From: a virus
Strand: one strand, 5' to 3'
DNA length: 59,972 nucleotides
Virus record (IMG/VR): IMGVR_UViG_3300025137_000039
Span: 1 to 59,972 of that record
Made by a program: the position numbers and the translations under genes. The notes beneath the pieces are model-generated. The model made no database searches. It was not told the origin of the DNA and saw nothing but the letters and a program-made list of their open reading frames with translations. Position 1 is the first letter of the stretch. Each line of letters starts with the position of its first letter. Shown piece after piece: positions 1-59,972 of this stretch.

Positions 1-2
1 AT

Positions 3-101
3 GATGTAGGAAACAATGATTACATCTATCAGGTGATTCAAGAGAGTGTGGATGAGATTACAGAAGAGAATCTAATGTCATATCAGCAGGAGTTAGTCTA
101 A
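3..101 (+). CDS. 3' end of an unknown gene, cut by the window edge
   Basis: An open frame enters from the left edge and closes with TAA, giving a 32-residue acidic tail that ends in SYQQELV. The next gene's ATG follows one base after the stop, so the two are probably co-transcribed and coupled. The fragment is too short to assign a function. Confidence 0.55.
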   Translation, partial: DVGNNDYIYQVIQESVDEITEENLMSYQQELV

Positions 102-102
102 A

Positions 103-303
103 ATGTATCTCCCAAAAGCAGATTGGAACAGGGCAACTTACAGGGAGTTGAAAGAGATTCTAAATGAGTTGCCTGAGCGTTACTTAGATCAGACAGCAAC
201 TGTATGCACAGGGGATGATAATTACAAGGGGTTTAATATAGCATGGACTGGAGAAGCACATCCAATTCTTAATACTGATCACATGTTTTTTAATTGCTAT
301 TAA
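103..303 (+). CDS. small conserved phage protein, 66 aa, unknown function
   Basis: The 66-residue product begins MYLPKADWNRATYRELKEIL and continues LPERYLDQTATV. This resembles a short domain I associate with hypothetical proteins of cyanophages and other phages, in which an 'ELKxxLxxLpxxxLdxtVtV' segment precedes a 'hPil' segment (here HPILNTDH). The start lies one base after the previous stop. There are no membrane segments or cysteine clusters. The function is unknown; the family resemblance is from memory. Confidence 0.7.
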   Translation: MYLPKADWNRATYRELKEILNELPERYLDQTATVCTGDDNYKGFNIAWTGEAHPILNTDHMFFNCY

Positions 304-321
304 TGTTAGTTACCTCTAAAG

Positions 322-344
322 TGGACCTATAGTATAAGGGTCCA
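322..344 (+). terminator. hairpin before a pyrimidine-rich tract, possible terminator
   Basis: TGGACC (322-327) pairs with GGTCCA (339-344) across an 11-nt loop. The following ~25 nt are almost all C and T but do not form a clean T run, so termination is possible but weak. It lies between the 66-aa gene and the next small-gene cassette. Confidence 0.35.
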
Positions 345-423
345 GTCTTCTCACTCTCTCTTCTCTTCTTAGAATTGTTTCAGAGAGTTTGCTTCACTGA
401 CCCATCCTAATTTTCTTCTCATC

Positions 424-747
424 ATGCGTAAAATTGAATCACAAATGATTGCTGCTATTAACTCTTCAAAGAACTGGCAATCTGCTAATACAAGTGTTCA
501 CTTCAATGAAGAATCTAACATCTCTATTGTACGTCTCCATGGCAACAAGATTGCTGAAGTAACTGATGACTCCATGACAATCTTTGATGGTGGTTGGCAG
601 ACTACTACCACCAAATCTAGACTTAATGCACTTATCAATGAGTTCTGCAATGCTGTCACTGATGGTGTATTTCAAAAGAACTATCAGTGGTTTGTAACTG
701 ACAACAATGTCACCAAAGAATTCACTAATGGTTATATCTTTGCATGA
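424..747 (+). CDS. conserved cyanophage-type hypothetical, 107 aa
   Basis: The 107-residue soluble product contains VRLHGNKIAEV, then FDGGWQTTTTKSRLNALI, then QWFV. I associate this pattern with a common hypothetical protein of T4-like cyanophages. It has no recognised catalytic motif. An opposite-strand frame of similar size exists but lacks such similarity. The gene heads a run of four genes joined by 4-nt ATGA overlaps (744, 854, 997). No clear Shine-Dalgarno sequence precedes the ATG. Confidence 0.75.
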   Translation: MRKIESQMIAAINSSKNWQSANTSVHFNEESNISIVRLHGNKIAEVTDDSMTIFDGGWQTTTTKSRLNALINEFCNAVTDGVFQKNYQWFVTDNNVTKEFTNGYIFA

Positions 748-857
748 GTACATTATTACTCTTCCTGTTTATCATCTATGTTTGCTGGAATAGCACTAAG
801 GTGAGATCTTTCATTAGTAGAAAGTTACTTAAGTTATCCAATTTCTTTTCCCCATGA
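744..857 (+). CDS. 37-aa single-span membrane peptide
   Basis: The ATG overlaps the previous stop as ATGA. The product starts MSTLLLFLFIIYVCW, one hydrophobic helix, followed by a basic tail rich in K, R and S. This is the layout of a small inner-membrane peptide with a positively charged cytoplasmic tail. The next gene overlaps its stop in the same way. Function unknown; its reality rests on the overlap chain and the membrane-protein composition. Confidence 0.5.
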   Translation: MSTLLLFLFIIYVCWNSTKVRSFISRKLLKLSNFFSP

Positions 858-1000
858 GAATCATTCTAGTCTTCTTGTTTGTTATCCTTGGTGCTAATCT
901 CCTTATTGAACTGTTAGATAGTAATCTTACAGAAACAATCAATGAAAGAAATGAAGCATTAGAAAGATTACTCAAACCCCCTTCTTCTGTGATCCAATGA
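854..1000 (+). CDS. 48-aa membrane-anchored peptide
   Basis: It starts in an ATGA overlap. The N-terminus MRIILVFLFVILGANLLIEL is a signal-anchor-like hydrophobic helix; a charged, probably helical segment (NERNEALERLL) and a proline/serine end follow. It is the second membrane peptide in a row, so the pair may act together at the inner membrane, for example in lysis timing or superinfection control. That role is speculation. Confidence 0.5.
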   Translation: MRIILVFLFVILGANLLIELLDSNLTETINERNEALERLLKPPSSVIQ

Positions 1001-1137
1001 ATACCTCACTGAAAGAGGTTACGCAATTTTCTAACACAAATCCCATGATGAATGCACTCAAATTGTTGTTTCAAAGGTTGTTTGATTGTGATGATGAGGA
1101 TGTAACTGAACCAGATGAATCTACTGGGTGGAACTAA
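997..1137 (+). CDS. 46-aa acidic small protein
   Basis: The start again overlaps the previous stop as ATGA. The product begins MNTSLKEVTQFSNTNPMMNA, has a short amphipathic segment (LKLLFQRLF) and ends in an acidic tail (CDDEDVTEPDEST). It closes the overlap chain; the repeat array starts 14 nt after its stop. Function unknown. Confidence 0.45.
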   Translation: MNTSLKEVTQFSNTNPMMNALKLLFQRLFDCDDEDVTEPDESTGWN

Positions 1138-1150
1138 CACCTAGTTGACT

Positions 1151-1199
1151 ATGTGGGGCAAATGAGTTATACTATGTGGAGCACATGTATGGGTCACAT
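1151..1199 (+). repeat. TGTG-N3-CACA repeat cluster, upstream half
   Basis: ATGTGGGGCAAAT (1151-1163) and ATGTGGAGCACAT (1174-1186) are spaced 23 bp apart, followed by a degenerate copy at 1187-1199. The consensus ATGTGGGGCACAT has 5-nt complementary arms around a GGG centre, as in a small operator. The copies lie directly before the ATG at 1204. Confidence 0.6.
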
Positions 1200-1203
1200 A
1201 GTA

Positions 1204-1386
1204 ATGCCCTTCTCCTCTAAGTTTCCTAATCTAGGTAAGACTGTGAAGACTAGAATCCCTGAATCATGTTATCACCATGTCATCCTAATACTGGATGAAT
1301 ATGAGAGGATTGCAGAGGCAAAAGGAACCATCTTTCTAGAACAAATGCAAGGAAGATTAGAGGAAAGTCTGACTAACATAGTGTGA
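1204..1386 (+). CDS. 60-aa hypothetical flanked by repeats
   Basis: The product has a helical C-terminal half (VILILDEYERIAEAKGTIFL). This looks like small cyanophage proteins with a PESxY...ILDxYExI pattern, from memory. The frame could open further upstream at GTG 1153 or ATG 1162, but those codons lie inside the TGTGGGGCACAT repeats, which recur in non-coding DNA after the stop. ATG 1204 is therefore preferred. Function unknown; possibly the protein that binds the flanking repeats, which is untested. Confidence 0.5.
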   Translation: MPFSSKFPNLGKTVKTRIPESCYHHVILILDEYERIAEAKGTIFLEQMQGRLEESLTNIV

Positions 1387-1388
1387 TC

Positions 1389-1454
1389 ATGTGGGGCACA
1401 TAGAATGCCAGTGTGGGGCACATATGTGGGGCATATAGTTTATATGGGGCACAT
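1389..1454 (+). repeat. TGTG-N3-CACA repeat cluster, downstream half
   Basis: Four near-identical 13-mers are present: ATGTGGGGCACAT at 1389-1401, GTGTGGGGCACAT at 1411-1423, ATGTGGGGCATAT at 1424-1436 and ATATGGGGCACAT at 1442-1454. They match the cluster before the 60-aa gene. The spacing (22, 13 and 18 bp between starts) is not periodic enough for a CRISPR array and resembles repeated binding sites. Confidence 0.65.
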
Positions 1455-1568
1455 GAAATAAAGGTGTAAATAAATGTACCTGGGTTTTGTTATCTAAGCG
1501 TGCAGTCTATCACACACTCTGAGAAATGTCAAGACCACACAGACACTTCCCCAACTGCACATGATCCC

Positions 1569-1597
1569 TTGACAGACACACTAAAATGCCCTATATT
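1569..1597 (+). promoter_or_regulatory. sigma70-type promoter TTGACA-17-TATATT
   Basis: A perfect -35 (1569-1574) is followed after 17 nt by TATATT (1592-1597). Transcription would start near 1604 and run toward the 30-codon frame at 1689. It resembles host-RNA-polymerase early promoters rather than the gp55-type late sites elsewhere in the window. The 1387-2072 stretch around it contains no normal-sized gene. Confidence 0.65.
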
Positions 1598-1688
1598 GTA
1601 AGGGTAGAGAAGAGATAATCATTACACTTACTAGTCCTGAGTATGACTGTAAACTGCTTAACTACACACACTGAATCTCATTTTTATT

Positions 1689-1781
1689 ATGTCAAACACA
1701 CAGATCTTTGATGCACTGGAAGCAGCAGAGAATGGCAGTGATTTGTTGATGGTACTGGAGGCAATTGAGGCACTGTACTGA
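1689..1781 (+). CDS. possible 30-aa peptide
   Basis: The ATG lies ~85 nt after the predicted transcription start. It encodes a compact acidic helix beginning MSNTQIFDALEAAENG, with a later LLMVLEAIEAL stretch. The heptad-like pattern of hydrophobics suggests a real amphipathic peptide, and I have an impression of similar short frames in other marine phages. No Shine-Dalgarno sequence is visible. It could also be a leader peptide for the hairpin at 1800. Confidence 0.4.
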   Translation: MSNTQIFDALEAAENGSDLLMVLEAIEALY

Positions 1782-1799
1782 TACTTAGTGAGAGTGCTA

Positions 1800-1833
1800 T
1801 GTGTTACACATGGGTTTTCTTATGTGTAACACA
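1800..1833 (+). repeat. perfect 12-bp inverted repeat
   Basis: TGTGTTACACAT (1800-1811) is the exact reverse complement of ATGTGTAACACA (1822-1833), separated by 10 nt. Each arm is itself a TGTG-N3-CACA near-palindrome, the same core as the repeats at 1151-1454. No T run follows, so it is more likely an operator or RNA structure than a terminator. Confidence 0.65.
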
Positions 1834-1847
1834 CAGGTCCACAGTGG

Positions 1848-1876
1848 TTGACACATAGGGGGACATGTGGTAGACT
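1848..1876 (+). promoter_or_regulatory. sigma70-type promoter TTGACA-17-TAGACT
   Basis: A consensus -35 (1848-1853) is followed after 17 nt by TAGACT (1871-1876, four of six positions matching). It begins 14 nt after the inverted repeat, so a protein bound there could control it. Transcription would start near 1883 and reach the terminator at 2009-2034 without a sizeable reading frame. Confidence 0.45.
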
Positions 1877-1882
1877 GACAGT

Positions 1883-2034
1883 GTTGTGAATATGACAGTG
1901 TTTTATGGGGGGTAAGCGTTGGGGTCTGGGGGGCGTAGCGATTAATCCCAAAAGACCCCCCCCCTGCGAAAAGACCGGTCTAGGGCAACCTACAAAAGTA
2001 TATTCCAGAGAGGTCTTTATCTGCCTCTTTTTTT
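1883..2034 (+). ncRNA. candidate small structured RNA, ~150 nt
   Basis: This stretch lies between a plausible promoter and a plausible terminator and has no convincing reading frame. It holds G runs (1907-1912, 1921-1924, 1928-1933) and a run of nine C (1956-1964). GGGGTCT (1921-1927) can pair with AGACCCC (1953-1959). AGACCGGTCT (1972-1981) is a perfect palindrome. TATGGGGGG (1904-1912) can also pair with CCCCCCATA just past the terminator (2038-2046). Such G/C blocks stand out in AT-rich DNA. No known RNA family was recognised. Confidence 0.35.
2009..2034 (+). terminator. probable intrinsic terminator
   Basis: AGAGG (2009-2013) pairs with CCTCT (2024-2028) across a 10-nt loop, and the stem runs into seven T (2028-2034). 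The stem is short, so efficiency is uncertain. It separates the regulatory stretch from the gene at 2073. Confidence 0.5.
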
Positions 2035-2072
2035 ATGCCCCCCATATATAATTTGTAAAAAGAAACCATTTT

Positions 2073-2276
2073 ATGAAAAAAATTTCTGCTGAAAATTTTT
2101 ACCACATATACTTGAAGGATAAATGTGTTTATAATTGTTTAAATGAAAAGAAGTTTACTGATATCTACAATACTATGCGTGAGATGGTGGAACTATTAGA
2201 TACACAGTATGATGTAGAAGACATCACTTTTGAGGTAGTAGAAACCCCATGTATAAGTGAAGAGAATAGTTATTGA
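2073..2276 (+). CDS. conserved cyanophage-type hypothetical, 67 aa
   Basis: The product begins MKKISAENFYHIYLKDKCVY, has NCLNEKKFTDIYNTMREMVELL and ends EENSY. I associate the NFYHxYLKDKxVYNCLNEexF pattern with a small hypothetical protein found in many T4-like cyanophages, from memory. It is soluble with no catalytic motif. A run of A and AAAGAAA precedes the ATG. Its stop codon overlaps the -35 element of the promoter for the next gene. Confidence 0.75.
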   Translation: MKKISAENFYHIYLKDKCVYNCLNEKKFTDIYNTMREMVELLDTQYDVEDITFEVVETPCISEENSY

Positions 2277-2301
2277 CAAGTTATAGATATACTGTTAAAC
2301 T
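2273..2301 (+). promoter_or_regulatory. sigma70-type promoter TTGACA-17-TAAACT
   Basis: A perfect -35 (2273-2278) overlaps the stop codon of the preceding gene. After 17 nt comes TAAACT (2296-2301, four of six consensus positions). The predicted start near 2308 leaves a short leader before the ATG at 2325. Confidence 0.5.
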
Positions 2302-2324
2302 GAAGTTGTAGTGAATTATCAATC

Positions 2325-3104
2325 ATGGCAAAAGGATTTACTGTAAAAGCAAAAACCCCAGTAAGGAATACAGAAGGACCTGAATGGGATATTGCTTCTA
2401 TTAAGGAGAGAATGAAAGGCAAGACAATTGTATTTTGCCTACCAGGACGTGGCGTATCATATACATTTTTAAAGAACTTTGTACAACTGTGCTTTGATAT
2501 GGTACAGAATGGGATGAGTATTCAAATCAGTCAAGATTACTCATCCATGGTAAACTTTGCACGTTGTAAGTGTTTAGGTGCTAATGTATTACGTGGACCA
2601 GATCAGATTCCATGGGATGGAAAGTTAGAGTATGATTATCAATTATGGATTGATAGTGATATTGTGTTTAGTACTGAGAAGTTCTGGCAACTATGTGATA
2701 TGGCACTAGATGCTGAAGGAAATGAGAAAAAGATTGTTTCTGGATGGTATAGTACAGAAGATGGAAAGACTACATCAGTAGCACATTGGTTAGATGAAGA
2801 TGACTTCAGAAACAATGGTGGTGTAATGAATCATGAGATGGTAGATGGTATTACAAAACGTAAGAAACCATTTACTGTAGATTACACAGGATTTGGATGG
2901 GTAATGATTCAGAAGGGTGTCTTTGAACATGAAGGACTGAAGTATCCATGGTTTGCACCTAAGATGCAAGTATTTGAATCTGGTGCAGTACAAGATATGT
3001 GTGGTGAAGATGTCTCATTCTGTTTAGATGCAATTGACGCAGGATTTGATATTTGGTGTGATCCACGTATTCGTGTTGGACATGAGAAGACTAGAGTAAT
3101 CTAA
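2325..3104 (+). CDS. glycosyltransferase-like protein (GT-A type fold)
   Basis: The 259-residue soluble protein has an early beta-strand segment (KTIVFCLPGRGVSY), then LWIDSDIVF with a DxD motif at D110-D112. That motif normally holds the metal and sugar nucleotide in GT-A glycosyltransferases. Later segments (DYTGFGWVMIQKGVFE, then GEDVSFCLDAIDAGFDIWCDP) match the usual GT-A end, where an acidic ED pair and a WCDP-like strand follow. Similar proteins are common in cyanophages and may modify DNA, virion or host surface; the substrate cannot be read here. It has its own promoter, and its stop overlaps the next start as TAATG. Confidence 0.75.
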   Translation: MAKGFTVKAKTPVRNTEGPEWDIASIKERMKGKTIVFCLPGRGVSYTFLKNFVQLCFDMVQNGMSIQISQDYSSMVNFARCKCLGANVLRGPDQIPWDGKLEYDYQLWIDSDIVFSTEKFWQLCDMALDAEGNEKKIVSGWYSTEDGKTTSVAHWLDEDDFRNNGGVMNHEMVDGITKRKKPFTVDYTGFGWVMIQKGVFEHEGLKYPWFAPKMQVFESGAVQDMCGEDVSFCLDAIDAGFDIWCDPRIRVGHEKTRVI

Positions 3105-3205
3105 TGGGTTCAACAATCTTTGTACTTATCTTTATTATTATACTATCACTTGGTATGATAAGTATGGGTAACAAGATGTCTATTACTAGGAGAAAAGATG
3201 ATTAA
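3104..3205 (+). CDS. 33-aa single-span membrane peptide
   Basis: It starts in a TAATG overlap with the glycosyltransferase gene. The product is one hydrophobic helix (STIFVLIFIIILSLGMIS) followed by a basic tail (NKMSITRRKDD), so it would insert with the tail in the cytoplasm. The 8-nt overlap with the next gene supports a real coding chain. Function unknown. Confidence 0.5.
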   Translation: MGSTIFVLIFIIILSLGMISMGNKMSITRRKDD

Positions 3206-3371
3206 ACAGTATCCTTATATGGTTACCTATAGACTTAGTACTACAGGTAATCAAAAACATCATAAGCGACTTACTGCAGGATGTGCTATAGATGCAGAGA
3301 AGTTATTTGAGGAATCAATGCCTTCTGCATCTATTGTATGTACATATGCATTACCACAAAATAGAGTATAG
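3198..3371 (+). CDS. 57-aa hypothetical protein
   Basis: It begins MIKQYPYMVTYRLSTTGNQK and has KRLTAGCAIDAEKLFEESMP. The pattern (two strands, a helix, then a strand) suggests a small alpha/beta domain. The start overlaps the previous gene by 8 nt with AGGAGA just upstream, a good ribosome site. Function unknown. Confidence 0.6.
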   Translation: MIKQYPYMVTYRLSTTGNQKHHKRLTAGCAIDAEKLFEESMPSASIVCTYALPQNRV

Positions 3372-3379
3372 GATTTATT

Positions 3380-3526
3380 ATGGCAAAAGTTAAAAAGAGT
3401 TTGATGGGTGGCGACTTTATTGAAGCACAACCCAAGAAAACTAGTCAGGGTGCAGGGAAACACACAAAGTATTCTGCCAGTAGTGGTAACAATGCAAAGA
3501 AAAGATACAGAGGACAAGGAAGATAA
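3380..3526 (+). CDS. 48-aa basic conserved cyanophage-type protein
   Basis: The strongly basic product begins MAKVKKSLMGGDFIEAQPKK and ends NAKKRYRGQGR. I recall very similar small proteins (MAKVKxxLMGGDF...KKRYRGQGR) as cyanophage hypotheticals. The charge suggests nucleic-acid binding, which is inference. Its last 35 nt overlap the next gene in another frame. Confidence 0.7.
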   Translation: MAKVKKSLMGGDFIEAQPKKTSQGAGKHTKYSASSGNNAKKRYRGQGR

Positions 3527-3623
3527 GATTGAAGAATCAAAGATTCTTTGTCAACACTGTAAAAGAACTGCAACAAATAACATCAGATGCTTAGGTATGT
3601 GTGTTGCAGATTCTGATTATTAG
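3492..3623 (+). CDS. 43-aa zinc-finger-like protein
   Basis: The product has four cysteines at 20, 23, 33 and 37 (CQHCKRTATNNIRCLGMC), the spacing of a small zinc knuckle. It ends VADSDY, as in a cyanophage hypothetical I recall. The frame stays open upstream to 3408, but that part is the shifted reading of the 48-aa basic gene, so ATG 3492 is preferred. A terminator follows at once, overlapping the stop codon. Confidence 0.65.
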   Translation: MQRKDTEDKEDKIEESKILCQHCKRTATNNIRCLGMCVADSDY

Positions 3624-3650
3624 GAGGGGTATTACACCTCTCCTTTTTTT
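3622..3650 (+). terminator. strong intrinsic terminator
   Basis: AGGAGGGGT (3622-3630) pairs with ACCTCTCCT (3636-3644) with one G-T wobble and a 5-nt loop, then runs into seven T. It closes the transcript that starts at the promoter near 2273. Confidence 0.85.
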
Positions 3651-3688
3651 ATGCTAGATAAAACAGCGCGAAAAACCTCTTTTTCTCT

Positions 3689-4357
3689 ATGGCTTGTTTG
3701 ATTTGTAATTTACCTAACGTAGAAGTATATGTAAGGAAAGAATATCTCACTGATCACCAAAGTGGTCATGGTGAGTATGTAAAAGGATGGTGGGTATCAT
3801 GTAAGAGTATTCCTGGTAGAGCATTTTACTTTGAAACCTATCTTCCAGAATATGCTGCAATGTATGATAAGTTACCCATAAGTGCCTTTGTAAGTGAACC
3901 AAAAAAACCAACCCCTGATATGGATCTGTATAATCTACAGTTTTGGAACTGTATGGACTATGGGGTTGTAGCAACACAGAAACAGTTTATTGGATCTATG
4001 GACTATGAGGTCTTTACAAGGGACCATGGGACTGTTAAAGGCACTTACGTCTGTACTATAGACAACTACCACCAAGACATTGATACAGTTGATTACAGCA
4101 CCTCTGAGATACCATCTGAACATAAGTCACATAATCTAATAGAATTAAATAATGGACAGTATTGTTTGTATCCTAATAACAGGACTAGAATCTTTGATAA
4201 TAGTTTAACACCAGAGAATCCAAAGATGCCTGACTTTAAAGTTTCTACTGAGTTTTATCAGGTAGAAAATGGTCATGATAGGATGGGTCTTGGTGACCAG
4301 GATTCATATTTTTGGAAGACTGCACAGGACAAAAATAAATCAATAAAAGAAAATTAA
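3689..4357 (+). CDS. conserved hypothetical upstream of gp25, 222 aa
   Basis: The protein begins MACLICNLPNVEVYVRKEYL and has aromatic-rich segments (GWWVSCKSIPGRAFYFETYL, later QFWNCMDYGVVATQKQFIG). Its second half is hydrophilic. I associate this protein with the gene directly before the gp25-gp6 baseplate block in marine T4-like phages, so a virion or assembly role is possible. No catalytic motif was recognised. The CxxC at residues 3-6 is its only paired cysteine motif. A late promoter separates it from gp25. Confidence 0.6.
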   Translation: MACLICNLPNVEVYVRKEYLTDHQSGHGEYVKGWWVSCKSIPGRAFYFETYLPEYAAMYDKLPISAFVSEPKKPTPDMDLYNLQFWNCMDYGVVATQKQFIGSMDYEVFTRDHGTVKGTYVCTIDNYHQDIDTVDYSTSEIPSEHKSHNLIELNNGQYCLYPNNRTRIFDNSLTPENPKMPDFKVSTEFYQVENGHDRMGLGDQDSYFWKTAQDKNKSIKEN

Positions 4358-4366
4358 GATTAGGAC

Positions 4367-4374
4367 TATAAATA
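4367..4374 (+). promoter_or_regulatory. T4-type late promoter TATAAATA
   Basis: This is an exact match to the T4 late promoter core, 22 nt before the gp25 ATG. T4 late promoters have only this -10-like element, read by RNA polymerase carrying gp55. It should drive the baseplate block. Confidence 0.8.
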
Positions 4375-4396
4375 AGGACATATCCTGCGTTTAATC

Positions 4397-4798
4397 ATGC
4401 CCACTCAGAGGATAAGTAAACCATTTAAAGATGTAAGTGCTACTTTTCAAATCAATCCTTTGAATAGTGATTTGATTGGATTAAAGAATGCTAATGCAAT
4501 CTCAAGATCCATTCGTAATTTAATATTAACAATAAGAGGGGAAAAACCATTTGATTTATCACTTGGTTCTAATGTGAATAATTTGTTATTTGAAAATCTA
4601 GATTTTATTACAGCATCTAGTATTAAATCTGAAATTGAAAATACCATCAAAAATTATGAACCAAGAGTCAAATTAAATGATGTATTTGTTAAAGCAAATA
4701 CAGACAGAAATGCATTTGATGTTCAGATTACATATGACATCATTGGTATTGAAGCAGACGCACAAGATCTATCATTCTCTTTAGAGCTCACTAGGTAA
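4397..4798 (+). CDS. 25: baseplate wedge protein gp25
   Basis: At 133 residues it is close to T4 gp25 (132 aa), which has a lysozyme-like fold and joins wedge to sheath in contractile tails. The C-terminal half has the conserved motif around NYEPRV (N86-R90), as in gp25-family sheath-initiating proteins. The start follows a late promoter. gp6 begins directly after its stop with no gap, as expected for stoichiometric wedge partners. Confidence 0.9.
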   Translation: MPTQRISKPFKDVSATFQINPLNSDLIGLKNANAISRSIRNLILTIRGEKPFDLSLGSNVNNLLFENLDFITASSIKSEIENTIKNYEPRVKLNDVFVKANTDRNAFDVQITYDIIGIEADAQDLSFSLELTR

Positions 4799-6895
4799 AT
4801 GCCTTTAGTTAATTTTACAAATCTAGATTTTAATCAGATAAAAGATTCCTTAAGGGATTATCTTCGTGCGAATTCAAACTTTACTGATTATGATTATGAA
4901 GGTTCTAATTTATCAACAATCATTGATATCTTAGCATATAATACTTATTTGAATTCATATAATGCAAATATGGTTTCAAATGAAGTTTTTATTGATAGTG
5001 CTACATTAAGAGAAAATGTAGTTTCACTTGCTAGAAACATTGGTTATGTTCCAAGACCTAGAGGTGCAGCAAAAGCAAATGTTTCCTTTGCTGTTGACAT
5101 GACAGGTACTACTACAGTATCAGTTACACTTAAAGCAGGTATTGTAGCAGTAACATCAAATTCATTTTCTGGACAAGGTTTTACATTCTCTATACCAAAA
5201 GATATAACTGTTGCAGTTAATGCTAATAAACTAGCAATATTTGATTCAATTGTAATATATGAAGGAACATACATTACTCAAAGTTTTAATGTAAGTTCTA
5301 GAGTACCAAATCAAAAGTATATTTTAACTAATGCTGGTATTGATAGCAATCTAATTGAAGTAAATGTACGTGATTCATCACAATCAAATATTTCAAGAAA
5401 CTTTACGCAGTCAGATAGTTTATTTGACTTAGATGGATCATCACCAGTTTACTTTATACAGGAAGTAGATAATGAAAGATATGAATTATTATTTGGCGAT
5501 GGTATATTTGGATTACCAGTATCTGAACCAAATGTGATAGAAGCAAGTTATATTGTTTCAAACGGAAGTGATGCTAATAATATTTCTCAGATGAATTTTG
5601 CTGGTCAATTAGTAAGCAATAATAATGCTGCAATCACAGCAAATATAACATCATTGACTGTAGATCAATCATCTTATGGTGGTTCTGAAATTGAAAGTGT
5701 GGAATCAATTAAAAAATATGGAACTCAAATTTATGCATCACAAAATCGTGCAGTAACTGCAGTTGATTATGAAGCAATGATTCCTAAAATTTATCATGAA
5801 ACAGAATCAGTTTCTGCATTTGGTGGAGAAGATCTTACACCACCTCAATTTGGTAAAGTTTTCATAAGTGTTAAACCAATCAATGGTGTGTTCCTTTCAA
5901 CTGCAATAAAAACTGACATTGCAAGAGAATTAAAAAAATACTCTGTTGCAGGAATCATACCAGAAATTGTTGATTTAAAATATTTGTTTGTTGAAACTGA
6001 TTCATATGTTTACTATAATGAAAATAAAGCTCCTAATTCAGAAGTAATATTGGGTCTAACAAGAAATAATATTGTTAGATATTCTGATTCAACTGAACTT
6101 AATAAGTTTGGTGCCAGATTTAAATACAGTAAATATCAAAAAATAATTGATAATACACATATTGCTATTACATCTAACATAACAACTGTTCAGATGCGTA
6201 GAGATCTTGAACCACTGTTGAATACATTTGCTGAATATGAAATTTGTTTTGGTAATAGATTTCATGTAAAAAATCATGGTCATAGTCCTGTATCAAACGG
6301 AACTGTAATTGGATACAATATAAAATCATCTGGTTTTAAAGTATCTGGAATTACCAATACTTTATACCTTGGAGACAAACCAAATACTGGACTGAAGACA
6401 GGAACTATCTTTATGTTTAAATTAAATTCACCAACAAATCCTGTTATTGTAAAACAAAATATTGGAACTATTGATTACATTAAAGGAGAGATAATGCTTT
6501 CCCCAATAAAGATAATTTCTACTGAGGTAAATAGAGGTGAACCACTCATTGAAATATCTGCAAATCCCTTCTCTAATGATGTAATTGGTAAGCAAGATCT
6601 TTATCTTCAACTTGATACAAACAATGTGACACTTAGTACTGTTACTGATGAAATTGAATCTGGTGATGATATTTCTGGTAGTAATTATGTTGTAACATCA
6701 TCTTATGGATATGGCACTCTTGTAAGAGGCACACCAGTTCTTACTACAGAACAATCAGATAATGTATCTCTTACTGGTTTAATCACTGGTGCTGACAATG
6801 CTACTACTGAAGTAGCAGCAGGTACAAATATTACAACATATACAGTTACAACTGGTATGAATGGTTCCACTTCTTCTAATACAAATTCCTACTAA
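4799..6895 (+). CDS. 6: baseplate wedge protein gp6
   Basis: The 698-residue protein is close to T4 gp6 (660 aa). gp6 forms the inner ring of the baseplate as a dimer per wedge and is related to gpJ of other contractile tails. The N-terminus (NFTNLDFNQIKDSLRDYLRA, then DYEGSNLSTIIDILAYNTYL) is typical of the family. The middle has a virion-type 'YELLFGDGIFG' strand and the 'QNRAVTAVDYEAMIPKIY' segment common to gp6/gpJ-like proteins. It abuts gp25 and precedes the giant gene by 6 nt. Confidence 0.9.
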   Translation: MPLVNFTNLDFNQIKDSLRDYLRANSNFTDYDYEGSNLSTIIDILAYNTYLNSYNANMVSNEVFIDSATLRENVVSLARNIGYVPRPRGAAKANVSFAVDMTGTTTVSVTLKAGIVAVTSNSFSGQGFTFSIPKDITVAVNANKLAIFDSIVIYEGTYITQSFNVSSRVPNQKYILTNAGIDSNLIEVNVRDSSQSNISRNFTQSDSLFDLDGSSPVYFIQEVDNERYELLFGDGIFGLPVSEPNVIEASYIVSNGSDANNISQMNFAGQLVSNNNAAITANITSLTVDQSSYGGSEIESVESIKKYGTQIYASQNRAVTAVDYEAMIPKIYHETESVSAFGGEDLTPPQFGKVFISVKPINGVFLSTAIKTDIARELKKYSVAGIIPEIVDLKYLFVETDSYVYYNENKAPNSEVILGLTRNNIVRYSDSTELNKFGARFKYSKYQKIIDNTHIAITSNITTVQMRRDLEPLLNTFAEYEICFGNRFHVKNHGHSPVSNGTVIGYNIKSSGFKVSGITNTLYLGDKPNTGLKTGTIFMFKLNSPTNPVIVKQNIGTIDYIKGEIMLSPIKIISTEVNRGEPLIEISANPFSNDVIGKQDLYLQLDTNNVTLSTVTDEIESGDDISGSNYVVTSSYGYGTLVRGTPVLTTEQSDNVSLTGLITGADNATTEVAAGTNITTYTVTTGMNGSTSSNTNSY

Positions 6896-6901
6896 TAAGA
6901 A

Positions 6902-9900
6902 ATGGCGGTAGATAGAATTAAGTTCAAGGATATTTTATCCTCCCAACTCCCTAGTTACGTTAGGGATGATTTTCCGCTGCTTGTAGAATTTCTTACAGAA
7001 TATTATTCTTCACAAGAAGTAAAGGGCGCAACATTTGATTTAATTCAAAACTTAGATCAATATGTAAAAGTAGATGAACTATCTAATTTAAAGACTAGCA
7101 CTACTCTGCTTAATAATATTAATAGATCAACTTCATCTATTTTTACAAGTGATCAGACTAATTTTACAAATGGATTTCCAGAAAAGAACGGACTAATTCG
7201 TATTGATAATGAAATAATTAAATATGGATTTACTACTAGTAATAGTTTTGAAGATTGTGTTAGAGGATTTAGTGGTGTTACTGAATATATTGATACGTCA
7301 TTGCCAGATAAGCAAAAGTTTGAAAAAACAATAGCATCTTCACATGCTGCTAATGCTAAAATTGAAAATTTATCAATCTTATTTTTACAAGAATTTTTTA
7401 AAAAAGTAAAAGCACAAATTACTCCTGGATTTGAAGATAGAACTTTATCACCACAATTAAATCAAAAGAACTTTATTAAAAACTCTAATAGTTTTTACAA
7501 ATCAAAGGGCACAGATCAAGCATTTAAAATTTTATTTAAATCAATTTATGGATCAGATGTAGAAGTTATTAAACCAAATAACTTTTTAATAAGACCATCA
7601 GATGCTGATTATGTTGTATCTCAAGATTATGTTGTTGAACAGTATATTGGAGATCCATTAGATTTAAAAAATCGTACAATTTATCAATTCTCAACTAAAG
7701 CAAGAGGAACTGTAACTAAAGTTGAGAAAATTTTTGAGGATGGAAACTTTTATCAAGTTTCTATAGACTCTGGATATAATAGAGATATTGATGTAAGTGG
7801 AACTACTTTTGGTAAATTTGAACCTAACTCAAAAACAAAATTACTTGATAATGTTTCAATTGGATCCACTATTCTAAATGTAGACTCAACAATTAGTTTT
7901 CCATCATCTGGCGAACTATCTCTTTTTGATAATTTAAATGATGAACATATACTTTCATATAGTGATAAAAATCTTACTCAATTTTTGGGGGTTACTACAA
8001 CTACAGGTAATTTTAATAAAAAGATTGATGTAAGATCTAATGATTATAGTTATACAAATGTTGGTGTTGGAACTGGAACTGAGATAAGAATAAGAATTAC
8101 ATCTACACTTAAAAATATAAACTTTATTGACCAACCTTGTAATTATACAAAAGGAGATAGAATAAGTATTAAATCTATTGGTTTATCTGATGATAGTCTT
8201 TATTCTAACAATTGGTTTTACAATAATAAAAATAATTATGATGTTGAGTCAGTATCTGAAATAGACGCAAATAATAATCTTTACAAATTTATTACTAAGA
8301 ATAAAAACTTATTACAAATTGGTTATAATTTAGTTATAACTGATAAAAACATTAATGATGAAAATGTTGGGGAGGTAACATCAATTGAGAGTGATAAAAT
8401 ATTGAATGTAAGATTATCCAAACCTATACAGACACAAAATTTATCTAATAATTTTAATATTGAAAATCAAATACTCAAAGGAAATTCTATTGAGTATCCA
8501 AATATTAATAATATAAATTCCAATATATTAAATGTTTATAAAAACAATAAAAAATATCTTGTTGCATCTAATAGTATTCCAAATTATGAAGATAATTTAA
8601 ATCCATTTAAAAAAATATACAAATTTAGTGGATCTGCAAATGGAGATACTTTAACAATTTCAAAAACTAATGATCATGGTCTCTACAGTGGTGATGCAGT
8701 TTTTTATAATAAAAACACAATTGTAACTATTACTAACAATGAAGATGGTAACTCTTTTGAAGATACAACAGTTAATGGATTTAGTAATGTTGATGAATTA
8801 GTTTATTTTGTATTAAGAGTTGATTCATTCAATATAAAATTAGCAAAAAGCAAATCTGATCTTTTTAGCGGTAAATTTATTTTTCCAAATGGAAATGTTG
8901 TTGACAATACATTTACTTACTTTAAATTTTATAAAAAACAAATTGATGGGCAAAAAATCTTTAGAGAGATACGTGAACCATCTACAAATTCAGGAATTTT
9001 TAAAACAAAACCAGGAAAGACGGGAATTCTTATTAATGGTGTTGAAATTTTAAATTATAAATCAAATGATATTGTATATAATGGAGACATTATAGCATTT
9101 GATTTAACTAGTTCTGGTAATGATTATGATGTTATAAATCCACCTGTTTTAAAAATTTCTGATAGTTTTGGTAGTGGTGCTGAAGGTAAAACTCATATTG
9201 ACGGATCTCTATCAGAAATTAGAGTAATAAGTCCAGGGTTTGATTACACCAATCAACCAATAGTCACAATCAGTGGTGGAAGTGGTGAGGGTGCTGAAGC
9301 AGAAGTTAATCTAAAATTGATTCAACATAATGTTTCTTTTCTTGCTGGAATTGCATTAACTAATGGGACAGGGGGCGTTGATATAAACAATGATAAAATT
9401 GGATTTACAACATCACATAATTTCAGAGCAAATGAAGAAATTCAATATGAATCTGGAACTGCTACTGTTGTCACAGGTATAAGCACTAACTCAACTTATT
9501 TTGCTAGAATTGTAGACGCATCTACAATTACATTACATAATAGTTTTAATGACTCAAATACTGGGATTAATACAGTACAACTTACAAAAGTTGGATCTGG
9601 TAAGCAGTTCTTTAAAACAGTAAAAGATAAATCTATTATTTCAAGTATTGTTGTATCTAAATCAGGAAGTGGATATAAAAATTTTGAGTATAACATTCCT
9701 ACTTCTGGAATCAATACCTCACTGAATTTAATAACAATTAAAGATAACAGGTTTGCAAATGATGAAGTTGTAAATTACACACCAGGCACTTCAGATATCA
9801 GTGGTCTTTCTTCAACAACTGACTACTTTGTGAAAAAGAATGATGCAGATTCATTTGTTCTTTATGAAGTTGGTGTTGGATCTACAAATAAAAGATATTA

Positions 9901-12900
9901 TATTGATAATAATATTATCACAGATTTGCAATCAATTGGAAATGGATCATTAAATTACAAACCAATTAGTGTTTCAGTTCAAGGAACAAGTGGAGTAAGC
10001 ACTATTGGAACCAATGGTTCATTTAAAACTTTTGTTGAATGTGATGTTCAACCTATATTCAGAGGATCTATTATTGATGCGGGTGTAGTATCTGGAGGTA
10101 TTGAATATGGATCTCCTGAAATAATTAATTTTAACAGAAAACCAATTGTTACACTTGAAACTGGTTCAAGTGCTCAATTAACACCAATTGTGGATAATGG
10201 AACTATAACTGAAATTGTTGTTAATGATGGAGGAAGTGGATACAATAGTCCACCACATTTGACAGTATCAAAAGGACAATATTGTAAGATTACACCTATT
10301 ACTGTAAATGGTGTAATTACTGAAGTTAAAGTTCTTGACGGCGGAAAAAATTATAAATCAGATTCTTTAATTACCATTATTCCATCAGGAAATAGTGGAT
10401 CAGTTGAAGCCAGAATAAAAAATTGGACTATTAATAATTTTGAAAAAGATTTTCAAAATATATCTGATGATGATGGATTTTTAAGTGAAGGAAGTATTCT
10501 TGATACTTTAGAGTATTCTCATTTATATGCGCCAAGAAATTTGAGATCAGTTGTGTTTGGTAAAAAGTCAAACCAAGAAATTCAATATTCAAATACTGAT
10601 TTAACAAAAAATCAAAATCTTGAGGTAGATTCAAAATATCATTCTCCAATAATTGGTTTTGCTTATGACGGAAATCCAATTTATGGTCCTTTTGGATATG
10701 ATAAACCTTCTGGTGGACCAGTTAGGAGAATGTTATCTGGATATCAATTTAATCAGAATATAATTAATAGACCTCCAGTTTCTATTTTCCCTCTTGGATT
10801 TTTTGTAGAAGATTATTCTTATGATGCAATTGGTGATCTTGATGAGTCAAATGGAAGATTTTGTATTACACCAGATTTTCCTGCAGGAACATTTGCGTAT
10901 TTTACTACTGTAAAAGATCTTACTGATAGTTCAGGTCCATTTAAATATTTTAGAAGACCACAATTTCCATATTTAATTGGAAATACTTATCACAATAAAG
11001 AAAATGATTTTAATTTTAAAAATACATCAAATCATGTAGATTATGATATTGAATCTCAAAATTGGAAAAGAATCACTACACCAAACAATATTAACAATTT
11101 TACTGGTGTTAATTATGATTATATTTTCAATTCTAATAATATTAAAGAACAAGTAATTGATATTACTTCTGCATCAACAGGTAAGGTAGAAAGTATTGGT
11201 ATTATTACTGGTGGTTCTAATTATAGAAATAATGATAAAGTTTTATTCAATAAGCAAAACAATGGAAGAATAGCAAGAGGTAATGTTAGTAGTATTGAAG
11301 GTAAGAAAGTAGTTTTTGTTGATGCTTCCTCTACTACTTTTGATAATATAGAATTTACAAATGTTGGGTCATCTAACAAATTTGTAGGTTTTACCACTAC
11401 TCCTCATGGATTGGTAGATGGCAATAAAATTAATATTTTTGGTTTATCAAATTTCTATAAGGGTTTTGAGGGTTCTTATAAAATTGGTATTAATACAGGA
11501 TCTTATATATTGCTTAATAGTGTTGGTGATGTTTCTGTCACTGGAATGACAACTTTCTTTGAAATTGGAGGTGCTTTCCAGTTTCCATTCATGAGACCAA
11601 ATGATATTATTGGTATTGGTAGTGAGAAGGTGAAGGTATTAGCACCAGACCCTCTCAATGGTAGAGTAAGGGTTTTAAGAGCACAGGAAGGCACTGTAGG
11701 GTCTGCTCATACAGGTTTAACAAGACTGTTCCAAGATCCCAAATTGTTCACAGTTAATGTTGGAGCAATCAAGTCATCAATTATTTCAGTTCTTAACACA
11801 GAATATTATTTTGATCCAAGTGAAAGAGTTGGTGTTGGAAGTCTTACAACCATAGGAGCAGGTAAAACACTTTCCATAACAAATCCTGGAATTGGAATTA
11901 CGTCTGTCTTTGTTTTAGAGAAACAGATTTATACTCCTAATCATATATTTAAAATTAATGATAAGGTAAGTTACAATTTTGGTGATGGATCACCAATATA
12001 TTATTGGAATGGAAAATCTGGAATTGCAACTGCAGTTCTCTCTGGAATCTCTACTCTTTTTGTTGCTCCAATTGGTCCTAACTTTATTGGACTTTCAACA
12101 AATAAAGTGGGATTAGGTACAACAGGATCATATGTTGGAGTTGGAACTGATACTGAATTAATTTATTTTACTGGTATTGGAACAGGAAATTATCATAGTC
12201 TAAAAACAAATTTTGACAATGTTGTTACAGGAAGAGCAGAAAGAAATAAAGTTGTTGTATCTACTGCATCAACACATGGTTTATTTGTTAATGACTTTAT
12301 TAATTTTTCACTTAATCCACAAAACATTGAAACAATAGTTGTTAAGTATAATGATCACAATAGAAGAATAGTCTTTAATCCATATACATTTACAGCATCT
12401 GATGTAAATGTTACTAAAAATAATATTGGAGTAAGCACCAATTCATTTAAAACAGGTGATAAAATTATTTACACATCATCTTCACCTGTAAGTGGATTAA
12501 AAAATCAATCAATGTATTATGTTTATGCTGATACTTCTACATCAGTAAAATTTGTTGAAAATAAATTTGAACTTGAACTTGTTAGTCCAAATTTTATAAA
12601 TTTAAGTTCTACTGGATCAGGTTCTCTTGCAAGAATAAATCCTTTTATTGAAGGTTTTAAAAATTTAACATTGAGGTTTGATTTATCTGATATATCTTTG
12701 TCTTTTATTTCTAATTCAGTTAAATATTCTGCATTTAGATTAGAACTTTACAAAGATCCTGACTATGTACAACAATTCCTTGCTACAGGTAATGAATCTG
12801 ATTTTGAAGTACAACGAAATGGTATTGTTGGCACTGATGGATCTTTGACATTAAAAATGTCAGAATCACTACCAAATACTCTATATTATAATTTTATTCT

Positions 12901-15900
12901 TGACAATGAATTGTTTATTTCTGATGAGAAAAAAAGAATTATTGATCAAGATGTAAAATCATTTAATACTATTTCTGCAAGTTCTTCTCCTTATGATGGA
13001 CCTCAAATAGTTTCTGGTATTGGTACAACTAGTTTTGAATACGAATTAGATACACTTCCAGAAAGAGTATCTTATGGTGGAACAATTAATACAGCAAATC
13101 CAAATTATACTACAAGTTCTTTAAAAGTTTATGGTGCTATCTCAAAAATTGATGTAGTTGATAATGGATATGGATATAAATCAATACCAGGAATATCTTC
13201 TATAAAAACTAGTATTGGTACTGGAGCAATTGTTTATGGTGAATCTAAAAACATTGGTAAAATTTTAAAGACTGAATTTTCTTCAAGAAATATTGGATGG
13301 AATTATCCTACTGATAAGACCTTAAAATTAACAGCAAATCTACCAGAGATTGTTGAGATTAACCCACTTTCATCATTTAATACAATAGGTATTTCATCAG
13401 CAGGAAAAAATTACTTAGTTCCACCAAATTTAAAAGTAAGAGATGGTCTTACAAATGAATTAGTTAAAGATGCAGTTTTAAATTACAAACTAAATGATAC
13501 TCAAGTTAATATTGTAAGCAATACGAGAGGAATTTTTAACATTACTCCTAGAATTATTGCAACAAATAATTCTAATGGGTTTACAATTTTATCTGTTACC
13601 AACACTAATAATTTAATAAGACTTAATTTATCTAATCAATTTAGTAATAATTCTGATTATCCATTTAAAATTGGTGAAAAAATTATTGTTGAAGGTATTA
13701 GTATTGGTATTAATACAACTGGTTTAGGGTATAATTCTAATCAATATGAAGATTCTTTATTTGAAGTTGTAGGTGTCAACACTGCTCTTGGTGGTTTTGG
13801 TGCTTATGTTGAGTATTCCCTTGTAGATAAATTAGATGATGGTGAATTTCCTGGAAACGTAGTTTCACTGAATGGATCTTCTGTAGTTCCTGAGTCATTC
13901 CTTCCAATTTTTAATATAATTTTACAAAAAAACAATTATTTGACAGATGAAAATGTTACTTGGGGTGAATATAATGGTGTTGTTGATTTTTATGATGAAA
14001 ACACTGATATTTTAAAAATAAAAACTCAATATGAACTTCCAATAGGAACTTTAGTTGTAGGATCATCTTCTCAAACAAGAGGCATTGTAACTAAAAATTT
14101 AAATTTTGAAGCTGAAATTAATACAGGTGCTGGAACAACTATTAACTATAGTTGGAGTAGGAATACTGGATTCCTTAATGACACTCTACAAAGAATTCCA
14201 AACAATGAATATTATCAAAGATTCTCATATTCATTAAAATCTGAAATTCCTTTCAAAACATGGGATAATACTGTTGGTTCACTAAATCATACTGCAGGAT
14301 TTAAAAAATACTCAGATCTTCAAGTTTTAAGTCAATCTAATGACACAAATCTTGTAGTAAATAGTAAAGATTCTGAAGTAAGTTTTCTTGTTGATATTGT
14401 AGGAGAAGGTGATTTAAATTGTGTTTATGATTTTGATTCAGTTAAAGAAGATATTAATTATGTAAATGGAAATCTAGTATCTAATAATATATTATTTGAC
14501 AATGTTATACTATCTGATTATTTCCAATCAATTGGCAATAGAGTATTATCTGTTGATGATGTAAGTAATGAATTCAATAGTAATGAAAGAAGTGAGCAGT
14601 ATGCTAGAGTCTCTGAGTTTGATGTAAAAACTAAATTTAATAAAACATTACATTATATTAAAGATACACAATTTACTGATGAAAGACAATTCCAAATTTC
14701 TACAGTAATTCAAGATGATGATTTTATATACATGCAATCTTATGGAACTTTAAATACATTTCCATATTTGGGATACATGGATGCTAGTGTTGGTGGAGGC
14801 ACTGGGCAAGAAGGTTGGAATTTTAGATGGTATCCTGTTAAATTTCAATTTAATAATTATGATGTCTCTTCTTTCTCTTTTAATTTTAATCCTGGAGATG
14901 CTGGGGTAGCATCTACATCATTTGGTAATGTAATTGATTATAATAGTCAGGAAGTAAATATCCCAGCTGCCACCACAACAACTATTGTATCTGTTGGAAC
15001 TTCATATAGATCATTAAAAGTTCTTAATTTAATAGCAGAAGGAGATAGTCATCATGCAGCAGAATTGAACATTCTGCATGACGGAACAGATGTCACAATG
15101 CTTGAATATGGTAACTTGGATGAAACATCGTCTCCATTGTTTAGTGGTATTGGAACTTATGGCGCTAGAATTTCAGGTGTCAATTTAATTGTTGAATTTC
15201 ATCCAACCACAAGTGTTGCCTCTACTTCATATAGTCAAGTAGTTTCATTTGCAAGAGGAAATACTACCACTGGTGTTGTTACAATGAACAGTGCCCAAAT
15301 AGGTTCAGCATATACTTCAATACCTTCTTCTGGATCTCCTACTGCTCATGTTTTAAGTTCTTACGATGATCCATACAGTGCATCATATCAAATTATAACA
15401 GTTGAAGATACTGCAAATAATCAACATGAATTTTTTGAATTTAATGTTCTTAATTCAAAAACAATACCAACCCAACACTATGTTGAATGGGCAAATATCC
15501 AAACTCATTCTGGATTAGGAACTATTGGTGTTAATACAACTGGAAATACAGTGCAGGTTGTTTACACACCAAATTCTGGAATTGCTGTTGAAGTAAAATC
15601 CTTTAAAGTTGATGCTAGAGAAATTGATCCACTCAATTTAATTTCCTCAGTACCTTTTGATGATGGTGAGTTCAAGACTCAAACTGGTAATTATTTTGGT
15701 ACAAAAAGTTCTATTAATACAAAATTTAATTTAACACATAACGGTGATAATATATTCTCAAGATTATTTGATGGGAGTTCTACTGTAGGTGTTAACACAT
15801 CTACAAATCATATTTCAATCCCAAATCATTTCTTTAATTCTGGTGAGGCAGTAAAATATAGTACAACTGGAACAAGTCAAAAAATTAATATTGCCTTAAC

Positions 15901-18900
15901 AGATTTTGGAGGGAGTGTAGGATCTACCTCTATTTTACCTGAAAATCTATTTGTTGTAAAAATTGATAATGCAAAAATTGGATTTACAACAAGTGCTTCA
16001 GATGCATTGAAAATAAATCCAACATTGATTGGTATTACTACTGTAGGAGTTGGTAATTCTCATTTTGTAACCACAACAAAGCAAGATAGTAAGGTTTTGA
16101 TTAGTGTTGATAATATGATTCAAGCACCTCTTTCTATAACAGGTATTGGAGCAACTCTTTCTAATAACATTATATTTGACACAACATTTTTAACAAGTGG
16201 ACTATCTACAGTACGAGCAAATGATGTGATTAAAATTGATGATGAATATATGTTAGTAACTAGTGTAGTTGGTTCTGGACTAACAGTAACTGTTAGGAGA
16301 CCAATTCTTGGTTCAAATGTTGCACCTCATGGAATAGGAGCAACTATAACTAAGTTTACTGGTAATTTTACTATTAATGATAATATACTCAATTTTACAT
16401 CAGCTCCTTATGGAAACATACCATTAGGTACTACTACTAATCCACCTGATGAAAGAGATTGGTCTGGAATAGCAACAAATTCTACTTTTAGTGGAAGAGC
16501 ATTCTTAAAAAGAGGTGCGCAAAATACAACAAATGAAATTTATCACAAAAATCATGTATTTGATGATATGTCTAATGAATTTGTTGGAATAAAGAGCGAG
16601 TTTACATACAAATCAAATGGACAAGATGTAATTGGTATTACCTCTTCAACTGTAGTATTAATTAACAACATTTTTCAATCAACTCAAGGAATTCTTCCAA
16701 ATGAAGTTGGAGAATATCAAAACTTTGAAGAGGTTGGTGTTACATCAATTAGATTCTTGGGTATTGGTACTCCATTAGGTGATGATATTAATAGAGCAAA
16801 CATTCCTATTGGAGGTCTTATTGTTTCTGTGGGTTCTCAAGAAGGTTTTGGTTATCAACCATTAGTTGCTGCAGGTGGAACAGCAATTATATCTGGTCTT
16901 GGAACAGTGTCATCTGTCTCTATTGGAAATAGTGGTTCTGGTTATAGAACTGGATTAGGTACAGTATACAATGTGGGTGTTCAAACTTATTTTGGTGTAG
17001 TTCCTGTATTGACAAATATTGGAACAGCACTTGTGACTGATGGACACGTAACAAGCATTAATATCACAAATCCTGGAATTGGATTTACTAATACAAACGC
17101 TCCAGTTGTAATCATAGATGAACCATTGAGTTACACAAACATTCCTCTTGAATATTCCTCTACATCAGCAGTTGGATCAGGAAGAAGTGCCACAATTGAT
17201 ATAAAAGTTGGACAAGGATCAAGTATTATTGATTTTGAAATTAAACATCTTGGATATGGATATGGCAATAATGAAATTCTTACAATTCCTGCTGGAGGAC
17301 CAACAGGAATTCCTACAGATTCTTCTCTATCATTTAGTGAATTTAAAATATCTATTGAGGAAACTTATGATGATCAATTTAATGGATATAGTGTTGGTGA
17401 ATTCCAAATTCTTGATAGGTTTGATGACCAGTTTGATGGTTTTACAAGAGTATTTTCTCTTACATCAGGAGGAAATCCAATTTCTATCAAATCATCACCT
17501 GAATCAAATATTCAAGTAGATCAAACTTTACTAATTTTTGTTAATGATATACTTCAGGTCCCTGGATTATCATATTCTTTTGAGGGAGGAAGTCAAGTTA
17601 TATTTAATGAAGCACCTAAAGGTCCAGCTTCTGGAGTTCCAAAAGGAGACACATCAAGAGTTCTTTTCTATAAAGGTGCAGGTGATATTGATGTTCAATT
17701 TACTGAAGTTCTTAAAACTGTAAAACCAGGTGACACACTTGATATCAATCATAATGTAGAATTGGGACAACCTATTACTCTTGACGAAGATATTAGAGTT
17801 GTCACTGGAATTACTACACTTGATAGTGTAAAAACTAATCAATATCCTGGTCCTGGCATTTCAATTGATCAGACAGTTTCTAGACCAGTTACATGGTGTA
17901 GACAAAAGATTGATAAGGTTATAAATGGTCAATTTATTGGAAAAGACAGAGAAAAATATGAACCAAACATTTACCCTGCATCTTTCCTCACTAAAGCAGT
18001 CAGTATAAGCACAACGATTACATATGTTGATAACATAAGACCATTGTTTAATGCAAATAATGAGTCTACTTTGAGAGATTTCCAGAACAATGTTACTTTA
18101 ACATCACAAAATCCAACATCATCAGCAACAGGAACTGCAGTTGTTTCAACATCTGGTACAATTACATCAATTAATATCACATCTGGAGGATCTGGATATG
18201 ATTTCACACCTACTGTAACAATTGCTGCACCAGGTGGAATAACTACATCACAAGCAACAGGTATTGCAACTGTTACTAGTGGTATTGTGACTGGAATTTC
18301 TATCACTGGAGTTGGAACAGGTTATGATACACCTCCACTTGTAATTATTCAACCTCCAAAAATTTCTAGGGAAAAACTTTCTATTATAAATTATTCTGGT
18401 GACTATGGAATAATAGTTGGTCTAGGAAGCACCAATGTTGGTTTACAGAAACAATTATTCTTTGATACTTTTATTCCTGTTGATTCATATATGAGAAATA
18501 ATTCCCTTGTTGGAACTGGAATTACAATTTCAGGAATAAGCACAGGTGATCATATTGTAATTAAAGATACTTTTATATCAATTGGTGGAACATTTGCTTC
18601 AAATGTTGGTGTAGCAACTACAGCACTTGATTGTGTTTATGAAGTTGTATCAGGAATTACAACAGTTGTGGAATTTGTTGGTTATTCAACATCAGTTGTA
18701 AGAATTACATGCAATGTTGATAATTATGGTTCTGGTATTGCCCATACTAGTGGTTATTTCTTAGGTAACTATAGTTGGGGTAAAATTGAGTTTAGTGAAA
18801 GAGTCAATCCTATTAGTTTTGAATTTTTTGGAGAGAATGGTGTTACTGGCATCTCTTCTTCTGGTCTTGTTCAAAGAACAATCCCATTAAAATTTAAAAA

Positions 18901-18910
18901 CTATTCCTAA
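6902..18910 (+). CDS. giant 4002-aa baseplate or tail structural protein in the gp7 position
   Basis: One uninterrupted frame of about 12 kb lies between gp6 and a gp8-like gene, where T4 has gp7 (1032 aa). The N-terminal ~260 residues (IKFKDILSSQLPSYVRDDFP, then LLVEFLTEYYSS) look like a dedicated baseplate-binding domain. About residue 1247 is IIGFAYDGNPIYGPFGY, a YHYH-type domain signature seen in marine phage virion proteins. The rest is beta-rich, with at least eleven 'GGSGYxxxPxVxI' units (for example near residues 777, 1110, 2087, 2167, 3345, 3390, 3762 and 3803). Three 'EE/SEK...V.R...G...H' units also occur. No signal peptide or enzyme motif was seen. It is probably a wedge or fibre scaffold; direct homology to T4 gp7 is not shown. 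Confidence 0.8.
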   Translation: MAVDRIKFKDILSSQLPSYVRDDFPLLVEFLTEYYSSQEVKGATFDLIQNLDQYVKVDELSNLKTSTTLLNNINRSTSSIFTSDQTNFTNGFPEKNGLIRIDNEIIKYGFTTSNSFEDCVRGFSGVTEYIDTSLPDKQKFEKTIASSHAANAKIENLSILFLQEFFKKVKAQITPGFEDRTLSPQLNQKNFIKNSNSFYKSKGTDQAFKILFKSIYGSDVEVIKPNNFLIRPSDADYVVSQDYVVEQYIGDPLDLKNRTIYQFSTKARGTVTKVEKIFEDGNFYQVSIDSGYNRDIDVSGTTFGKFEPNSKTKLLDNVSIGSTILNVDSTISFPSSGELSLFDNLNDEHILSYSDKNLTQFLGVTTTTGNFNKKIDVRSNDYSYTNVGVGTGTEIRIRITSTLKNINFIDQPCNYTKGDRISIKSIGLSDDSLYSNNWFYNNKNNYDVESVSEIDANNNLYKFITKNKNLLQIGYNLVITDKNINDENVGEVTSIESDKILNVRLSKPIQTQNLSNNFNIENQILKGNSIEYPNINNINSNILNVYKNNKKYLVASNSIPNYEDNLNPFKKIYKFSGSANGDTLTISKTNDHGLYSGDAVFYNKNTIVTITNNEDGNSFEDTTVNGFSNVDELVYFVLRVDSFNIKLAKSKSDLFSGKFIFPNGNVVDNTFTYFKFYKKQIDGQKIFREIREPSTNSGIFKTKPGKTGILINGVEILNYKSNDIVYNGDIIAFDLTSSGNDYDVINPPVLKISDSFGSGAEGKTHIDGSLSEIRVISPGFDYTNQPIVTISGGSGEGAEAEVNLKLIQHNVSFLAGIALTNGTGGVDINNDKIGFTTSHNFRANEEIQYESGTATVVTGISTNSTYFARIVDASTITLHNSFNDSNTGINTVQLTKVGSGKQFFKTVKDKSIISSIVVSKSGSGYKNFEYNIPTSGINTSLNLITIKDNRFANDEVVNYTPGTSDISGLSSTTDYFVKKNDADSFVLYEVGVGSTNKRYYIDNNIITDLQSIGNGSLNYKPISVSVQGTSGVSTIGTNGSFKTFVECDVQPIFRGSIIDAGVVSGGIEYGSPEIINFNRKPIVTLETGSSAQLTPIVDNGTITEIVVNDGGSGYNSPPHLTVSKGQYCKITPITVNGVITEVKVLDGGKNYKSDSLITIIPSGNSGSVEARIKNWTINNFEKDFQNISDDDGFLSEGSILDTLEYSHLYAPRNLRSVVFGKKSNQEIQYSNTDLTKNQNLEVDSKYHSPIIGFAYDGNPIYGPFGYDKPSGGPVRRMLSGYQFNQNIINRPPVSIFPLGFFVEDYSYDAIGDLDESNGRFCITPDFPAGTFAYFTTVKDLTDSSGPFKYFRRPQFPYLIGNTYHNKENDFNFKNTSNHVDYDIESQNWKRITTPNNINNFTGVNYDYIFNSNNIKEQVIDITSASTGKVESIGIITGGSNYRNNDKVLFNKQNNGRIARGNVSSIEGKKVVFVDASSTTFDNIEFTNVGSSNKFVGFTTTPHGLVDGNKINIFGLSNFYKGFEGSYKIGINTGSYILLNSVGDVSVTGMTTFFEIGGAFQFPFMRPNDIIGIGSEKVKVLAPDPLNGRVRVLRAQEGTVGSAHTGLTRLFQDPKLFTVNVGAIKSSIISVLNTEYYFDPSERVGVGSLTTIGAGKTLSITNPGIGITSVFVLEKQIYTPNHIFKINDKVSYNFGDGSPIYYWNGKSGIATAVLSGISTLFVAPIGPNFIGLSTNKVGLGTTGSYVGVGTDTELIYFTGIGTGNYHSLKTNFDNVVTGRAERNKVVVSTASTHGLFVNDFINFSLNPQNIETIVVKYNDHNRRIVFNPYTFTASDVNVTKNNIGVSTNSFKTGDKIIYTSSSPVSGLKNQSMYYVYADTSTSVKFVENKFELELVSPNFINLSSTGSGSLARINPFIEGFKNLTLRFDLSDISLSFISNSVKYSAFRLELYKDPDYVQQFLATGNESDFEVQRNGIVGTDGSLTLKMSESLPNTLYYNFILDNELFISDEKKRIIDQDVKSFNTISASSSPYDGPQIVSGIGTTSFEYELDTLPERVSYGGTINTANPNYTTSSLKVYGAISKIDVVDNGYGYKSIPGISSIKTSIGTGAIVYGESKNIGKILKTEFSSRNIGWNYPTDKTLKLTANLPEIVEINPLSSFNTIGISSAGKNYLVPPNLKVRDGLTNELVKDAVLNYKLNDTQVNIVSNTRGIFNITPRIIATNNSNGFTILSVTNTNNLIRLNLSNQFSNNSDYPFKIGEKIIVEGISIGINTTGLGYNSNQYEDSLFEVVGVNTALGGFGAYVEYSLVDKLDDGEFPGNVVSLNGSSVVPESFLPIFNIILQKNNYLTDENVTWGEYNGVVDFYDENTDILKIKTQYELPIGTLVVGSSSQTRGIVTKNLNFEAEINTGAGTTINYSWSRNTGFLNDTLQRIPNNEYYQRFSYSLKSEIPFKTWDNTVGSLNHTAGFKKYSDLQVLSQSNDTNLVVNSKDSEVSFLVDIVGEGDLNCVYDFDSVKEDINYVNGNLVSNNILFDNVILSDYFQSIGNRVLSVDDVSNEFNSNERSEQYARVSEFDVKTKFNKTLHYIKDTQFTDERQFQISTVIQDDDFIYMQSYGTLNTFPYLGYMDASVGGGTGQEGWNFRWYPVKFQFNNYDVSSFSFNFNPGDAGVASTSFGNVIDYNSQEVNIPAATTTTIVSVGTSYRSLKVLNLIAEGDSHHAAELNILHDGTDVTMLEYGNLDETSSPLFSGIGTYGARISGVNLIVEFHPTTSVASTSYSQVVSFARGNTTTGVVTMNSAQIGSAYTSIPSSGSPTAHVLSSYDDPYSASYQIITVEDTANNQHEFFEFNVLNSKTIPTQHYVEWANIQTHSGLGTIGVNTTGNTVQVVYTPNSGIAVEVKSFKVDAREIDPLNLISSVPFDDGEFKTQTGNYFGTKSSINTKFNLTHNGDNIFSRLFDGSSTVGVNTSTNHISIPNHFFNSGEAVKYSTTGTSQKINIALTDFGGSVGSTSILPENLFVVKIDNAKIGFTTSASDALKINPTLIGITTVGVGNSHFVTTTKQDSKVLISVDNMIQAPLSITGIGATLSNNIIFDTTFLTSGLSTVRANDVIKIDDEYMLVTSVVGSGLTVTVRRPILGSNVAPHGIGATITKFTGNFTINDNILNFTSAPYGNIPLGTTTNPPDERDWSGIATNSTFSGRAFLKRGAQNTTNEIYHKNHVFDDMSNEFVGIKSEFTYKSNGQDVIGITSSTVVLINNIFQSTQGILPNEVGEYQNFEEVGVTSIRFLGIGTPLGDDINRANIPIGGLIVSVGSQEGFGYQPLVAAGGTAIISGLGTVSSVSIGNSGSGYRTGLGTVYNVGVQTYFGVVPVLTNIGTALVTDGHVTSINITNPGIGFTNTNAPVVIIDEPLSYTNIPLEYSSTSAVGSGRSATIDIKVGQGSSIIDFEIKHLGYGYGNNEILTIPAGGPTGIPTDSSLSFSEFKISIEETYDDQFNGYSVGEFQILDRFDDQFDGFTRVFSLTSGGNPISIKSSPESNIQVDQTLLIFVNDILQVPGLSYSFEGGSQVIFNEAPKGPASGVPKGDTSRVLFYKGAGDIDVQFTEVLKTVKPGDTLDINHNVELGQPITLDEDIRVVTGITTLDSVKTNQYPGPGISIDQTVSRPVTWCRQKIDKVINGQFIGKDREKYEPNIYPASFLTKAVSISTTITYVDNIRPLFNANNESTLRDFQNNVTLTSQNPTSSATGTAVVSTSGTITSINITSGGSGYDFTPTVTIAAPGGITTSQATGIATVTSGIVTGISITGVGTGYDTPPLVIIQPPKISREKLSIINYSGDYGIIVGLGSTNVGLQKQLFFDTFIPVDSYMRNNSLVGTGITISGISTGDHIVIKDTFISIGGTFASNVGVATTALDCVYEVVSGITTVVEFVGYSTSVVRITCNVDNYGSGIAHTSGYFLGNYSWGKIEFSERVNPISFEFFGENGVTGISSSGLVQRTIPLKFKNYS

Positions 18911-18914
18911 CCAC

Positions 18915-18922
18915 TATAAATA
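18915..18922 (+). promoter_or_regulatory. T4-type late promoter TATAAATA
   Basis: An exact late-promoter core starts 4 nt after the giant gene's stop and ends 19 nt before the next ATG. It gives the gp8-like gene and the genes after it their own late transcript. Confidence 0.8.
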
Positions 18923-18941
18923 AGAAAAAAGTCCTAGTAAA

Positions 18942-20498
18942 ATGGCTGCGATTATAACTGATCAACTTCGTATATTAAATGCCAAGAATTTTGTATCTGG
19001 TGTTCAGACAAGTACAAATTCATATTATACATTTATTGGACTTCCTAATCCGACTGACTATCTTTCAACCTGGAATAATGATCCACCTTCCCCAAAAGAT
19101 AGTTTAGATGAGTCAAATGATTATTATGATACTATGATTGCGTTGAAGAAAATATCTTCAACAGATGTAACACAGGTTGTTAAAAAGAACACTTGGAGAT
19201 CTGGTAATTTATATGATATGTGGAGGAATGATATTACTAGGTCAAATCCTTCACAACCATCTGGATCATTCAATATATATTCAGCAAATTATTATGTAAT
19301 TAATAGTGACTTCAGAGTGTATAGTTGTCTTAATAATAATGCATTACCTGAGAATGATTTTAAAGGAAGTCCCTCACTTGATGAACCATTATTCACTGAT
19401 TTAGAACCTAGAGCAGCAGGTTCAAGTGGCGATGGATATGTTTGGAAATATCTTTATACTATAAAACCAAGTGATGCAATAAAATTTGATTCTACAAATT
19501 ATATTCCTGTACCTAATGATTGGGGAAATACAAATGATACTAGTGTAATGAAGCAAAATGCTTCCTCTAGTGGTCAACTTAAAATCTGTACTATTAGAAA
19601 TAGAGGTGCTGGTTTAGGAAATGCTAATACTTACACCAATGTGCCTATCAAAGGTGATGGAAGGGGAGCAAAAGCAACCATAGTAGTTAATGCTGATTCA
19701 AAGATTGAATCTATTTCAATCACAAATGGTGGTTCAAACTATACTTATGGAACAGTTGATTATGTTGAAGGTGGAATTCCAACAGGATCAACTGCACCAG
19801 TTTTTGATGTTATTATACCACCTAGCAATGGTTATGGTTTTGATATCTACAGTGAATTAGGAGCATTTAATGTTCTTACTTATTCAAGATTTGAAAATGA
19901 CACTGAAAATCCAGATTTTATAACTGGAAATGAATTTGCAAGAGTTGGACTAGTTGAAAATCCACAACAGTATGGATCATCTAGTTTACTCACATCAGAT
20001 AAAGCATCTGCTACTTATGCATTAAAATTGACTGGAATTGGTTATAGTTCTGCAACTTTTACAGCAGATACAGAAATTACACAGAAAGTTGGTGTTGGAT
20101 CAACAGCAGTTGGAAGAGTAGTTTCATATGATCAAACCACAGGTGTTCTAAAATATTGGCAAGATAGAACAAATGTTGGATTTAATAGTGATGGAACAGT
20201 AAATTCATCTCCTAAATATGGATTTGAGTGCTTAAAATTTGATGGTAATGCTAAAGCATTTGATGGTAATGTTGATATTTTAGGAGGATCTGCTACTTTA
20301 CAGATAGGAACATCATTTTCAGGTATAACTACCATAATAAATAATAGGACATACAATCTTGGACAAGAATTTGTTCTAGGTGTTGCACAACCTGAATCAA
20401 AACAATATTCAGGCAACATTATCTATGTTGATAATAGACCTTCTATAACAAGGTCATCATCACAAAAAGAAGACGTCAAAATCATTTTGCAATTCTAA
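18942..20498 (+). CDS. 8: baseplate wedge protein gp8-like
   Basis: The 518-residue protein is longer than T4 gp8 (334 aa). Its N-terminus (AAIITDQLRILNAKNFVSGV, then YYTFIGLPNPTDY) and a following region with 'GDGYVWKYLYTIKPSDAIKF' match what cyanophage genomes annotate as gp8. gp8 dimers hold wedge proteins gp7 and gp10 in T4. The middle carries two copies of the Gly-Gly-Ser-Asn/Gly-Tyr unit shared with its neighbours (near 19612 and 19731), which explains part of the extra length. Order (gp6, giant, gp8) supports the call. Confidence 0.8.
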   Translation: MAAIITDQLRILNAKNFVSGVQTSTNSYYTFIGLPNPTDYLSTWNNDPPSPKDSLDESNDYYDTMIALKKISSTDVTQVVKKNTWRSGNLYDMWRNDITRSNPSQPSGSFNIYSANYYVINSDFRVYSCLNNNALPENDFKGSPSLDEPLFTDLEPRAAGSSGDGYVWKYLYTIKPSDAIKFDSTNYIPVPNDWGNTNDTSVMKQNASSSGQLKICTIRNRGAGLGNANTYTNVPIKGDGRGAKATIVVNADSKIESISITNGGSNYTYGTVDYVEGGIPTGSTAPVFDVIIPPSNGYGFDIYSELGAFNVLTYSRFENDTENPDFITGNEFARVGLVENPQQYGSSSLLTSDKASATYALKLTGIGYSSATFTADTEITQKVGVGSTAVGRVVSYDQTTGVLKYWQDRTNVGFNSDGTVNSSPKYGFECLKFDGNAKAFDGNVDILGGSATLQIGTSFSGITTIINNRTYNLGQEFVLGVAQPESKQYSGNIIYVDNRPSITRSSSQKEDVKIILQF

Positions 20499-20504
20499 AG
20501 AATT

Positions 20505-23500
20505 ATGCCACAGGAAACTAATCTCAACGTTGCTCCCTATTTTGACGATTTTGATGCAACAAACAATTACAACAAAGTACTTTTCAAACCTGCATATCCT
20601 ATTCAGGCAAGGGAATTAAACACTCTTCAATCAATCCTGCAAGGACAGATTGAAAGTATGGCAGATAACCTTTTTCAGGAAGGTTCTGTTGTAATACCTG
20701 GAAATACTTTTTATGATGCTAATTTTTCTTGTATTCAGATTCAATCTGAATTCTTAGGCATTCCTGTATCATTATATCTTGACCAATTAGTTGGAAAGAG
20801 AATAACTGGAAGAACATCTGGAGTTACTGCAAAAGTAGTTACCACTATAACTAATGCTCAGTCTGACAGAGGAACATATACACTTTATGTAAATTATGAA
20901 AATTCAAGTTCTGATGGAACATCAAGAAAAGAATTTTTTGATGATGAAGTATTAACTGTAGATAAAGCAATTACATTTTCTACAACATTTATTGCAGCAA
21001 ATGAAGGTTTTGCCAATACAATAACCAATGAAGCAGCACAAACTGGTACGGCATTTACTTTAAGCACAGGAATATACTATCTTCGTGGAAATTTTGTAAC
21101 AGTATCAAATCAAATTTTAATTCTTGATCAATATTCTACAAATTCAAGTTACAGAATTGGTTTCCAAATCAATGAAGAATCTATTAATGCAGATGATGAT
21201 CCCCAACTATATGATAATGCAAGTGGATTTAATAATTATACAGCACCAGGTGCAGATAGATTAAAAATTACTGCGACTTTAGTTAAAAAATCGTCTGATG
21301 ATTATGACACTCAGGGATTTATTCAAATTGCTGAAACAAATAATGGATTTTTAACATCTAATAACACTTCTTCAACACAATATTCAACTATTGGTGCTGA
21401 AATGGCACAAAGGACCTTTGAAGAGTCTGGTCATTATTATATAAAAGAATTTACAACCAAGATAAAAGAAAGTCTTAATAATTTAGAAGGAAATAGAGGA
21501 GTTTATAAATCAAATCAGGCAACACAATCTGGAAATAACCCAAATGAAAATTTGATGATTTATCAAGTCTCTCCTGGAAAAGCATATGTGAGAGGTTATA
21601 TGGTAGATCTTCTTTCTACAAAATTAGTTGATGTTGTTAAACCTAGAACAACAAAAAACATTATAAATCAAGGTATAAATTTTAATTTTGTACCAACATT
21701 TGAAGTTAATAATGTATTTGGAAGTGCTCCAATTGGATTTAATACTACAAATACCATTTCTCTAAGAAATCAAAGAGTGGGAACTGCTGCAACAATTGCT
21801 GCTGGTAAAGAAATAGGTCAAGCAAGAATATATGATTTTGCTCTTGAATCTGGTGCTTATGATTCTGCTGCACCTAAAACAAATGTTTGGGATTTATCAC
21901 TTTTTGACCTAGAAGTTAATACAGATCTTACTGTTAACGTAGATACTTCTCTCTCAGTACCAACTCACATTGAAGGAGAAAATAGTGGAGCAAGTGGGTT
22001 CTTAAGATATTCTGCTGTAGGAACAGCTGTTACAATATACAATACAAAAGGTGAATTTGTACTTGGTGAAAGGATTAAATTTGATGGAATAATTGATAAT
22101 GCTAGATTTATTACAAATGTAAATAATAATTCTATTTCTGATGTAAAATCAGTTCATGCACAAGTTGGATCTGGGGCAACTTTTAGTGCTGATTTAATCC
22201 AATCATCATCATTATCATTTCAACAAGCAACTTTAACAGCAATAGATTCTAGCACTGGTATTTCAACTGTTACCAGCCCATCAATGGCAGGTAATACATT
22301 TGTTGGAGTAGTAACAACTGGAAATTTGATATCCTTCCAAAGACCAAATTTAATTGTTCCTTCTATAGCAAGAGTTAGTTCTGTTGGATCTACTAATTTT
22401 ACTGTTACTGGAGTAACTACTGTAACAAATGTTGCTGATGGCGCTCTTCCATCAGCAACATTTACAGCAACTGGACTTGAAGTTCTTACTTCTAGATTCC
22501 AACAAACGAATGGAACTGTAAATGAAAGATCATTATTCAGTGTACTTCCAAAGAAATTTGTTCAATCTGTTAATCTTGATAGATCCTCTGCTTTTCTCAG
22601 AGTAAGAAAAGAAATTACTATTGCTAATGGAGAAACTGGAGTTGTTTCAGTTGATGACACTAATAATCAAACATGGCAATCATTTGATGAGGAGAGATAT
22701 TCTCTTCAGAATGCTGATGGAACAACACAAGTTTTGACTGCTGATAAGATTACATTCAATGGTCAAAAAACAACTTTAACAATAAAAGGACTGGTTGGAA
22801 GTGGAAATGCTGTTCTAATTGGAACTGTAAATCAAAGATCAATAACATCAAAGATAAAGTTAAAAAAATCATCACAAAGTGTTATAATTAGTAAATCAAA
22901 TAATCCAGCATCTGGATTAGATGCTGTGGGAAAGGAAGGAACCACTTTAAATGATGGATTAGAATATGGAAATTATCCTTTTGGAACTAGAGTACAAGAT
23001 AATGTAATTTCATTAAATGTTCCAGATGTAATTAAAATTCATGGAATTTATGAATCATTAGATACCAATGACCCCCAACTCCCCTCTTTGACTTCCAATA
23101 ATATGACTGGACCCACTGGTTCAACATTGGATTTGATTGTAGGAGAAACATTTGTTGGGCAAACAAGTGGTGCAAAAGCAATCTATCTAAAACAAAATTC
23201 TACATCTTCAATTGGTTATTGCTATAAGAACAATAATACTTTTGAATCTGGTGAAGTTCTAATTTTTGATGAATCTGGTGTCAATGCAACTGCTGCTGAT
23301 ATTAATTCTGGATCTCCAGTTGTTACTGATAGATATAATTTAGATTCTGGACAAAGATTGGAAATTTATGATTATGCAAGAATTGTTAGAAGACAGAATT
23401 TTGATCCATCCAACAAAAAACTTTTAATTTACTTTACTGCAGCAGATTATGATCCAAATGATGAAGGAATTCTTACTACAGCAAATTCTTACGTAAATTT

Positions 23501-26500
23501 CAATTATGGTAATGAAATTTCTCAAATTAATAATATCAGAAATACTGATATTATTGATGTAAGACCTAGAGTTACAGAATATACTGTTGCTATTGATAAA
23601 GCATCTCCTTTTGAATTTGCTGGCAGATCTTTTTTAAATGAAAAGCACAGTGCTAAAAATATTTTAGCATCTGATGAATCAATGACCATAGATTATAACA
23701 TTTATCTTGGTAGAGCAGATAGAATTTTTGTAAAAGAAGATTCAAATATTGAGATAAAATTAGGCGCGCCTGCAGAGATACCAGAACTTCCAGATATTTT
23801 ACCTGGCGCACTTAATATTGCAAATGTATACAATCCACCATATCTTTTCAATATAAAAGATTCAAAAACAAAGTTTGTAAATCATAAGAGATATCAAATG
23901 AGTGATATCTCTAAACTTGAAAAGAGAATACAAAATCTTGAGTATTACACATCACTTAATTTACTTGAACAATCTACTCTCAATTCATTTGTTTCTGATG
24001 CTAATGGATTGAATAGATTTAAATCTGGTATTTTTATTGACAACTTCTCGTCATTTTTGCCACAAGATACAACAATTGGTATAAGAAATAGTATTGATCC
24101 TGTAAAAAAAGTTTTAAGACCTGCCCATTATTCAACAGCAATAAATTTACAAGTTGGTAATTCTACTATTCCTGGTCTTACTGGTGTAACAGCATCTAAT
24201 GCTGATTCAAGATTTGCAGATGTTTCTGGTCAAAATATTAGAAGAACTGGAAATGTAATTAGTCTTAATTATACAGACCAAACATTTATTACTCAACCAT
24301 ATGCAACAAGAATTGAAAATGTAACTCCTTTTCTTGTAACATATTATAATGGTAGTATTGCTTTAGAACCAACTGCTGATATTTGGGTTTCAACTCAAAA
24401 AGCACCTGAACCTAGAGATGTTACAATGGAAGGTTCATTCCAAGCAGTTTCTGATGCAATTCAATCAGAAGTAACTACTAATGAAGATGGATTAAGAATT
24501 GGTGTAGCACCAACTATGTGGAATTCTTGGGAAACCACTGGTGTAAATCTAGATCTTACTGGAAGACAGCAAACTGAAACATTTGCAGCTGCTTCAAGAA
24601 GAAATGGAGGTGAATTTAATAATTTGCTTCAAGGGCAAGATGCTAATAATAGTACAGTTACATCAACTACTATTGATGGATCAATAAACCTCTCTCAAAA
24701 TAGAACAGGAATTCAACAAACTGTTACTGAAGTAATTAACACAGAATCACTTGGAGATAGAATTGTAAGTAGAGATATTCTGCACTTTATGAGGCAGAGA
24801 AATATTCAATTTACTGGTAGAAGATTAAAACCATTTACATCAGTTTTTGCTTTCTTTGATAGTGTAGATATAAGTAATTTTATTACACCAAAATTATTAG
24901 AAATTAGTATGGTTTCAGGAACCTTTCAAGTAGGTGAAACTGTAACTGGTAGAATGAGATCAACTAGTTTAGGACCAATTAGTGATACTTCTCCTACAAT
25001 TACCTTTAGAGTTGCATCTTCTAATCACAAATATGGACCTTATAATAATTCAAATGATTTTTATACTGCCAATCCATATCAAAGAGGAGTAAATGTAGCA
25101 TCAAGTTATAGTCAATCTTCAACTACTTTGAATGTTGATACATTTAGTTTGCAGTCTGAAGAATTTCCACAATTTGCAGGTTTTGTAAGATCAGGAATGA
25201 TACTTACAGGTGCTAATGGTGCTGAAGCTATAATTACTGATGTAAATATTATTACTGATAATGTTGGAACTGTAATTGGTTGTTTTAATGTTCCATCTTC
25301 TAATGATGACACAACACCTGAATTTGTTACAGGTAGAAATGTATTCAGATTATCAAGTAGTTCTTTAAATAGTCTCATAAAAGGTTCCACAACAACTGCT
25401 GCTCAAGAAATTTTCTATTCTCAAGGTGATATTGACAATACTGAAGAGGTTACACTCTCACTTAGAAATGCAAGAGTAGAAACTATTGAGGATTCTGACG
25501 TCAGAACACTAGATAATCAAATAGATTTTGATATTGTTAATAATGTATCACTTAGACCACCTCCACCACCTCCACTACCACCAGATCCCCCAAGAAGAAG
25601 TGATCCAGATCCACCCAGACAAGGTGATCCATTAGCACAGACATTTGCTGTTGATGATTCTACTGGTGTATTTGTAAATAAAATTGATGTATTTTTCCAA
25701 TCTAAAGATGATATCTATCCTGTAACTTGTCAGATTAGAGAAACTACTTTAGGTACTCCTAATTCTAAAATTTTAGCATATTCTGAGGTAGAATTAACAC
25801 CAGATTTTGTTAATATTTCTGAAGATGGGTCTGTATCTACAACATTTACATTTGAATCTCCAGTATACTTAAAAGGTAAAGCAGAATACGCATTTATTCT
25901 TCTTTCAAGTGTTACATCTTATAATGTTTGGATTTCAAGATTGGGTGAAGCTGATGTAACAACATTAGCATCTGAATCTAGTCAAGTTTTAGTTACATCA
26001 CAACCAATTCTTGGTTCATTATTTAAATCACAAAATTCAAATGTTTGGACACCAAGTCAATATGAAGATTTGAAGTTTGTATTACACAGATGTGACTTTG
26101 TGGGAAGTGGAAATGTTCAATTCTATAATCCAGAACTTCCAACAGATCTTGAATCAATTTCAAGAGATGGAATCACTGCAATATCAAGATCTGTTGGAGT
26201 TGGTATTGGAACAACTGTAAATGATAATGATTTAACTTACCCATTGTCAGTTGGCAATAAGGTAACTCAAATTAATACAAATGCATCAGGTACATTAGAA
26301 AGATTTTCAGGAATTGGAACTGGTAATCTTATCTTAACTAATGTTGGAAGCGGTTACACCCCATCATCTGGTCAATTTACATTTTCTGGTATTGGTCTTA
26401 CTTCTCTTACTGGTTCAGGTCAAAATGCAACTGCTAATATCACTGTTAACAATGGAGTAGCAATTGCTGCAACTGTTCTTAATGGTGGTAGAGGATATCA

Positions 26501-28106
26501 AGTTGGTGATGTACTGCAACCACTTACATTTGGAGTTGATCAACTAGGTGCAAATATGCAACTATCAGTTGGAATAGTATCAGTATTCAATGAAATAATT
26601 CTTTCAAATGTTCAAGGTGATTTTTCAACTGATGTGGCTAATTACTTAGTGTATACAAATAATAATGGAAATAGAGACAGTATTAATGCTGGCGTTGGTG
26701 GCAGTGTAACTCCTAGTGAAATTGATGTTCTTTCAGATGGTCTTCACTTAAAGGTCTTCCAAAGAAATCATGGAATGTATTCTGAAATAAACAGAGTAAA
26801 AATTAATTCTGTAGAATCAAGTATTACTCCAACAGCACTTCTTGTTGATTATAGTAAAGATTCTACTGCATCAATTTCCATTGCTAATACATCAAACTTT
26901 GGTACATTTGAAAATGTTGGTGTTTCAAACACAAATCCAGGATTCGTTAAAATTAATAATGAAATTATTAAATATGAGGGTGTGACATCTGGTACAGGTG
27001 TTTCTGGCACTCTTACTGGTATTGGCAGAGCATTTGAATCAACTGTTCAATCAAGACACACACAAAATGATTTAGTATTTAAATATGAATTTAACAATGT
27101 TTCTTTGAGAAGAATTAACACCATTCACAACTTGAATGATTCAACAGTTGTTGACTCTATTGGTATTGATGAATATCATGTTAAGATTGACATGACTAAA
27201 AATGGTACTATTAGAACAGGAGTTGGTGGAACATTTATTCCTAAAACAAATTATCTTTCCTCTGGTATTGGTGGTGGATCTTTGTCTAAAGGAACTTATA
27301 ATCTTCCTTACTCAGTAATTGTTCCTAGTGTAACTTCAGCAGTTCCAGAAGGAACTTCAATCAATGGAAGTGTAAGAACTATATCAGAAACATCTGTTTC
27401 TGGAACAGAATCTTCATTTATTGATCAAGGTTATCAAGATGTAACATTCATGAAGAAAAATTATTTTGAATCACAAAGAATGGTTGCATCTCAAACAAAT
27501 GAAAACGATCTTTTGACAAATCTTCCTGGATCAAAATCATTTACAATGAACATGGATTTGTTATCTTATGATAAAAGATTATCTCCATTTGTAGATTTAG
27601 ATAAATCTTCAGTTATCTTTGTTTCTAACAGAGTAAATGGTCCTATAGTTAATTTTGCTACTGATTCAAGAGTAAGTAGCATTCCTAATGATCCAAATAG
27701 TATGATTTACGTTAGTAAGTTAGTTGAACTTGAAAATCCTGCAACATCATTGAAGGTATTCATTGATGGTTATATTGCCAATACAAGTGATTTAAGAATG
27801 TTCTTTGCTCTTAATCAAGAACTTAATGCTAATGAAACTATTTTCATACCATTCCCTGGTTTTCAAAATATTGATACATTTGGTAATGTAATTAATCCTG
27901 CAAATAGTGATGCAACTGCAGATAAAAAGATGTTTAAATCTGACAATCTGACCCCTGAACCTGCAATAAATGATTTTAAAGAATATATCTTTACAATGGA
28001 GAATCTTGCTCCATTCAGATCATTTAGATTGAAAATGATTGGTACTTCTACTAATCAAACAGTTGTCCCACAATTTAGAAATCTTAGGGCAATTGCATTA
28101 GCATGA
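20505..28106 (+). CDS. 2533-aa DUF4815/gp10-like baseplate or fibre-attachment protein
   Basis: The N-terminus (NVAPYFDDFDATNNYNKVLF, then PAYPIQARELNTLQSILQGQ, ESMADNLFQEGSVVIPGN) matches the DUF4815 family of phage virion proteins. The position after gp8 corresponds to T4 gp9/gp10. Features in order are a beta-rich first half, an 'RRLKPFTSVFAFFDSVDISN' segment near residue 1440, a proline-rich hinge with six consecutive prolines near residue 1684, and a jelly-roll-like 'DPLAQTFAVDDSTGVFV' segment. Two GSGY units near 26347 and 26487 and an EIIKYEGV...R...H unit near 26960 follow. No enzyme motif was seen. Its stop overlaps the next start as ATGA. Confidence 0.8.
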   Translation: MPQETNLNVAPYFDDFDATNNYNKVLFKPAYPIQARELNTLQSILQGQIESMADNLFQEGSVVIPGNTFYDANFSCIQIQSEFLGIPVSLYLDQLVGKRITGRTSGVTAKVVTTITNAQSDRGTYTLYVNYENSSSDGTSRKEFFDDEVLTVDKAITFSTTFIAANEGFANTITNEAAQTGTAFTLSTGIYYLRGNFVTVSNQILILDQYSTNSSYRIGFQINEESINADDDPQLYDNASGFNNYTAPGADRLKITATLVKKSSDDYDTQGFIQIAETNNGFLTSNNTSSTQYSTIGAEMAQRTFEESGHYYIKEFTTKIKESLNNLEGNRGVYKSNQATQSGNNPNENLMIYQVSPGKAYVRGYMVDLLSTKLVDVVKPRTTKNIINQGINFNFVPTFEVNNVFGSAPIGFNTTNTISLRNQRVGTAATIAAGKEIGQARIYDFALESGAYDSAAPKTNVWDLSLFDLEVNTDLTVNVDTSLSVPTHIEGENSGASGFLRYSAVGTAVTIYNTKGEFVLGERIKFDGIIDNARFITNVNNNSISDVKSVHAQVGSGATFSADLIQSSSLSFQQATLTAIDSSTGISTVTSPSMAGNTFVGVVTTGNLISFQRPNLIVPSIARVSSVGSTNFTVTGVTTVTNVADGALPSATFTATGLEVLTSRFQQTNGTVNERSLFSVLPKKFVQSVNLDRSSAFLRVRKEITIANGETGVVSVDDTNNQTWQSFDEERYSLQNADGTTQVLTADKITFNGQKTTLTIKGLVGSGNAVLIGTVNQRSITSKIKLKKSSQSVIISKSNNPASGLDAVGKEGTTLNDGLEYGNYPFGTRVQDNVISLNVPDVIKIHGIYESLDTNDPQLPSLTSNNMTGPTGSTLDLIVGETFVGQTSGAKAIYLKQNSTSSIGYCYKNNNTFESGEVLIFDESGVNATAADINSGSPVVTDRYNLDSGQRLEIYDYARIVRRQNFDPSNKKLLIYFTAADYDPNDEGILTTANSYVNFNYGNEISQINNIRNTDIIDVRPRVTEYTVAIDKASPFEFAGRSFLNEKHSAKNILASDESMTIDYNIYLGRADRIFVKEDSNIEIKLGAPAEIPELPDILPGALNIANVYNPPYLFNIKDSKTKFVNHKRYQMSDISKLEKRIQNLEYYTSLNLLEQSTLNSFVSDANGLNRFKSGIFIDNFSSFLPQDTTIGIRNSIDPVKKVLRPAHYSTAINLQVGNSTIPGLTGVTASNADSRFADVSGQNIRRTGNVISLNYTDQTFITQPYATRIENVTPFLVTYYNGSIALEPTADIWVSTQKAPEPRDVTMEGSFQAVSDAIQSEVTTNEDGLRIGVAPTMWNSWETTGVNLDLTGRQQTETFAAASRRNGGEFNNLLQGQDANNSTVTSTTIDGSINLSQNRTGIQQTVTEVINTESLGDRIVSRDILHFMRQRNIQFTGRRLKPFTSVFAFFDSVDISNFITPKLLEISMVSGTFQVGETVTGRMRSTSLGPISDTSPTITFRVASSNHKYGPYNNSNDFYTANPYQRGVNVASSYSQSSTTLNVDTFSLQSEEFPQFAGFVRSGMILTGANGAEAIITDVNIITDNVGTVIGCFNVPSSNDDTTPEFVTGRNVFRLSSSSLNSLIKGSTTTAAQEIFYSQGDIDNTEEVTLSLRNARVETIEDSDVRTLDNQIDFDIVNNVSLRPPPPPPLPPDPPRRSDPDPPRQGDPLAQTFAVDDSTGVFVNKIDVFFQSKDDIYPVTCQIRETTLGTPNSKILAYSEVELTPDFVNISEDGSVSTTFTFESPVYLKGKAEYAFILLSSVTSYNVWISRLGEADVTTLASESSQVLVTSQPILGSLFKSQNSNVWTPSQYEDLKFVLHRCDFVGSGNVQFYNPELPTDLESISRDGITAISRSVGVGIGTTVNDNDLTYPLSVGNKVTQINTNASGTLERFSGIGTGNLILTNVGSGYTPSSGQFTFSGIGLTSLTGSGQNATANITVNNGVAIAATVLNGGRGYQVGDVLQPLTFGVDQLGANMQLSVGIVSVFNEIILSNVQGDFSTDVANYLVYTNNNGNRDSINAGVGGSVTPSEIDVLSDGLHLKVFQRNHGMYSEINRVKINSVESSITPTALLVDYSKDSTASISIANTSNFGTFENVGVSNTNPGFVKINNEIIKYEGVTSGTGVSGTLTGIGRAFESTVQSRHTQNDLVFKYEFNNVSLRRINTIHNLNDSTVVDSIGIDEYHVKIDMTKNGTIRTGVGGTFIPKTNYLSSGIGGGSLSKGTYNLPYSVIVPSVTSAVPEGTSINGSVRTISETSVSGTESSFIDQGYQDVTFMKKNYFESQRMVASQTNENDLLTNLPGSKSFTMNMDLLSYDKRLSPFVDLDKSSVIFVSNRVNGPIVNFATDSRVSSIPNDPNSMIYVSKLVELENPATSLKVFIDGYIANTSDLRMFFALNQELNANETIFIPFPGFQNIDTFGNVINPANSDATADKKMFKSDNLTPEPAINDFKEYIFTMENLAPFRSFRLKMIGTSTNQTVVPQFRNLRAIALA

Positions 28107-28324
28107 ATTTGATACCAGTTGAAAACCAGGATGGTCTTTTTAGAGATTCAACTACTGGTGCCATTGTTAATACTAACAAAAATGAATTTGAAACCTATAT
28201 AACAAATAGAAAAAGACTCTCTTCTGAGAAGGAGAGAGTTAATTCTCTTGAAGAAAAAGTAGATGATTTAAAAAGTGATCTAGATCAAATCAAATCAATG
28301 TTAAGGTCAATAGTTAATGGCTAA
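28103..28324 (+). CDS. 73-aa coiled-coil protein, virion-associated by position
   Basis: A short N-terminal segment (IPVENQDGLFRDSTTGAIVN) precedes a long heptad region, EKERVNSLEEKVDDLKSDLD, that should form a coiled coil. The start overlaps the 2533-aa gene by 4 nt and the end overlaps the next gene by 8 nt, so all three are translationally linked. It could be a trimerising clip or chaperone for the large neighbour. That role is inference. Confidence 0.75.
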   Translation: MNLIPVENQDGLFRDSTTGAIVNTNKNEFETYITNRKRLSSEKERVNSLEEKVDDLKSDLDQIKSMLRSIVNG

Positions 28325-28703
28325 CAACACAATTACTTTCAATCCAGATTCAAATGCTGCATATGGTGTAAACCTTACCATTTTTGAGGGTGCTGATTTT
28401 ATTTCAACTTTTGCAGTAAAACAAGAAAATAAATCTGCATTTAATTTATCTGGATATTCATTACACGCTAAGATGAAAAAAAGTGTTTCTATTGGAGCAT
28501 CTACTGGAGGAATTCAATCAATTTCTGCTAATATAACTAGTGCTTCTACTGGTGAGTTCAATATTTCACTTTCAGATACTATTACAAAAGATTTAAAACC
28601 AGGTAGATATTATTATGATATTAATGTTGTTAGTTCAGCATCAACTGTGTATAAAATGGTTTCTGGAAATGTAGTGGTGGAGGGAGGTCTATCCATTTCC
28701 TAA
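28317..28703 (+). CDS. 128-aa beta-rich structural-type protein
   Basis: The protein contains 'TIFEGADFISTFAV', 'YSLHAKMKKS', 'GEFNISLSDTITKDLKPGRY' and 'YYDINVV'. This matches an immunoglobulin-like phage domain in which 'GxYxYDI' precedes the last strands, as in receptor-binding-protein adaptors. It lies between fibre-type and neck genes. Probably a virion component; the exact role is unknown. Confidence 0.65.
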   Translation: MANNTITFNPDSNAAYGVNLTIFEGADFISTFAVKQENKSAFNLSGYSLHAKMKKSVSIGASTGGIQSISANITSASTGEFNISLSDTITKDLKPGRYYYDINVVSSASTVYKMVSGNVVVEGGLSIS

Positions 28704-28727
28704 ATATAGGAAAGGATATAGTGTATA

Positions 28728-29591
28728 ATGGCACAACCATCTTCAAGACAAGAATTAATAGATTATTGCTTAAGACAGTTAGGTGCTCCTGTCCTTGAAA
28801 TTAATGTCGCAGAAGAACAAATACAAGATTTGATGGATGATGCTATTCAATATTTTAATGAAAGGCATTATGATGGTGTAGAAAAAGCATTTCTTAAATA
28901 TCAAATAACTGCAGAGGATGTAGATAGAGGAAAAGCAAGGCCACCAGGTGCTAAAAGTCCTACCACTGAAAAAGGAATAGTAAATACAGATGTTGCAACT
29001 ACTGTTGGAGGAGATGCTACAACATTTAAATTTTATGAGAACAGTAATTATATACAGGTTCCTCCTCAAGTTATAGGCATTGAAAAAATATTCAAATATG
29101 ATGATGCTCAAGTAGCAAGTAGTAGTAATATGTTTAGTTTCAAGTACCAAATGTTCTTGAATGACATTAACTATTTTGGGAGTATGGATTTACTATCTTA
29201 TTCAATGTCTATGAGTTATTTGGAAACTATGGATTTCCTTCTTAATACACATAAAAGAATTAGATTTAATATAAGACAAGATAGAATGTATCTTGATGTT
29301 GATTGGGACCAATTGAAAGAGGGAGAGTTTATTATTTTGGATTGTTATAGAGCACTTGACCCAAATGATTATTCAAGAGTATTTAATGATCCATTTATTA
29401 AAAAATATCTTACAGCATTAATTAAAAAACAGTGGGGACAGAACCTAATTAAATTTACAGGTGTAAAACTTCCTGGTGGTATTGAATTTAATGGAAGACA
29501 AATATTTGATGATGGACAAAGAGAATTGGATGAAATAAAAACCCAAATGATGAGTACTTACGAAGTTCCACCTTTTGATCTAATAGGATGA
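28728..29591 (+). CDS. 13: neck protein gp13
   Basis: The 287-residue product aligns by eye with T4 gp13 (309 aa). The N-terminus has ELIDYCLRQLGAPVLEINV, then QIQDLMDDAIQYFNERHYDG. The C-terminus has QWGQNLIKFTGVKLPGGIEF, then GQRELDEIKTQM and PPFDLIG. gp13 and gp14 form the head neck that seals filled heads and binds tails. gp14 follows 4 nt later. Confidence 0.9.
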   Translation: MAQPSSRQELIDYCLRQLGAPVLEINVAEEQIQDLMDDAIQYFNERHYDGVEKAFLKYQITAEDVDRGKARPPGAKSPTTEKGIVNTDVATTVGGDATTFKFYENSNYIQVPPQVIGIEKIFKYDDAQVASSSNMFSFKYQMFLNDINYFGSMDLLSYSMSMSYLETMDFLLNTHKRIRFNIRQDRMYLDVDWDQLKEGEFIILDCYRALDPNDYSRVFNDPFIKKYLTALIKKQWGQNLIKFTGVKLPGGIEFNGRQIFDDGQRELDEIKTQMMSTYEVPPFDLIG

Positions 29592-29595
29592 TTTC

Positions 29596-32118
29596 ATGCT
29601 CAATCCATTCTTTCTAAACAACTCAAAACAAGAGCAGGGTCTCATACAAAGTCTTGTCAACGAACAGTTGAAGATGTATGGGATTGAAATTTATTATATC
29701 CCTAGAAGATATGTAAAAAAAGCATCTGTTATAAGGGAAGTAATTCAATCTGAATTTGATAATGCCTATCCTATTGAAGCATATCTTGATAGTTATGAAG
29801 GGTATGGTGGTCAAGGAACCTTATTATCAAAATTTGGTATTCAAGAATCTGATGATATGACACTTATTGTGTCAAGAGAAAGATACGAGAATTATATTAC
29901 ACCCCTTATAAAAAATATTCCAAATATTGAATTATCAACTAGACCAAAAGAAGGTGATTTAATTTATTTTCCACTTGGAGATAGATTATTTGAAATAAAC
30001 TATGTTGAACATGAACAACCTTTTTATCAATTACAAAAAAATTATATCTACACTCTTAAATGTCAACTTTACAGATATGAAGATGAAGTTCTTGATACTG
30101 GTGTAGAAACTATTGATGATGAAATAGAACAAATTGGTTACATTCAGACACTTACTCTGATTGGTGTTGCAGTACCAGCAACAGCATCTGTTTCTGGAAT
30201 TTGCTCAGGTTCTGTAAGAACTGTAGATATAACAGATATGGGTGATGGTTATACATCAGCACCAATAGTTGCTATTTCAGCTGCTCCTATAGGAGGAGTG
30301 AATGCAGTTGGAATTGCTTCAATGGATTATGGATATATTGGTTGTAATGGTATAAAGGGAACAGGAAAGGTAGTAGGTGTTAAACTCACAAATGCTGGTT
30401 GTGGTTATGTTGATACTCCAATAGTAACTTTCACTGGTGGAGGTGGTGTAGGAGCATCTGCAACAATTATTCTTGAAAAGGTTGGAGGAATAAAGACTTT
30501 AGATTTAACAAATCCTGGGTCAGGATATATAAATCCACCTACTGTTGGAATTTCCACTCCTGTTCATGTAGGAGCTGCTGCAACTGCTACAATTGGTGTT
30601 CCAATAAATCCAGGTGCAGGGTCAAGTGTAATTAATACAACTATAAGTGTTGGTATTGCTACTTACCTATTCCCTGGAGGAACTACAGGTGGTGTGTTCT
30701 ATAAATCTGCACCAGATGTAACATTTTCAACACCAACAGGAAGTGGAGATAATGCAATTGCCACTGCTACTTTAGATAATTATAATAATACTGGTGGCAC
30801 AGTATTATCATTAACCATTACTGATGAGGGTAGATTTTATACATCAGCTCCTTCAGTTACTATAACCTCACCTGGATCTGTATCTGCTGCTGCTACCATA
30901 GACAATGGAGGTGGTCTTGATGGATCATCTGTTGACCCTAGTTCATTAGGATTTACAACAACAGGTAGAGCATATACAACAGCACCTACAGTAACAATAG
31001 GAGTAGGAACTGGCACAAATACTCCTTCAATAGTTGCTGTTGGTATTGCAACTATAAATCCAATTACAGGAGTTGTTACTGCTGTAGGATTTAGTTCTAT
31101 AACCAATTTGTGGGCAGTTGGAACTGGTGCAACTATAGGTTTTGGTTACACTGTAAGACCAACCATATCCTTTAGTGCTCCATCTCCAGTTGTAGCAACT
31201 GCAACTGCAGTAATTTCTGCTGGTGGATCAGTAACATCACTTTCAATTGGAAACAGTGGATTTGGATATATTTCAACTCCTACAGTTTCAATATCTGGAC
31301 CATCTGGAATAGGAACACAGTTTACAGCAACTGGTATTGCAACTATTAGATTCAATTCAATTTCTACAACTGGCACATTGGGAGCAGGATCAACTATAAT
31401 TACTGGAATTAATACTAATGGAATTATAGTTGGTGACAGAGTTAGACTTGGTATTGGATATAGTGGTCTGTATAATTTTATTGTAGGTGATTCATTTGTT
31501 AATTCTGTTGGAGTATCAAGTTTAACTATAAACAATACATCTACAAACGTAGGAATTGCAACATCAGTATTTGAATTTGGTATTGATAGGTGTGGGGTAG
31601 TAACAGCAATTAATATTATAAATGGTGGAGGTGGATACTTGACACCCCCAACAATTACAATTTCAAATGATTCAAGTTTCAAAAACTATATTGATGAAGT
31701 TGTTGGTGTTGCAACAGCTGTTGGAATTTCTACTGTAAGTATAGCAGGCACTGCAACAGTTCATATTATTGATTCTGGTTCTCAATATGTTCTTACTCCA
31801 ACCATTATATTATCATCTCCTATATCAACAAGTACTGGATCATTTATTTTTAATGAAATTGTAACTGGTTCAAGTTCTGGAACAACTGCAAGAGTAAAAA
31901 AATATGATTCTGTAAATAATACTCTTGAGGTTTCACTGGTAGATGGATCATTTACTCCAGGAGAAACAATTGTGGGTTCAGAATCAGGTGCATCACATAC
32001 TATGAGAATACAAGATAAAAATGATCAAGTTGATCCTTTTGCAGATAATGATAATATTGAAACTAGAGCAGATGATATCATAGATTTCAGTAAGGGCAAT
32101 CCTTTTGGAATGCCCTAG
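29596..32118 (+). CDS. 14: neck protein gp14 with a large repeat insertion
   Basis: The first ~190 residues match T4 gp14: GIEIYYIPRRYVKKASVI, then AYLDSYEGYGGQG and EGDLIYFPLGDRLFEINYVE. The last residues (DPFADNDN..., ending FGMP) also resemble the acidic end of T4 gp14. Total length is 840 residues against 256 in T4. The difference is a beta-repeat block of about nine 'GxGYxxxPxVxIS' units between about 30238 and 31810, then an 'SGASHTMRIQD' segment. The repeats match those of the baseplate proteins upstream and probably decorate the neck like whiskers or collar fibres, which is inference. Confidence 0.85.
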   Translation: MLNPFFLNNSKQEQGLIQSLVNEQLKMYGIEIYYIPRRYVKKASVIREVIQSEFDNAYPIEAYLDSYEGYGGQGTLLSKFGIQESDDMTLIVSRERYENYITPLIKNIPNIELSTRPKEGDLIYFPLGDRLFEINYVEHEQPFYQLQKNYIYTLKCQLYRYEDEVLDTGVETIDDEIEQIGYIQTLTLIGVAVPATASVSGICSGSVRTVDITDMGDGYTSAPIVAISAAPIGGVNAVGIASMDYGYIGCNGIKGTGKVVGVKLTNAGCGYVDTPIVTFTGGGGVGASATIILEKVGGIKTLDLTNPGSGYINPPTVGISTPVHVGAAATATIGVPINPGAGSSVINTTISVGIATYLFPGGTTGGVFYKSAPDVTFSTPTGSGDNAIATATLDNYNNTGGTVLSLTITDEGRFYTSAPSVTITSPGSVSAAATIDNGGGLDGSSVDPSSLGFTTTGRAYTTAPTVTIGVGTGTNTPSIVAVGIATINPITGVVTAVGFSSITNLWAVGTGATIGFGYTVRPTISFSAPSPVVATATAVISAGGSVTSLSIGNSGFGYISTPTVSISGPSGIGTQFTATGIATIRFNSISTTGTLGAGSTIITGINTNGIIVGDRVRLGIGYSGLYNFIVGDSFVNSVGVSSLTINNTSTNVGIATSVFEFGIDRCGVVTAINIINGGGGYLTPPTITISNDSSFKNYIDEVVGVATAVGISTVSIAGTATVHIIDSGSQYVLTPTIILSSPISTSTGSFIFNEIVTGSSSGTTARVKKYDSVNNTLEVSLVDGSFTPGETIVGSESGASHTMRIQDKNDQVDPFADNDNIETRADDIIDFSKGNPFGMP

Positions 32119-32160
32119 TTTAAAAACTGTTAAATAGAAGTATAGTTAAATTATAAAAAA

Positions 32161-33168
32161 ATGTTTGAACATTTCTACAATGAAATATTCAGATCAGTTA
32201 TTATTGCCTTTGGTTCCCTTTTTAATGGAATAGAAGTTCATAAAAAAGATGCTGATAATGATACTTTTAGTATCATTAAAGTGCCACTTTCTTATGGTCC
32301 TACGCAAAAATTCCTTGCCAGAATGGAACAGCAGGCTGATCTTAATAAACCAGTTCAAATGACATTGCCAAGAATGTCATTTGAGTTTACAGATTTGTCT
32401 TATGATCCTAGTAGAAAGGCATCACAGTCCCAAACATTTTTTAAGACTGAAACTGATGGAACAAAGGCTAAAAAAGTTTATCTTCCAGTTCCATACAATA
32501 TGGGTTTTGAATTGTCTATAATGACAAAGTTAAATGATGACATGCTCCAAATAACTGAACAAATTTTACCATATTTTCAACCATCATACACTCTTCCAAT
32601 TAAAATGCTTGGTGATTTGAAAGAAACATTGAATGTTCCAGTGCAATTGGAAAATGTTTCTATGGAAGATGATTATGAAGGAAACTTTGATACAAGAAGG
32701 GCGTTAGTGTATACTTTTAGATTTGTAGCTAAAACTTACTTATATGGTCCTATAGCAGATGTTACTGATGATATCATTAAGAAGGTTCAAGTTGGTTACG
32801 TTGCTGGTCAGAGAGGTCTTAGAGGGACCTCTTATGAAAGAGATGTCACCTATAAGGTTGTGCCAAGAGCAACAAAAGATTATGATGGTTCAGAAATTAC
32901 AACACTTGCAGAAGATGTAGACGAAACAGAAACTGTAATTACTGTTGCAAATGGTGGATCAGTAACAGCAAAAACATATGTTTATATGGGAGAAGAAGAA
33001 ATATTTGTTGAATCTATTTCTGGCAATAAACTTACAGTGAAGAGAGCACAAGATAAAACAACAGCAGCTGCTCATGTTCTTGGTGCATCAGTGTATAGTA
33101 TTACATCAAATGATGCAAACTTTATTGATATAGGTGACAACTTTGGATTTGATGGCAGTATCTCATGA
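32161..33168 (+). CDS. 15: tail sheath stabiliser / tail terminator gp15
   Basis: The N-terminal ~200 residues match gp15: FEHFYNEIFRSVIIAFGSLF, then IKVPLSYGPTQKFLARM, RMSFEF and YNMGFELSIMTKLNDDMLQI. gp15 caps the tail tube and sheath and binds the neck. At 335 residues it exceeds T4 gp15 (272 aa). The extra C-terminal piece carries 'GEEEIFVESISGNKLTVKRA...AAAH', a small beta module also seen in the giant protein. Its stop overlaps the gp16 start as ATGA. Confidence 0.9.
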   Translation: MFEHFYNEIFRSVIIAFGSLFNGIEVHKKDADNDTFSIIKVPLSYGPTQKFLARMEQQADLNKPVQMTLPRMSFEFTDLSYDPSRKASQSQTFFKTETDGTKAKKVYLPVPYNMGFELSIMTKLNDDMLQITEQILPYFQPSYTLPIKMLGDLKETLNVPVQLENVSMEDDYEGNFDTRRALVYTFRFVAKTYLYGPIADVTDDIIKKVQVGYVAGQRGLRGTSYERDVTYKVVPRATKDYDGSEITTLAEDVDETETVITVANGGSVTAKTYVYMGEEEIFVESISGNKLTVKRAQDKTTAAAHVLGASVYSITSNDANFIDIGDNFGFDGSIS

Positions 33169-33548
33169 CAAACTCAGATAGCAACATTGTTGATGTAACA
33201 CCTATTGGTAAAGAGAAACCTGCACGTCTTACTAAAGATGATGTAGAAAAAGATTATGAATACACAAGAGGTAATCTTTACTCTATAATTGAAAAAGGAC
33301 AGGAAGCAATCAATGGCATTCTTGAACTTGCACAAGAAAGTGAAATGCCTAGAGCATATGAGGTTGCTGGTCAATTGATTAAAAATGTTGCTGATGCAAC
33401 TGATAAGTTAATGACTCTTCAACAAAAACTAAAAGATGTCAATGAAGAACAGATAAGTAAGGGACCAACAACAGTAAACAATGCATTGTTTGTTGGATCT
33501 ACTGCTGATTTGCAAAAACTATTGAAGAATAACTCATCTGATAAATAA
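33165..33548 (+). CDS. 16: small terminase subunit gp16
   Basis: The 127-residue protein is slightly shorter than T4 gp16 (164 aa). It has the helical core expected of the DNA-recognition ring: YEYTRGNLYSIIEKGQEAIN, then GILELAQESEMPRAYEVAGQ and LIKNVADATDKLMTLQQKLK. gp16 directs the gp17 motor to concatemeric DNA. The ATGA overlap with gp15 keeps T4 order, but gp17 is displaced 3.3 kb downstream. Confidence 0.85.
   Translation: MTNSDSNIVDVTPIGKEKPARLTKDDVEKDYEYTRGNLYSIIEKGQEAINGILELAQESEMPRAYEVAGQLIKNVADATDKLMTLQQKLKDVNEEQISKGPTTVNNALFVGSTADLQKLLKNNSSDK
33540..33547 (+). promoter_or_regulatory. late promoter-like GATAAATA
   Basis: This matches the NATAAATA late core and overlaps the gp16 stop codon, 41 nt before the fibre-like gene. 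The first base differs from the T4 consensus. Confidence 0.5.
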
Positions 33549-33588
33549 TACATCAGGGAGAGAAATCCCAAAGTATTATACTTATAAA

Positions 33589-35526
33589 ATGTCTAAAAAA
33601 GAGGATTTGCCTTCAATAAATGATATAGTAGAGGATACTAATCTCCCCTCTTATAAAGATTTTATTGAAAATAACGAAGAACTTCCTTCAGTAGAAGAAT
33701 ATAAGACAGAACCATTAGAAGAAGATAACCAAACAATTGAAAATGCCAATGGTGAAACATTTGCAGAAATAATTGATGTTGTAAAAGCGCCAGAATGGCA
33801 AGAATTGTTAACTTTAGTTAACAAAGTAAGAGAAGATATTCCAAAAATACCAGAAATTAAATATTACGATGATGAATTAGGTGACTTAAGTGAAAAAATT
33901 ACTGAAATTCAAGAAAATTTGTCACGCTTTGATTTAAAAAGCGACAAAATTTATCATTTAGATGCAAAAAATGAAGAATTTGAGGTTAAATTAAATGAAA
34001 TAGAGTTAAAAATACCTGAAATACCTGAAGTAAGGTACTATGAAGGTGATATTGACTATATTTACAAAAAAATTGACTTAATTAAAGAAGAAATTACCAA
34101 TCTTCCAGAAGTAAAATATTATGAAAGTGACCTTAAGAATCTTAAAACAAGAATTGAACAAGTTAATGAGAGTATTCCTACCTTTCCTGATTGGGTTAAT
34201 AAGGTTGAAGAGGTTCCTGACTTTTCATGGATAGGTAAAACCTTTGGAGTCATTGATGATGACTTTAAAAAGGTTCAAGGGCACATTGATCTTATCACAG
34301 AAAAAATTAATTTAAGAGTTTCTGAGATTAATGAAACAATTGAAGTAAAAGATTTTGAACAAAGAGTAGATTTAAAAGATCTAAAAGAAAATTATAAGAC
34401 TACAAAAGATAAAATCGTCAAAGAGTTCAAAGAAGTTGCTTTAAAAATTTATGATCACCATAAAGAATTTAAAGATGATGATAGAAAATTAAAAAAAGCA
34501 GTATTAAGTGAGCAAAATAAGTTAAAACAGATTCTCACTAAAGAGATAACTAAAATTAATGAGGAAAGCATAAAAACTGATGAAAAAATCATTGGTTTCT
34601 TCAACTCATTAAAAGAAAATGTTGAGCAAAAATTTTCATCATTACCTGAAGTAAAGTATTATGATGATGATATAAAAACACTTAAACAAGATGTAAGATT
34701 TGTCAAGGTAAGTGTTAAAAATTGTCTTGAGGATATAAAGAAAATATCTCTCGAGATTAAAAAAACTCAGGTAGAGTTAAGTGAAGGTCTTCTTAATGAA
34801 CCTCCAAATGAAAAAGAAACTGCTGGAAATCAAACTGATCCATTAACACCTCTTGATCAAAAATTTGCCACTCTTGATGATCTGTCCAAACACTACAGAT
34901 TGTTTATTAATAGAATCCAAACTCAACTCTCCACTATGGGTGGTGGTGGAGCAGGATTTATAAAAGATCTTGATGATGTTACTTTTGATGGGACTGATGG
35001 TCAACTTCTTATATACAATTCATCTACATCAAAATGGGTTGGTATTGCCAGCACTTCATTAGCAGGTTCTACCACATTAAATGAAGTTCTAACTAAAGGA
35101 AATATTTCAGGCATTGGAATGTCTGTTGGTTTCATAACTGCAACTTCTGCAGCATTTAGTGGTAATGTTACTATTGGTGGAACACTCAGAACTGAAAATA
35201 AAATTAATGTTGATTCTATTGGTATTGTAACTGCTAGAACTGAAATAAATGTTGGATATGACTATGATGGTGGTCCTGGAGTTGGAGTAACAATACTAGC
35301 ATCTGGCAATGCAAACTATGCTGGAATTGTTACTGCATCTACAATTAAAGCATCAACTGCTTTCTATCCACCAATCTACACAACAACACAAAGAGATGCA
35401 GGAACCTTTTCAGAAGGTGCAATTATTTTTAATACCACAAGTAAAAAAATGGAGTTTTATGATGGAACTAATTGGCAATCACTACCTGGTATGACTCTTG
35501 GTCTTACTGTGGCACTTGATGGTTGA
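33589..35526 (+). CDS. 645-aa coiled-coil, fibre-like virion protein
   Basis: The N-terminal 410 residues are highly charged and helical, with four copies of 'P-E-[IV]-[KR]-YY-acidic' at residues 88, 146, 173 and 353 marking repeated coiled-coil units. After a GGGGAG hinge the C-terminus turns beta-rich: FIKDLDDVTFDGTDGQLLIY, then ISGIGMSVGFITATSAAFSG and GAIIFNTTSKKMEFYDGTNW. The last motif is common at the tips of marine phage fibres. It sits unusually between gp16 and gp17 and probably forms a long tail or neck fibre. Confidence 0.75.
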   Translation: MSKKEDLPSINDIVEDTNLPSYKDFIENNEELPSVEEYKTEPLEEDNQTIENANGETFAEIIDVVKAPEWQELLTLVNKVREDIPKIPEIKYYDDELGDLSEKITEIQENLSRFDLKSDKIYHLDAKNEEFEVKLNEIELKIPEIPEVRYYEGDIDYIYKKIDLIKEEITNLPEVKYYESDLKNLKTRIEQVNESIPTFPDWVNKVEEVPDFSWIGKTFGVIDDDFKKVQGHIDLITEKINLRVSEINETIEVKDFEQRVDLKDLKENYKTTKDKIVKEFKEVALKIYDHHKEFKDDDRKLKKAVLSEQNKLKQILTKEITKINEESIKTDEKIIGFFNSLKENVEQKFSSLPEVKYYDDDIKTLKQDVRFVKVSVKNCLEDIKKISLEIKKTQVELSEGLLNEPPNEKETAGNQTDPLTPLDQKFATLDDLSKHYRLFINRIQTQLSTMGGGGAGFIKDLDDVTFDGTDGQLLIYNSSTSKWVGIASTSLAGSTTLNEVLTKGNISGIGMSVGFITATSAAFSGNVTIGGTLRTENKINVDSIGIVTARTEINVGYDYDGGPGVGVTILASGNANYAGIVTASTIKASTAFYPPIYTTTQRDAGTFSEGAIIFNTTSKKMEFYDGTNWQSLPGMTLGLTVALDG

Positions 35527-35532
35527 TAAATA
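35525..35532 (+). promoter_or_regulatory. late promoter-like GATAAATA
   Basis: A NATAAATA match overlaps the stop of the fibre-like gene, 22 nt before the next ATG, the same distance as at gp25. Confidence 0.55.
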
Positions 35533-35554
35533 AGAAGAGACCTTTTTATATAAA

Positions 35555-36853
35555 ATGAAAAAGAAGTGTCCAGATGGAAAATACTATTGCTATACTGATA
35601 AAGTATGCAAAGACATTCCAAAAGGGTTCAAGATGGTTGGACCCATGGGAATGCTTCGAAAAGAGAATGGTCATTCTGTAGATGATGATGATTCTAAAAC
35701 CAAAAAGAATGGTAAGAAGAATGGTAGTGTTTCTAATAGCAATGGTCATTCTAATGGAAATGGTAATGGCAACGGAAATGGTGCTGTCAGTGAAGATTTA
35801 AGAAAGTGGTTTGGTTCTGGACCTAAAGGTGGAAAAGGTGGTGGTGGATGGGATAGATACAACACCAAAGGTGAAAGAATTGGAAAATGTGCAAGGGAAC
35901 CTGGAGAAGGTAAACCCAAATGTCTTTCCAATGAAAAAGCAGCAAAAATGTCTAAGGCAGAAAGAGCTTCAGCTGTGCAAAGAAAAAGAAGACAAGATCC
36001 AGTTGCAGATCGTTCAGGTAAAGGAGGAAAACCAATCATGACTTCTAATAAGATAAAAGAAAGTTCTTCACCAATGGTAAGACAAATTCTTGAAAGAATT
36101 GAATGTGAGCAGGAGTGGATTCTTGTAGAAAAAAATGTACCTACTAATCCTTCACTCTGGTCTAAGTTTAAGTCACAAGCAAGAGCAAAGTTTGATGTAT
36201 ATCCATCTGCTTATGCTAATGGTTGGGCTGCTAAGAAATATAAAGCAGCAGGTGGTAGTTGGAAGACAGCAACTAGTGAAAGTGTAGAATTAGAAGAAAA
36301 GAAAGGATGTATGCATAACCATAAAGGGGAGGAGTGTCCTGTTCATGGTGTGAAAGAGTGTCCTAATGAAGATACAATTAAAGAGGCAGTAAGAGTACCT
36401 GCTAGAAATGGAAATCTATACCTTGTAGCATTTTCTTGGAAAGGAAAGTATATGATGATGAAGATTTTCTTCCCTGAAATTACTAGACCATCAAGATCTC
36501 AAGTTCAAGATGCATTAAATAAAATTTATCCTGGATGTTTTGTTCAAAGATTTGATATTACTCCTTATCAACCTGGTGAACCCATGATTGATGCAGGAAT
36601 GCAGGAGGCAGCATCATGGACAAAAAAGTCTGGAAAGAATAAAGAAGGAGGATTAAATGAAAAAGGCAGGAAGTCGTATGAGCGTGAAAACCCAGGAAGC
36701 GATCTTAAGGCACCTTCAAAAAAAGTTGGGAACCCTCGTAGAAAGAGTTTTTGTGCGAGAATGAGTGGTATGAAGAAAAAACTTACTTCTTCAAAAACTG
36801 CAAATGATCCAAACAGCAGAATAAATAAATCATTAAGAGCTTGGAATTGTTAA
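35555..36853 (+). CDS. mosaic basic 432-aa protein with small DUF5872/DUF6321-like modules
   Basis: Several short basic modules are strung together. Residues 1-30 are cysteine-containing (KKCPDGKYYCYTDKVCKD). An Asn-Gly repeat linker spans about 50-75. A glycine-rich block (about 81) is followed by KCAREPGEGKPKCLSNEKAA and PVADRSGKGGKP near 149. About 199-230 is WSKFKSQARAKFDVYPSAYA, resembling DUF5872. About 251-270 is a Cys/His cluster (CMHNHKGEECPVHGVKEC). About 351-412 is SGKNKEGGLNEKGRKSYERE plus KSFCARMSGMKKKL, resembling DUF6321. I recall such modules from giant viruses, virophages and marine phages. Packaging or DNA-condensing roles fit the charge and the position before gp17, but none is shown. 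Confidence 0.7.
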   Translation: MKKKCPDGKYYCYTDKVCKDIPKGFKMVGPMGMLRKENGHSVDDDDSKTKKNGKKNGSVSNSNGHSNGNGNGNGNGAVSEDLRKWFGSGPKGGKGGGGWDRYNTKGERIGKCAREPGEGKPKCLSNEKAAKMSKAERASAVQRKRRQDPVADRSGKGGKPIMTSNKIKESSSPMVRQILERIECEQEWILVEKNVPTNPSLWSKFKSQARAKFDVYPSAYANGWAAKKYKAAGGSWKTATSESVELEEKKGCMHNHKGEECPVHGVKECPNEDTIKEAVRVPARNGNLYLVAFSWKGKYMMMKIFFPEITRPSRSQVQDALNKIYPGCFVQRFDITPYQPGEPMIDAGMQEAASWTKKSGKNKEGGLNEKGRKSYERENPGSDLKAPSKKVGNPRRKSFCARMSGMKKKLTSSKTANDPNSRINKSLRAWNC

Positions 36854-36861
36854 TATAATTT

Positions 36862-38508
36862 ATGACTGATAATGTATATCTTGGCAATCCTAATTTAAAA
36901 AAAGTAAATACAAGAATTGAATTTTCTCAAGAAAATATTGAGGAATATTTAAGGTGTCAGGATGATCCTGTATATTTTGCTCAAAATTATGTAAAAATTG
37001 TGACTCTTGACCATGGTCTACAACCATTTAAGACCTATGACTTCCAAGAAAAACTTATTAACAACTTTTACAAGAATAGATTTAACATCTGCAAAATGCC
37101 AAGACAGACTGGCAAAAGCACAACAGTTATTTCTTTTCTGCTTCACCATGTCGTCTTTAATGACAGTGTTAATATTGGCATCCTCGCTAACAAAGCGTCA
37201 ACTGCTAGGGAACTTTTAAGTAGATTGCAAATTGCTTATGAAAATCTTCCTAAATGGATGCAACAGGGTATATTATCATGGAACAAAGGATCTTTAGAGT
37301 TAGAAAATGGCAGTAAGATATTGGCAGCTTCTACGTCTGCAAGTGCTGTCAGAGGTATGTCGTTCAATATCCTCTTCTTGGACGAATTCGCGTTTGTCCC
37401 CAATCACATCGCTGATGCCTTCTTTGCATCTGTTTATCCTACTATTACTTCTGGTAAAAGCACAAAAGTCATCATAGTTTCTACCCCTCATGGTATGAAC
37501 CACTTCTACAGAATGTGGCATGATGCTGAAAAAGGAATAAGTGATTACATACCAACAGATGTTCATTGGTCTGAAGTCCCTGGAAGAGATGAGAAATGGA
37601 AAAAACAAACTATAAAAAACACTTCTGAACAGCAATTTAAGATTGAGTTTGAGTGTGAATTCCTAGGATCTGTTGATACTTTAATTGCACCTAGTAAATT
37701 AAAAACTTTCATTTATGATAATCCAATTCAAAGAAGTGCAGGATTAGATGTACATGAACCTCCACAAAAAAAACATGATTATGTAATGACAGTGGATGTA
37801 GCTAGAGGAGTTGGTAATGATTACTCTGCTTTTGTTGTTGTAGATATTACAGAATTTCCTCATAAAGTTGTAGCAAAATATAGAAATAATGAAATTAAAC
37901 CCATGCTATTTCCTAATATAATTTGGGAGATAGCAAGAAAATATAACGATTCATTTATTCTTTGTGAAGTAAATGATATTGGAGATCAAGTTGCAAGTAT
38001 TCTTCAATATGACCTAGAATATCAAAATTTATTGATGTGTTCTATGAGAGGTAGAGCAGGACAAATTGTTGGTCAAGGATTTTCTGGTTCAAAGACACAA
38101 CTTGGAATTAAGATGTCCAAAACAGTAAAGAAAGTAGGTTCCTTGAATCTTAAAACACTTGTTGAAGAGGATAAACTTTTATTTAATGATTATGAAATTA
38201 TATCTGAACTTACAACTTTTATATCCAAACACAATTCATTTGAGGCAGAAGAAGGTTGTAATGATGATCTTGCAATGTGTCTTGTAATATATGCTTGGTT
38301 AGTTGCTCAAGATTATTTTAAAGAACTGACTGATCAAGATGTCAGGAAAAGATTATATGAAGAACAAAAGAATCAGATTGAACAAGATATGGCACCATTT
38401 GGATTTATAAATGATGGTTCAGATGAAGCAACATTTGTTGATAATGATGGAGACAGATGGTATACTGATGAATATGGCGACATGTCACATATGTGGGATT
38501 ATAGATAA
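36862..38508 (+). CDS. 17: large terminase subunit gp17
   Basis: The 548-residue motor is near the T4 size (610 aa). The ATPase half has Walker A in KMPRQTGKSTT (about 79-88) and Walker B LFLDEFAF with D174-E175. The nuclease half keeps three acidic sites: D312 in TVDVARG, E369 in LCEVND and D468-D469 in CNDDLAM. It packages and cuts concatemeric DNA at the portal. The start has no strong ribosome site; the stop is adjacent to the next ATG. Confidence 0.95.
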   Translation: MTDNVYLGNPNLKKVNTRIEFSQENIEEYLRCQDDPVYFAQNYVKIVTLDHGLQPFKTYDFQEKLINNFYKNRFNICKMPRQTGKSTTVISFLLHHVVFNDSVNIGILANKASTARELLSRLQIAYENLPKWMQQGILSWNKGSLELENGSKILAASTSASAVRGMSFNILFLDEFAFVPNHIADAFFASVYPTITSGKSTKVIIVSTPHGMNHFYRMWHDAEKGISDYIPTDVHWSEVPGRDEKWKKQTIKNTSEQQFKIEFECEFLGSVDTLIAPSKLKTFIYDNPIQRSAGLDVHEPPQKKHDYVMTVDVARGVGNDYSAFVVVDITEFPHKVVAKYRNNEIKPMLFPNIIWEIARKYNDSFILCEVNDIGDQVASILQYDLEYQNLLMCSMRGRAGQIVGQGFSGSKTQLGIKMSKTVKKVGSLNLKTLVEEDKLLFNDYEIISELTTFISKHNSFEAEEGCNDDLAMCLVIYAWLVAQDYFKELTDQDVRKRLYEEQKNQIEQDMAPFGFINDGSDEATFVDNDGDRWYTDEYGDMSHMWDYR

Positions 38509-38742
38509 ATGAAAATAACACCTGAAACATATGAAAAGATGAACGAGGAATTTATTAAAGACAATACTCCTTTTATAATTGTTGTACCTACACAGGAGGC
38601 AATTGATAAATGGCAAGCAAAACCAGCACCTCCATATTCAGTACCACCTCAAGTAGATATGGTTAGTAAGCAATGGGAAAAACTTGGTGTATTTTCTATT
38701 GAAGAAAGAGAGCAATATAGGAAAAATAACAGTGGACTTTGA
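38509..38742 (+). CDS. 77-aa hypothetical protein after gp17
   Basis: It starts directly after the gp17 stop. The product has ETYEKMNEEFIKDNTPFIIV, a proline-rich 'KPAPPYSVPPQVD' stretch and a helical end. It is soluble with no catalytic motif. It overlaps the following gene by 11 nt and is probably co-translated with the terminase. Confidence 0.65.
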   Translation: MKITPETYEKMNEEFIKDNTPFIIVVPTQEAIDKWQAKPAPPYSVPPQVDMVSKQWEKLGVFSIEEREQYRKNNSGL

Positions 38743-38959
38743 TGAACAGATAAAACTTGGTCATCTTTTATTAGATTTAAGAAAATGTAGATCTTGTGGA
38801 GAAGAAAAAAATTTAATAGAATCATTTTACAGAACAAGAAGAGACAGAGGTCCATCACTTTCATCATATTCTTATGAGTGTAAAGAATGCACCATAAAAA
38901 GAATTATTGACAGTAGAAAAAATAAACCACATACAGATTGGCAATACCCAGATTGGTAA
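38732..38959 (+). CDS. 75-aa zinc-ribbon-like protein, GTG start
   Basis: Two CxxC pairs (C19-C22 and C50-C53) flank a basic segment, the layout of a zinc ribbon or HNH-type finger, ending CKECTIKRI. An earlier in-frame ATG at 38684 would overlap gp17's neighbour heavily, so GTG 38732 is preferred; it gives the start DFDEQIKLGHLLLDL, which I recall from cyanophage homologues. It probably binds nucleic acid. The catalytic His pair of HNH nucleases is not evident. Confidence 0.6.
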   Translation: MDFDEQIKLGHLLLDLRKCRSCGEEKNLIESFYRTRRDRGPSLSSYSYECKECTIKRIIDSRKNKPHTDWQYPDW

Positions 38960-38997
38960 TGTTCATGCATAGTTTCCCCACTGAAAACACTAGAAAC

Positions 38998-39005
38998 AAT
39001 AAATA
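38998..39005 (+). promoter_or_regulatory. late promoter-like AATAAATA
   Basis: A NATAAATA match lies 32 nt before the tail sheath ATG in an otherwise empty gap. The sheath is needed in high copy, so a dedicated late start fits. Confidence 0.55.
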
Positions 39006-39037
39006 TTTTTAGTTAATCTGAGGATTAGGAGAAAAAC

Positions 39038-41239
39038 ATGGCAACTCCGCAATTATCTCCAGGGGTTCTGGTCAGAGAAGTTGACCTTACTGTTGGAAGA
39101 GCTGATAATGTAACAGATAATATTGGTGCGATTGCAGCTCCATTTAAAACTGGACCTGTTGAAGAAGCAACTTTAGTTTCAAGTCAAGGACAACTTATTG
39201 ATGTGTTTGGTAAACCCCAAGCATCAGATAATCATTATGAATCCTGGATGACAGCATCAGAGTTTTTAACATATGGTGGGGCATTAAGTGTTGTAAGAAT
39301 TGATGGATCAAACCTCAATAATGCTAATGCTGGAGTTTCTATTGCTTCAACCACAGTAAAAATTAAAAATTATGATGATTATGAAAATAATTATTCAACA
39401 GCAACTGATTGGTTCTATGCATCCAGAACACCTGGAGAACTTGCAACTAATCTAAAAGTTTGTTTTATTGATAATGCTGCTGACCAAACTGTTGGAATTG
39501 CAACAATTGCCTTATCTGGTGGGGCACAAGACATTAAAGTTGGATATGGTGTTACAGTTCAAATAACCAATGCAACTGTTCCAGGTGTTGGAACTACATC
39601 AACATTTACTGGAATGTTGAAAGGAATTGTGACAGGTGTCAGTACACAGTCTAGTGCTGCTGCTGGTAACAGTACAGTTGATATTAGAATTGTATCAAGA
39701 GTATCATCTGCTGCAACAGACACTGGAACAGTATATAATATTAATTATGAAAGAGGAAATGAAGGAGCATCAATTCCTGCATCTAGTGTTGTAAGATTTG
39801 TAAACAATACTGGTATTAACACTGGAACTAATTTAACTGCTGCAACATCTGTTGATTGGTATGACCAACAGACCCTAGGTCTTACAAACTCAACTGTTTT
39901 TTGGAAGAATCTGGCACCTAAACCAGTTACTAACCAATATGCAAATAATAGAAGTTCAAGAAATGATGCACTGCACGTAGCAGTTGTTGATGATACAGGA
40001 ACTGTAACAGGTATTCAAGGTAATATTCTTGAAACAAATCTTTTCTTATCTAAAGCACTTGATTCTTTAGCTGATGGTGATTCACCAGTTAAAAATTATT
40101 ATAAGAGTTATCTTGCAAATAATTCTCAATACATTTTTGTAGGTGCTAATGGTGGAACAACTTTTGATGCAGTAAACAACAAAGAACCACAAGCAAGTGG
40201 ATTCTCATCTGGATATGTAAAAGTAACTTTAGGTGCTGGTGCTTGGGGTCTCAATGCTCAGGGAGTTCAATTTAATGCATTAGGTAATGTAAGTTACACA
40301 TTAAAAGGTGGTGCTGATTATGGTGCAAATGGTGGAATGAGTGGATCTCTTGGTGACATTCTTACTGGATATAATCTTTTTGAAAATAGTGACGAAGTAA
40401 GAGTTGACTACTTACTCATGGGAGCATCACAATCATCTGAACTAGAAACTCAAGCAAAGGCAAATCTTTTGATTGCTCTTGCTGAAGGAAGAAAGGACTG
40501 TATGGCTGTTATTTCTCCACATAGAGCTAATGTTGTTAATGTAAACAACACTACAACTCAAACTGCTAATTTATTGAATTATTATTCAAAAATTAATTCT
40601 TCTTCTTATGCAGTTCTTGATAGTGGTTACAAATATGTTTATGATAGATTTAATAATGAATTTAGGTATATTCCTTTGAATGGTGATATTGCTGGTATTA
40701 TGGCAAGAAATGGACTTGAAAACTTCCCTTGGTTCTCACCTGCAGGTGCTCAAAGAGGTGTAGTTAACAATTCAATTAAACTTGCATATAATCCAACTAA
40801 ATCACAAAGAGATCAACTCTACAGTGCAAGAATTAATCCTGTTATCAATCAGCAAGCCTCTGGCGCAATGCTTTTTGGTGATAAGACAGCACTTTCTTAT
40901 AAGTCTGCCTTTGATAGGATTAATGTAAGAAAACTCTTCTTAACTGTTGAAAGAGCACTTGAATCTGCTTCTAATAGTCAACTTTTTGAACTTAATGATG
41001 ATGAAACAAGAGCAAACTTCTTTAATATTGTTGAACCATACTTGAGAGATATTCAATCCCAAAGAGGTATTGAAGATTTTAAAGTTATCTGTGATGAAAC
41101 AAATAACACCCCAGCAGTCATTGACAACAATGAGTTTAGGGCTGATATCTTTATCCAACCAGCTAGATCTATCAATTATGTCACATTGACATTTGTTGCC
41201 ACAAGAAGTGGTATAGAGTTCAATGAAGTGATTGGGTAA
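39038..41239 (+). CDS. 18: tail sheath protein gp18
   Basis: The 733-residue protein is slightly larger than T4 gp18 (659 aa). It begins QLSPGVLVREVDLTV, the usual N-terminal arm of contractile sheath proteins. The C-terminal domain has FPWFSPAGAQRGVV, then INVRKLFLTVERALES, FNIVEPYLRDIQSQRGIEDF and VICDETNN, all typical of the conserved sheath core. GGATTAGGAGAAAA before the ATG is a strong ribosome site. Confidence 0.95.
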   Translation: MATPQLSPGVLVREVDLTVGRADNVTDNIGAIAAPFKTGPVEEATLVSSQGQLIDVFGKPQASDNHYESWMTASEFLTYGGALSVVRIDGSNLNNANAGVSIASTTVKIKNYDDYENNYSTATDWFYASRTPGELATNLKVCFIDNAADQTVGIATIALSGGAQDIKVGYGVTVQITNATVPGVGTTSTFTGMLKGIVTGVSTQSSAAAGNSTVDIRIVSRVSSAATDTGTVYNINYERGNEGASIPASSVVRFVNNTGINTGTNLTAATSVDWYDQQTLGLTNSTVFWKNLAPKPVTNQYANNRSSRNDALHVAVVDDTGTVTGIQGNILETNLFLSKALDSLADGDSPVKNYYKSYLANNSQYIFVGANGGTTFDAVNNKEPQASGFSSGYVKVTLGAGAWGLNAQGVQFNALGNVSYTLKGGADYGANGGMSGSLGDILTGYNLFENSDEVRVDYLLMGASQSSELETQAKANLLIALAEGRKDCMAVISPHRANVVNVNNTTTQTANLLNYYSKINSSSYAVLDSGYKYVYDRFNNEFRYIPLNGDIAGIMARNGLENFPWFSPAGAQRGVVNNSIKLAYNPTKSQRDQLYSARINPVINQQASGAMLFGDKTALSYKSAFDRINVRKLFLTVERALESASNSQLFELNDDETRANFFNIVEPYLRDIQSQRGIEDFKVICDETNNTPAVIDNNEFRADIFIQPARSINYVTLTFVATRSGIEFNEVIG

Positions 41240-41275
41240 TTTAAATAATATAAAATAATCAAGAGGTAATCAACA

Positions 41276-41932
41276 ATGGCAAACAGTTTAACCACCAAAA
41301 ACCTTCAAGGTTTTAAAACTAGATTAAAGGGCGGTGGTGCTCGCCCTAATCTATTTGAGGTATCAATCCCCACATTTCCAACTGCAGTTACTGAATCAAG
41401 TCAAGCTAATTGGAATGTCAGCAGAAATAATGAACTTAGGTTCTTTTGTAAAGCTGCACAACTTCCTGCTTCAACAGTTGCTGAAGTTCCTGTTCCTTTT
41501 AGGGGTAGAATTTTAAAAGTTGCTGGAGACAGAACTTTTGAACCTTGGACTATTACTATCATTAATGATGAAAACTTTAGAATGAGGTCTTCTTTTGAAG
41601 CTTGGATGAATACAATTAGTGATTTGAGTCATGCTACTGGAGTTACAAATCCTACTTCGTATATGACTGATGCTTATGTTTATCAGTTAGGAAGAGGAGC
41701 TGCTAAAAATGCAGCAACTCATCCTGAAGGTAATTTAAATCAATCAATTCTAAGATCTTACAAGTTCCTAGATGTCTTCCCAACTGAAGTATCTTCTATT
41801 GATTTAAGTTATGATTCATCTGATACTATTGAAGAATTCTCTGTAACTTTACAGGTACAAGAATTTAGCATTGGTATAGGTGAAGATGGAAGATCTGATT
41901 CTAAGACTGGTAAGGATAAGGAGATAGTATAA
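41276..41932 (+). CDS. 19: tail tube protein gp19
   Basis: The 218-residue protein belongs to the T4 gp19 family (163 aa in T4). Signature segments are GGARPNLFEVSIPTFP, then RFFCKAAQLPASTVAEVPVP and FRGRILKVAGDRTFEPW, the strands that form the hexameric tube ring. It follows the sheath gene and ends at a promoter/terminator junction before gp20. Confidence 0.92.
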   Translation: MANSLTTKNLQGFKTRLKGGGARPNLFEVSIPTFPTAVTESSQANWNVSRNNELRFFCKAAQLPASTVAEVPVPFRGRILKVAGDRTFEPWTITIINDENFRMRSSFEAWMNTISDLSHATGVTNPTSYMTDAYVYQLGRGAAKNAATHPEGNLNQSILRSYKFLDVFPTEVSSIDLSYDSSDTIEEFSVTLQVQEFSIGIGEDGRSDSKTGKDKEIV

Positions 41933-41936
41933 AATG

Positions 41937-41944
41937 AATAAATA
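41937..41944 (+). promoter_or_regulatory. late promoter-like AATAAATA
   Basis: A NATAAATA match starts 5 nt after the gp19 stop and abuts a terminator hairpin, 28 nt before gp20. The predicted RNA start would fall inside the hairpin, so the new transcript would not fold it completely. Confidence 0.5.
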
Positions 41945-41966
41945 ACTAGACATAAGTCTAGTTTTT
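41945..41966 (+). terminator. intrinsic terminator between gp19 and gp20
   Basis: ACTAGAC (41945-41951) pairs perfectly with GTCTAGT (41956-41962) around a 4-nt loop, and five T follow from 41962. It should end tail-gene transcripts before the portal gene. Confidence 0.75.
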
Positions 41967-41972
41967 AATATA

Positions 41973-43625
41973 ATGGCCAAATTATTTGGTTTCTCAATTG
42001 ATGATAATGAGAAGCAACCACCAGGACTAATATCTCCAGTTCCTCCTAACAATCAGGATGGATCTGAGAATTATGTTAGTTCTGGTTTTTTTGGTTCTTA
42101 TGTAGATATTGAAGGTATTTACAAGAATGAAAATGATCTTATTAGAAGATATAGATCAATGTCACTATATCCTGAATGTGATAGTGCAATTGAAGACATA
42201 GTTAATGAAGCAATTGTAGCAGATACTAATGATTCACCTGTAGAAATTGAACTTTCAAACCTTAATGCAAGTGATGGTATAAAGAAAAAAATTAGAGAAG
42301 AGTTTAGATTTATTTTAGATCTTCTAGATTTTGATACTAAAGCACATGAAATTTTTAGAAATTGGTATATTGATGGTAGATTATATTATAATAAAGTAAT
42401 TGATCAAAAAAATCCTACAGAAGGAATTAAAGAACTAAGATATATTGATGCATCTAAGATGCGTTTTATTCGTCAAATTGTAAAAAAGAAAGGTGATGGT
42501 GCTTTTATAAAACAAGAACAACCAAATCAATATGATTTTCCAGAAATTGAAGAGTATTTTGTTTATACTGAGGGACAGAAAAAAACTGGATATGGAACAC
42601 AAGTATCAAGCAATGGTGTTAAATTAACAAAAGATTCTGTTTGTTATTGTACCTCTGGATTAGTTGATAGAAACAAGGGATTAACTCTTTCTTGGTTACA
42701 TAAATCAATCAAACCACTCAATCAACTCATGATGATTGAAGATTCTCTTGTCATCTACAGACTTTCAAGAGCACCAGAACGTAGAATTTTTTACATTGAT
42801 GTTGGCAATCTTCCTAAGGTAAAAGCAGAGCAATATCTGCGTGATGTAATGACTCGTTACAGAAATAAACTTGTCTATGATGCAAACACAGGTGAAATTC
42901 GTGATGATAAAAAACATATGTCCATGATGGAAGACTTCTGGCTTCCTAGACGTGAAGGTGGTAGAGGGACTGAGATCACTACACTTCCAGGTGGACAAAA
43001 TCTTGGTGAGATTACTGATATCAATTACTTTCAAAAGAAGTTATATAGAGCACTCAATGTACCTGAAACTAGAATTCAAGGAGAGGGTGGTTTCTCACTA
43101 GGAAGATCATCTGAAATTCTAAGAGATGAAATCAAATTCTCCAAGTTTGTTGGAAGAATGAGAAAAAGATTCTCCCACATGTTCCAGGATCTTTTAAAGA
43201 CACAACTTATTCTAAAAAATGTTGTAACTCCTGAAGATTGGGAGTTAATGTCTGATCATATTCAGTATGATTTTCTCTATGACAATCACTTTGCTGAACT
43301 CAAAGAGGCAGAACTTACTACTGAAAGAATTAATCTAGCAACTTTGGCAGAACCTTATGTTGGTAAGTTTTACTCTAATGATTATGTAAGACGTAAAATT
43401 TTACGCCAAACTGATCAAGAAATTATTGAACAGGATGCATTGATTGAAAAAGAAATTAAGGATGGTATTATTCCTGATCCAAGTCAAATGGCAATTGATC
43501 CGATGACTGGTCAACCAATTCCACCTCAACCTGGTGATACATCTGGTGGTTTAATGGGTGCTACACCCCAAGCTCCAGAGGTAGAAGAAAAGAAATTTGA
43601 AACACCCACAGGTGGGGAAATATAA
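41973..43625 (+). CDS. 20: portal vertex protein gp20
   Basis: The 550-residue protein is close to T4 gp20 (524 aa). Segments typical of T4-like portals include LIRRYRSMSLYPECDSAIED, then IVNEAIV, WYIDGRLYYNKVID, RAPERRIFYIDVGNLP and EGGRGTEITTLPGGQNLGEI. The dodecamer forms the DNA entry vertex and docks gp17. A proline-rich, acidic C-terminal tail follows. The stop lies within a late promoter match. Confidence 0.95.
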   Translation: MAKLFGFSIDDNEKQPPGLISPVPPNNQDGSENYVSSGFFGSYVDIEGIYKNENDLIRRYRSMSLYPECDSAIEDIVNEAIVADTNDSPVEIELSNLNASDGIKKKIREEFRFILDLLDFDTKAHEIFRNWYIDGRLYYNKVIDQKNPTEGIKELRYIDASKMRFIRQIVKKKGDGAFIKQEQPNQYDFPEIEEYFVYTEGQKKTGYGTQVSSNGVKLTKDSVCYCTSGLVDRNKGLTLSWLHKSIKPLNQLMMIEDSLVIYRLSRAPERRIFYIDVGNLPKVKAEQYLRDVMTRYRNKLVYDANTGEIRDDKKHMSMMEDFWLPRREGGRGTEITTLPGGQNLGEITDINYFQKKLYRALNVPETRIQGEGGFSLGRSSEILRDEIKFSKFVGRMRKRFSHMFQDLLKTQLILKNVVTPEDWELMSDHIQYDFLYDNHFAELKEAELTTERINLATLAEPYVGKFYSNDYVRRKILRQTDQEIIEQDALIEKEIKDGIIPDPSQMAIDPMTGQPIPPQPGDTSGGLMGATPQAPEVEEKKFETPTGGEI

Positions 43626-43628
43626 ATA
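43621..43628 (+). promoter_or_regulatory. T4-type late promoter TATAAATA
   Basis: An exact late core overlaps the gp20 stop codon, 22 nt before the small core-protein gene. Confidence 0.7.
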
Positions 43629-43650
43629 AACATATTATATCTTATACAAA

Positions 43651-43860
43651 ATGGATGAATTAATGGATTTGTTGGTGAAAGATGAATCACCAAATCAAAT
43701 CAGCGATAAAATTAAAGATATTTTGTTTGCAAAGACTGCTGATAAAGTAACTGATGCAAGACCAAATATTATGAATTCAATCTTTGATGGTGATCAACCT
43801 GAAGAACAACAATCAGTTGAACCAGAGGTTAAAATTTCTTCTGATGAAGAAGAAAACTAA
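43651..43860 (+). CDS. small prohead core protein, gp67-like by position
   Basis: The 69-residue acidic product (DELMDLLVKDESPNQISDKI, then KDILFAKTADKVTDARPNIM) lies between portal and prohead protease, where T4 has gp67 (80 aa), a cleaved internal core protein. The highly acidic end resembles such proteins. Sequence identity to gp67 was not verified, so the call rests on position, size and charge. Confidence 0.55.
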   Translation: MDELMDLLVKDESPNQISDKIKDILFAKTADKVTDARPNIMNSIFDGDQPEEQQSVEPEVKISSDEEEN

Positions 43861-43893
43861 ATACATAATACAGGTCTATTGTAATTCAAAGAA

Positions 43894-44451
43894 ATGGCGA
43901 GCGCATTAAAACCAGTTGGTTCTGGACAAGTCATATCAACAAGTGGTACAGCAGCTGCTTCTGCTGCATTTAAACAACAAACTGATACTCTCAGGATTGT
44001 TGCAGAGGGAGCAGGTGTTCATGTTGCAATAGGAACTCTTCCAGTTGCAGTTGCAACTGACATATATGTTCCTTCAGGGGGTGGTGGTGATGAAAAAATT
44101 AGTCTTGGTCCAGTTGCTTCACAAGCAGTTATTGGTATTACAACAGGCACAACAACTATTCTTGATTTTCCTGAAGGAACAGGTTGTCCTTTTGGAGAAG
44201 GAAACTCTGTTTCCCTTACTGTGGATGGACAATCATATTATGATTTTGAACATAAAATTTTAAGCAGTATTAATCAAACTGCAGGCATTGGTGGATTTTT
44301 TGCAACAAGGGTAGTAGTTGATCATGATTCAAGTGGCATTGTCACTGCAGTAAATGCACCATATGCTGAATTGAGAAGATCAATTAAAATATCTTTAAAA
44401 ACTAACGCTGGCACTGGAACAGCATTCATTCAACAAGTACAAGTTTCCTGA
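43894..44451 (+). CDS. 185-aa head-associated hypothetical
   Basis: The protein begins ASALKPVGSGQVISTSGT and is beta-rich with an SGGGGDE loop. It is strand-rich to the end (KISLKTNAGTGTAFIQQVQV). It lies between a core-protein-like gene and the protease, in the slot of T4 gp68 (141 aa), but the composition is of an outer, decoration-like protein rather than an acidic helical core protein. Virion location is likely; the exact role is unknown. Confidence 0.6.
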   Translation: MASALKPVGSGQVISTSGTAAASAAFKQQTDTLRIVAEGAGVHVAIGTLPVAVATDIYVPSGGGGDEKISLGPVASQAVIGITTGTTTILDFPEGTGCPFGEGNSVSLTVDGQSYYDFEHKILSSINQTAGIGGFFATRVVVDHDSSGIVTAVNAPYAELRRSIKISLKTNAGTGTAFIQQVQVS

Positions 44452-44457
44452 GGAAAA

Positions 44458-45108
44458 ATGAAACTAATCAGAGAAGAAATCGAATCAGTTGACTTTCTTG
44501 TAGAAAGTGTAGGTGGCAAAAAGTCAATGTTTATTGAAGGCATCTTTTTACAAGGTGATCTTCAAAACAGAAATGGTAGAATGTATCCTATGAATGTCCT
44601 TAGAAAGGAAGTTCAAAGATACAATGAGAATCATGTAAAGGCTGGTAGAGCATTAGGTGAACTGGGACACCCAGAAGGACCTACTGTTAATCTTGATAGA
44701 GTATCACACAAAATTGTTTCATTGAGAGAAAGTGGAACAAATTTTATTGGTAAAGCAAAAATTTTAAATACACCAATGGGGAAAATTGCCCAAAATTTGA
44801 TTGATGAAGGTGTAAAACTGGGTGTTTCCTCTAGAGGTATTGGTTCACTTAAAGCAACTAGAGAAGGTGTAAGTATTGTTGGTGATGATTTCATGCTAGC
44901 AACTGCTGCTGATATTGTTGCTGACCCCTCTGCTCCAGATGCCTTTGTTGAAGGCATTATGGAAGGCAAAGAATGGGTGTGGGATGGTGGAATTTTAAGA
45001 GAAAAACTTGCTGCCAAAACATACGCTGAGATCAATACTTTAGTTGATCAAAAGCAACTTGATGAGAAGAAATTGAGTGTATTCAATAATTTTCTCAATA
45101 ACCTTTGA
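44458..45108 (+). CDS. 21: prohead protease gp21
   Basis: The 216-residue serine protease matches T4 gp21 (212 aa). The herpesvirus-protease-type active site is visible as H71 in GELGHPEGP and S124-S125 in KLGVSSRGIGS. The N-terminus SMFIEGIFLQGDLQNRNGRM is typical. It cleaves core and capsid proteins after (L/I)xE during head maturation. Its stop lies inside a terminator hairpin. Confidence 0.93.
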   Translation: MKLIREEIESVDFLVESVGGKKSMFIEGIFLQGDLQNRNGRMYPMNVLRKEVQRYNENHVKAGRALGELGHPEGPTVNLDRVSHKIVSLRESGTNFIGKAKILNTPMGKIAQNLIDEGVKLGVSSRGIGSLKATREGVSIVGDDFMLATAADIVADPSAPDAFVEGIMEGKEWVWDGGILREKLAAKTYAEINTLVDQKQLDEKKLSVFNNFLNNL

Positions 45109-45126
45109 CATCAAAGGTTTTAATTT
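45100..45126 (+). terminator. intrinsic terminator overlapping the gp21 stop
   Basis: AACCTTTG (45100-45107) pairs with CAAAGGTT (45112-45119) around ACAT; a T-rich tail follows. The stop codon TGA is part of the stem-loop. The late promoter for gp22 starts where it ends. Confidence 0.65.
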
Positions 45127-45133
45127 ATAAATA
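45126..45133 (+). promoter_or_regulatory. T4-type late promoter TATAAATA
   Basis: An exact late core lies directly after the terminator, 34 nt before gp22. It probably also serves gp23, since no exact core was seen between the two. Confidence 0.75.
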
Positions 45134-45167
45134 AATATAGTTTAAGACAGGTAATCGGAGAGTTCAA

Positions 45168-46238
45168 ATGTCTCGTGGAGATTTACAAGAAATGGAAGTA
45201 GGCACTAAGCAATCCAAGACTGCGGTCAATTCTGGTGCTAAGGCTGGTGATTCAATGGATACTTCATTAGCAGGATCTTATGAAGATCTTGGCGGTCCAA
45301 CACCAGAAAATTACAAAACAGATGATGACTCTGCTAAGCTCAGAGAACCTAAGATTAAGACCGTAAAAGACGTTGTTAATAAAGGTGCTAAACCTGCTGA
45401 TTCAATGCAAAAAATGTCTAAGGAAGAAACTGAATCTACGGATGAAGTTGTTTCTGAGGAAGAAGTTGCTGAAGATCAGGAAGTTGTATCTGAAACAACT
45501 GAGGAAGCATATGACATGGATGAAGATGTCAATGCACTCTTGGGTGGTGAAGAACTCTCCGAAGAGTTTAGAGAAAAAGCAAAGGTTGTCTTTGAAGCTG
45601 CTCTAAATTCTAAAGTAAAAGATATCCAGGAAACCCTGGAAACACAATATCAGTCACAACTTGATGAAACTAAAGAAGAACTTAAAACTACTTTAGTTGA
45701 AAGAGTTGATTCATATCTTGAGTATGTCTGCGAAGAGTGGATGTCTGAGAATGAACTGGCTGTAGAACATGGTATTAAATCTGAAATGACTGAGAGTTTC
45801 CTCTCAGGCATGAAGGATCTTTTTGAAGAACATTATGTAACAATCCCTGAAGACAAATATGATGTGCTGGAAAGCATGGTAGAAAAACTTGATGACATGG
45901 AAACCAAGCTCAATGAGCAAATTGATAAGAATATTGGTCTGAACAGAAGACTTGCTGAGTCATCTGCACAAGGTATTCTTGATCAAGTTTCCTCTGGTCT
46001 TGCTGAGACACAGAAGGAGAAGCTCGCCTCACTTGCAGAAAGTGTGGAGTTTGAAAGTGAAGAAGAATATCGTGAAAAGCTGGAAACTCTGAAGGAGTCA
46101 TACTTCTCCAGAACAGCTCCTGCTGCAAAGACCCAATCATCACAAACTCTCTCTGAGGGTGTAGATAGCACCAACAATCCTGTTTCAGGATCTATGGATG
46201 TATATCTCAGATCACTGGGTGCTTTCAAGCAAAACTGA
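45168..46238 (+). CDS. 22: prohead scaffold core protein gp22
   Basis: The 356-residue, very acidic, helical protein (SEEEVAEDQEVVSETTEEAY, then long coiled-coil stretches) matches T4 gp22 (269 aa) by position and nature. It fills the prohead and is degraded by gp21; several L/I-x-E sites (LAE, LSE) are present. Regions such as 'LEYVCEEWMSENELAVEHGI' and 'KYDVLESMVEKLDDMETKLN' are typical of cyanophage scaffolds. It lies directly before the capsid gene. Confidence 0.88.
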   Translation: MSRGDLQEMEVGTKQSKTAVNSGAKAGDSMDTSLAGSYEDLGGPTPENYKTDDDSAKLREPKIKTVKDVVNKGAKPADSMQKMSKEETESTDEVVSEEEVAEDQEVVSETTEEAYDMDEDVNALLGGEELSEEFREKAKVVFEAALNSKVKDIQETLETQYQSQLDETKEELKTTLVERVDSYLEYVCEEWMSENELAVEHGIKSEMTESFLSGMKDLFEEHYVTIPEDKYDVLESMVEKLDDMETKLNEQIDKNIGLNRRLAESSAQGILDQVSSGLAETQKEKLASLAESVEFESEEEYREKLETLKESYFSRTAPAAKTQSSQTLSEGVDSTNNPVSGSMDVYLRSLGAFKQN

Positions 46239-46281
46239 ATTTAATATTAATTCAAACAAACAATCACTAAGGTAAACGCAA

Positions 46282-47712
46282 ATGTTCCAATCTGAACATC
46301 TGCAGGAAAAGTGGGCTCCCCTTCTCGACTATGAAGGTCTAGATGGAATCAAGGATGGTCACAGAAGAGCAGTTACTGCTGTCCTGCTGGAAAATCAAGA
46401 AAAGTTTTTAAAAGAAGAAGCTGCTTTCTCTCAGGGTATTAACCTGATGGAAACACCTACAATGGCTGGCAATGCTGCTGGTGCTTCAGGTGCTTTTGGT
46501 GCTAGTGCAGACCCATCTGGTCCTGTTGCTGGTTTCGACCCAGTTCTGATCTCATTGATCAGACGCGCAATGCCCAACTTGGTCGCATATGACCTTGCTG
46601 GTGTACAACCAATGTCTGGTCCTACTGGACTGATCTTTGCAATGCGCTCCAGATATGAAAATCAGTCTGGTGATGAAGCATTCTATGATGAAGCTAACAC
46701 AGCATTCTCTGGTCAGGATGATGGATTCAATCTGACTGGTGGATTTGCTGATGCTAATGCTGGTCTAGGTACTACTGTACAAGCAGGATCAAACCCCTCT
46801 GCACTTAACCCTGTTGGCACTGCTGTATCTACTGGATACAATGTTGGCGAAGGTATGGTCACAGGTGATTCTGAGAACCTGGGCAATGGTACAGGTAATC
46901 AGTTCAATGAGATGGCTTTCTCAATTGAGAAAGTTACTGTTACTGCTAAGAGCAGAGCTCTGAAGGCAGAATACTCGCTGGAACTGGCTCAAGACCTCAA
47001 GGCCATTCATGGTCTGAATGCTGAAGCAGAACTTGCTAACATCCTCTCTACTGAGATCCTTGCTGAAATCAACAGAGAAGTCATCAGAACTATCTACAAG
47101 TCTGCTGAACAAGGTGCTGTTTCTAACACTGCAATTCGTGGTCAATTTGACCTTGATGTTGACTCAAATGGCAGATGGTCTGTTGAGAAGTTCAAAGGAC
47201 TTCTGTTCCAAATTGAGAGAGATGCTAATGCAATCGCTCAAAGAACAAGACGTGGAAAGGGTAACATTGTCATGTGCTCTGCTGACGTAGCATCTGCACT
47301 GACTATGGCAGGAATCCTGGATTATACTCCAGCCCTGAATGCAAACCTGAATGTTGATGACACTGGCAATACATTTGCTGGAACAATCAATGGTAAGTTC
47401 AGAGTTTACATTGACCCCTATTCAGCAAACCTTGCTTCTAACAACCAGTCTGCTAACTCTGGAAATCAGTACTATGTTGTTGGTTATAAGGGTTCTTCCC
47501 CTTATGATGCAGGTCTATTCTACTGCCCATACGTTCCTCTTCAGATGGTTCGTGCAGTTGGAGAGAACACCTTCCAGCCCAAGATTGGCTTCAAGACCAG
47601 ATATGGTCTGGTTGCTAACCCATTCGCTGAAGGAACAACTTCTGGTCTTGGAAGACTTAGAGTTAACTCTAACCGCTATTACAGAAGAGTTCTTGTTAAG
47701 AACCTCATGTGA
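46282..47712 (+). CDS. 23: major capsid protein gp23
   Basis: The 476-residue protein belongs to the T4 gp23 family (521 aa, HK97-like fold). Hallmarks are DPVLISLIRRAMPNLVAYDL, then AGVQPMSGPTGLIFAMRSRY, the GDEAFYDEANTAFSG region and RGNIV...SADVASAL-like strands. A plausible gp21 cut site is L55-M-E57, near the T4 position (E65). Codon use appears more C- and G-ending than in neighbours, fitting very high expression. A strong terminator follows. Confidence 0.97.
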   Translation: MFQSEHLQEKWAPLLDYEGLDGIKDGHRRAVTAVLLENQEKFLKEEAAFSQGINLMETPTMAGNAAGASGAFGASADPSGPVAGFDPVLISLIRRAMPNLVAYDLAGVQPMSGPTGLIFAMRSRYENQSGDEAFYDEANTAFSGQDDGFNLTGGFADANAGLGTTVQAGSNPSALNPVGTAVSTGYNVGEGMVTGDSENLGNGTGNQFNEMAFSIEKVTVTAKSRALKAEYSLELAQDLKAIHGLNAEAELANILSTEILAEINREVIRTIYKSAEQGAVSNTAIRGQFDLDVDSNGRWSVEKFKGLLFQIERDANAIAQRTRRGKGNIVMCSADVASALTMAGILDYTPALNANLNVDDTGNTFAGTINGKFRVYIDPYSANLASNNQSANSGNQYYVVGYKGSSPYDAGLFYCPYVPLQMVRAVGENTFQPKIGFKTRYGLVANPFAEGTTSGLGRLRVNSNRYYRRVLVKNLM

Positions 47713-47752
47713 TCAAGGTTGTTGTGGGGCAGGATGTCCCACATGCTCATTC

Positions 47753-47779
47753 AGACCCCCATCAAGGGGGTCTTTTTTT
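47753..47779 (+). terminator. strong intrinsic terminator after gp23
   Basis: AGACCCCC (47753-47760) pairs with GGGGGTCT (47766-47773) around a 5-nt loop, followed by T (to 47779). A second hairpin just upstream (TGTGGG 47724-47729 with CCCACA 47739-47744) may help protect or stop the abundant gp23 mRNA. Confidence 0.9.
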
Positions 47780-47787
47780 ATGCTTTT

Positions 47788-47795
47788 CATAAATA
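47788..47795 (+). promoter_or_regulatory. late promoter-like CATAAATA
   Basis: A NATAAATA match lies 9 nt after the gp23 terminator and 13 nt before the next ATG. It restarts transcription for the gp3-like and UvsY genes. Confidence 0.55.
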
Positions 47796-47808
47796 ATCAT
47801 AAAACATT

Positions 47809-48417
47809 ATGACTTACTCTACATCAAAAGATGTAAGAACAAGACAGGCAGCAAGAAGCACTATTGCTACTGTTGGAAAAAATCAATTACAAAATAGAAA
47901 TTTTCTTCAACCACAAGGTTTTAGATTTCAGGTTGCAAGAGCACCTAAAGTATCATTTTTTGGAAATGCAGTTAACATTCCAGGAATGCAACTTAGAACT
48001 ATAGTTCAAACAACAGCAGGTTTAAAAGATATTGATCTTCCAGGAGAAGTTATAGATTTTGAAGATCTTACACTTAGATTTTTAGTTGATGAAGATCTTC
48101 AAAATTATATTGAAATACAGAATTGGATAAGAGGTCTTGGTTTTCCTGAAAGTTTAGAGGAGATTTATGATTTACAAAAAGATGATCTTGGAACTGTAAA
48201 AGATTCTGTTGGGATGAACATATACTCTGATGGCACACTTACAGTTTTTGATTCTTTATCAAATCCCAATTTTAGAATTATATTTCAAGAATTATTCCCT
48301 TATTCCTTGAGTACAATTCAATTTGATGCTACAATAGCAGATATGGAATACTTCACTGCAGAGGTATCTTTTAAATATTTAAACTATACTATAAAAAAAG
48401 GAACTGGATTTAAATGA
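47809..48417 (+). CDS. tail completion / tube-associated protein, gp3-like
   Basis: The 202-residue protein has a tube-protein-like core: FRFQVARAPKVSFFGNAVNI, then PGMQLRTIVQTTAGLKDIDL, PGEVIDFEDLTLRFLVDEDL and YIEIQNWIRGLGFPESLEE. This pattern occurs in cyanophage proteins placed between gp23 and UvsY, and I recall them being annotated as gp3 (tail completion and sheath stabiliser; 176 aa in T4). The fold is clearly of the gp19-like tail-tube kind; gp54 is an alternative name. Its stop overlaps UvsY as ATGA. Confidence 0.65.
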   Translation: MTYSTSKDVRTRQAARSTIATVGKNQLQNRNFLQPQGFRFQVARAPKVSFFGNAVNIPGMQLRTIVQTTAGLKDIDLPGEVIDFEDLTLRFLVDEDLQNYIEIQNWIRGLGFPESLEEIYDLQKDDLGTVKDSVGMNIYSDGTLTVFDSLSNPNFRIIFQELFPYSLSTIQFDATIADMEYFTAEVSFKYLNYTIKKGTGFK

Positions 48418-48848
48418 TTGATTTGGATACTATCCAAAAAATGTGGGAAAGAGATGCAAAAATAGATCCTGATAATTTACATACAGAATCTCTCAACATT
48501 CCAATCTTACATTCAAAATACTATGAAATATATAATAACATATATCTACTAAGAAAAAAAGCAGAGCAACAAAGAAAGAATATCAGACATGAAAGATATG
48601 AATATTTTAGTGGAAAATCAGATCCAAATGTTTACATAGAAAATCCATTTCCTAAAAAAATTAGGGATAAAGAAACTATGCAAAAATATTTGGATGCAGA
48701 TGAAAAACTCTCAGGTGTTTCATTAAAAATTGATTATTATGAAACTATGTTGAGTTATCTTGAAGAGATTTTAAAACAGATAACTAATAGAACTTATCAA
48801 ATAAAGAATTCAATTGAGTTCATGCGTTTCACCTCAGGATTAGGTTAA
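48414..48848 (+). CDS. uvsY: UvsY recombination mediator
   Basis: The 144-residue helical, basic protein (T4 UvsY is 137 aa) begins IDLDTIQKMWERDAKIDPDN, the family hallmark. It ends with a helix near LEEILKQITNRTYQIKNSIE. UvsY loads the UvsX recombinase on gp32-coated single strands. UvsX itself is not in this window. Both ends overlap neighbours (ATGA with gp3-like, one base with the next). Confidence 0.9.
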   Translation: MIDLDTIQKMWERDAKIDPDNLHTESLNIPILHSKYYEIYNNIYLLRKKAEQQRKNIRHERYEYFSGKSDPNVYIENPFPKKIRDKETMQKYLDADEKLSGVSLKIDYYETMLSYLEEILKQITNRTYQIKNSIEFMRFTSGLG

Positions 48849-49048
48849 TGAACCAGGAAGAAGATTTACCTTTTTATAATGTAACTCTTGGAATAGATGA
48901 TGTTAGAGTTCTGCACTACGCAGTGACTGAGGCAATTCAAAAATGGCCAGGTTCTCCTGCCAGACCACAAGAAGAACAAGAATTGCTTTGGAATTCTAGA
49001 GATTGGTTAACAAAAATAATACTTGAAAATACATTTCAAAGCAAATAA
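48848..49048 (+). CDS. 66-aa hypothetical between UvsY and UvsW
   Basis: The product has NVTLGIDDVRVLHYAVTEAI and WPGSPARPQEEQELLWNSRD. Its start overlaps the last base of the UvsY stop, and a late promoter for UvsW overlaps its end. The small helical protein has no catalytic motif. Similar frames occur in this slot in cyanophages, from memory. Confidence 0.6.
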   Translation: MNQEEDLPFYNVTLGIDDVRVLHYAVTEAIQKWPGSPARPQEEQELLWNSRDWLTKIILENTFQSK

Positions 49049-49054
49049 TAAATA
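49047..49054 (+). promoter_or_regulatory. late promoter-like AATAAATA
   Basis: A NATAAATA match overlaps the preceding stop, 20 nt before the UvsW ATG. In T4, UvsW is also a late gene, so a late promoter here fits. Confidence 0.6.
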
Positions 49055-49074
49055 CTGTTAGGTGAAACTTCATC

Positions 49075-50538
49075 ATGGCAGATTTGATTGTACAAAAAAT
49101 AAATGAAGTATATCTACATATAAAAACTGAACCTCATATTGAATATGAGTTAAGAGATAGATTTACTTTTGAAGTGCCTAACAAAAAATTCATGCCTCAG
49201 TATAGAAGCAAATACTGGGATGGATATGTTCACTTGTTTAATATGAAAACTAAGAGGATCTATGTTGGTCTTCTTGATAAAATTGTAGCGTTTTGTGAGC
49301 AGGCAGGATACACATATAAATTTGAAGATAACAAGTTCTATGGTCCTCCTTTTGAAGTCAATAATATGATTTCAGAGGAGGGTGTAAAGGACTTTATGAA
49401 AGCAATCACACCACTAAAACCAAGAGACTATCAGATTGATGCTGTTCATGATGCTTTGAAATATAACAGAAAGTTATTGATCTCACCAACAGCATCTGGT
49501 AAATCATTTATGATTTATACTATTGTAAGATTTCATGTAAATGCTGGTAAAAAAATTCTACTTGTAGTCCCTACTACATCCCTTGTAGAGCAGATGTTTA
49601 AGGACTTCCAAGACTATGGATGGGATGCTGAAAATCACTGCCATAGAATCTATGCTGGACGTGAAAGGGTTAATACTAACGAAGTTACTATTACAACATG
49701 GCAATCTGTATATCAATTAGATAGAAAGTTTTTTGAAGCATATGATGTGGTCATTGGTGATGAGGCTCACCTTTTTAAAAGTAAGTCTCTTGTTGGCATT
49801 ATGGACAAGTTGCATCATGCAAAGTATAGATATGGTTTCACAGGAACTTTAGATGGCACACAGACCCATAAATGGGTGTTAGAGGGACTGTTTGGACCTT
49901 CATACAAAGTTACTCAAACTAAAAAACTTATAGATCAAGGTCACCTTGCCACATTAGATATTCAGTGTCTTGTATTAAAGTATAAACCAAAAAAATTTGA
50001 TACCTACGAAGATGAGATACAATATCTTATTGGACATGAAAAAAGAAATAAATTTATCACAAATTTATCTACAGATTTAAAAGGTAATACATTGATTTTA
50101 TACAGTAGAGTAGAAGCACACGGTGCCATACTTTATGAGATGATAAATAAAAAAGTCATAGAAGGAAGAAAGGTATTCTTCGTTCATGGTGGTGTAAGTG
50201 CTGAAGAAAGAGAAAAAGTAAGAGAAATTACAGAGCAGCAGGATAATGCGATCATTGTTGCCTCTTATGGTACTTTTAGTACAGGAATTAATATAAAAAA
50301 TCTACACAATGTTATTTTTGCCTCTCCATCAAAATCACGCATTCGTAACTTACAAAGCATTGGTAGAGTCCTAAGAAAAGGCAAAAACAAAGTTAAAGCA
50401 AAACTTTATGATATTGCTGATGATCTGACTTTAGGGTCAAGAAAAAATTATACACTAAATCATTTTATTGAAAGAGTGAAAATTTATGTTCAAGAGCAAT
50501 TCAATTATGACATTATATCAATAAACATTAAAGATTAG
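49075..50538 (+). CDS. uvsW: UvsW RNA-DNA / branched-DNA helicase
   Basis: The 487-residue superfamily 2 helicase (T4 UvsW is 503 aa) has motif I SPTASGKSF (from residue 137) and motif II DEAH at 229-232. Motif III is in GFTGTLDG and the C-terminal helicase half has FASPSKSRIRNLQSIGRVLR. UvsW unwinds R-loops and branched DNA, shutting origin replication and promoting recombination-dependent replication. It lies with UvsY, gp46 and gp47. Confidence 0.93.
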   Translation: MADLIVQKINEVYLHIKTEPHIEYELRDRFTFEVPNKKFMPQYRSKYWDGYVHLFNMKTKRIYVGLLDKIVAFCEQAGYTYKFEDNKFYGPPFEVNNMISEEGVKDFMKAITPLKPRDYQIDAVHDALKYNRKLLISPTASGKSFMIYTIVRFHVNAGKKILLVVPTTSLVEQMFKDFQDYGWDAENHCHRIYAGRERVNTNEVTITTWQSVYQLDRKFFEAYDVVIGDEAHLFKSKSLVGIMDKLHHAKYRYGFTGTLDGTQTHKWVLEGLFGPSYKVTQTKKLIDQGHLATLDIQCLVLKYKPKKFDTYEDEIQYLIGHEKRNKFITNLSTDLKGNTLILYSRVEAHGAILYEMINKKVIEGRKVFFVHGGVSAEEREKVREITEQQDNAIIVASYGTFSTGINIKNLHNVIFASPSKSRIRNLQSIGRVLRKGKNKVKAKLYDIADDLTLGSRKNYTLNHFIERVKIYVQEQFNYDIISINIKD

Positions 50539-50546
50539 GAGGACGT

Positions 50547-50933
50547 ATGATAGAAGATGATTTTTATTGCACTATCAAATTTAAAAGTGGTGATGAAATA
50601 TTTGCCAAAATAGCAGCAGAAGAAGATGATGATAGGACTATGTTATTAGTATCCAACCCTATCATGGTTGAAGAAATAAAAGTTAGAGGAACAGTAATAG
50701 GGCATAAGTTTGAACCTTGGTTAAAATCAACCAAAGAAGATATGTTTATCGTAAACATAGATGATGTTTTAACTATGTCTGAATCAGAGGACATAGAAAT
50801 GATTCTCTACTATCAAGATTATATTAGAAAAATGAATAAAGGTAATCATGCGCAACTAGATAGAAAGATGGGATATCTATCTACAGTCCAAGATGCAAAA
50901 GAGGTTTTAGAGAAACTATATAAGTCTAGCTAG
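50547..50933 (+). CDS. 128-aa hypothetical, possible LSm/Hfq-like fold
   Basis: The N-terminal 60 residues read 'CTIKFKSGDEIFAKIAAEED' then 'MLLVSNPIMVEEI', the strand order and 'NP' turn typical of LSm-like barrels. A helix-rich C-terminal part follows. AGGAGG before the ATG is a near-perfect ribosome site. The LSm idea is inference from pattern alone; no activity is known. A promoter and dyad separate it from gp55. Confidence 0.65.
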   Translation: MIEDDFYCTIKFKSGDEIFAKIAAEEDDDRTMLLVSNPIMVEEIKVRGTVIGHKFEPWLKSTKEDMFIVNIDDVLTMSESEDIEMILYYQDYIRKMNKGNHAQLDRKMGYLSTVQDAKEVLEKLYKSS

Positions 50934-50974
50934 AACTAATCTTCAAAAGCAACAAACCCAGTCTACTGTTAATT

Positions 50975-50995
50975 CATAATGTTGTCAACGTTATG
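50975..50995 (+). promoter_or_regulatory. operator-like dyad over the gp55 -35 box
   Basis: CATAATGTTG (50975-50984) and CAACGTTATG (50986-50995) are inverted with nine of ten matches around one central T. The dyad covers the -35 element TTGTCA. This arrangement fits a repressor or activator site controlling the late sigma factor. Confidence 0.5.
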
Positions 50996-51010
50996 ATTTA
51001 CTGTTATAAT
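50982..51010 (+). promoter_or_regulatory. sigma70-type promoter TTGTCA-17-TATAAT for gp55
   Basis: TTGTCA (50982-50987) has five of six -35 matches; TATAAT (51005-51010) is a perfect -10 after 17 nt. Transcription would start near 51017, before ATG 51053. The host polymerase can therefore make gp55 before late transcription begins. Confidence 0.7.
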
Positions 51011-51052
51011 ATTCTCAGTAGATAAATGTTTATTATGCCCTTCTCATATACA

Positions 51053-51532
51053 ACTATGCCAAGACCTAAAAAATCAGAACACTATGTAAACAATAAAGAT
51101 TTTTTAGCTGCTTTGGAACAGTATGCAATTGATGTTGCAAGGGCAAAAGAAAGAGAACAACCAAAACCAAGAATTCCAAGATATATTGGAGAGTGTTTTT
51201 TAAAGATTGCTAATCATTTGTCATATAAACCAAACTTCGTGAACTACATGTTCAAGGATGATATGATTTGTGATGGTATTGAAAACTGTGTAAGGTATAT
51301 CCACAATTTTAATCCAGAGAAATCTAAAAATCCATTTGCATACTTCACTCAAATTATCTACTATGCATTCTTAAGAAGAATTCAACAAGAGAAGAAGCAA
51401 CTGGAAATAAAAAATAAGATTTTAGAGAAGACCAATTTTGATGAAGTCTTTGACTCCAACGACCTTGACGCAAGCAATTATTCAGAATACAATAGTATCA
51501 AGGATAATGTACATTCCAAACTTAGAAACTAA
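51053..51532 (+). CDS. 55: late transcription sigma factor gp55
   Basis: The 159-residue protein aligns with T4 gp55 (185 aa). The 'YVNNKDFLAALEQYA' segment matches T4 'YVNNKELLQAI'. 'CDGIENCVRYIHNFNPEKSK' then 'NPFAYFTQIIYYAFLRRIQQ' is the core-binding sigma region-2-like part. ATG 51053 is chosen because it gives a similar distance from the start to YVNN as in T4, while upstream starts at 51026 and 51035 sit at or close to the promoter start. With gp45 it recognises NATAAATA promoters. Its stop is directly followed by gp47. Confidence 0.92.
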   Translation, partial: TMPRPKKSEHYVNNKDFLAALEQYAIDVARAKEREQPKPRIPRYIGECFLKIANHLSYKPNFVNYMFKDDMICDGIENCVRYIHNFNPEKSKNPFAYFTQIIYYAFLRRIQQEKKQLEIKNKILEKTNFDEVFDSNDLDASNYSEYNSIKDNVHSKLRN

Positions 51533-52578
51533 TGCGTGTAGCAGTTATTACTGATACTCACTATGGTGCAAGAAAAGGATCTAAACTTTTTCATGACTAT
51601 TTTGAGAAATTTTATGATAATGTTTTCTTTCCAACTTTAGACAGAGAGAAGATCACCACTGTAATCCACATGGGTGATGCTTTTGATAGTAGGAAGGGTA
51701 TAGAATTTAAAGCATTAGAATGGGCAAAGAGAGTTGTTTTTGAACCACTCAAAGAAAGAAATATAACCATGCATCTGATGGTAGGAAACCATGATGCTTA
51801 TTATAAAAATACCAATCATATCAATTCAGTAGATCTTCTTTTGAATGAGTATGATAATGTCATTACTTACTCAGAACCAGCAGAAGTAGTAATTGATAAT
51901 CAACCTATATTATTCATCCCTTGGATCAATGAAGAAAATAAAGAAAGCACTTTCAAATGCATTGAAAATTCAACTTGCAAGTGTGCGATGGGGCACCTTG
52001 AACTCAATGGATTTAGAGCTCATAAAGGACTCGTCATGGATCATGGTATGGAAAGCAAACTATATCAGAAGTTCCAGAGGGTATTTTCGGGTCATTACCA
52101 TACAAGATCAGATGATGGAAAAATCTTCTACATAGGAAATCCATATGAGATGTTTTGGAATGATGTGAATGATGATAGAGGATTTGTTATTTTAGATACT
52201 GATGATTTTGGTTTTGATTATGTAAATAACCCATACAAACTCTTTCATAATATCTACTACGAAGACACACCATATCAAACTTTTGATGCTACTCAATATT
52301 ATAATAAAATTGTAAAAGTTATTGTAAAATCTAAGACTAATATCTCATCATTTGAAAAATTTATTGATAAACTTTATGATGCTAAAGTATCAGACTTAAA
52401 GATTGTAGAAAATTATGATTTCAATAATGGATACTTGACTAGAGATGCTGATGTAGAAACAGAAGACACCTTCTCTATCTTGAATAGATATATTGAGGAG
52501 GTAGAGTTTTCTCTTGATAAATCAATAGTTCAATCTTTGATTAAAGAAGTTTATGAGGAAGCATGTGAGATAACATAA
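51532..52578 (+). CDS. 47: recombination nuclease subunit gp47
   Basis: The 348-residue Mre11/SbcD-type phosphoesterase (T4 gp47 is 339 aa) has DTHYG near residue 8, GDAFD (G48-D49), GNHD (85-88) and GHYH (187-190), the four metal-binding motifs. With gp46 it resects DNA ends for recombination and degrades host DNA. Its stop overlaps the DUF3110-type gene by one base (TAATG). Confidence 0.95.
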   Translation: MRVAVITDTHYGARKGSKLFHDYFEKFYDNVFFPTLDREKITTVIHMGDAFDSRKGIEFKALEWAKRVVFEPLKERNITMHLMVGNHDAYYKNTNHINSVDLLLNEYDNVITYSEPAEVVIDNQPILFIPWINEENKESTFKCIENSTCKCAMGHLELNGFRAHKGLVMDHGMESKLYQKFQRVFSGHYHTRSDDGKIFYIGNPYEMFWNDVNDDRGFVILDTDDFGFDYVNNPYKLFHNIYYEDTPYQTFDATQYYNKIVKVIVKSKTNISSFEKFIDKLYDAKVSDLKIVENYDFNNGYLTRDADVETEDTFSILNRYIEEVEFSLDKSIVQSLIKEVYEEACEIT

Positions 52579-52850
52579 TGTTTATTATTACAGTTGCAGG
52601 AAAAGAAAAAGATGGTGCATATTCTGTAGTAGATGATGAAGGAGAACAAGTCCTTTATATCTTTGAAGAAGAAGATGATGCAATGAGATATTCCATGCAG
52701 CTAGAAGAACTTGACTATCCTCTTATGCATGTGATAGAAATAGACGATGAACTAATGGTCCATACATGTGAGACACATGGACACAGATATACTATTATAT
52801 CTAAAAATGATATTGTGATTCCCCCAGATAAACCTGATGATACTGTTTAA
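52578..52850 (+). CDS. DUF3110-type small protein between gp47 and gp46
   Basis: The 90-residue acidic protein (FIITVAGKEKDGAYSVVDDE, then VLYIFEEEDDAMRYSMQLEE and YPLMHVIEID) follows the pattern of DUF3110, a family I know from cyanobacteria, with 'vlyFEdedDAtRYa..LE...yP...V..i'. Function is unknown. It overlaps gp47 by one base and gp46 by 14 nt, so it is translationally linked to both nuclease subunits, which suggests a related role. Confidence 0.75.
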   Translation: MFIITVAGKEKDGAYSVVDDEGEQVLYIFEEEDDAMRYSMQLEELDYPLMHVIEIDDELMVHTCETHGHRYTIISKNDIVIPPDKPDDTV

Positions 52851-54549
52851 ATCAATTTCATGGAAGAACTTCCTTTCAACTGGGAATCATCCAACTAGCG
52901 TTTGTTTTGATAATTATAATACATCTTTAATTATTGGATCAAATGGAGCAGGTAAATCAACTATTCTTGATGCGCTTACTTTTTCTTTATATGGAAAGTC
53001 ATTTAGGAAGATTAATAAAGCGCAACTTATTAATACTACAAATGAAAAAAATTGTTTTGTAGATATTGAATTTAGTGTTAACAATGTAGATTGGAAAGTA
53101 GAAAGGGGAATCAAACCAAATATTTTTAAAATCTATAGGGATGGTGAAGAATTAGATCAAAGTTCTTCTGCTATAGATCAACAAAAATGGTTAGAACAAA
53201 ATGTTCTTAAAATGAACTATAAGTCATTTACTCAGATTGTAATTTTGGGTAGTAGTTCTTTTGTCCCATTCATGCAACTACCAACTAATAGTAGGAGAGA
53301 GGTTGTAGAAGATTTATTGGATATCAAAATCTTTTCTTCTATGAATGAGATTGTTAAAACAAGAATGCGTCTGGTCAAAGACGAACTAAGAACACTTGAG
53401 TTGAAGAAAGAAAGTTTAAAAGATAAAGTTGACATGCAAAAAAACTTTATCCAACAGATTGAAAATCAAAGTAAAGATGATGTAAATAAAAAAAATGATG
53501 TAATTAATAATCTGATAGATGAGATGTCAGGTTATATGAAGAAGACTGAGTATCTTGATGAAGAAGTTAAAGCAACTCAATTATCTCTTCAGAATTTTGA
53601 AGGAGCAACTTCTAAACTTAAGGATTATGGTAATATAAAAGGTAAACTATCTCAAAAAATTTCTGGTATTGTAAAGGAACATAAATTTTTTACAGAAAAT
53701 AAAGTTTGTCCTACATGTGATCAAAACATAGAAGAAACATTTAGAGTAAATAGAATTAGTGATTCTCAATCTAAAGCAGAAAAATTGCAGGAAGGGTATC
53801 AAGAACTTCTTCAAGCAATTAAAAATGAAGAAGAGAGAGAATCTCAATTCAAACAATTATCAGGAGATTTAAGTAAATTACTTAATGGCATTACTCAGAA
53901 CAATTCTCAAGTCAATGGTTGTCAAAAACAAATCAAAAGACTTAAACATGAAATTCAAACTGTTACCAATCAAGTTGAAAACAGAAATATTGAACATGAA
54001 AAGTTAGAGAATTTTAGGAGTAGTCTTCAAGATACGTTTGAAAGTATTTCAGATAAAAAAGAAAATGTAACCTATCTTGATTTTACTTATAATTTATTGA
54101 GAGATGGTGGAGTAAAAACCCAAATCATTAAAAGGTATCTTCCTGTTATTAATCAACAGGTTAACAAGTACTTGCAGATGATGGATTTTTATATCAACTT
54201 AAAACTTGATGAAGAATTTACAGAGACAATTGAAACTCCCATCCATGAAGATTTTACTTACTCTTCTTTTTCTGAGGGAGAGAAGATGAGAATTGATTTG
54301 GCACTCCTGTTTACCTGGAGAGAGGTGGCAAGAATGAAGAACTCTGTTAATACTAATCTATTGATTATGGACGAAGTATTTGATAGTTCTCTAGATGGAT
54401 TTGGAACAGAAGAGTTTCTTAAGATTATAAAATTTGTTATTAAAGATGCTAATGTTTTTGTAATCTCTCATAAGGATGGACTTGAAGATAAGTTTGATAA
54501 TGTAATAAAATTTGAAAAACAAGGTAATTTCTCTAGGATAGAACCATGA
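52837..54549 (+). CDS. 46: recombination nuclease subunit gp46
   Basis: The 570-residue Rad50/SbcC-type ATPase (T4 gp46 is 560 aa) has Walker A GSNGAGKST (34-42). A long coiled coil contains a zinc hook CPTC at 291-294. The ABC signature SFSEGEKM begins near 477, and Walker B LLIMDEVFD has D512-E513. It controls gp47 in end resection. The start lies 14 nt inside the DUF3110-type gene. Confidence 0.95.
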   Translation: MILFKSISWKNFLSTGNHPTSVCFDNYNTSLIIGSNGAGKSTILDALTFSLYGKSFRKINKAQLINTTNEKNCFVDIEFSVNNVDWKVERGIKPNIFKIYRDGEELDQSSSAIDQQKWLEQNVLKMNYKSFTQIVILGSSSFVPFMQLPTNSRREVVEDLLDIKIFSSMNEIVKTRMRLVKDELRTLELKKESLKDKVDMQKNFIQQIENQSKDDVNKKNDVINNLIDEMSGYMKKTEYLDEEVKATQLSLQNFEGATSKLKDYGNIKGKLSQKISGIVKEHKFFTENKVCPTCDQNIEETFRVNRISDSQSKAEKLQEGYQELLQAIKNEEERESQFKQLSGDLSKLLNGITQNNSQVNGCQKQIKRLKHEIQTVTNQVENRNIEHEKLENFRSSLQDTFESISDKKENVTYLDFTYNLLRDGGVKTQIIKRYLPVINQQVNKYLQMMDFYINLKLDEEFTETIETPIHEDFTYSSFSEGEKMRIDLALLFTWREVARMKNSVNTNLLIMDEVFDSSLDGFGTEEFLKIIKFVIKDANVFVISHKDGLEDKFDNVIKFEKQGNFSRIEP

Positions 54550-54683
54550 AGGTTCCAAATTGGCAGCATCATTCCAAAAAACAACAGAAAGTTCATCTAA
54601 AACCTCAAGCAATTAGACAACGTAAAGAAGCATTACAATTTTTGAAGAAAAAGTTAAATGTGACAACAACTTCATTAAGTTAG
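54546..54683 (+). CDS. 45-aa basic peptide after gp46
   Basis: It starts in an ATGA overlap with the gp46 stop. The product (MKVPNWQHHSKKQQKVHLKP, then a helix IRQRKEALQFLKKKL) is strongly basic, as in small nucleic-acid-binding peptides. The overlap supports expression. Function unknown. Confidence 0.5.
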   Translation: MKVPNWQHHSKKQQKVHLKPQAIRQRKEALQFLKKKLNVTTTSLS

Positions 54684-54722
54684 CATACGCTGACTAAATA
54701 GTAGAGTGAGAGAGGTAAAATT

Positions 54723-54893
54723 ATGCACAACCTGGTATCTAGAAATGAATTAGCATCTTGGAGATGGGATGAAAAAAACTCATCAAATGAAAAATATGAT
54801 CAAGTGTCTGATTATTTTCAATGCATTTCAGAATGCGGTATCATAGATCAAACAGCAAGGAGGTTTTGCAGACACATCCTAACTGAAGAATAA
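54723..54893 (+). CDS. 56-aa hypothetical protein
   Basis: The product begins MHNLVSRNELASWRWDEKNS and ends ARRFCRHILTEE, with three cysteines. GAGAGAGG upstream is a good ribosome site. I recall similar small proteins in cyanophages. Helix-rich; function unknown. Confidence 0.6.
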   Translation: MHNLVSRNELASWRWDEKNSSNEKYDQVSDYFQCISECGIIDQTARRFCRHILTEE

Positions 54894-54994
54894 CTTCAAA
54901 TCACAAAACATAAGGAGAACAAAACCAAAGCCCCCTGCACCTTAAATAGTGTGGGGGGTTGGTGCGTGTGACAGTTTAGTAAGTGGTTGCAATG

Positions 54995-55006
54995 GGTTTT
55001 AAAACC
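54995..55006 (+). promoter_or_regulatory. perfect 12-bp palindrome, operator-like
   Basis: GGTTTTAAAACC lies 12 nt before the TATAAT box at 55019, where a -35 element would be. No good -35 box is present there, so an activator-type site is possible. The upstream gap (54894-55015) also holds a C/G-rich imperfect hairpin near 54931-54957. Confidence 0.4.
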
Positions 55007-55018
55007 TGTTGACCTGTG

Positions 55019-55024
55019 TATAAT
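55019..55024 (+). promoter_or_regulatory. -10 box TATAAT upstream of the VWA gene
   Basis: A perfect -10 with no convincing -35. Transcription would start near 55031, downstream of the GTG at 55016 and upstream of ATG 55046, which decides the start of the next gene. Confidence 0.4.
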
Positions 55025-55045
55025 AAAGATATCAGCAAGAGACTT

Positions 55046-57115
55046 ATGGCAATCAACTATGAAATCAAGTCCCAGTTGGCAAAATTGCTTGCTACTGAGG
55101 ACCTGGTGGTTGAGCATAAGAATGTTGCCACAGCACAGTTTAATGTAGAACATAGGGTATTGACCCTTCCTATGTGGAAACGTGCTTCTAACAGTGTTTA
55201 TGACATGCTGGTGGGTCATGAAGTGGGACATGCTCTCTTCACACCTAATGATTGGTCTTTTGAGCGTAAGGTTCCTCAGCAGTTTGTAAATGTGACTGAG
55301 GATGCACGTATTGAGAAACTTATGAAACGTAAGTATGCAGGAATTAAAAAATCTTTTTACTGTGGGTATGAAGAATTAGCAGGACAAGATTTCTTTTGTA
55401 TTGATGGTGAAGATGTTGATAATATGAACCTGGCAGATCGTGCAAACCTTTATTTCAAAATTGGTCAGTTTATTGATGTATCATTTCATAATTTTGAAGA
55501 GAGTAGGATTATAAAACTAATTGGAGATGCTGAAACATTTGAGGATGCTGTTGAAGCAGCAAAGCAATTGTATGCATATTGTAAGAAACCAAAGACTGAA
55601 TCACAACCTATAGTGACTCCACCTTCTCAAGATGGACAACCTGGTGGTGAAATAATGACTCATGAAGAAATGCTTGAGGAAGCAGGAAAGCGTGAGTCTG
55701 AAAATGAAGCATCTGATGATATTGATGAACAATCTTCTAATGATTCTGAAACTGCAGAAAATACTAAACAAGATGATAAAGAACCAGAGGTTGAAACTGA
55801 TAGTGCCTTTGAGGAAGGTATTGAAGATCTCAATGGTAATGTGAGTGATGATGACACTGGATATTATGAGATTCCTGAAATTGATATTAATAAAATTGTT
55901 ATCCCTTTTGATGAGATTCAAAAAAAGTTTGAATGGTCAGAAGATCTTTATGCAAATTCTATTGAAGAATGTTTTAAATATGCTGACAGTGAATATAATA
56001 AATTCAGAAAATCTGCTTCACGTGAAATCAATTATCTTGTAAAAGAGTTTGAATGTAAGAAATCTGCTGATGCTTATGCACGTTCTGCTACTTCAAGGAC
56101 TGGTGTTCTTGATTGCTCCAAACTTCATACTTACAAATACAATGAAGATTTATTTAAGAAAGTAACTACTCTTGCTGATGGTAAGAATCATGGACTTATT
56201 TTTGTTCTTGATTGGTCGGGTTCAATGGCAAATTCAATCATTGATACAATTAAACAACTCTACAATCTAATCTGGTTCTGCAATAAATGTAATATCCCCT
56301 TTGATGTCTATGCTTTCACAAATTCATATATGAGGGGAGAGGGGGAAGAGATTGAACATATCTGGGAAGAGGGTAAGTTTATTATTGATGGATCATTCAA
56401 AATGATGAATCTTCTTTCTAGTAATATGAAAAGGAAGGATTTGGAAAAGCAGATGCAATCCATATTCAGAATGGTGTTTGGTTTTAGAAATTATGTACCA
56501 TATAATTATCCAGCAGAGTTTAGTCTTTCTGGCACTCCTCTTAATGAAGCAATTCTGTCACTTCATAAAATTATCCCTGCCTTCAACAAAATGCATGGAG
56601 TACAGAAAACTCATTGTTTTGTCCTGACTGATGGTGAAACTAATTGTCTGATGATTGCTAGAGAAAGTTTTTATGGTGGTCAAGGAGCTAAGCACATTAC
56701 TGCTATGAATTCTTATCTTAGGAACAGAAAGACTGGATATACCTATCAGATCCAATATGAATATTATAAGTTCACTCAAGTTCTTCTTGAGAATCTGAAA
56801 CAAGAAAATAAGGATGTAAACTTTATTGGTATTCGTCTTTGTCCATCAAGAGAGATGAATCAATTTGTCAGAAGGTATGAAATAATTGATGATGTAATGA
56901 GTAAAAAAATGAAGAAAGACAAATTCTATGATATTAAAAATACTGGATATACATCCTACTTTGCTATGCAAACATCTGCTTTGAATAATGATGCTGACTT
57001 TGATGTTGAAGAGGGAGCTTCTAAGGCAAAGATTAAATCTGCTTTTGTTAAAAATTTGAAAACCAAGGCACTAAATAAAAAAGTCCTTGGTAAATTTATC
57101 TCTCTAGTAGCATGA
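55046..57115 (+). CDS. HExxH metallopeptidase-like plus VWA domain protein (CobT-like)
   Basis: The 689-residue protein has an N-terminal HEVGH at 58-62 (a zinc-peptidase HExxH). An acidic low-complexity middle follows, then a VWA domain with the MIDAS motif DWSGSM (D389, S391, S393) and TDGET near 528. CobT-type cobaltochelatase and DUF2201-like proteins share this two-part layout. Two genes later comes a CobS/MoxR-like ATPase; MoxR-VWA pairs commonly act as chaperone or protein-remodelling machines. No CobN is visible, so cobalamin synthesis is not implied. ATG 55046 is preferred because GTG 55016 overlaps the -10 box. Confidence 0.8.
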   Translation: MAINYEIKSQLAKLLATEDLVVEHKNVATAQFNVEHRVLTLPMWKRASNSVYDMLVGHEVGHALFTPNDWSFERKVPQQFVNVTEDARIEKLMKRKYAGIKKSFYCGYEELAGQDFFCIDGEDVDNMNLADRANLYFKIGQFIDVSFHNFEESRIIKLIGDAETFEDAVEAAKQLYAYCKKPKTESQPIVTPPSQDGQPGGEIMTHEEMLEEAGKRESENEASDDIDEQSSNDSETAENTKQDDKEPEVETDSAFEEGIEDLNGNVSDDDTGYYEIPEIDINKIVIPFDEIQKKFEWSEDLYANSIEECFKYADSEYNKFRKSASREINYLVKEFECKKSADAYARSATSRTGVLDCSKLHTYKYNEDLFKKVTTLADGKNHGLIFVLDWSGSMANSIIDTIKQLYNLIWFCNKCNIPFDVYAFTNSYMRGEGEEIEHIWEEGKFIIDGSFKMMNLLSSNMKRKDLEKQMQSIFRMVFGFRNYVPYNYPAEFSLSGTPLNEAILSLHKIIPAFNKMHGVQKTHCFVLTDGETNCLMIARESFYGGQGAKHITAMNSYLRNRKTGYTYQIQYEYYKFTQVLLENLKQENKDVNFIGIRLCPSREMNQFVRRYEIIDDVMSKKMKKDKFYDIKNTGYTSYFAMQTSALNNDADFDVEEGASKAKIKSAFVKNLKTKALNKKVLGKFISLVA

Positions 57116-57255
57116 AAGAAAACTGGAAAGAAATTGCAAAGGAATCAGAAAAAGATCCAAAGGTAATTAAAATACTTGAGGATGGTCCTAGATCTCTTGG
57201 TCAGGCATATCTACTTCAAGCCATGCGATATAAGTATGGACAGTTAGCAAAGTGA
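57112..57255 (+). CDS. 47-aa helical peptide between VWA and ATPase genes
   Basis: It starts in an ATGA overlap with the VWA gene stop. The product (MKENWKEIAKESEKDPKVIK, ending QAMRYKYGQLAK) is helical and basic. It is followed by a terminator 5 nt later, so it ends the VWA transcript. It could be a small partner of the VWA protein, which is inference. Confidence 0.55.
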   Translation: MKENWKEIAKESEKDPKVIKILEDGPRSLGQAYLLQAMRYKYGQLAK

Positions 57256-57260
57256 CACTA

Positions 57261-57284
57261 AGGGTCTTAAGACCCTTTCTTTTT
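57261..57284 (+). terminator. intrinsic terminator after the VWA operon
   Basis: AGGGTCTTAAGACCCT (57261-57276) is a perfect 16-bp palindrome, forming a hairpin with a TTAA loop, followed by a T-rich tail (TTCTTTTT). Confidence 0.85.
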
Positions 57285-57294
57285 GCCCTATAAT
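57267..57294 (+). promoter_or_regulatory. promoter TTAAGA-16-TATAAT for the CobS-like gene
   Basis: A perfect -10 (57289-57294) follows the terminator; a 4/6 -35 lies inside the hairpin. Transcription would start near 57301, 15 nt before the ATG. Confidence 0.45.
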
Positions 57295-57315
57295 GACTTC
57301 AGTTAAACAAAATAC

Positions 57316-58392
57316 ATGGCACTCTCCACAGAATACATTCTGTCTTCTCTAAACAATCTTTATGGATCTGAAATTGTAGCTGCTGATGTTCGTGCTTGGT
57401 GTACTATGAATGACACCACATATCAAACTGTAACTAAGAAACTGGATATTTATAAAGTTGGTCGTGGTAAGTGGAATTTGACTGTTAAAGAAAAACTAGA
57501 AAAAACATATGTGTCTCCTGCTGCTCTTCCTGCTGTAGAACAAAATCTTATTCCTGAAAAAGATGATACTTTCGTCAACTTTGGTAATTTTCTCGATATC
57601 AAAAAAATTATTAAGTCCAACTTATTCTACCCTACATTCATTACAGGTCTTTCTGGTAATGGTAAAACATTCTTTATTGAACAAGCTTGTTCTCAACTCA
57701 AAAGGGAATTAATTCGTGTCAATATTACAATTGAAACTGATGAAGATGACCTTATTGGTGGGTTTCGTCTTGTCAATGGTGAAACCATCTGGCATAATGG
57801 CCCAGTCATTGAAGCCCTTGAACGTGGAGCAATCTTGCTCCTTGATGAAATTGACCTTGCCTCAAACAAAATCCTTTGCCTCCAATCTATTCTTGAAGGA
57901 AAAGGGATTTTCCTCAAGAAGATTGGCAAGTTCATTGCGCCCACAACAGGTTTCCAAGTATTCGCAACCGCAAATACTAAAGGAAAGGGGAGTGATGATG
58001 GACGATTCATTGGTACTAATGTGCTCAATGAAGCCTTCCTTGAAAGGTTCCCAGTAACCTTTGAACAGGCATATCCATCACCTTCTGTTGAACAGAAGAT
58101 CCTAGAGGGTGTATCTGACACTGTAGGAGTCTCTGATAGTGAGTTCTGTAAGTATCTGTGTGATTGGGCAGACATCATTCGTAAGACTTTTTATGATGGA
58201 GGTATTGAGGATGTTATCAGTACAAGGCGTTTAGTGCATATCATTCGTGCTTATAGTATCTTTGGTGATAAAGAAAAAGCAATGAAAGTTTGTATTAATC
58301 GTTTTGATGATGAAACCAAACAAGCATTCATGGAATTGTATGATAAGGTAGATGCTGATTTTGAAATGGTTGACATGGAACCTTCTGCTTGA
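57316..58392 (+). CDS. cobS: CobS/MoxR-like AAA+ ATPase
   Basis: The 358-residue ATPase has Walker A GLSGNGKTFF (111-118) and Walker B ILLLDEID (D177, E178). It also has a sensor-like 'FATANTKGKGSDDGRF' region and an arginine-finger-type 'NEAFLERF'. Cyanophage genomes annotate this gene as cobS after the cobaltochelatase subunit, and T4-like cyanophages keep it widely. The nearby VWA protein is the expected partner. A winged-helix-like N-terminus (about residues 1-60) precedes the ATPase. Confidence 0.88.
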   Translation: MALSTEYILSSLNNLYGSEIVAADVRAWCTMNDTTYQTVTKKLDIYKVGRGKWNLTVKEKLEKTYVSPAALPAVEQNLIPEKDDTFVNFGNFLDIKKIIKSNLFYPTFITGLSGNGKTFFIEQACSQLKRELIRVNITIETDEDDLIGGFRLVNGETIWHNGPVIEALERGAILLLDEIDLASNKILCLQSILEGKGIFLKKIGKFIAPTTGFQVFATANTKGKGSDDGRFIGTNVLNEAFLERFPVTFEQAYPSPSVEQKILEGVSDTVGVSDSEFCKYLCDWADIIRKTFYDGGIEDVISTRRLVHIIRAYSIFGDKEKAMKVCINRFDDETKQAFMELYDKVDADFEMVDMEPSA

Positions 58393-58398
58393 TATAAT
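58370..58398 (+). promoter_or_regulatory. perfect sigma70-type promoter TTGACA-17-TATAAT
   Basis: Both boxes match the consensus exactly (58370-58375 and 58393-58398) with ideal spacing. The -35 lies inside the last codons of the CobS-like gene. Transcription would start near 58405, serving the DUF3310-like gene and gp45. Confidence 0.75.
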
Positions 58399-58439
58399 TA
58401 ATGATAAACGCTTGGTCACTACTTTATGAGGAATTGAAA

Positions 58440-59039
58440 ATGAGTGAAAACTTTGAAACACGTTATGAGGATAGTATTCCTAAAGATACTGTCACTCATT
58501 CCAAATATTATTATGATAAAGACAGGAACAAAGAATATAAAAATTGGGATTTAACAAATGGTTCTCAAGACTTTTGGAATTATGATGGAGGAAGTATGGT
58601 AGGTAATCCTATGGGAGCAGAATCATCATCAGATACTATTAATTTTAGTAGTGATATTGTTGCTGCTGCACCAGTTCCAATGATTTTTGGTGCAGAGGGT
58701 GAAGATCATATCTCTTTTGATCTAACAGAACCTTCTAATCCTCCAACCACTAGTAGGAGGAAGTATAGTGAAGATGTAATCATTAAAGAGTTGCAAGATT
58801 ACATTACTAGAACATATGATCAGCATTATTCTGCTGGTGATGATAAGATTCAAACTCTTGATCTGATTGAAGCTTGTGGTGATGGTGAAGCATTCTGTAG
58901 ATCCAACATCCTTAAGTATGCATCAAGATACGATAAGAAGGGTACTGCCCGTCGTGACATTATGAAGATTCTGCACTATGCTGTTCTTCTAATGCATTTT
59001 AATGATAAAAATGCAAAACGTGAAACCTACCCACAGTGA
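58440..59039 (+). CDS. DUF3310-like protein, 199 aa
   Basis: The C-terminal part from about residue 129 (HYSAGDDKIQTLDLIEACGD, then EAFCRSNILKYASRYDKKGT and MKILHYAVLLMHF) matches the DUF3310 pattern found in many phages. The first ~120 residues are a polar, less conserved extension. ATG 58440 is chosen over 58401 because GAGGAA sits at ribosome-site distance and 58401 precedes the predicted RNA start. Function unknown, often discussed as nucleotide-metabolism related. Confidence 0.75.
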   Translation: MSENFETRYEDSIPKDTVTHSKYYYDKDRNKEYKNWDLTNGSQDFWNYDGGSMVGNPMGAESSSDTINFSSDIVAAAPVPMIFGAEGEDHISFDLTEPSNPPTTSRRKYSEDVIIKELQDYITRTYDQHYSAGDDKIQTLDLIEACGDGEAFCRSNILKYASRYDKKGTARRDIMKILHYAVLLMHFNDKNAKRETYPQ

Positions 59040-59061
59040 GATGAAACTGAAACCTACAACT

Positions 59062-59727
59062 ATGAAACTGTCTGAAACCACTGTCAATCTTCTGAAGAAC
59101 TTCTCTTCAATCAATCAGTCAATTCTTTTTAAAGAAGGTAGTAAACTTCGCACTATTAGTGTTATGAAGAATATCCTTGCTGAAGCTAATATTGAAGAAG
59201 ACTTCTCAAAGGATTTTGCAATCTATGACCTTAATCAATTCCTTAATGGTCTATCACTTCATTCTGATGCAGAACTTGATTTTAAAAATGATGGTTATGT
59301 GATGATCAGAGAAGGAAAGATGCGTAGCAAGTATTTCTTTGCTGATCCATCTGTAATTGTTGCACCACCAGATAAAGATATCACTCTCCCAACAGAGGAT
59401 GTATGTTTTATTCTTACAAGTCAACAACTAGAAAAACTTAAGAAAGCATCATCAATTTATCAACTACCTGATATTTCTGCTGTTGGTGAAGCAGGAGTTA
59501 TCAAACTGGTTGCAAGAGATAAGAAGAATGACACCTCTAATGATTTCTCTATCATTGTTGGTGAAACAGATAAAGAGTTTGTCTTCAACTTTAAAGAAGA
59601 GAACCTTAAGATTGTTCCTGGAACTTATGATGTAATTGTTTCTGAAAAACTTCTTGCCAAGTTTACCAACCAAAACATTAATGTAACTTATTATATTGCT
59701 TTAGAACCAGACTCTACTTTTGGATAA
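59062..59727 (+). CDS. 45: sliding clamp gp45
   Basis: The 221-residue protein aligns with T4 gp45 (228 aa). The start MKLSETTVNLLKNFSSIN matches T4 MKLSKDTTALLKNFATIN, 'DFAIYDLNQFLNGLSL' matches 'DVAIYDLNGFLGILSL', and the end YYIALEPDSTFG matches. It is the DNA polymerase clamp and, in T4, the mobile activator of late transcription with gp55. ATG 59062 is chosen from the T4 alignment; ATG 59041, one base after the previous stop, is the alternative. Confidence 0.93.
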   Translation: MKLSETTVNLLKNFSSINQSILFKEGSKLRTISVMKNILAEANIEEDFSKDFAIYDLNQFLNGLSLHSDAELDFKNDGYVMIREGKMRSKYFFADPSVIVAPPDKDITLPTEDVCFILTSQQLEKLKKASSIYQLPDISAVGEAGVIKLVARDKKNDTSNDFSIIVGETDKEFVFNFKEENLKIVPGTYDVIVSEKLLAKFTNQNINVTYYIALEPDSTFG

Positions 59728-59732
59728 GATGA

Positions 59733-59972
59733 GTGAAAACTCTTTACATAGTTGACATAGGCAATGGTGAATGTGTAACTCATGATGGTTATATACAGAT
59801 TGGTATATTTGATCATTCTGTTGAAAAACATATTGAGTTGAGTAATTCTATCTGTGGTGATAATCCTATTGATTGGCAAGTAACATATTGGATGCCTGAT
59901 ATCTTTATGAATAGATACAAAAGAGTTTCTTTTCAAAAAACTGAAAAGAAAAATGAAGGCAGTCCTAAAACA
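59733..59972 (+). CDS. 5' part of an unknown gene, cut by the window end
   Basis: A GTG start 5 nt after the gp45 stop opens a frame that stays open to the edge (80 codons). The product begins MKTLYIVDIGNGECVTHDGY and has WQVTYWMPDIFMN. A DxGxG/GY pattern near the start suggests an alpha/beta fold, but no family is recognised. AAGATGA upstream could serve as a weak ribosome site. Confidence 0.6.
   Translation, partial: MKTLYIVDIGNGECVTHDGYIQIGIFDHSVEKHIELSNSICGDNPIDWQVTYWMPDIFMNRYKRVSFQKTEKKNEGSPKT

Follow-up and report, generated by a model that had tools for sequence, protein, structure and literature searches.

Copies of a short dyad flank both sides of a tiny viral gene, and the question is whether gene and sites work together and, if so, how. 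We analysed the whole 59,972-nt stretch of IMG/VR record IMGVR_UViG_3300025137_000039 (the window), which carries gp25-type baseplate and Kyanoviridae genes and, judged by its sequence, is a T4-like cyanophage of the Kyanoviridae type. Between positions 1151 and 1454 we found six 13-mers with at most one mismatch to ATGTGGGGCACAT (O1, O2 and O4–O7; Table 1), versus 0.11 ± 0.31 expected from dinucleotide shuffles of the window, and the rest of the window held no further match at this threshold. The seventh copy, O3, has three mismatches in the window, while the equivalent site in four of five distinct relatives reads GTGTGGGTCACAT and has only two. Since the window count of the 13-mer at three mismatches is close to chance, the strength of the array rests on its tight matches. 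The dyad TGTGNNNCACA occurs six times in the window versus 1.45 expected, and once in approximately 548 kb of other cyanophage DNA. The GGG centre points in the same direction in all seven copies, and their irregular start-to-start spacing (23, 13, 202, 22, 13 and 18) rules out a CRISPR array. These results confirm the original prediction of seven irregularly spaced, GGG-centred copies on either side of a 60-codon gene, with six copies tight and one weak, and its open reading frame was called correctly, as all nine distinct homologues share an MPF(S/T)SK start. Rather than being scattered evenly over the genome or missing from relatives, either of which the prediction had named as grounds for abandoning it, the array was confined to this locus in the window and was found at the same locus in the relatives.

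The upstream copies lie on a sigma70-type promoter, TTGACT-17-TATACT, that matches the consensus at 10 of 12 positions. O1 occupies its spacer, O2 begins right after the −10 box, and O3 comes next. All nine distinct contigs examined have this promoter in the same position, with a 17-bp spacer and with O2 placed 23 bp from O1, such that repeated specific sites overlap the regulator's own promoter in each of them, as in an autoregulated repressor–operator module. Among six contigs with GGG-centred sites, the site arms were invariant at 87% of positions versus 59% of spacer positions. The promoter beneath the upstream copies had been overlooked in the original prediction.

Table 1. Features of the 60-codon gene, its dyad sites and the neighbouring intergenic region, in window coordinates.
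Feature	Position	Strand	Sequence and remarks
Sigma70-type promoter of 60-aa gene	1145..1173	+	−35 TTGACT 1145–1150, 17-bp spacer, −10 TATACT 1168–1173
O1	1151..1163	+	ATGTGGGGCAAAT; in −35/−10 spacer; same position in nine contigs; centre GGG or TTA, depending on protein class
O2	1174..1186	+	ATGTGGAGCACAT; over expected transcription start; 23 bp from O1 in nine contigs
O3	1187..1199	+	GTATGGGTCACAT; weaker candidate operator directly 3' of O2; GGG-class contigs only
Gene of 60-aa putative DNA-binding regulator	1204..1386	+	Conserved start; dN/dS well below 1
O4	1389..1401	+	ATGTGGGGCACAT, exact; centre CCC (inverted) in L017
O5	1411..1423	+	GTGTGGGGCACAT
O6	1424..1436	+	ATGTGGGGCATAT
O7	1442..1454	+	ATATGGGGCACAT
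Noncoding element	1492..1512		ATCTAAGCGTGCAGTCTATCA; conserved across 65 IMG/VR contigs and in several isolates
Leftward promoter TTGACA-17-TAGACT	1504..1532	-	Toward downstream array, antisense to gene; 17-bp spacer in nine of nine loci
Rightward promoter TTGACA-17-TATATT	1569..1597	+	Before 30-aa ORF (1689–1781)
Orphan site, other specificity class	1799..1811		ATGTGTTACACAT; identical in L039
Orphan site, other specificity class	1822..1834		ATGTGTAACACAC; 33 bp missing beside site

Protein searches of IMG/VR recovered six other contigs whose proteins are 87–95% identical to that of the window and whose array layout is the same. Three further contigs (L039, L098 and L099) carry a divergent homologue, 55–60% identical to the window protein. 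L039 was found by comparing contigs that share the downstream noncoding element; its homologue (55% identical) lies in the same place, and its sites keep the position and the TGTG/CACA arms seen in the window, but read ATGTGTAACACAT. Once L039 had revealed a link between centre and protein, a second protein search yielded L098 and L099, each encoding a protein of the L039 type, and both fitted the link, as their sites are TAA/TTA-centred. Near the gene, the six contigs encoding the KTRIPES-type protein hold 41 in-register G-centred sites of either polarity and no TWA (TAA/TTA) site, whereas the three encoding the ELMRFP-type protein hold 17 TWA sites and no GGG site. In a 115-kb relative contig, every TWA- and GNC-centred dyad falls within 0.9 kb. 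With one vote per contig the association between centre and protein class has p = 0.012, a value to be read with the relatedness of contigs within each class, and the switch was probably one evolutionary event. Divergence of the site sequence together with the protein, GGG- versus TWA-type, is a second property of an autoregulated repressor–operator module. Between the classes, residues 1–13 and 30–37 are largely identical (11 of 13 and 7 of 8, respectively) and residues 14–29 are not (only 4–5 of 16), as one would expect of a stretch that reads the variable centre.

Comparison with the relatives also suggested that gene and sites have travelled together. Positions 1145–1465 of the window share 93% identity with the GGG-type contig L018 and 57% with L039, whereas the adjoining 333 bp (1466–1798) are 96% identical to the TAA-type L039 and 64% identical to L018. 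The window therefore looks like a mosaic with its junction at the right edge of the array. Past the junction, the window keeps two sites, identical or nearly identical to their L039 counterparts, that look like orphans from the other specificity class; L039 has four TWA-centred sites here versus two in the window, and the 33 bp missing from the window, between repeats, hold the other two. As the cassette is GGG-like and its flank TAA-like with orphan TAA/TTA sites, the gene and its sites appear to move as a unit. These two dyads, which belong to the family of the array sites and differ in their centre, were absent from the list made in the original prediction. They lie, within 1797–1836, upstream of a further promoter, TTGACA-17-TAGACT (1848–1876); CATAGGGGGACATG in the spacer of that promoter was considered as an operator and not counted, because it is constant across protein classes.

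The 60-aa gene is under purifying selection both within and between classes (window versus L017, dN 0.109 and dS 1.23). Profile searches of Pfam and NCBIfam returned no match to the protein, and even at E = 10 no ribbon-helix-helix (RHH) family was matched. A search of PHROG gave no convincing match; phrog_2108 was rejected as a relative, as it reached an E of about 0.05 only and is absent from three cyanophages. A PDB sequence search found no solved relative, and no homologue was found in isolate phages, plasmids, or bacterial or archaeal genomes. AlphaFold, run as a monomer with two alignments, predicted three helices (residues 8–17, 20–40 and 42–57; pLDDT 80), for which Foldseek returned no structural match in the PDB. 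By eye only, the KTVKTRIPES stretch followed by a long helix is RHH-like and KTxxxRxP is strand-like; in RHH proteins the strand takes shape only on dimerisation. An alignment against CopG-like sequences with hhalign, in which both profiles were thin, gave a probability of 0.5%. The G-X-S/T/N motif described between the helices of RHH proteins (PMC2812701) is not kept, the corresponding residues being G41-T42-I43 in the window and G41-I42-E43, G41-L42-D43 or G41-L42-V43 in the other class. Membership of the RHH group is thus unsupported by profile search, PDB sequence search, AlphaFold, Foldseek, hhalign and the loop motif alike.

Taken together, we consider it likely that the locus is an autoregulated regulator–operator cassette with at least two specificities that is exchanged as a unit. 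Among the functions originally proposed for the array, an autoregulated operator set is accordingly favoured, as nine contigs have two copies on the promoter, each at a constant position, and the site centre changes with the protein; a packaging signal or mRNA elements fit worse with arrays at one locus and with single sites whose centres are inverted. From the anatomy of the locus, its conservation, the class-linked centres and the mosaic junction we infer binding, dimerisation, repression and their timing as follows. The 60-aa protein would act as a regulator that binds DNA, probably as a dimer, at the dyad ATGTG-N3-CACAT, with the protein class setting the central three bases (GGG here, TAA/TTA in the other class). 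By occupying O1 in the promoter spacer and O2/O3 over the start site, it would obstruct host RNA polymerase and so limit its own synthesis early in infection. Autorepression alone does not explain the four sites after the stop codon. O4–O7 and the distal sites may extend control to the next intergenic region, where the leftward promoter (1532–1504) and the promoters that follow would be the most likely targets; alternatively, they may provide additional sites for binding and titration. The gene appears to pass between phages as one unit with the sites that flank it.

The position of the downstream sites brings in the leading alternative. The conserved element and its leftward sigma70-type promoter (ATCTWAGCGNGCAGTCTATCA ... 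TGTCAA) recur in 65 IMG/VR contigs and in isolates including Bellamy and S-SM2. In the 600 bp left of the element we counted 56 cyanobacterial-type DnaA boxes (TTWTCCACA) in a total of 30.7 kb, versus 9 in 488 kb from other parts of these contigs, an approximately 100-fold higher density, with all of the boxes lying within 160 bp. About half of the other cyanophage contigs that share the element have such boxes and about half do not, and the same clustering was found in four isolate or single-cell records (S-SM2, S-P4, S-BM3 and AG-345-O18). The boxes adjoin AT-rich runs. O4–O7 occupy this very slot. The downstream cluster could thus be part of a replication origin, its dyads serving as iterons for the 60-aa protein or for DnaA-like factors of the host, and a transcript from the adjoining leftward promoter could prime replication, as at T4 origins. 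The DnaA boxes of the relatives, and the yet other repeats that fill the slot in other contigs, speak for an origin. The window locus itself has no DnaA boxes, its motif is a dyad that shares only TGTGG with the DnaA box, and neither S-SM2 nor S-BM3 shows a GC-skew switch at the slot; moreover, an origin leaves the conserved placement of O1 and O2 on the promoter unexplained. We therefore regard an origin as unlikely. The slot may control either the leftward promoter or an origin, with the binding factor differing between lineages. Many contigs free of DnaA boxes carry other repeats there, such as units around CTGTGGNGTNT, or TATCTGGGGTGTCTTC...GTTACT, left of the element (L038, L066, L068 and L082; L044, L049, L062 and L069), and this variety suggests that the slot exchanges binding-site types. 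In L034 (S-BM3), dense CTAGTCTAGA-type repeats lie to the right of the element, at approximately 2060–2300. None of the papers listed in a literature search combined 'cyanophage' and 'DnaA box'.

The sites could also be bound by another phage or host factor, with the 60-aa gene as a linked passenger, and the failure of profile and structure searches to reveal a DNA-binding domain would fit such a role. As the site centre tracks the protein class and both move together while flanking genes change independently, we find a passenger gene decidedly improbable. A role in RNA, with the dyads acting as small hairpins in mRNA stability, termination or antisense pairing, draws on the ability of the 13-mer to form a 5-bp hairpin, on the minus strand of the downstream array, which folds better than shuffles (z = −3.3), and on the leftward promoter, which would transcribe that array. 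A lone 13-mer, in contrast, folds at just −1.6 kcal/mol, a stem pair is broken in several variants (ATATGGGGCACAT, ATCTGGGGCACAT and ATGTGGGGCAAAT), and O1 lies upstream of the transcription start, so its own promoter would leave it untranscribed. L017 has CCC in place of GGG between the same arms at the site that follows the stop codon, and the third upstream site is also turned; such inverted centres in single sites indicate that polarity is unimportant, which argues against RNA. We judge a role in RNA very unlikely. Searches of Rfam and for tRNAs returned nothing. That the array is a neutral product of tandem duplication, or a mobile repeat devoid of function, is barely credible, since its tandem copies and variable copy number, including the 33-bp difference between distal repeats, are set against promoter placement that is invariant in nine contigs and arms that are conserved more than spacers.

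The preferred reading, an autoregulated regulator–operator cassette, has precedents that each match it in part. The relO operator consists of [A/T]TGT[A/C]A hexads arranged as inverted 12-bp palindromes over −10 to +17 (PMC2812701); these inverted hexads are close to ATGTG-N3-CACAT at O2. Functionally, relO is the closest described operator. As with RelB/relO and the small RHH autorepressors CopG and Arc, a short protein is encoded beside its own operator, but the cassette has no detectable sequence or predicted-fold similarity to them and does not keep their G-X-S/T/N motif, no toxin partner is seen, and many sites follow the gene. In Cluster A mycobacteriophages, stoperators are 13 bp long and mostly in one orientation, with some in promoters and most not, and repressor and site motif co-diverge into distinct specificities (PMC6550527). 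Length, prevailing orientation and co-divergence are shared with the cassette, whereas stoperators are spread over the genome of a temperate phage and tied to lysogeny, and the dyads described here all fall within about 1 kb, in a T4-like phage that is not known to be temperate. Stoperators are also asymmetric. In lambdoid immunity regions repressor and cognate operators are swapped as a block, and exchange of regulator and operators together as a module is likewise seen here; the difference is that the locus has a single 60-aa gene, with no cI/Cro-like pair or lysogeny functions seen.

Several early and middle regulators of T4 are missing from T4-like cyanophages, which seem to rely on sigma70-like promoters (PMC2984593); how these phages control their early genes is poorly understood. 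A tentative and rather doubtful extension of our model is that these phages carry an immunity-like module, a tiny regulator plus operator set with several mutually exclusive specificities (GGG, TWA and perhaps GNC). Being swapped as a cassette, it would let phages of one type cross-regulate each other during co-infection, and those of other types would escape. As the slot is a DnaA-box control or origin region in relatives, control by host DnaA may on this extension be replaced by a phage factor. The cassette suggests that phages thought to be lytic swap regulators, and a concrete candidate for a control or origin site in cyanophages is the DnaA-box slot beside the same conserved promoter. While this kind of mechanism is already known, an orphan putative regulator of 60 aa with natural specificity variants is unusual in a T4-like cyanophage; having no recognisable family, it offers, with its variants and operators, a small and directly testable system of protein–DNA recognition.

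Two further matches were set aside, an inverted TGTGCCCC pair in L025 as a chance match within a zinc-ribbon-like gene, and a match in a Leptolyngbya phage, inside a tRNA array, that was taken as chance. A third type of centre (TGTGGACCACA and similar) occurs among the sites of L098 (4230, 4249, 4802 and 4858) and L016 (3696); no cognate protein gene was found for these GNC-centred sites, a point against the cassette model, and they may be left over from a third class of specificity. In L012–L016, an inverted GGG-class pair (TGTGCCCCAT ... ATGTGGGGCACAT) lies approximately 430–480 bp 3' of the gene, before a GTTAGTTACCTCTAAAG motif that is also present in the window near 304–320.
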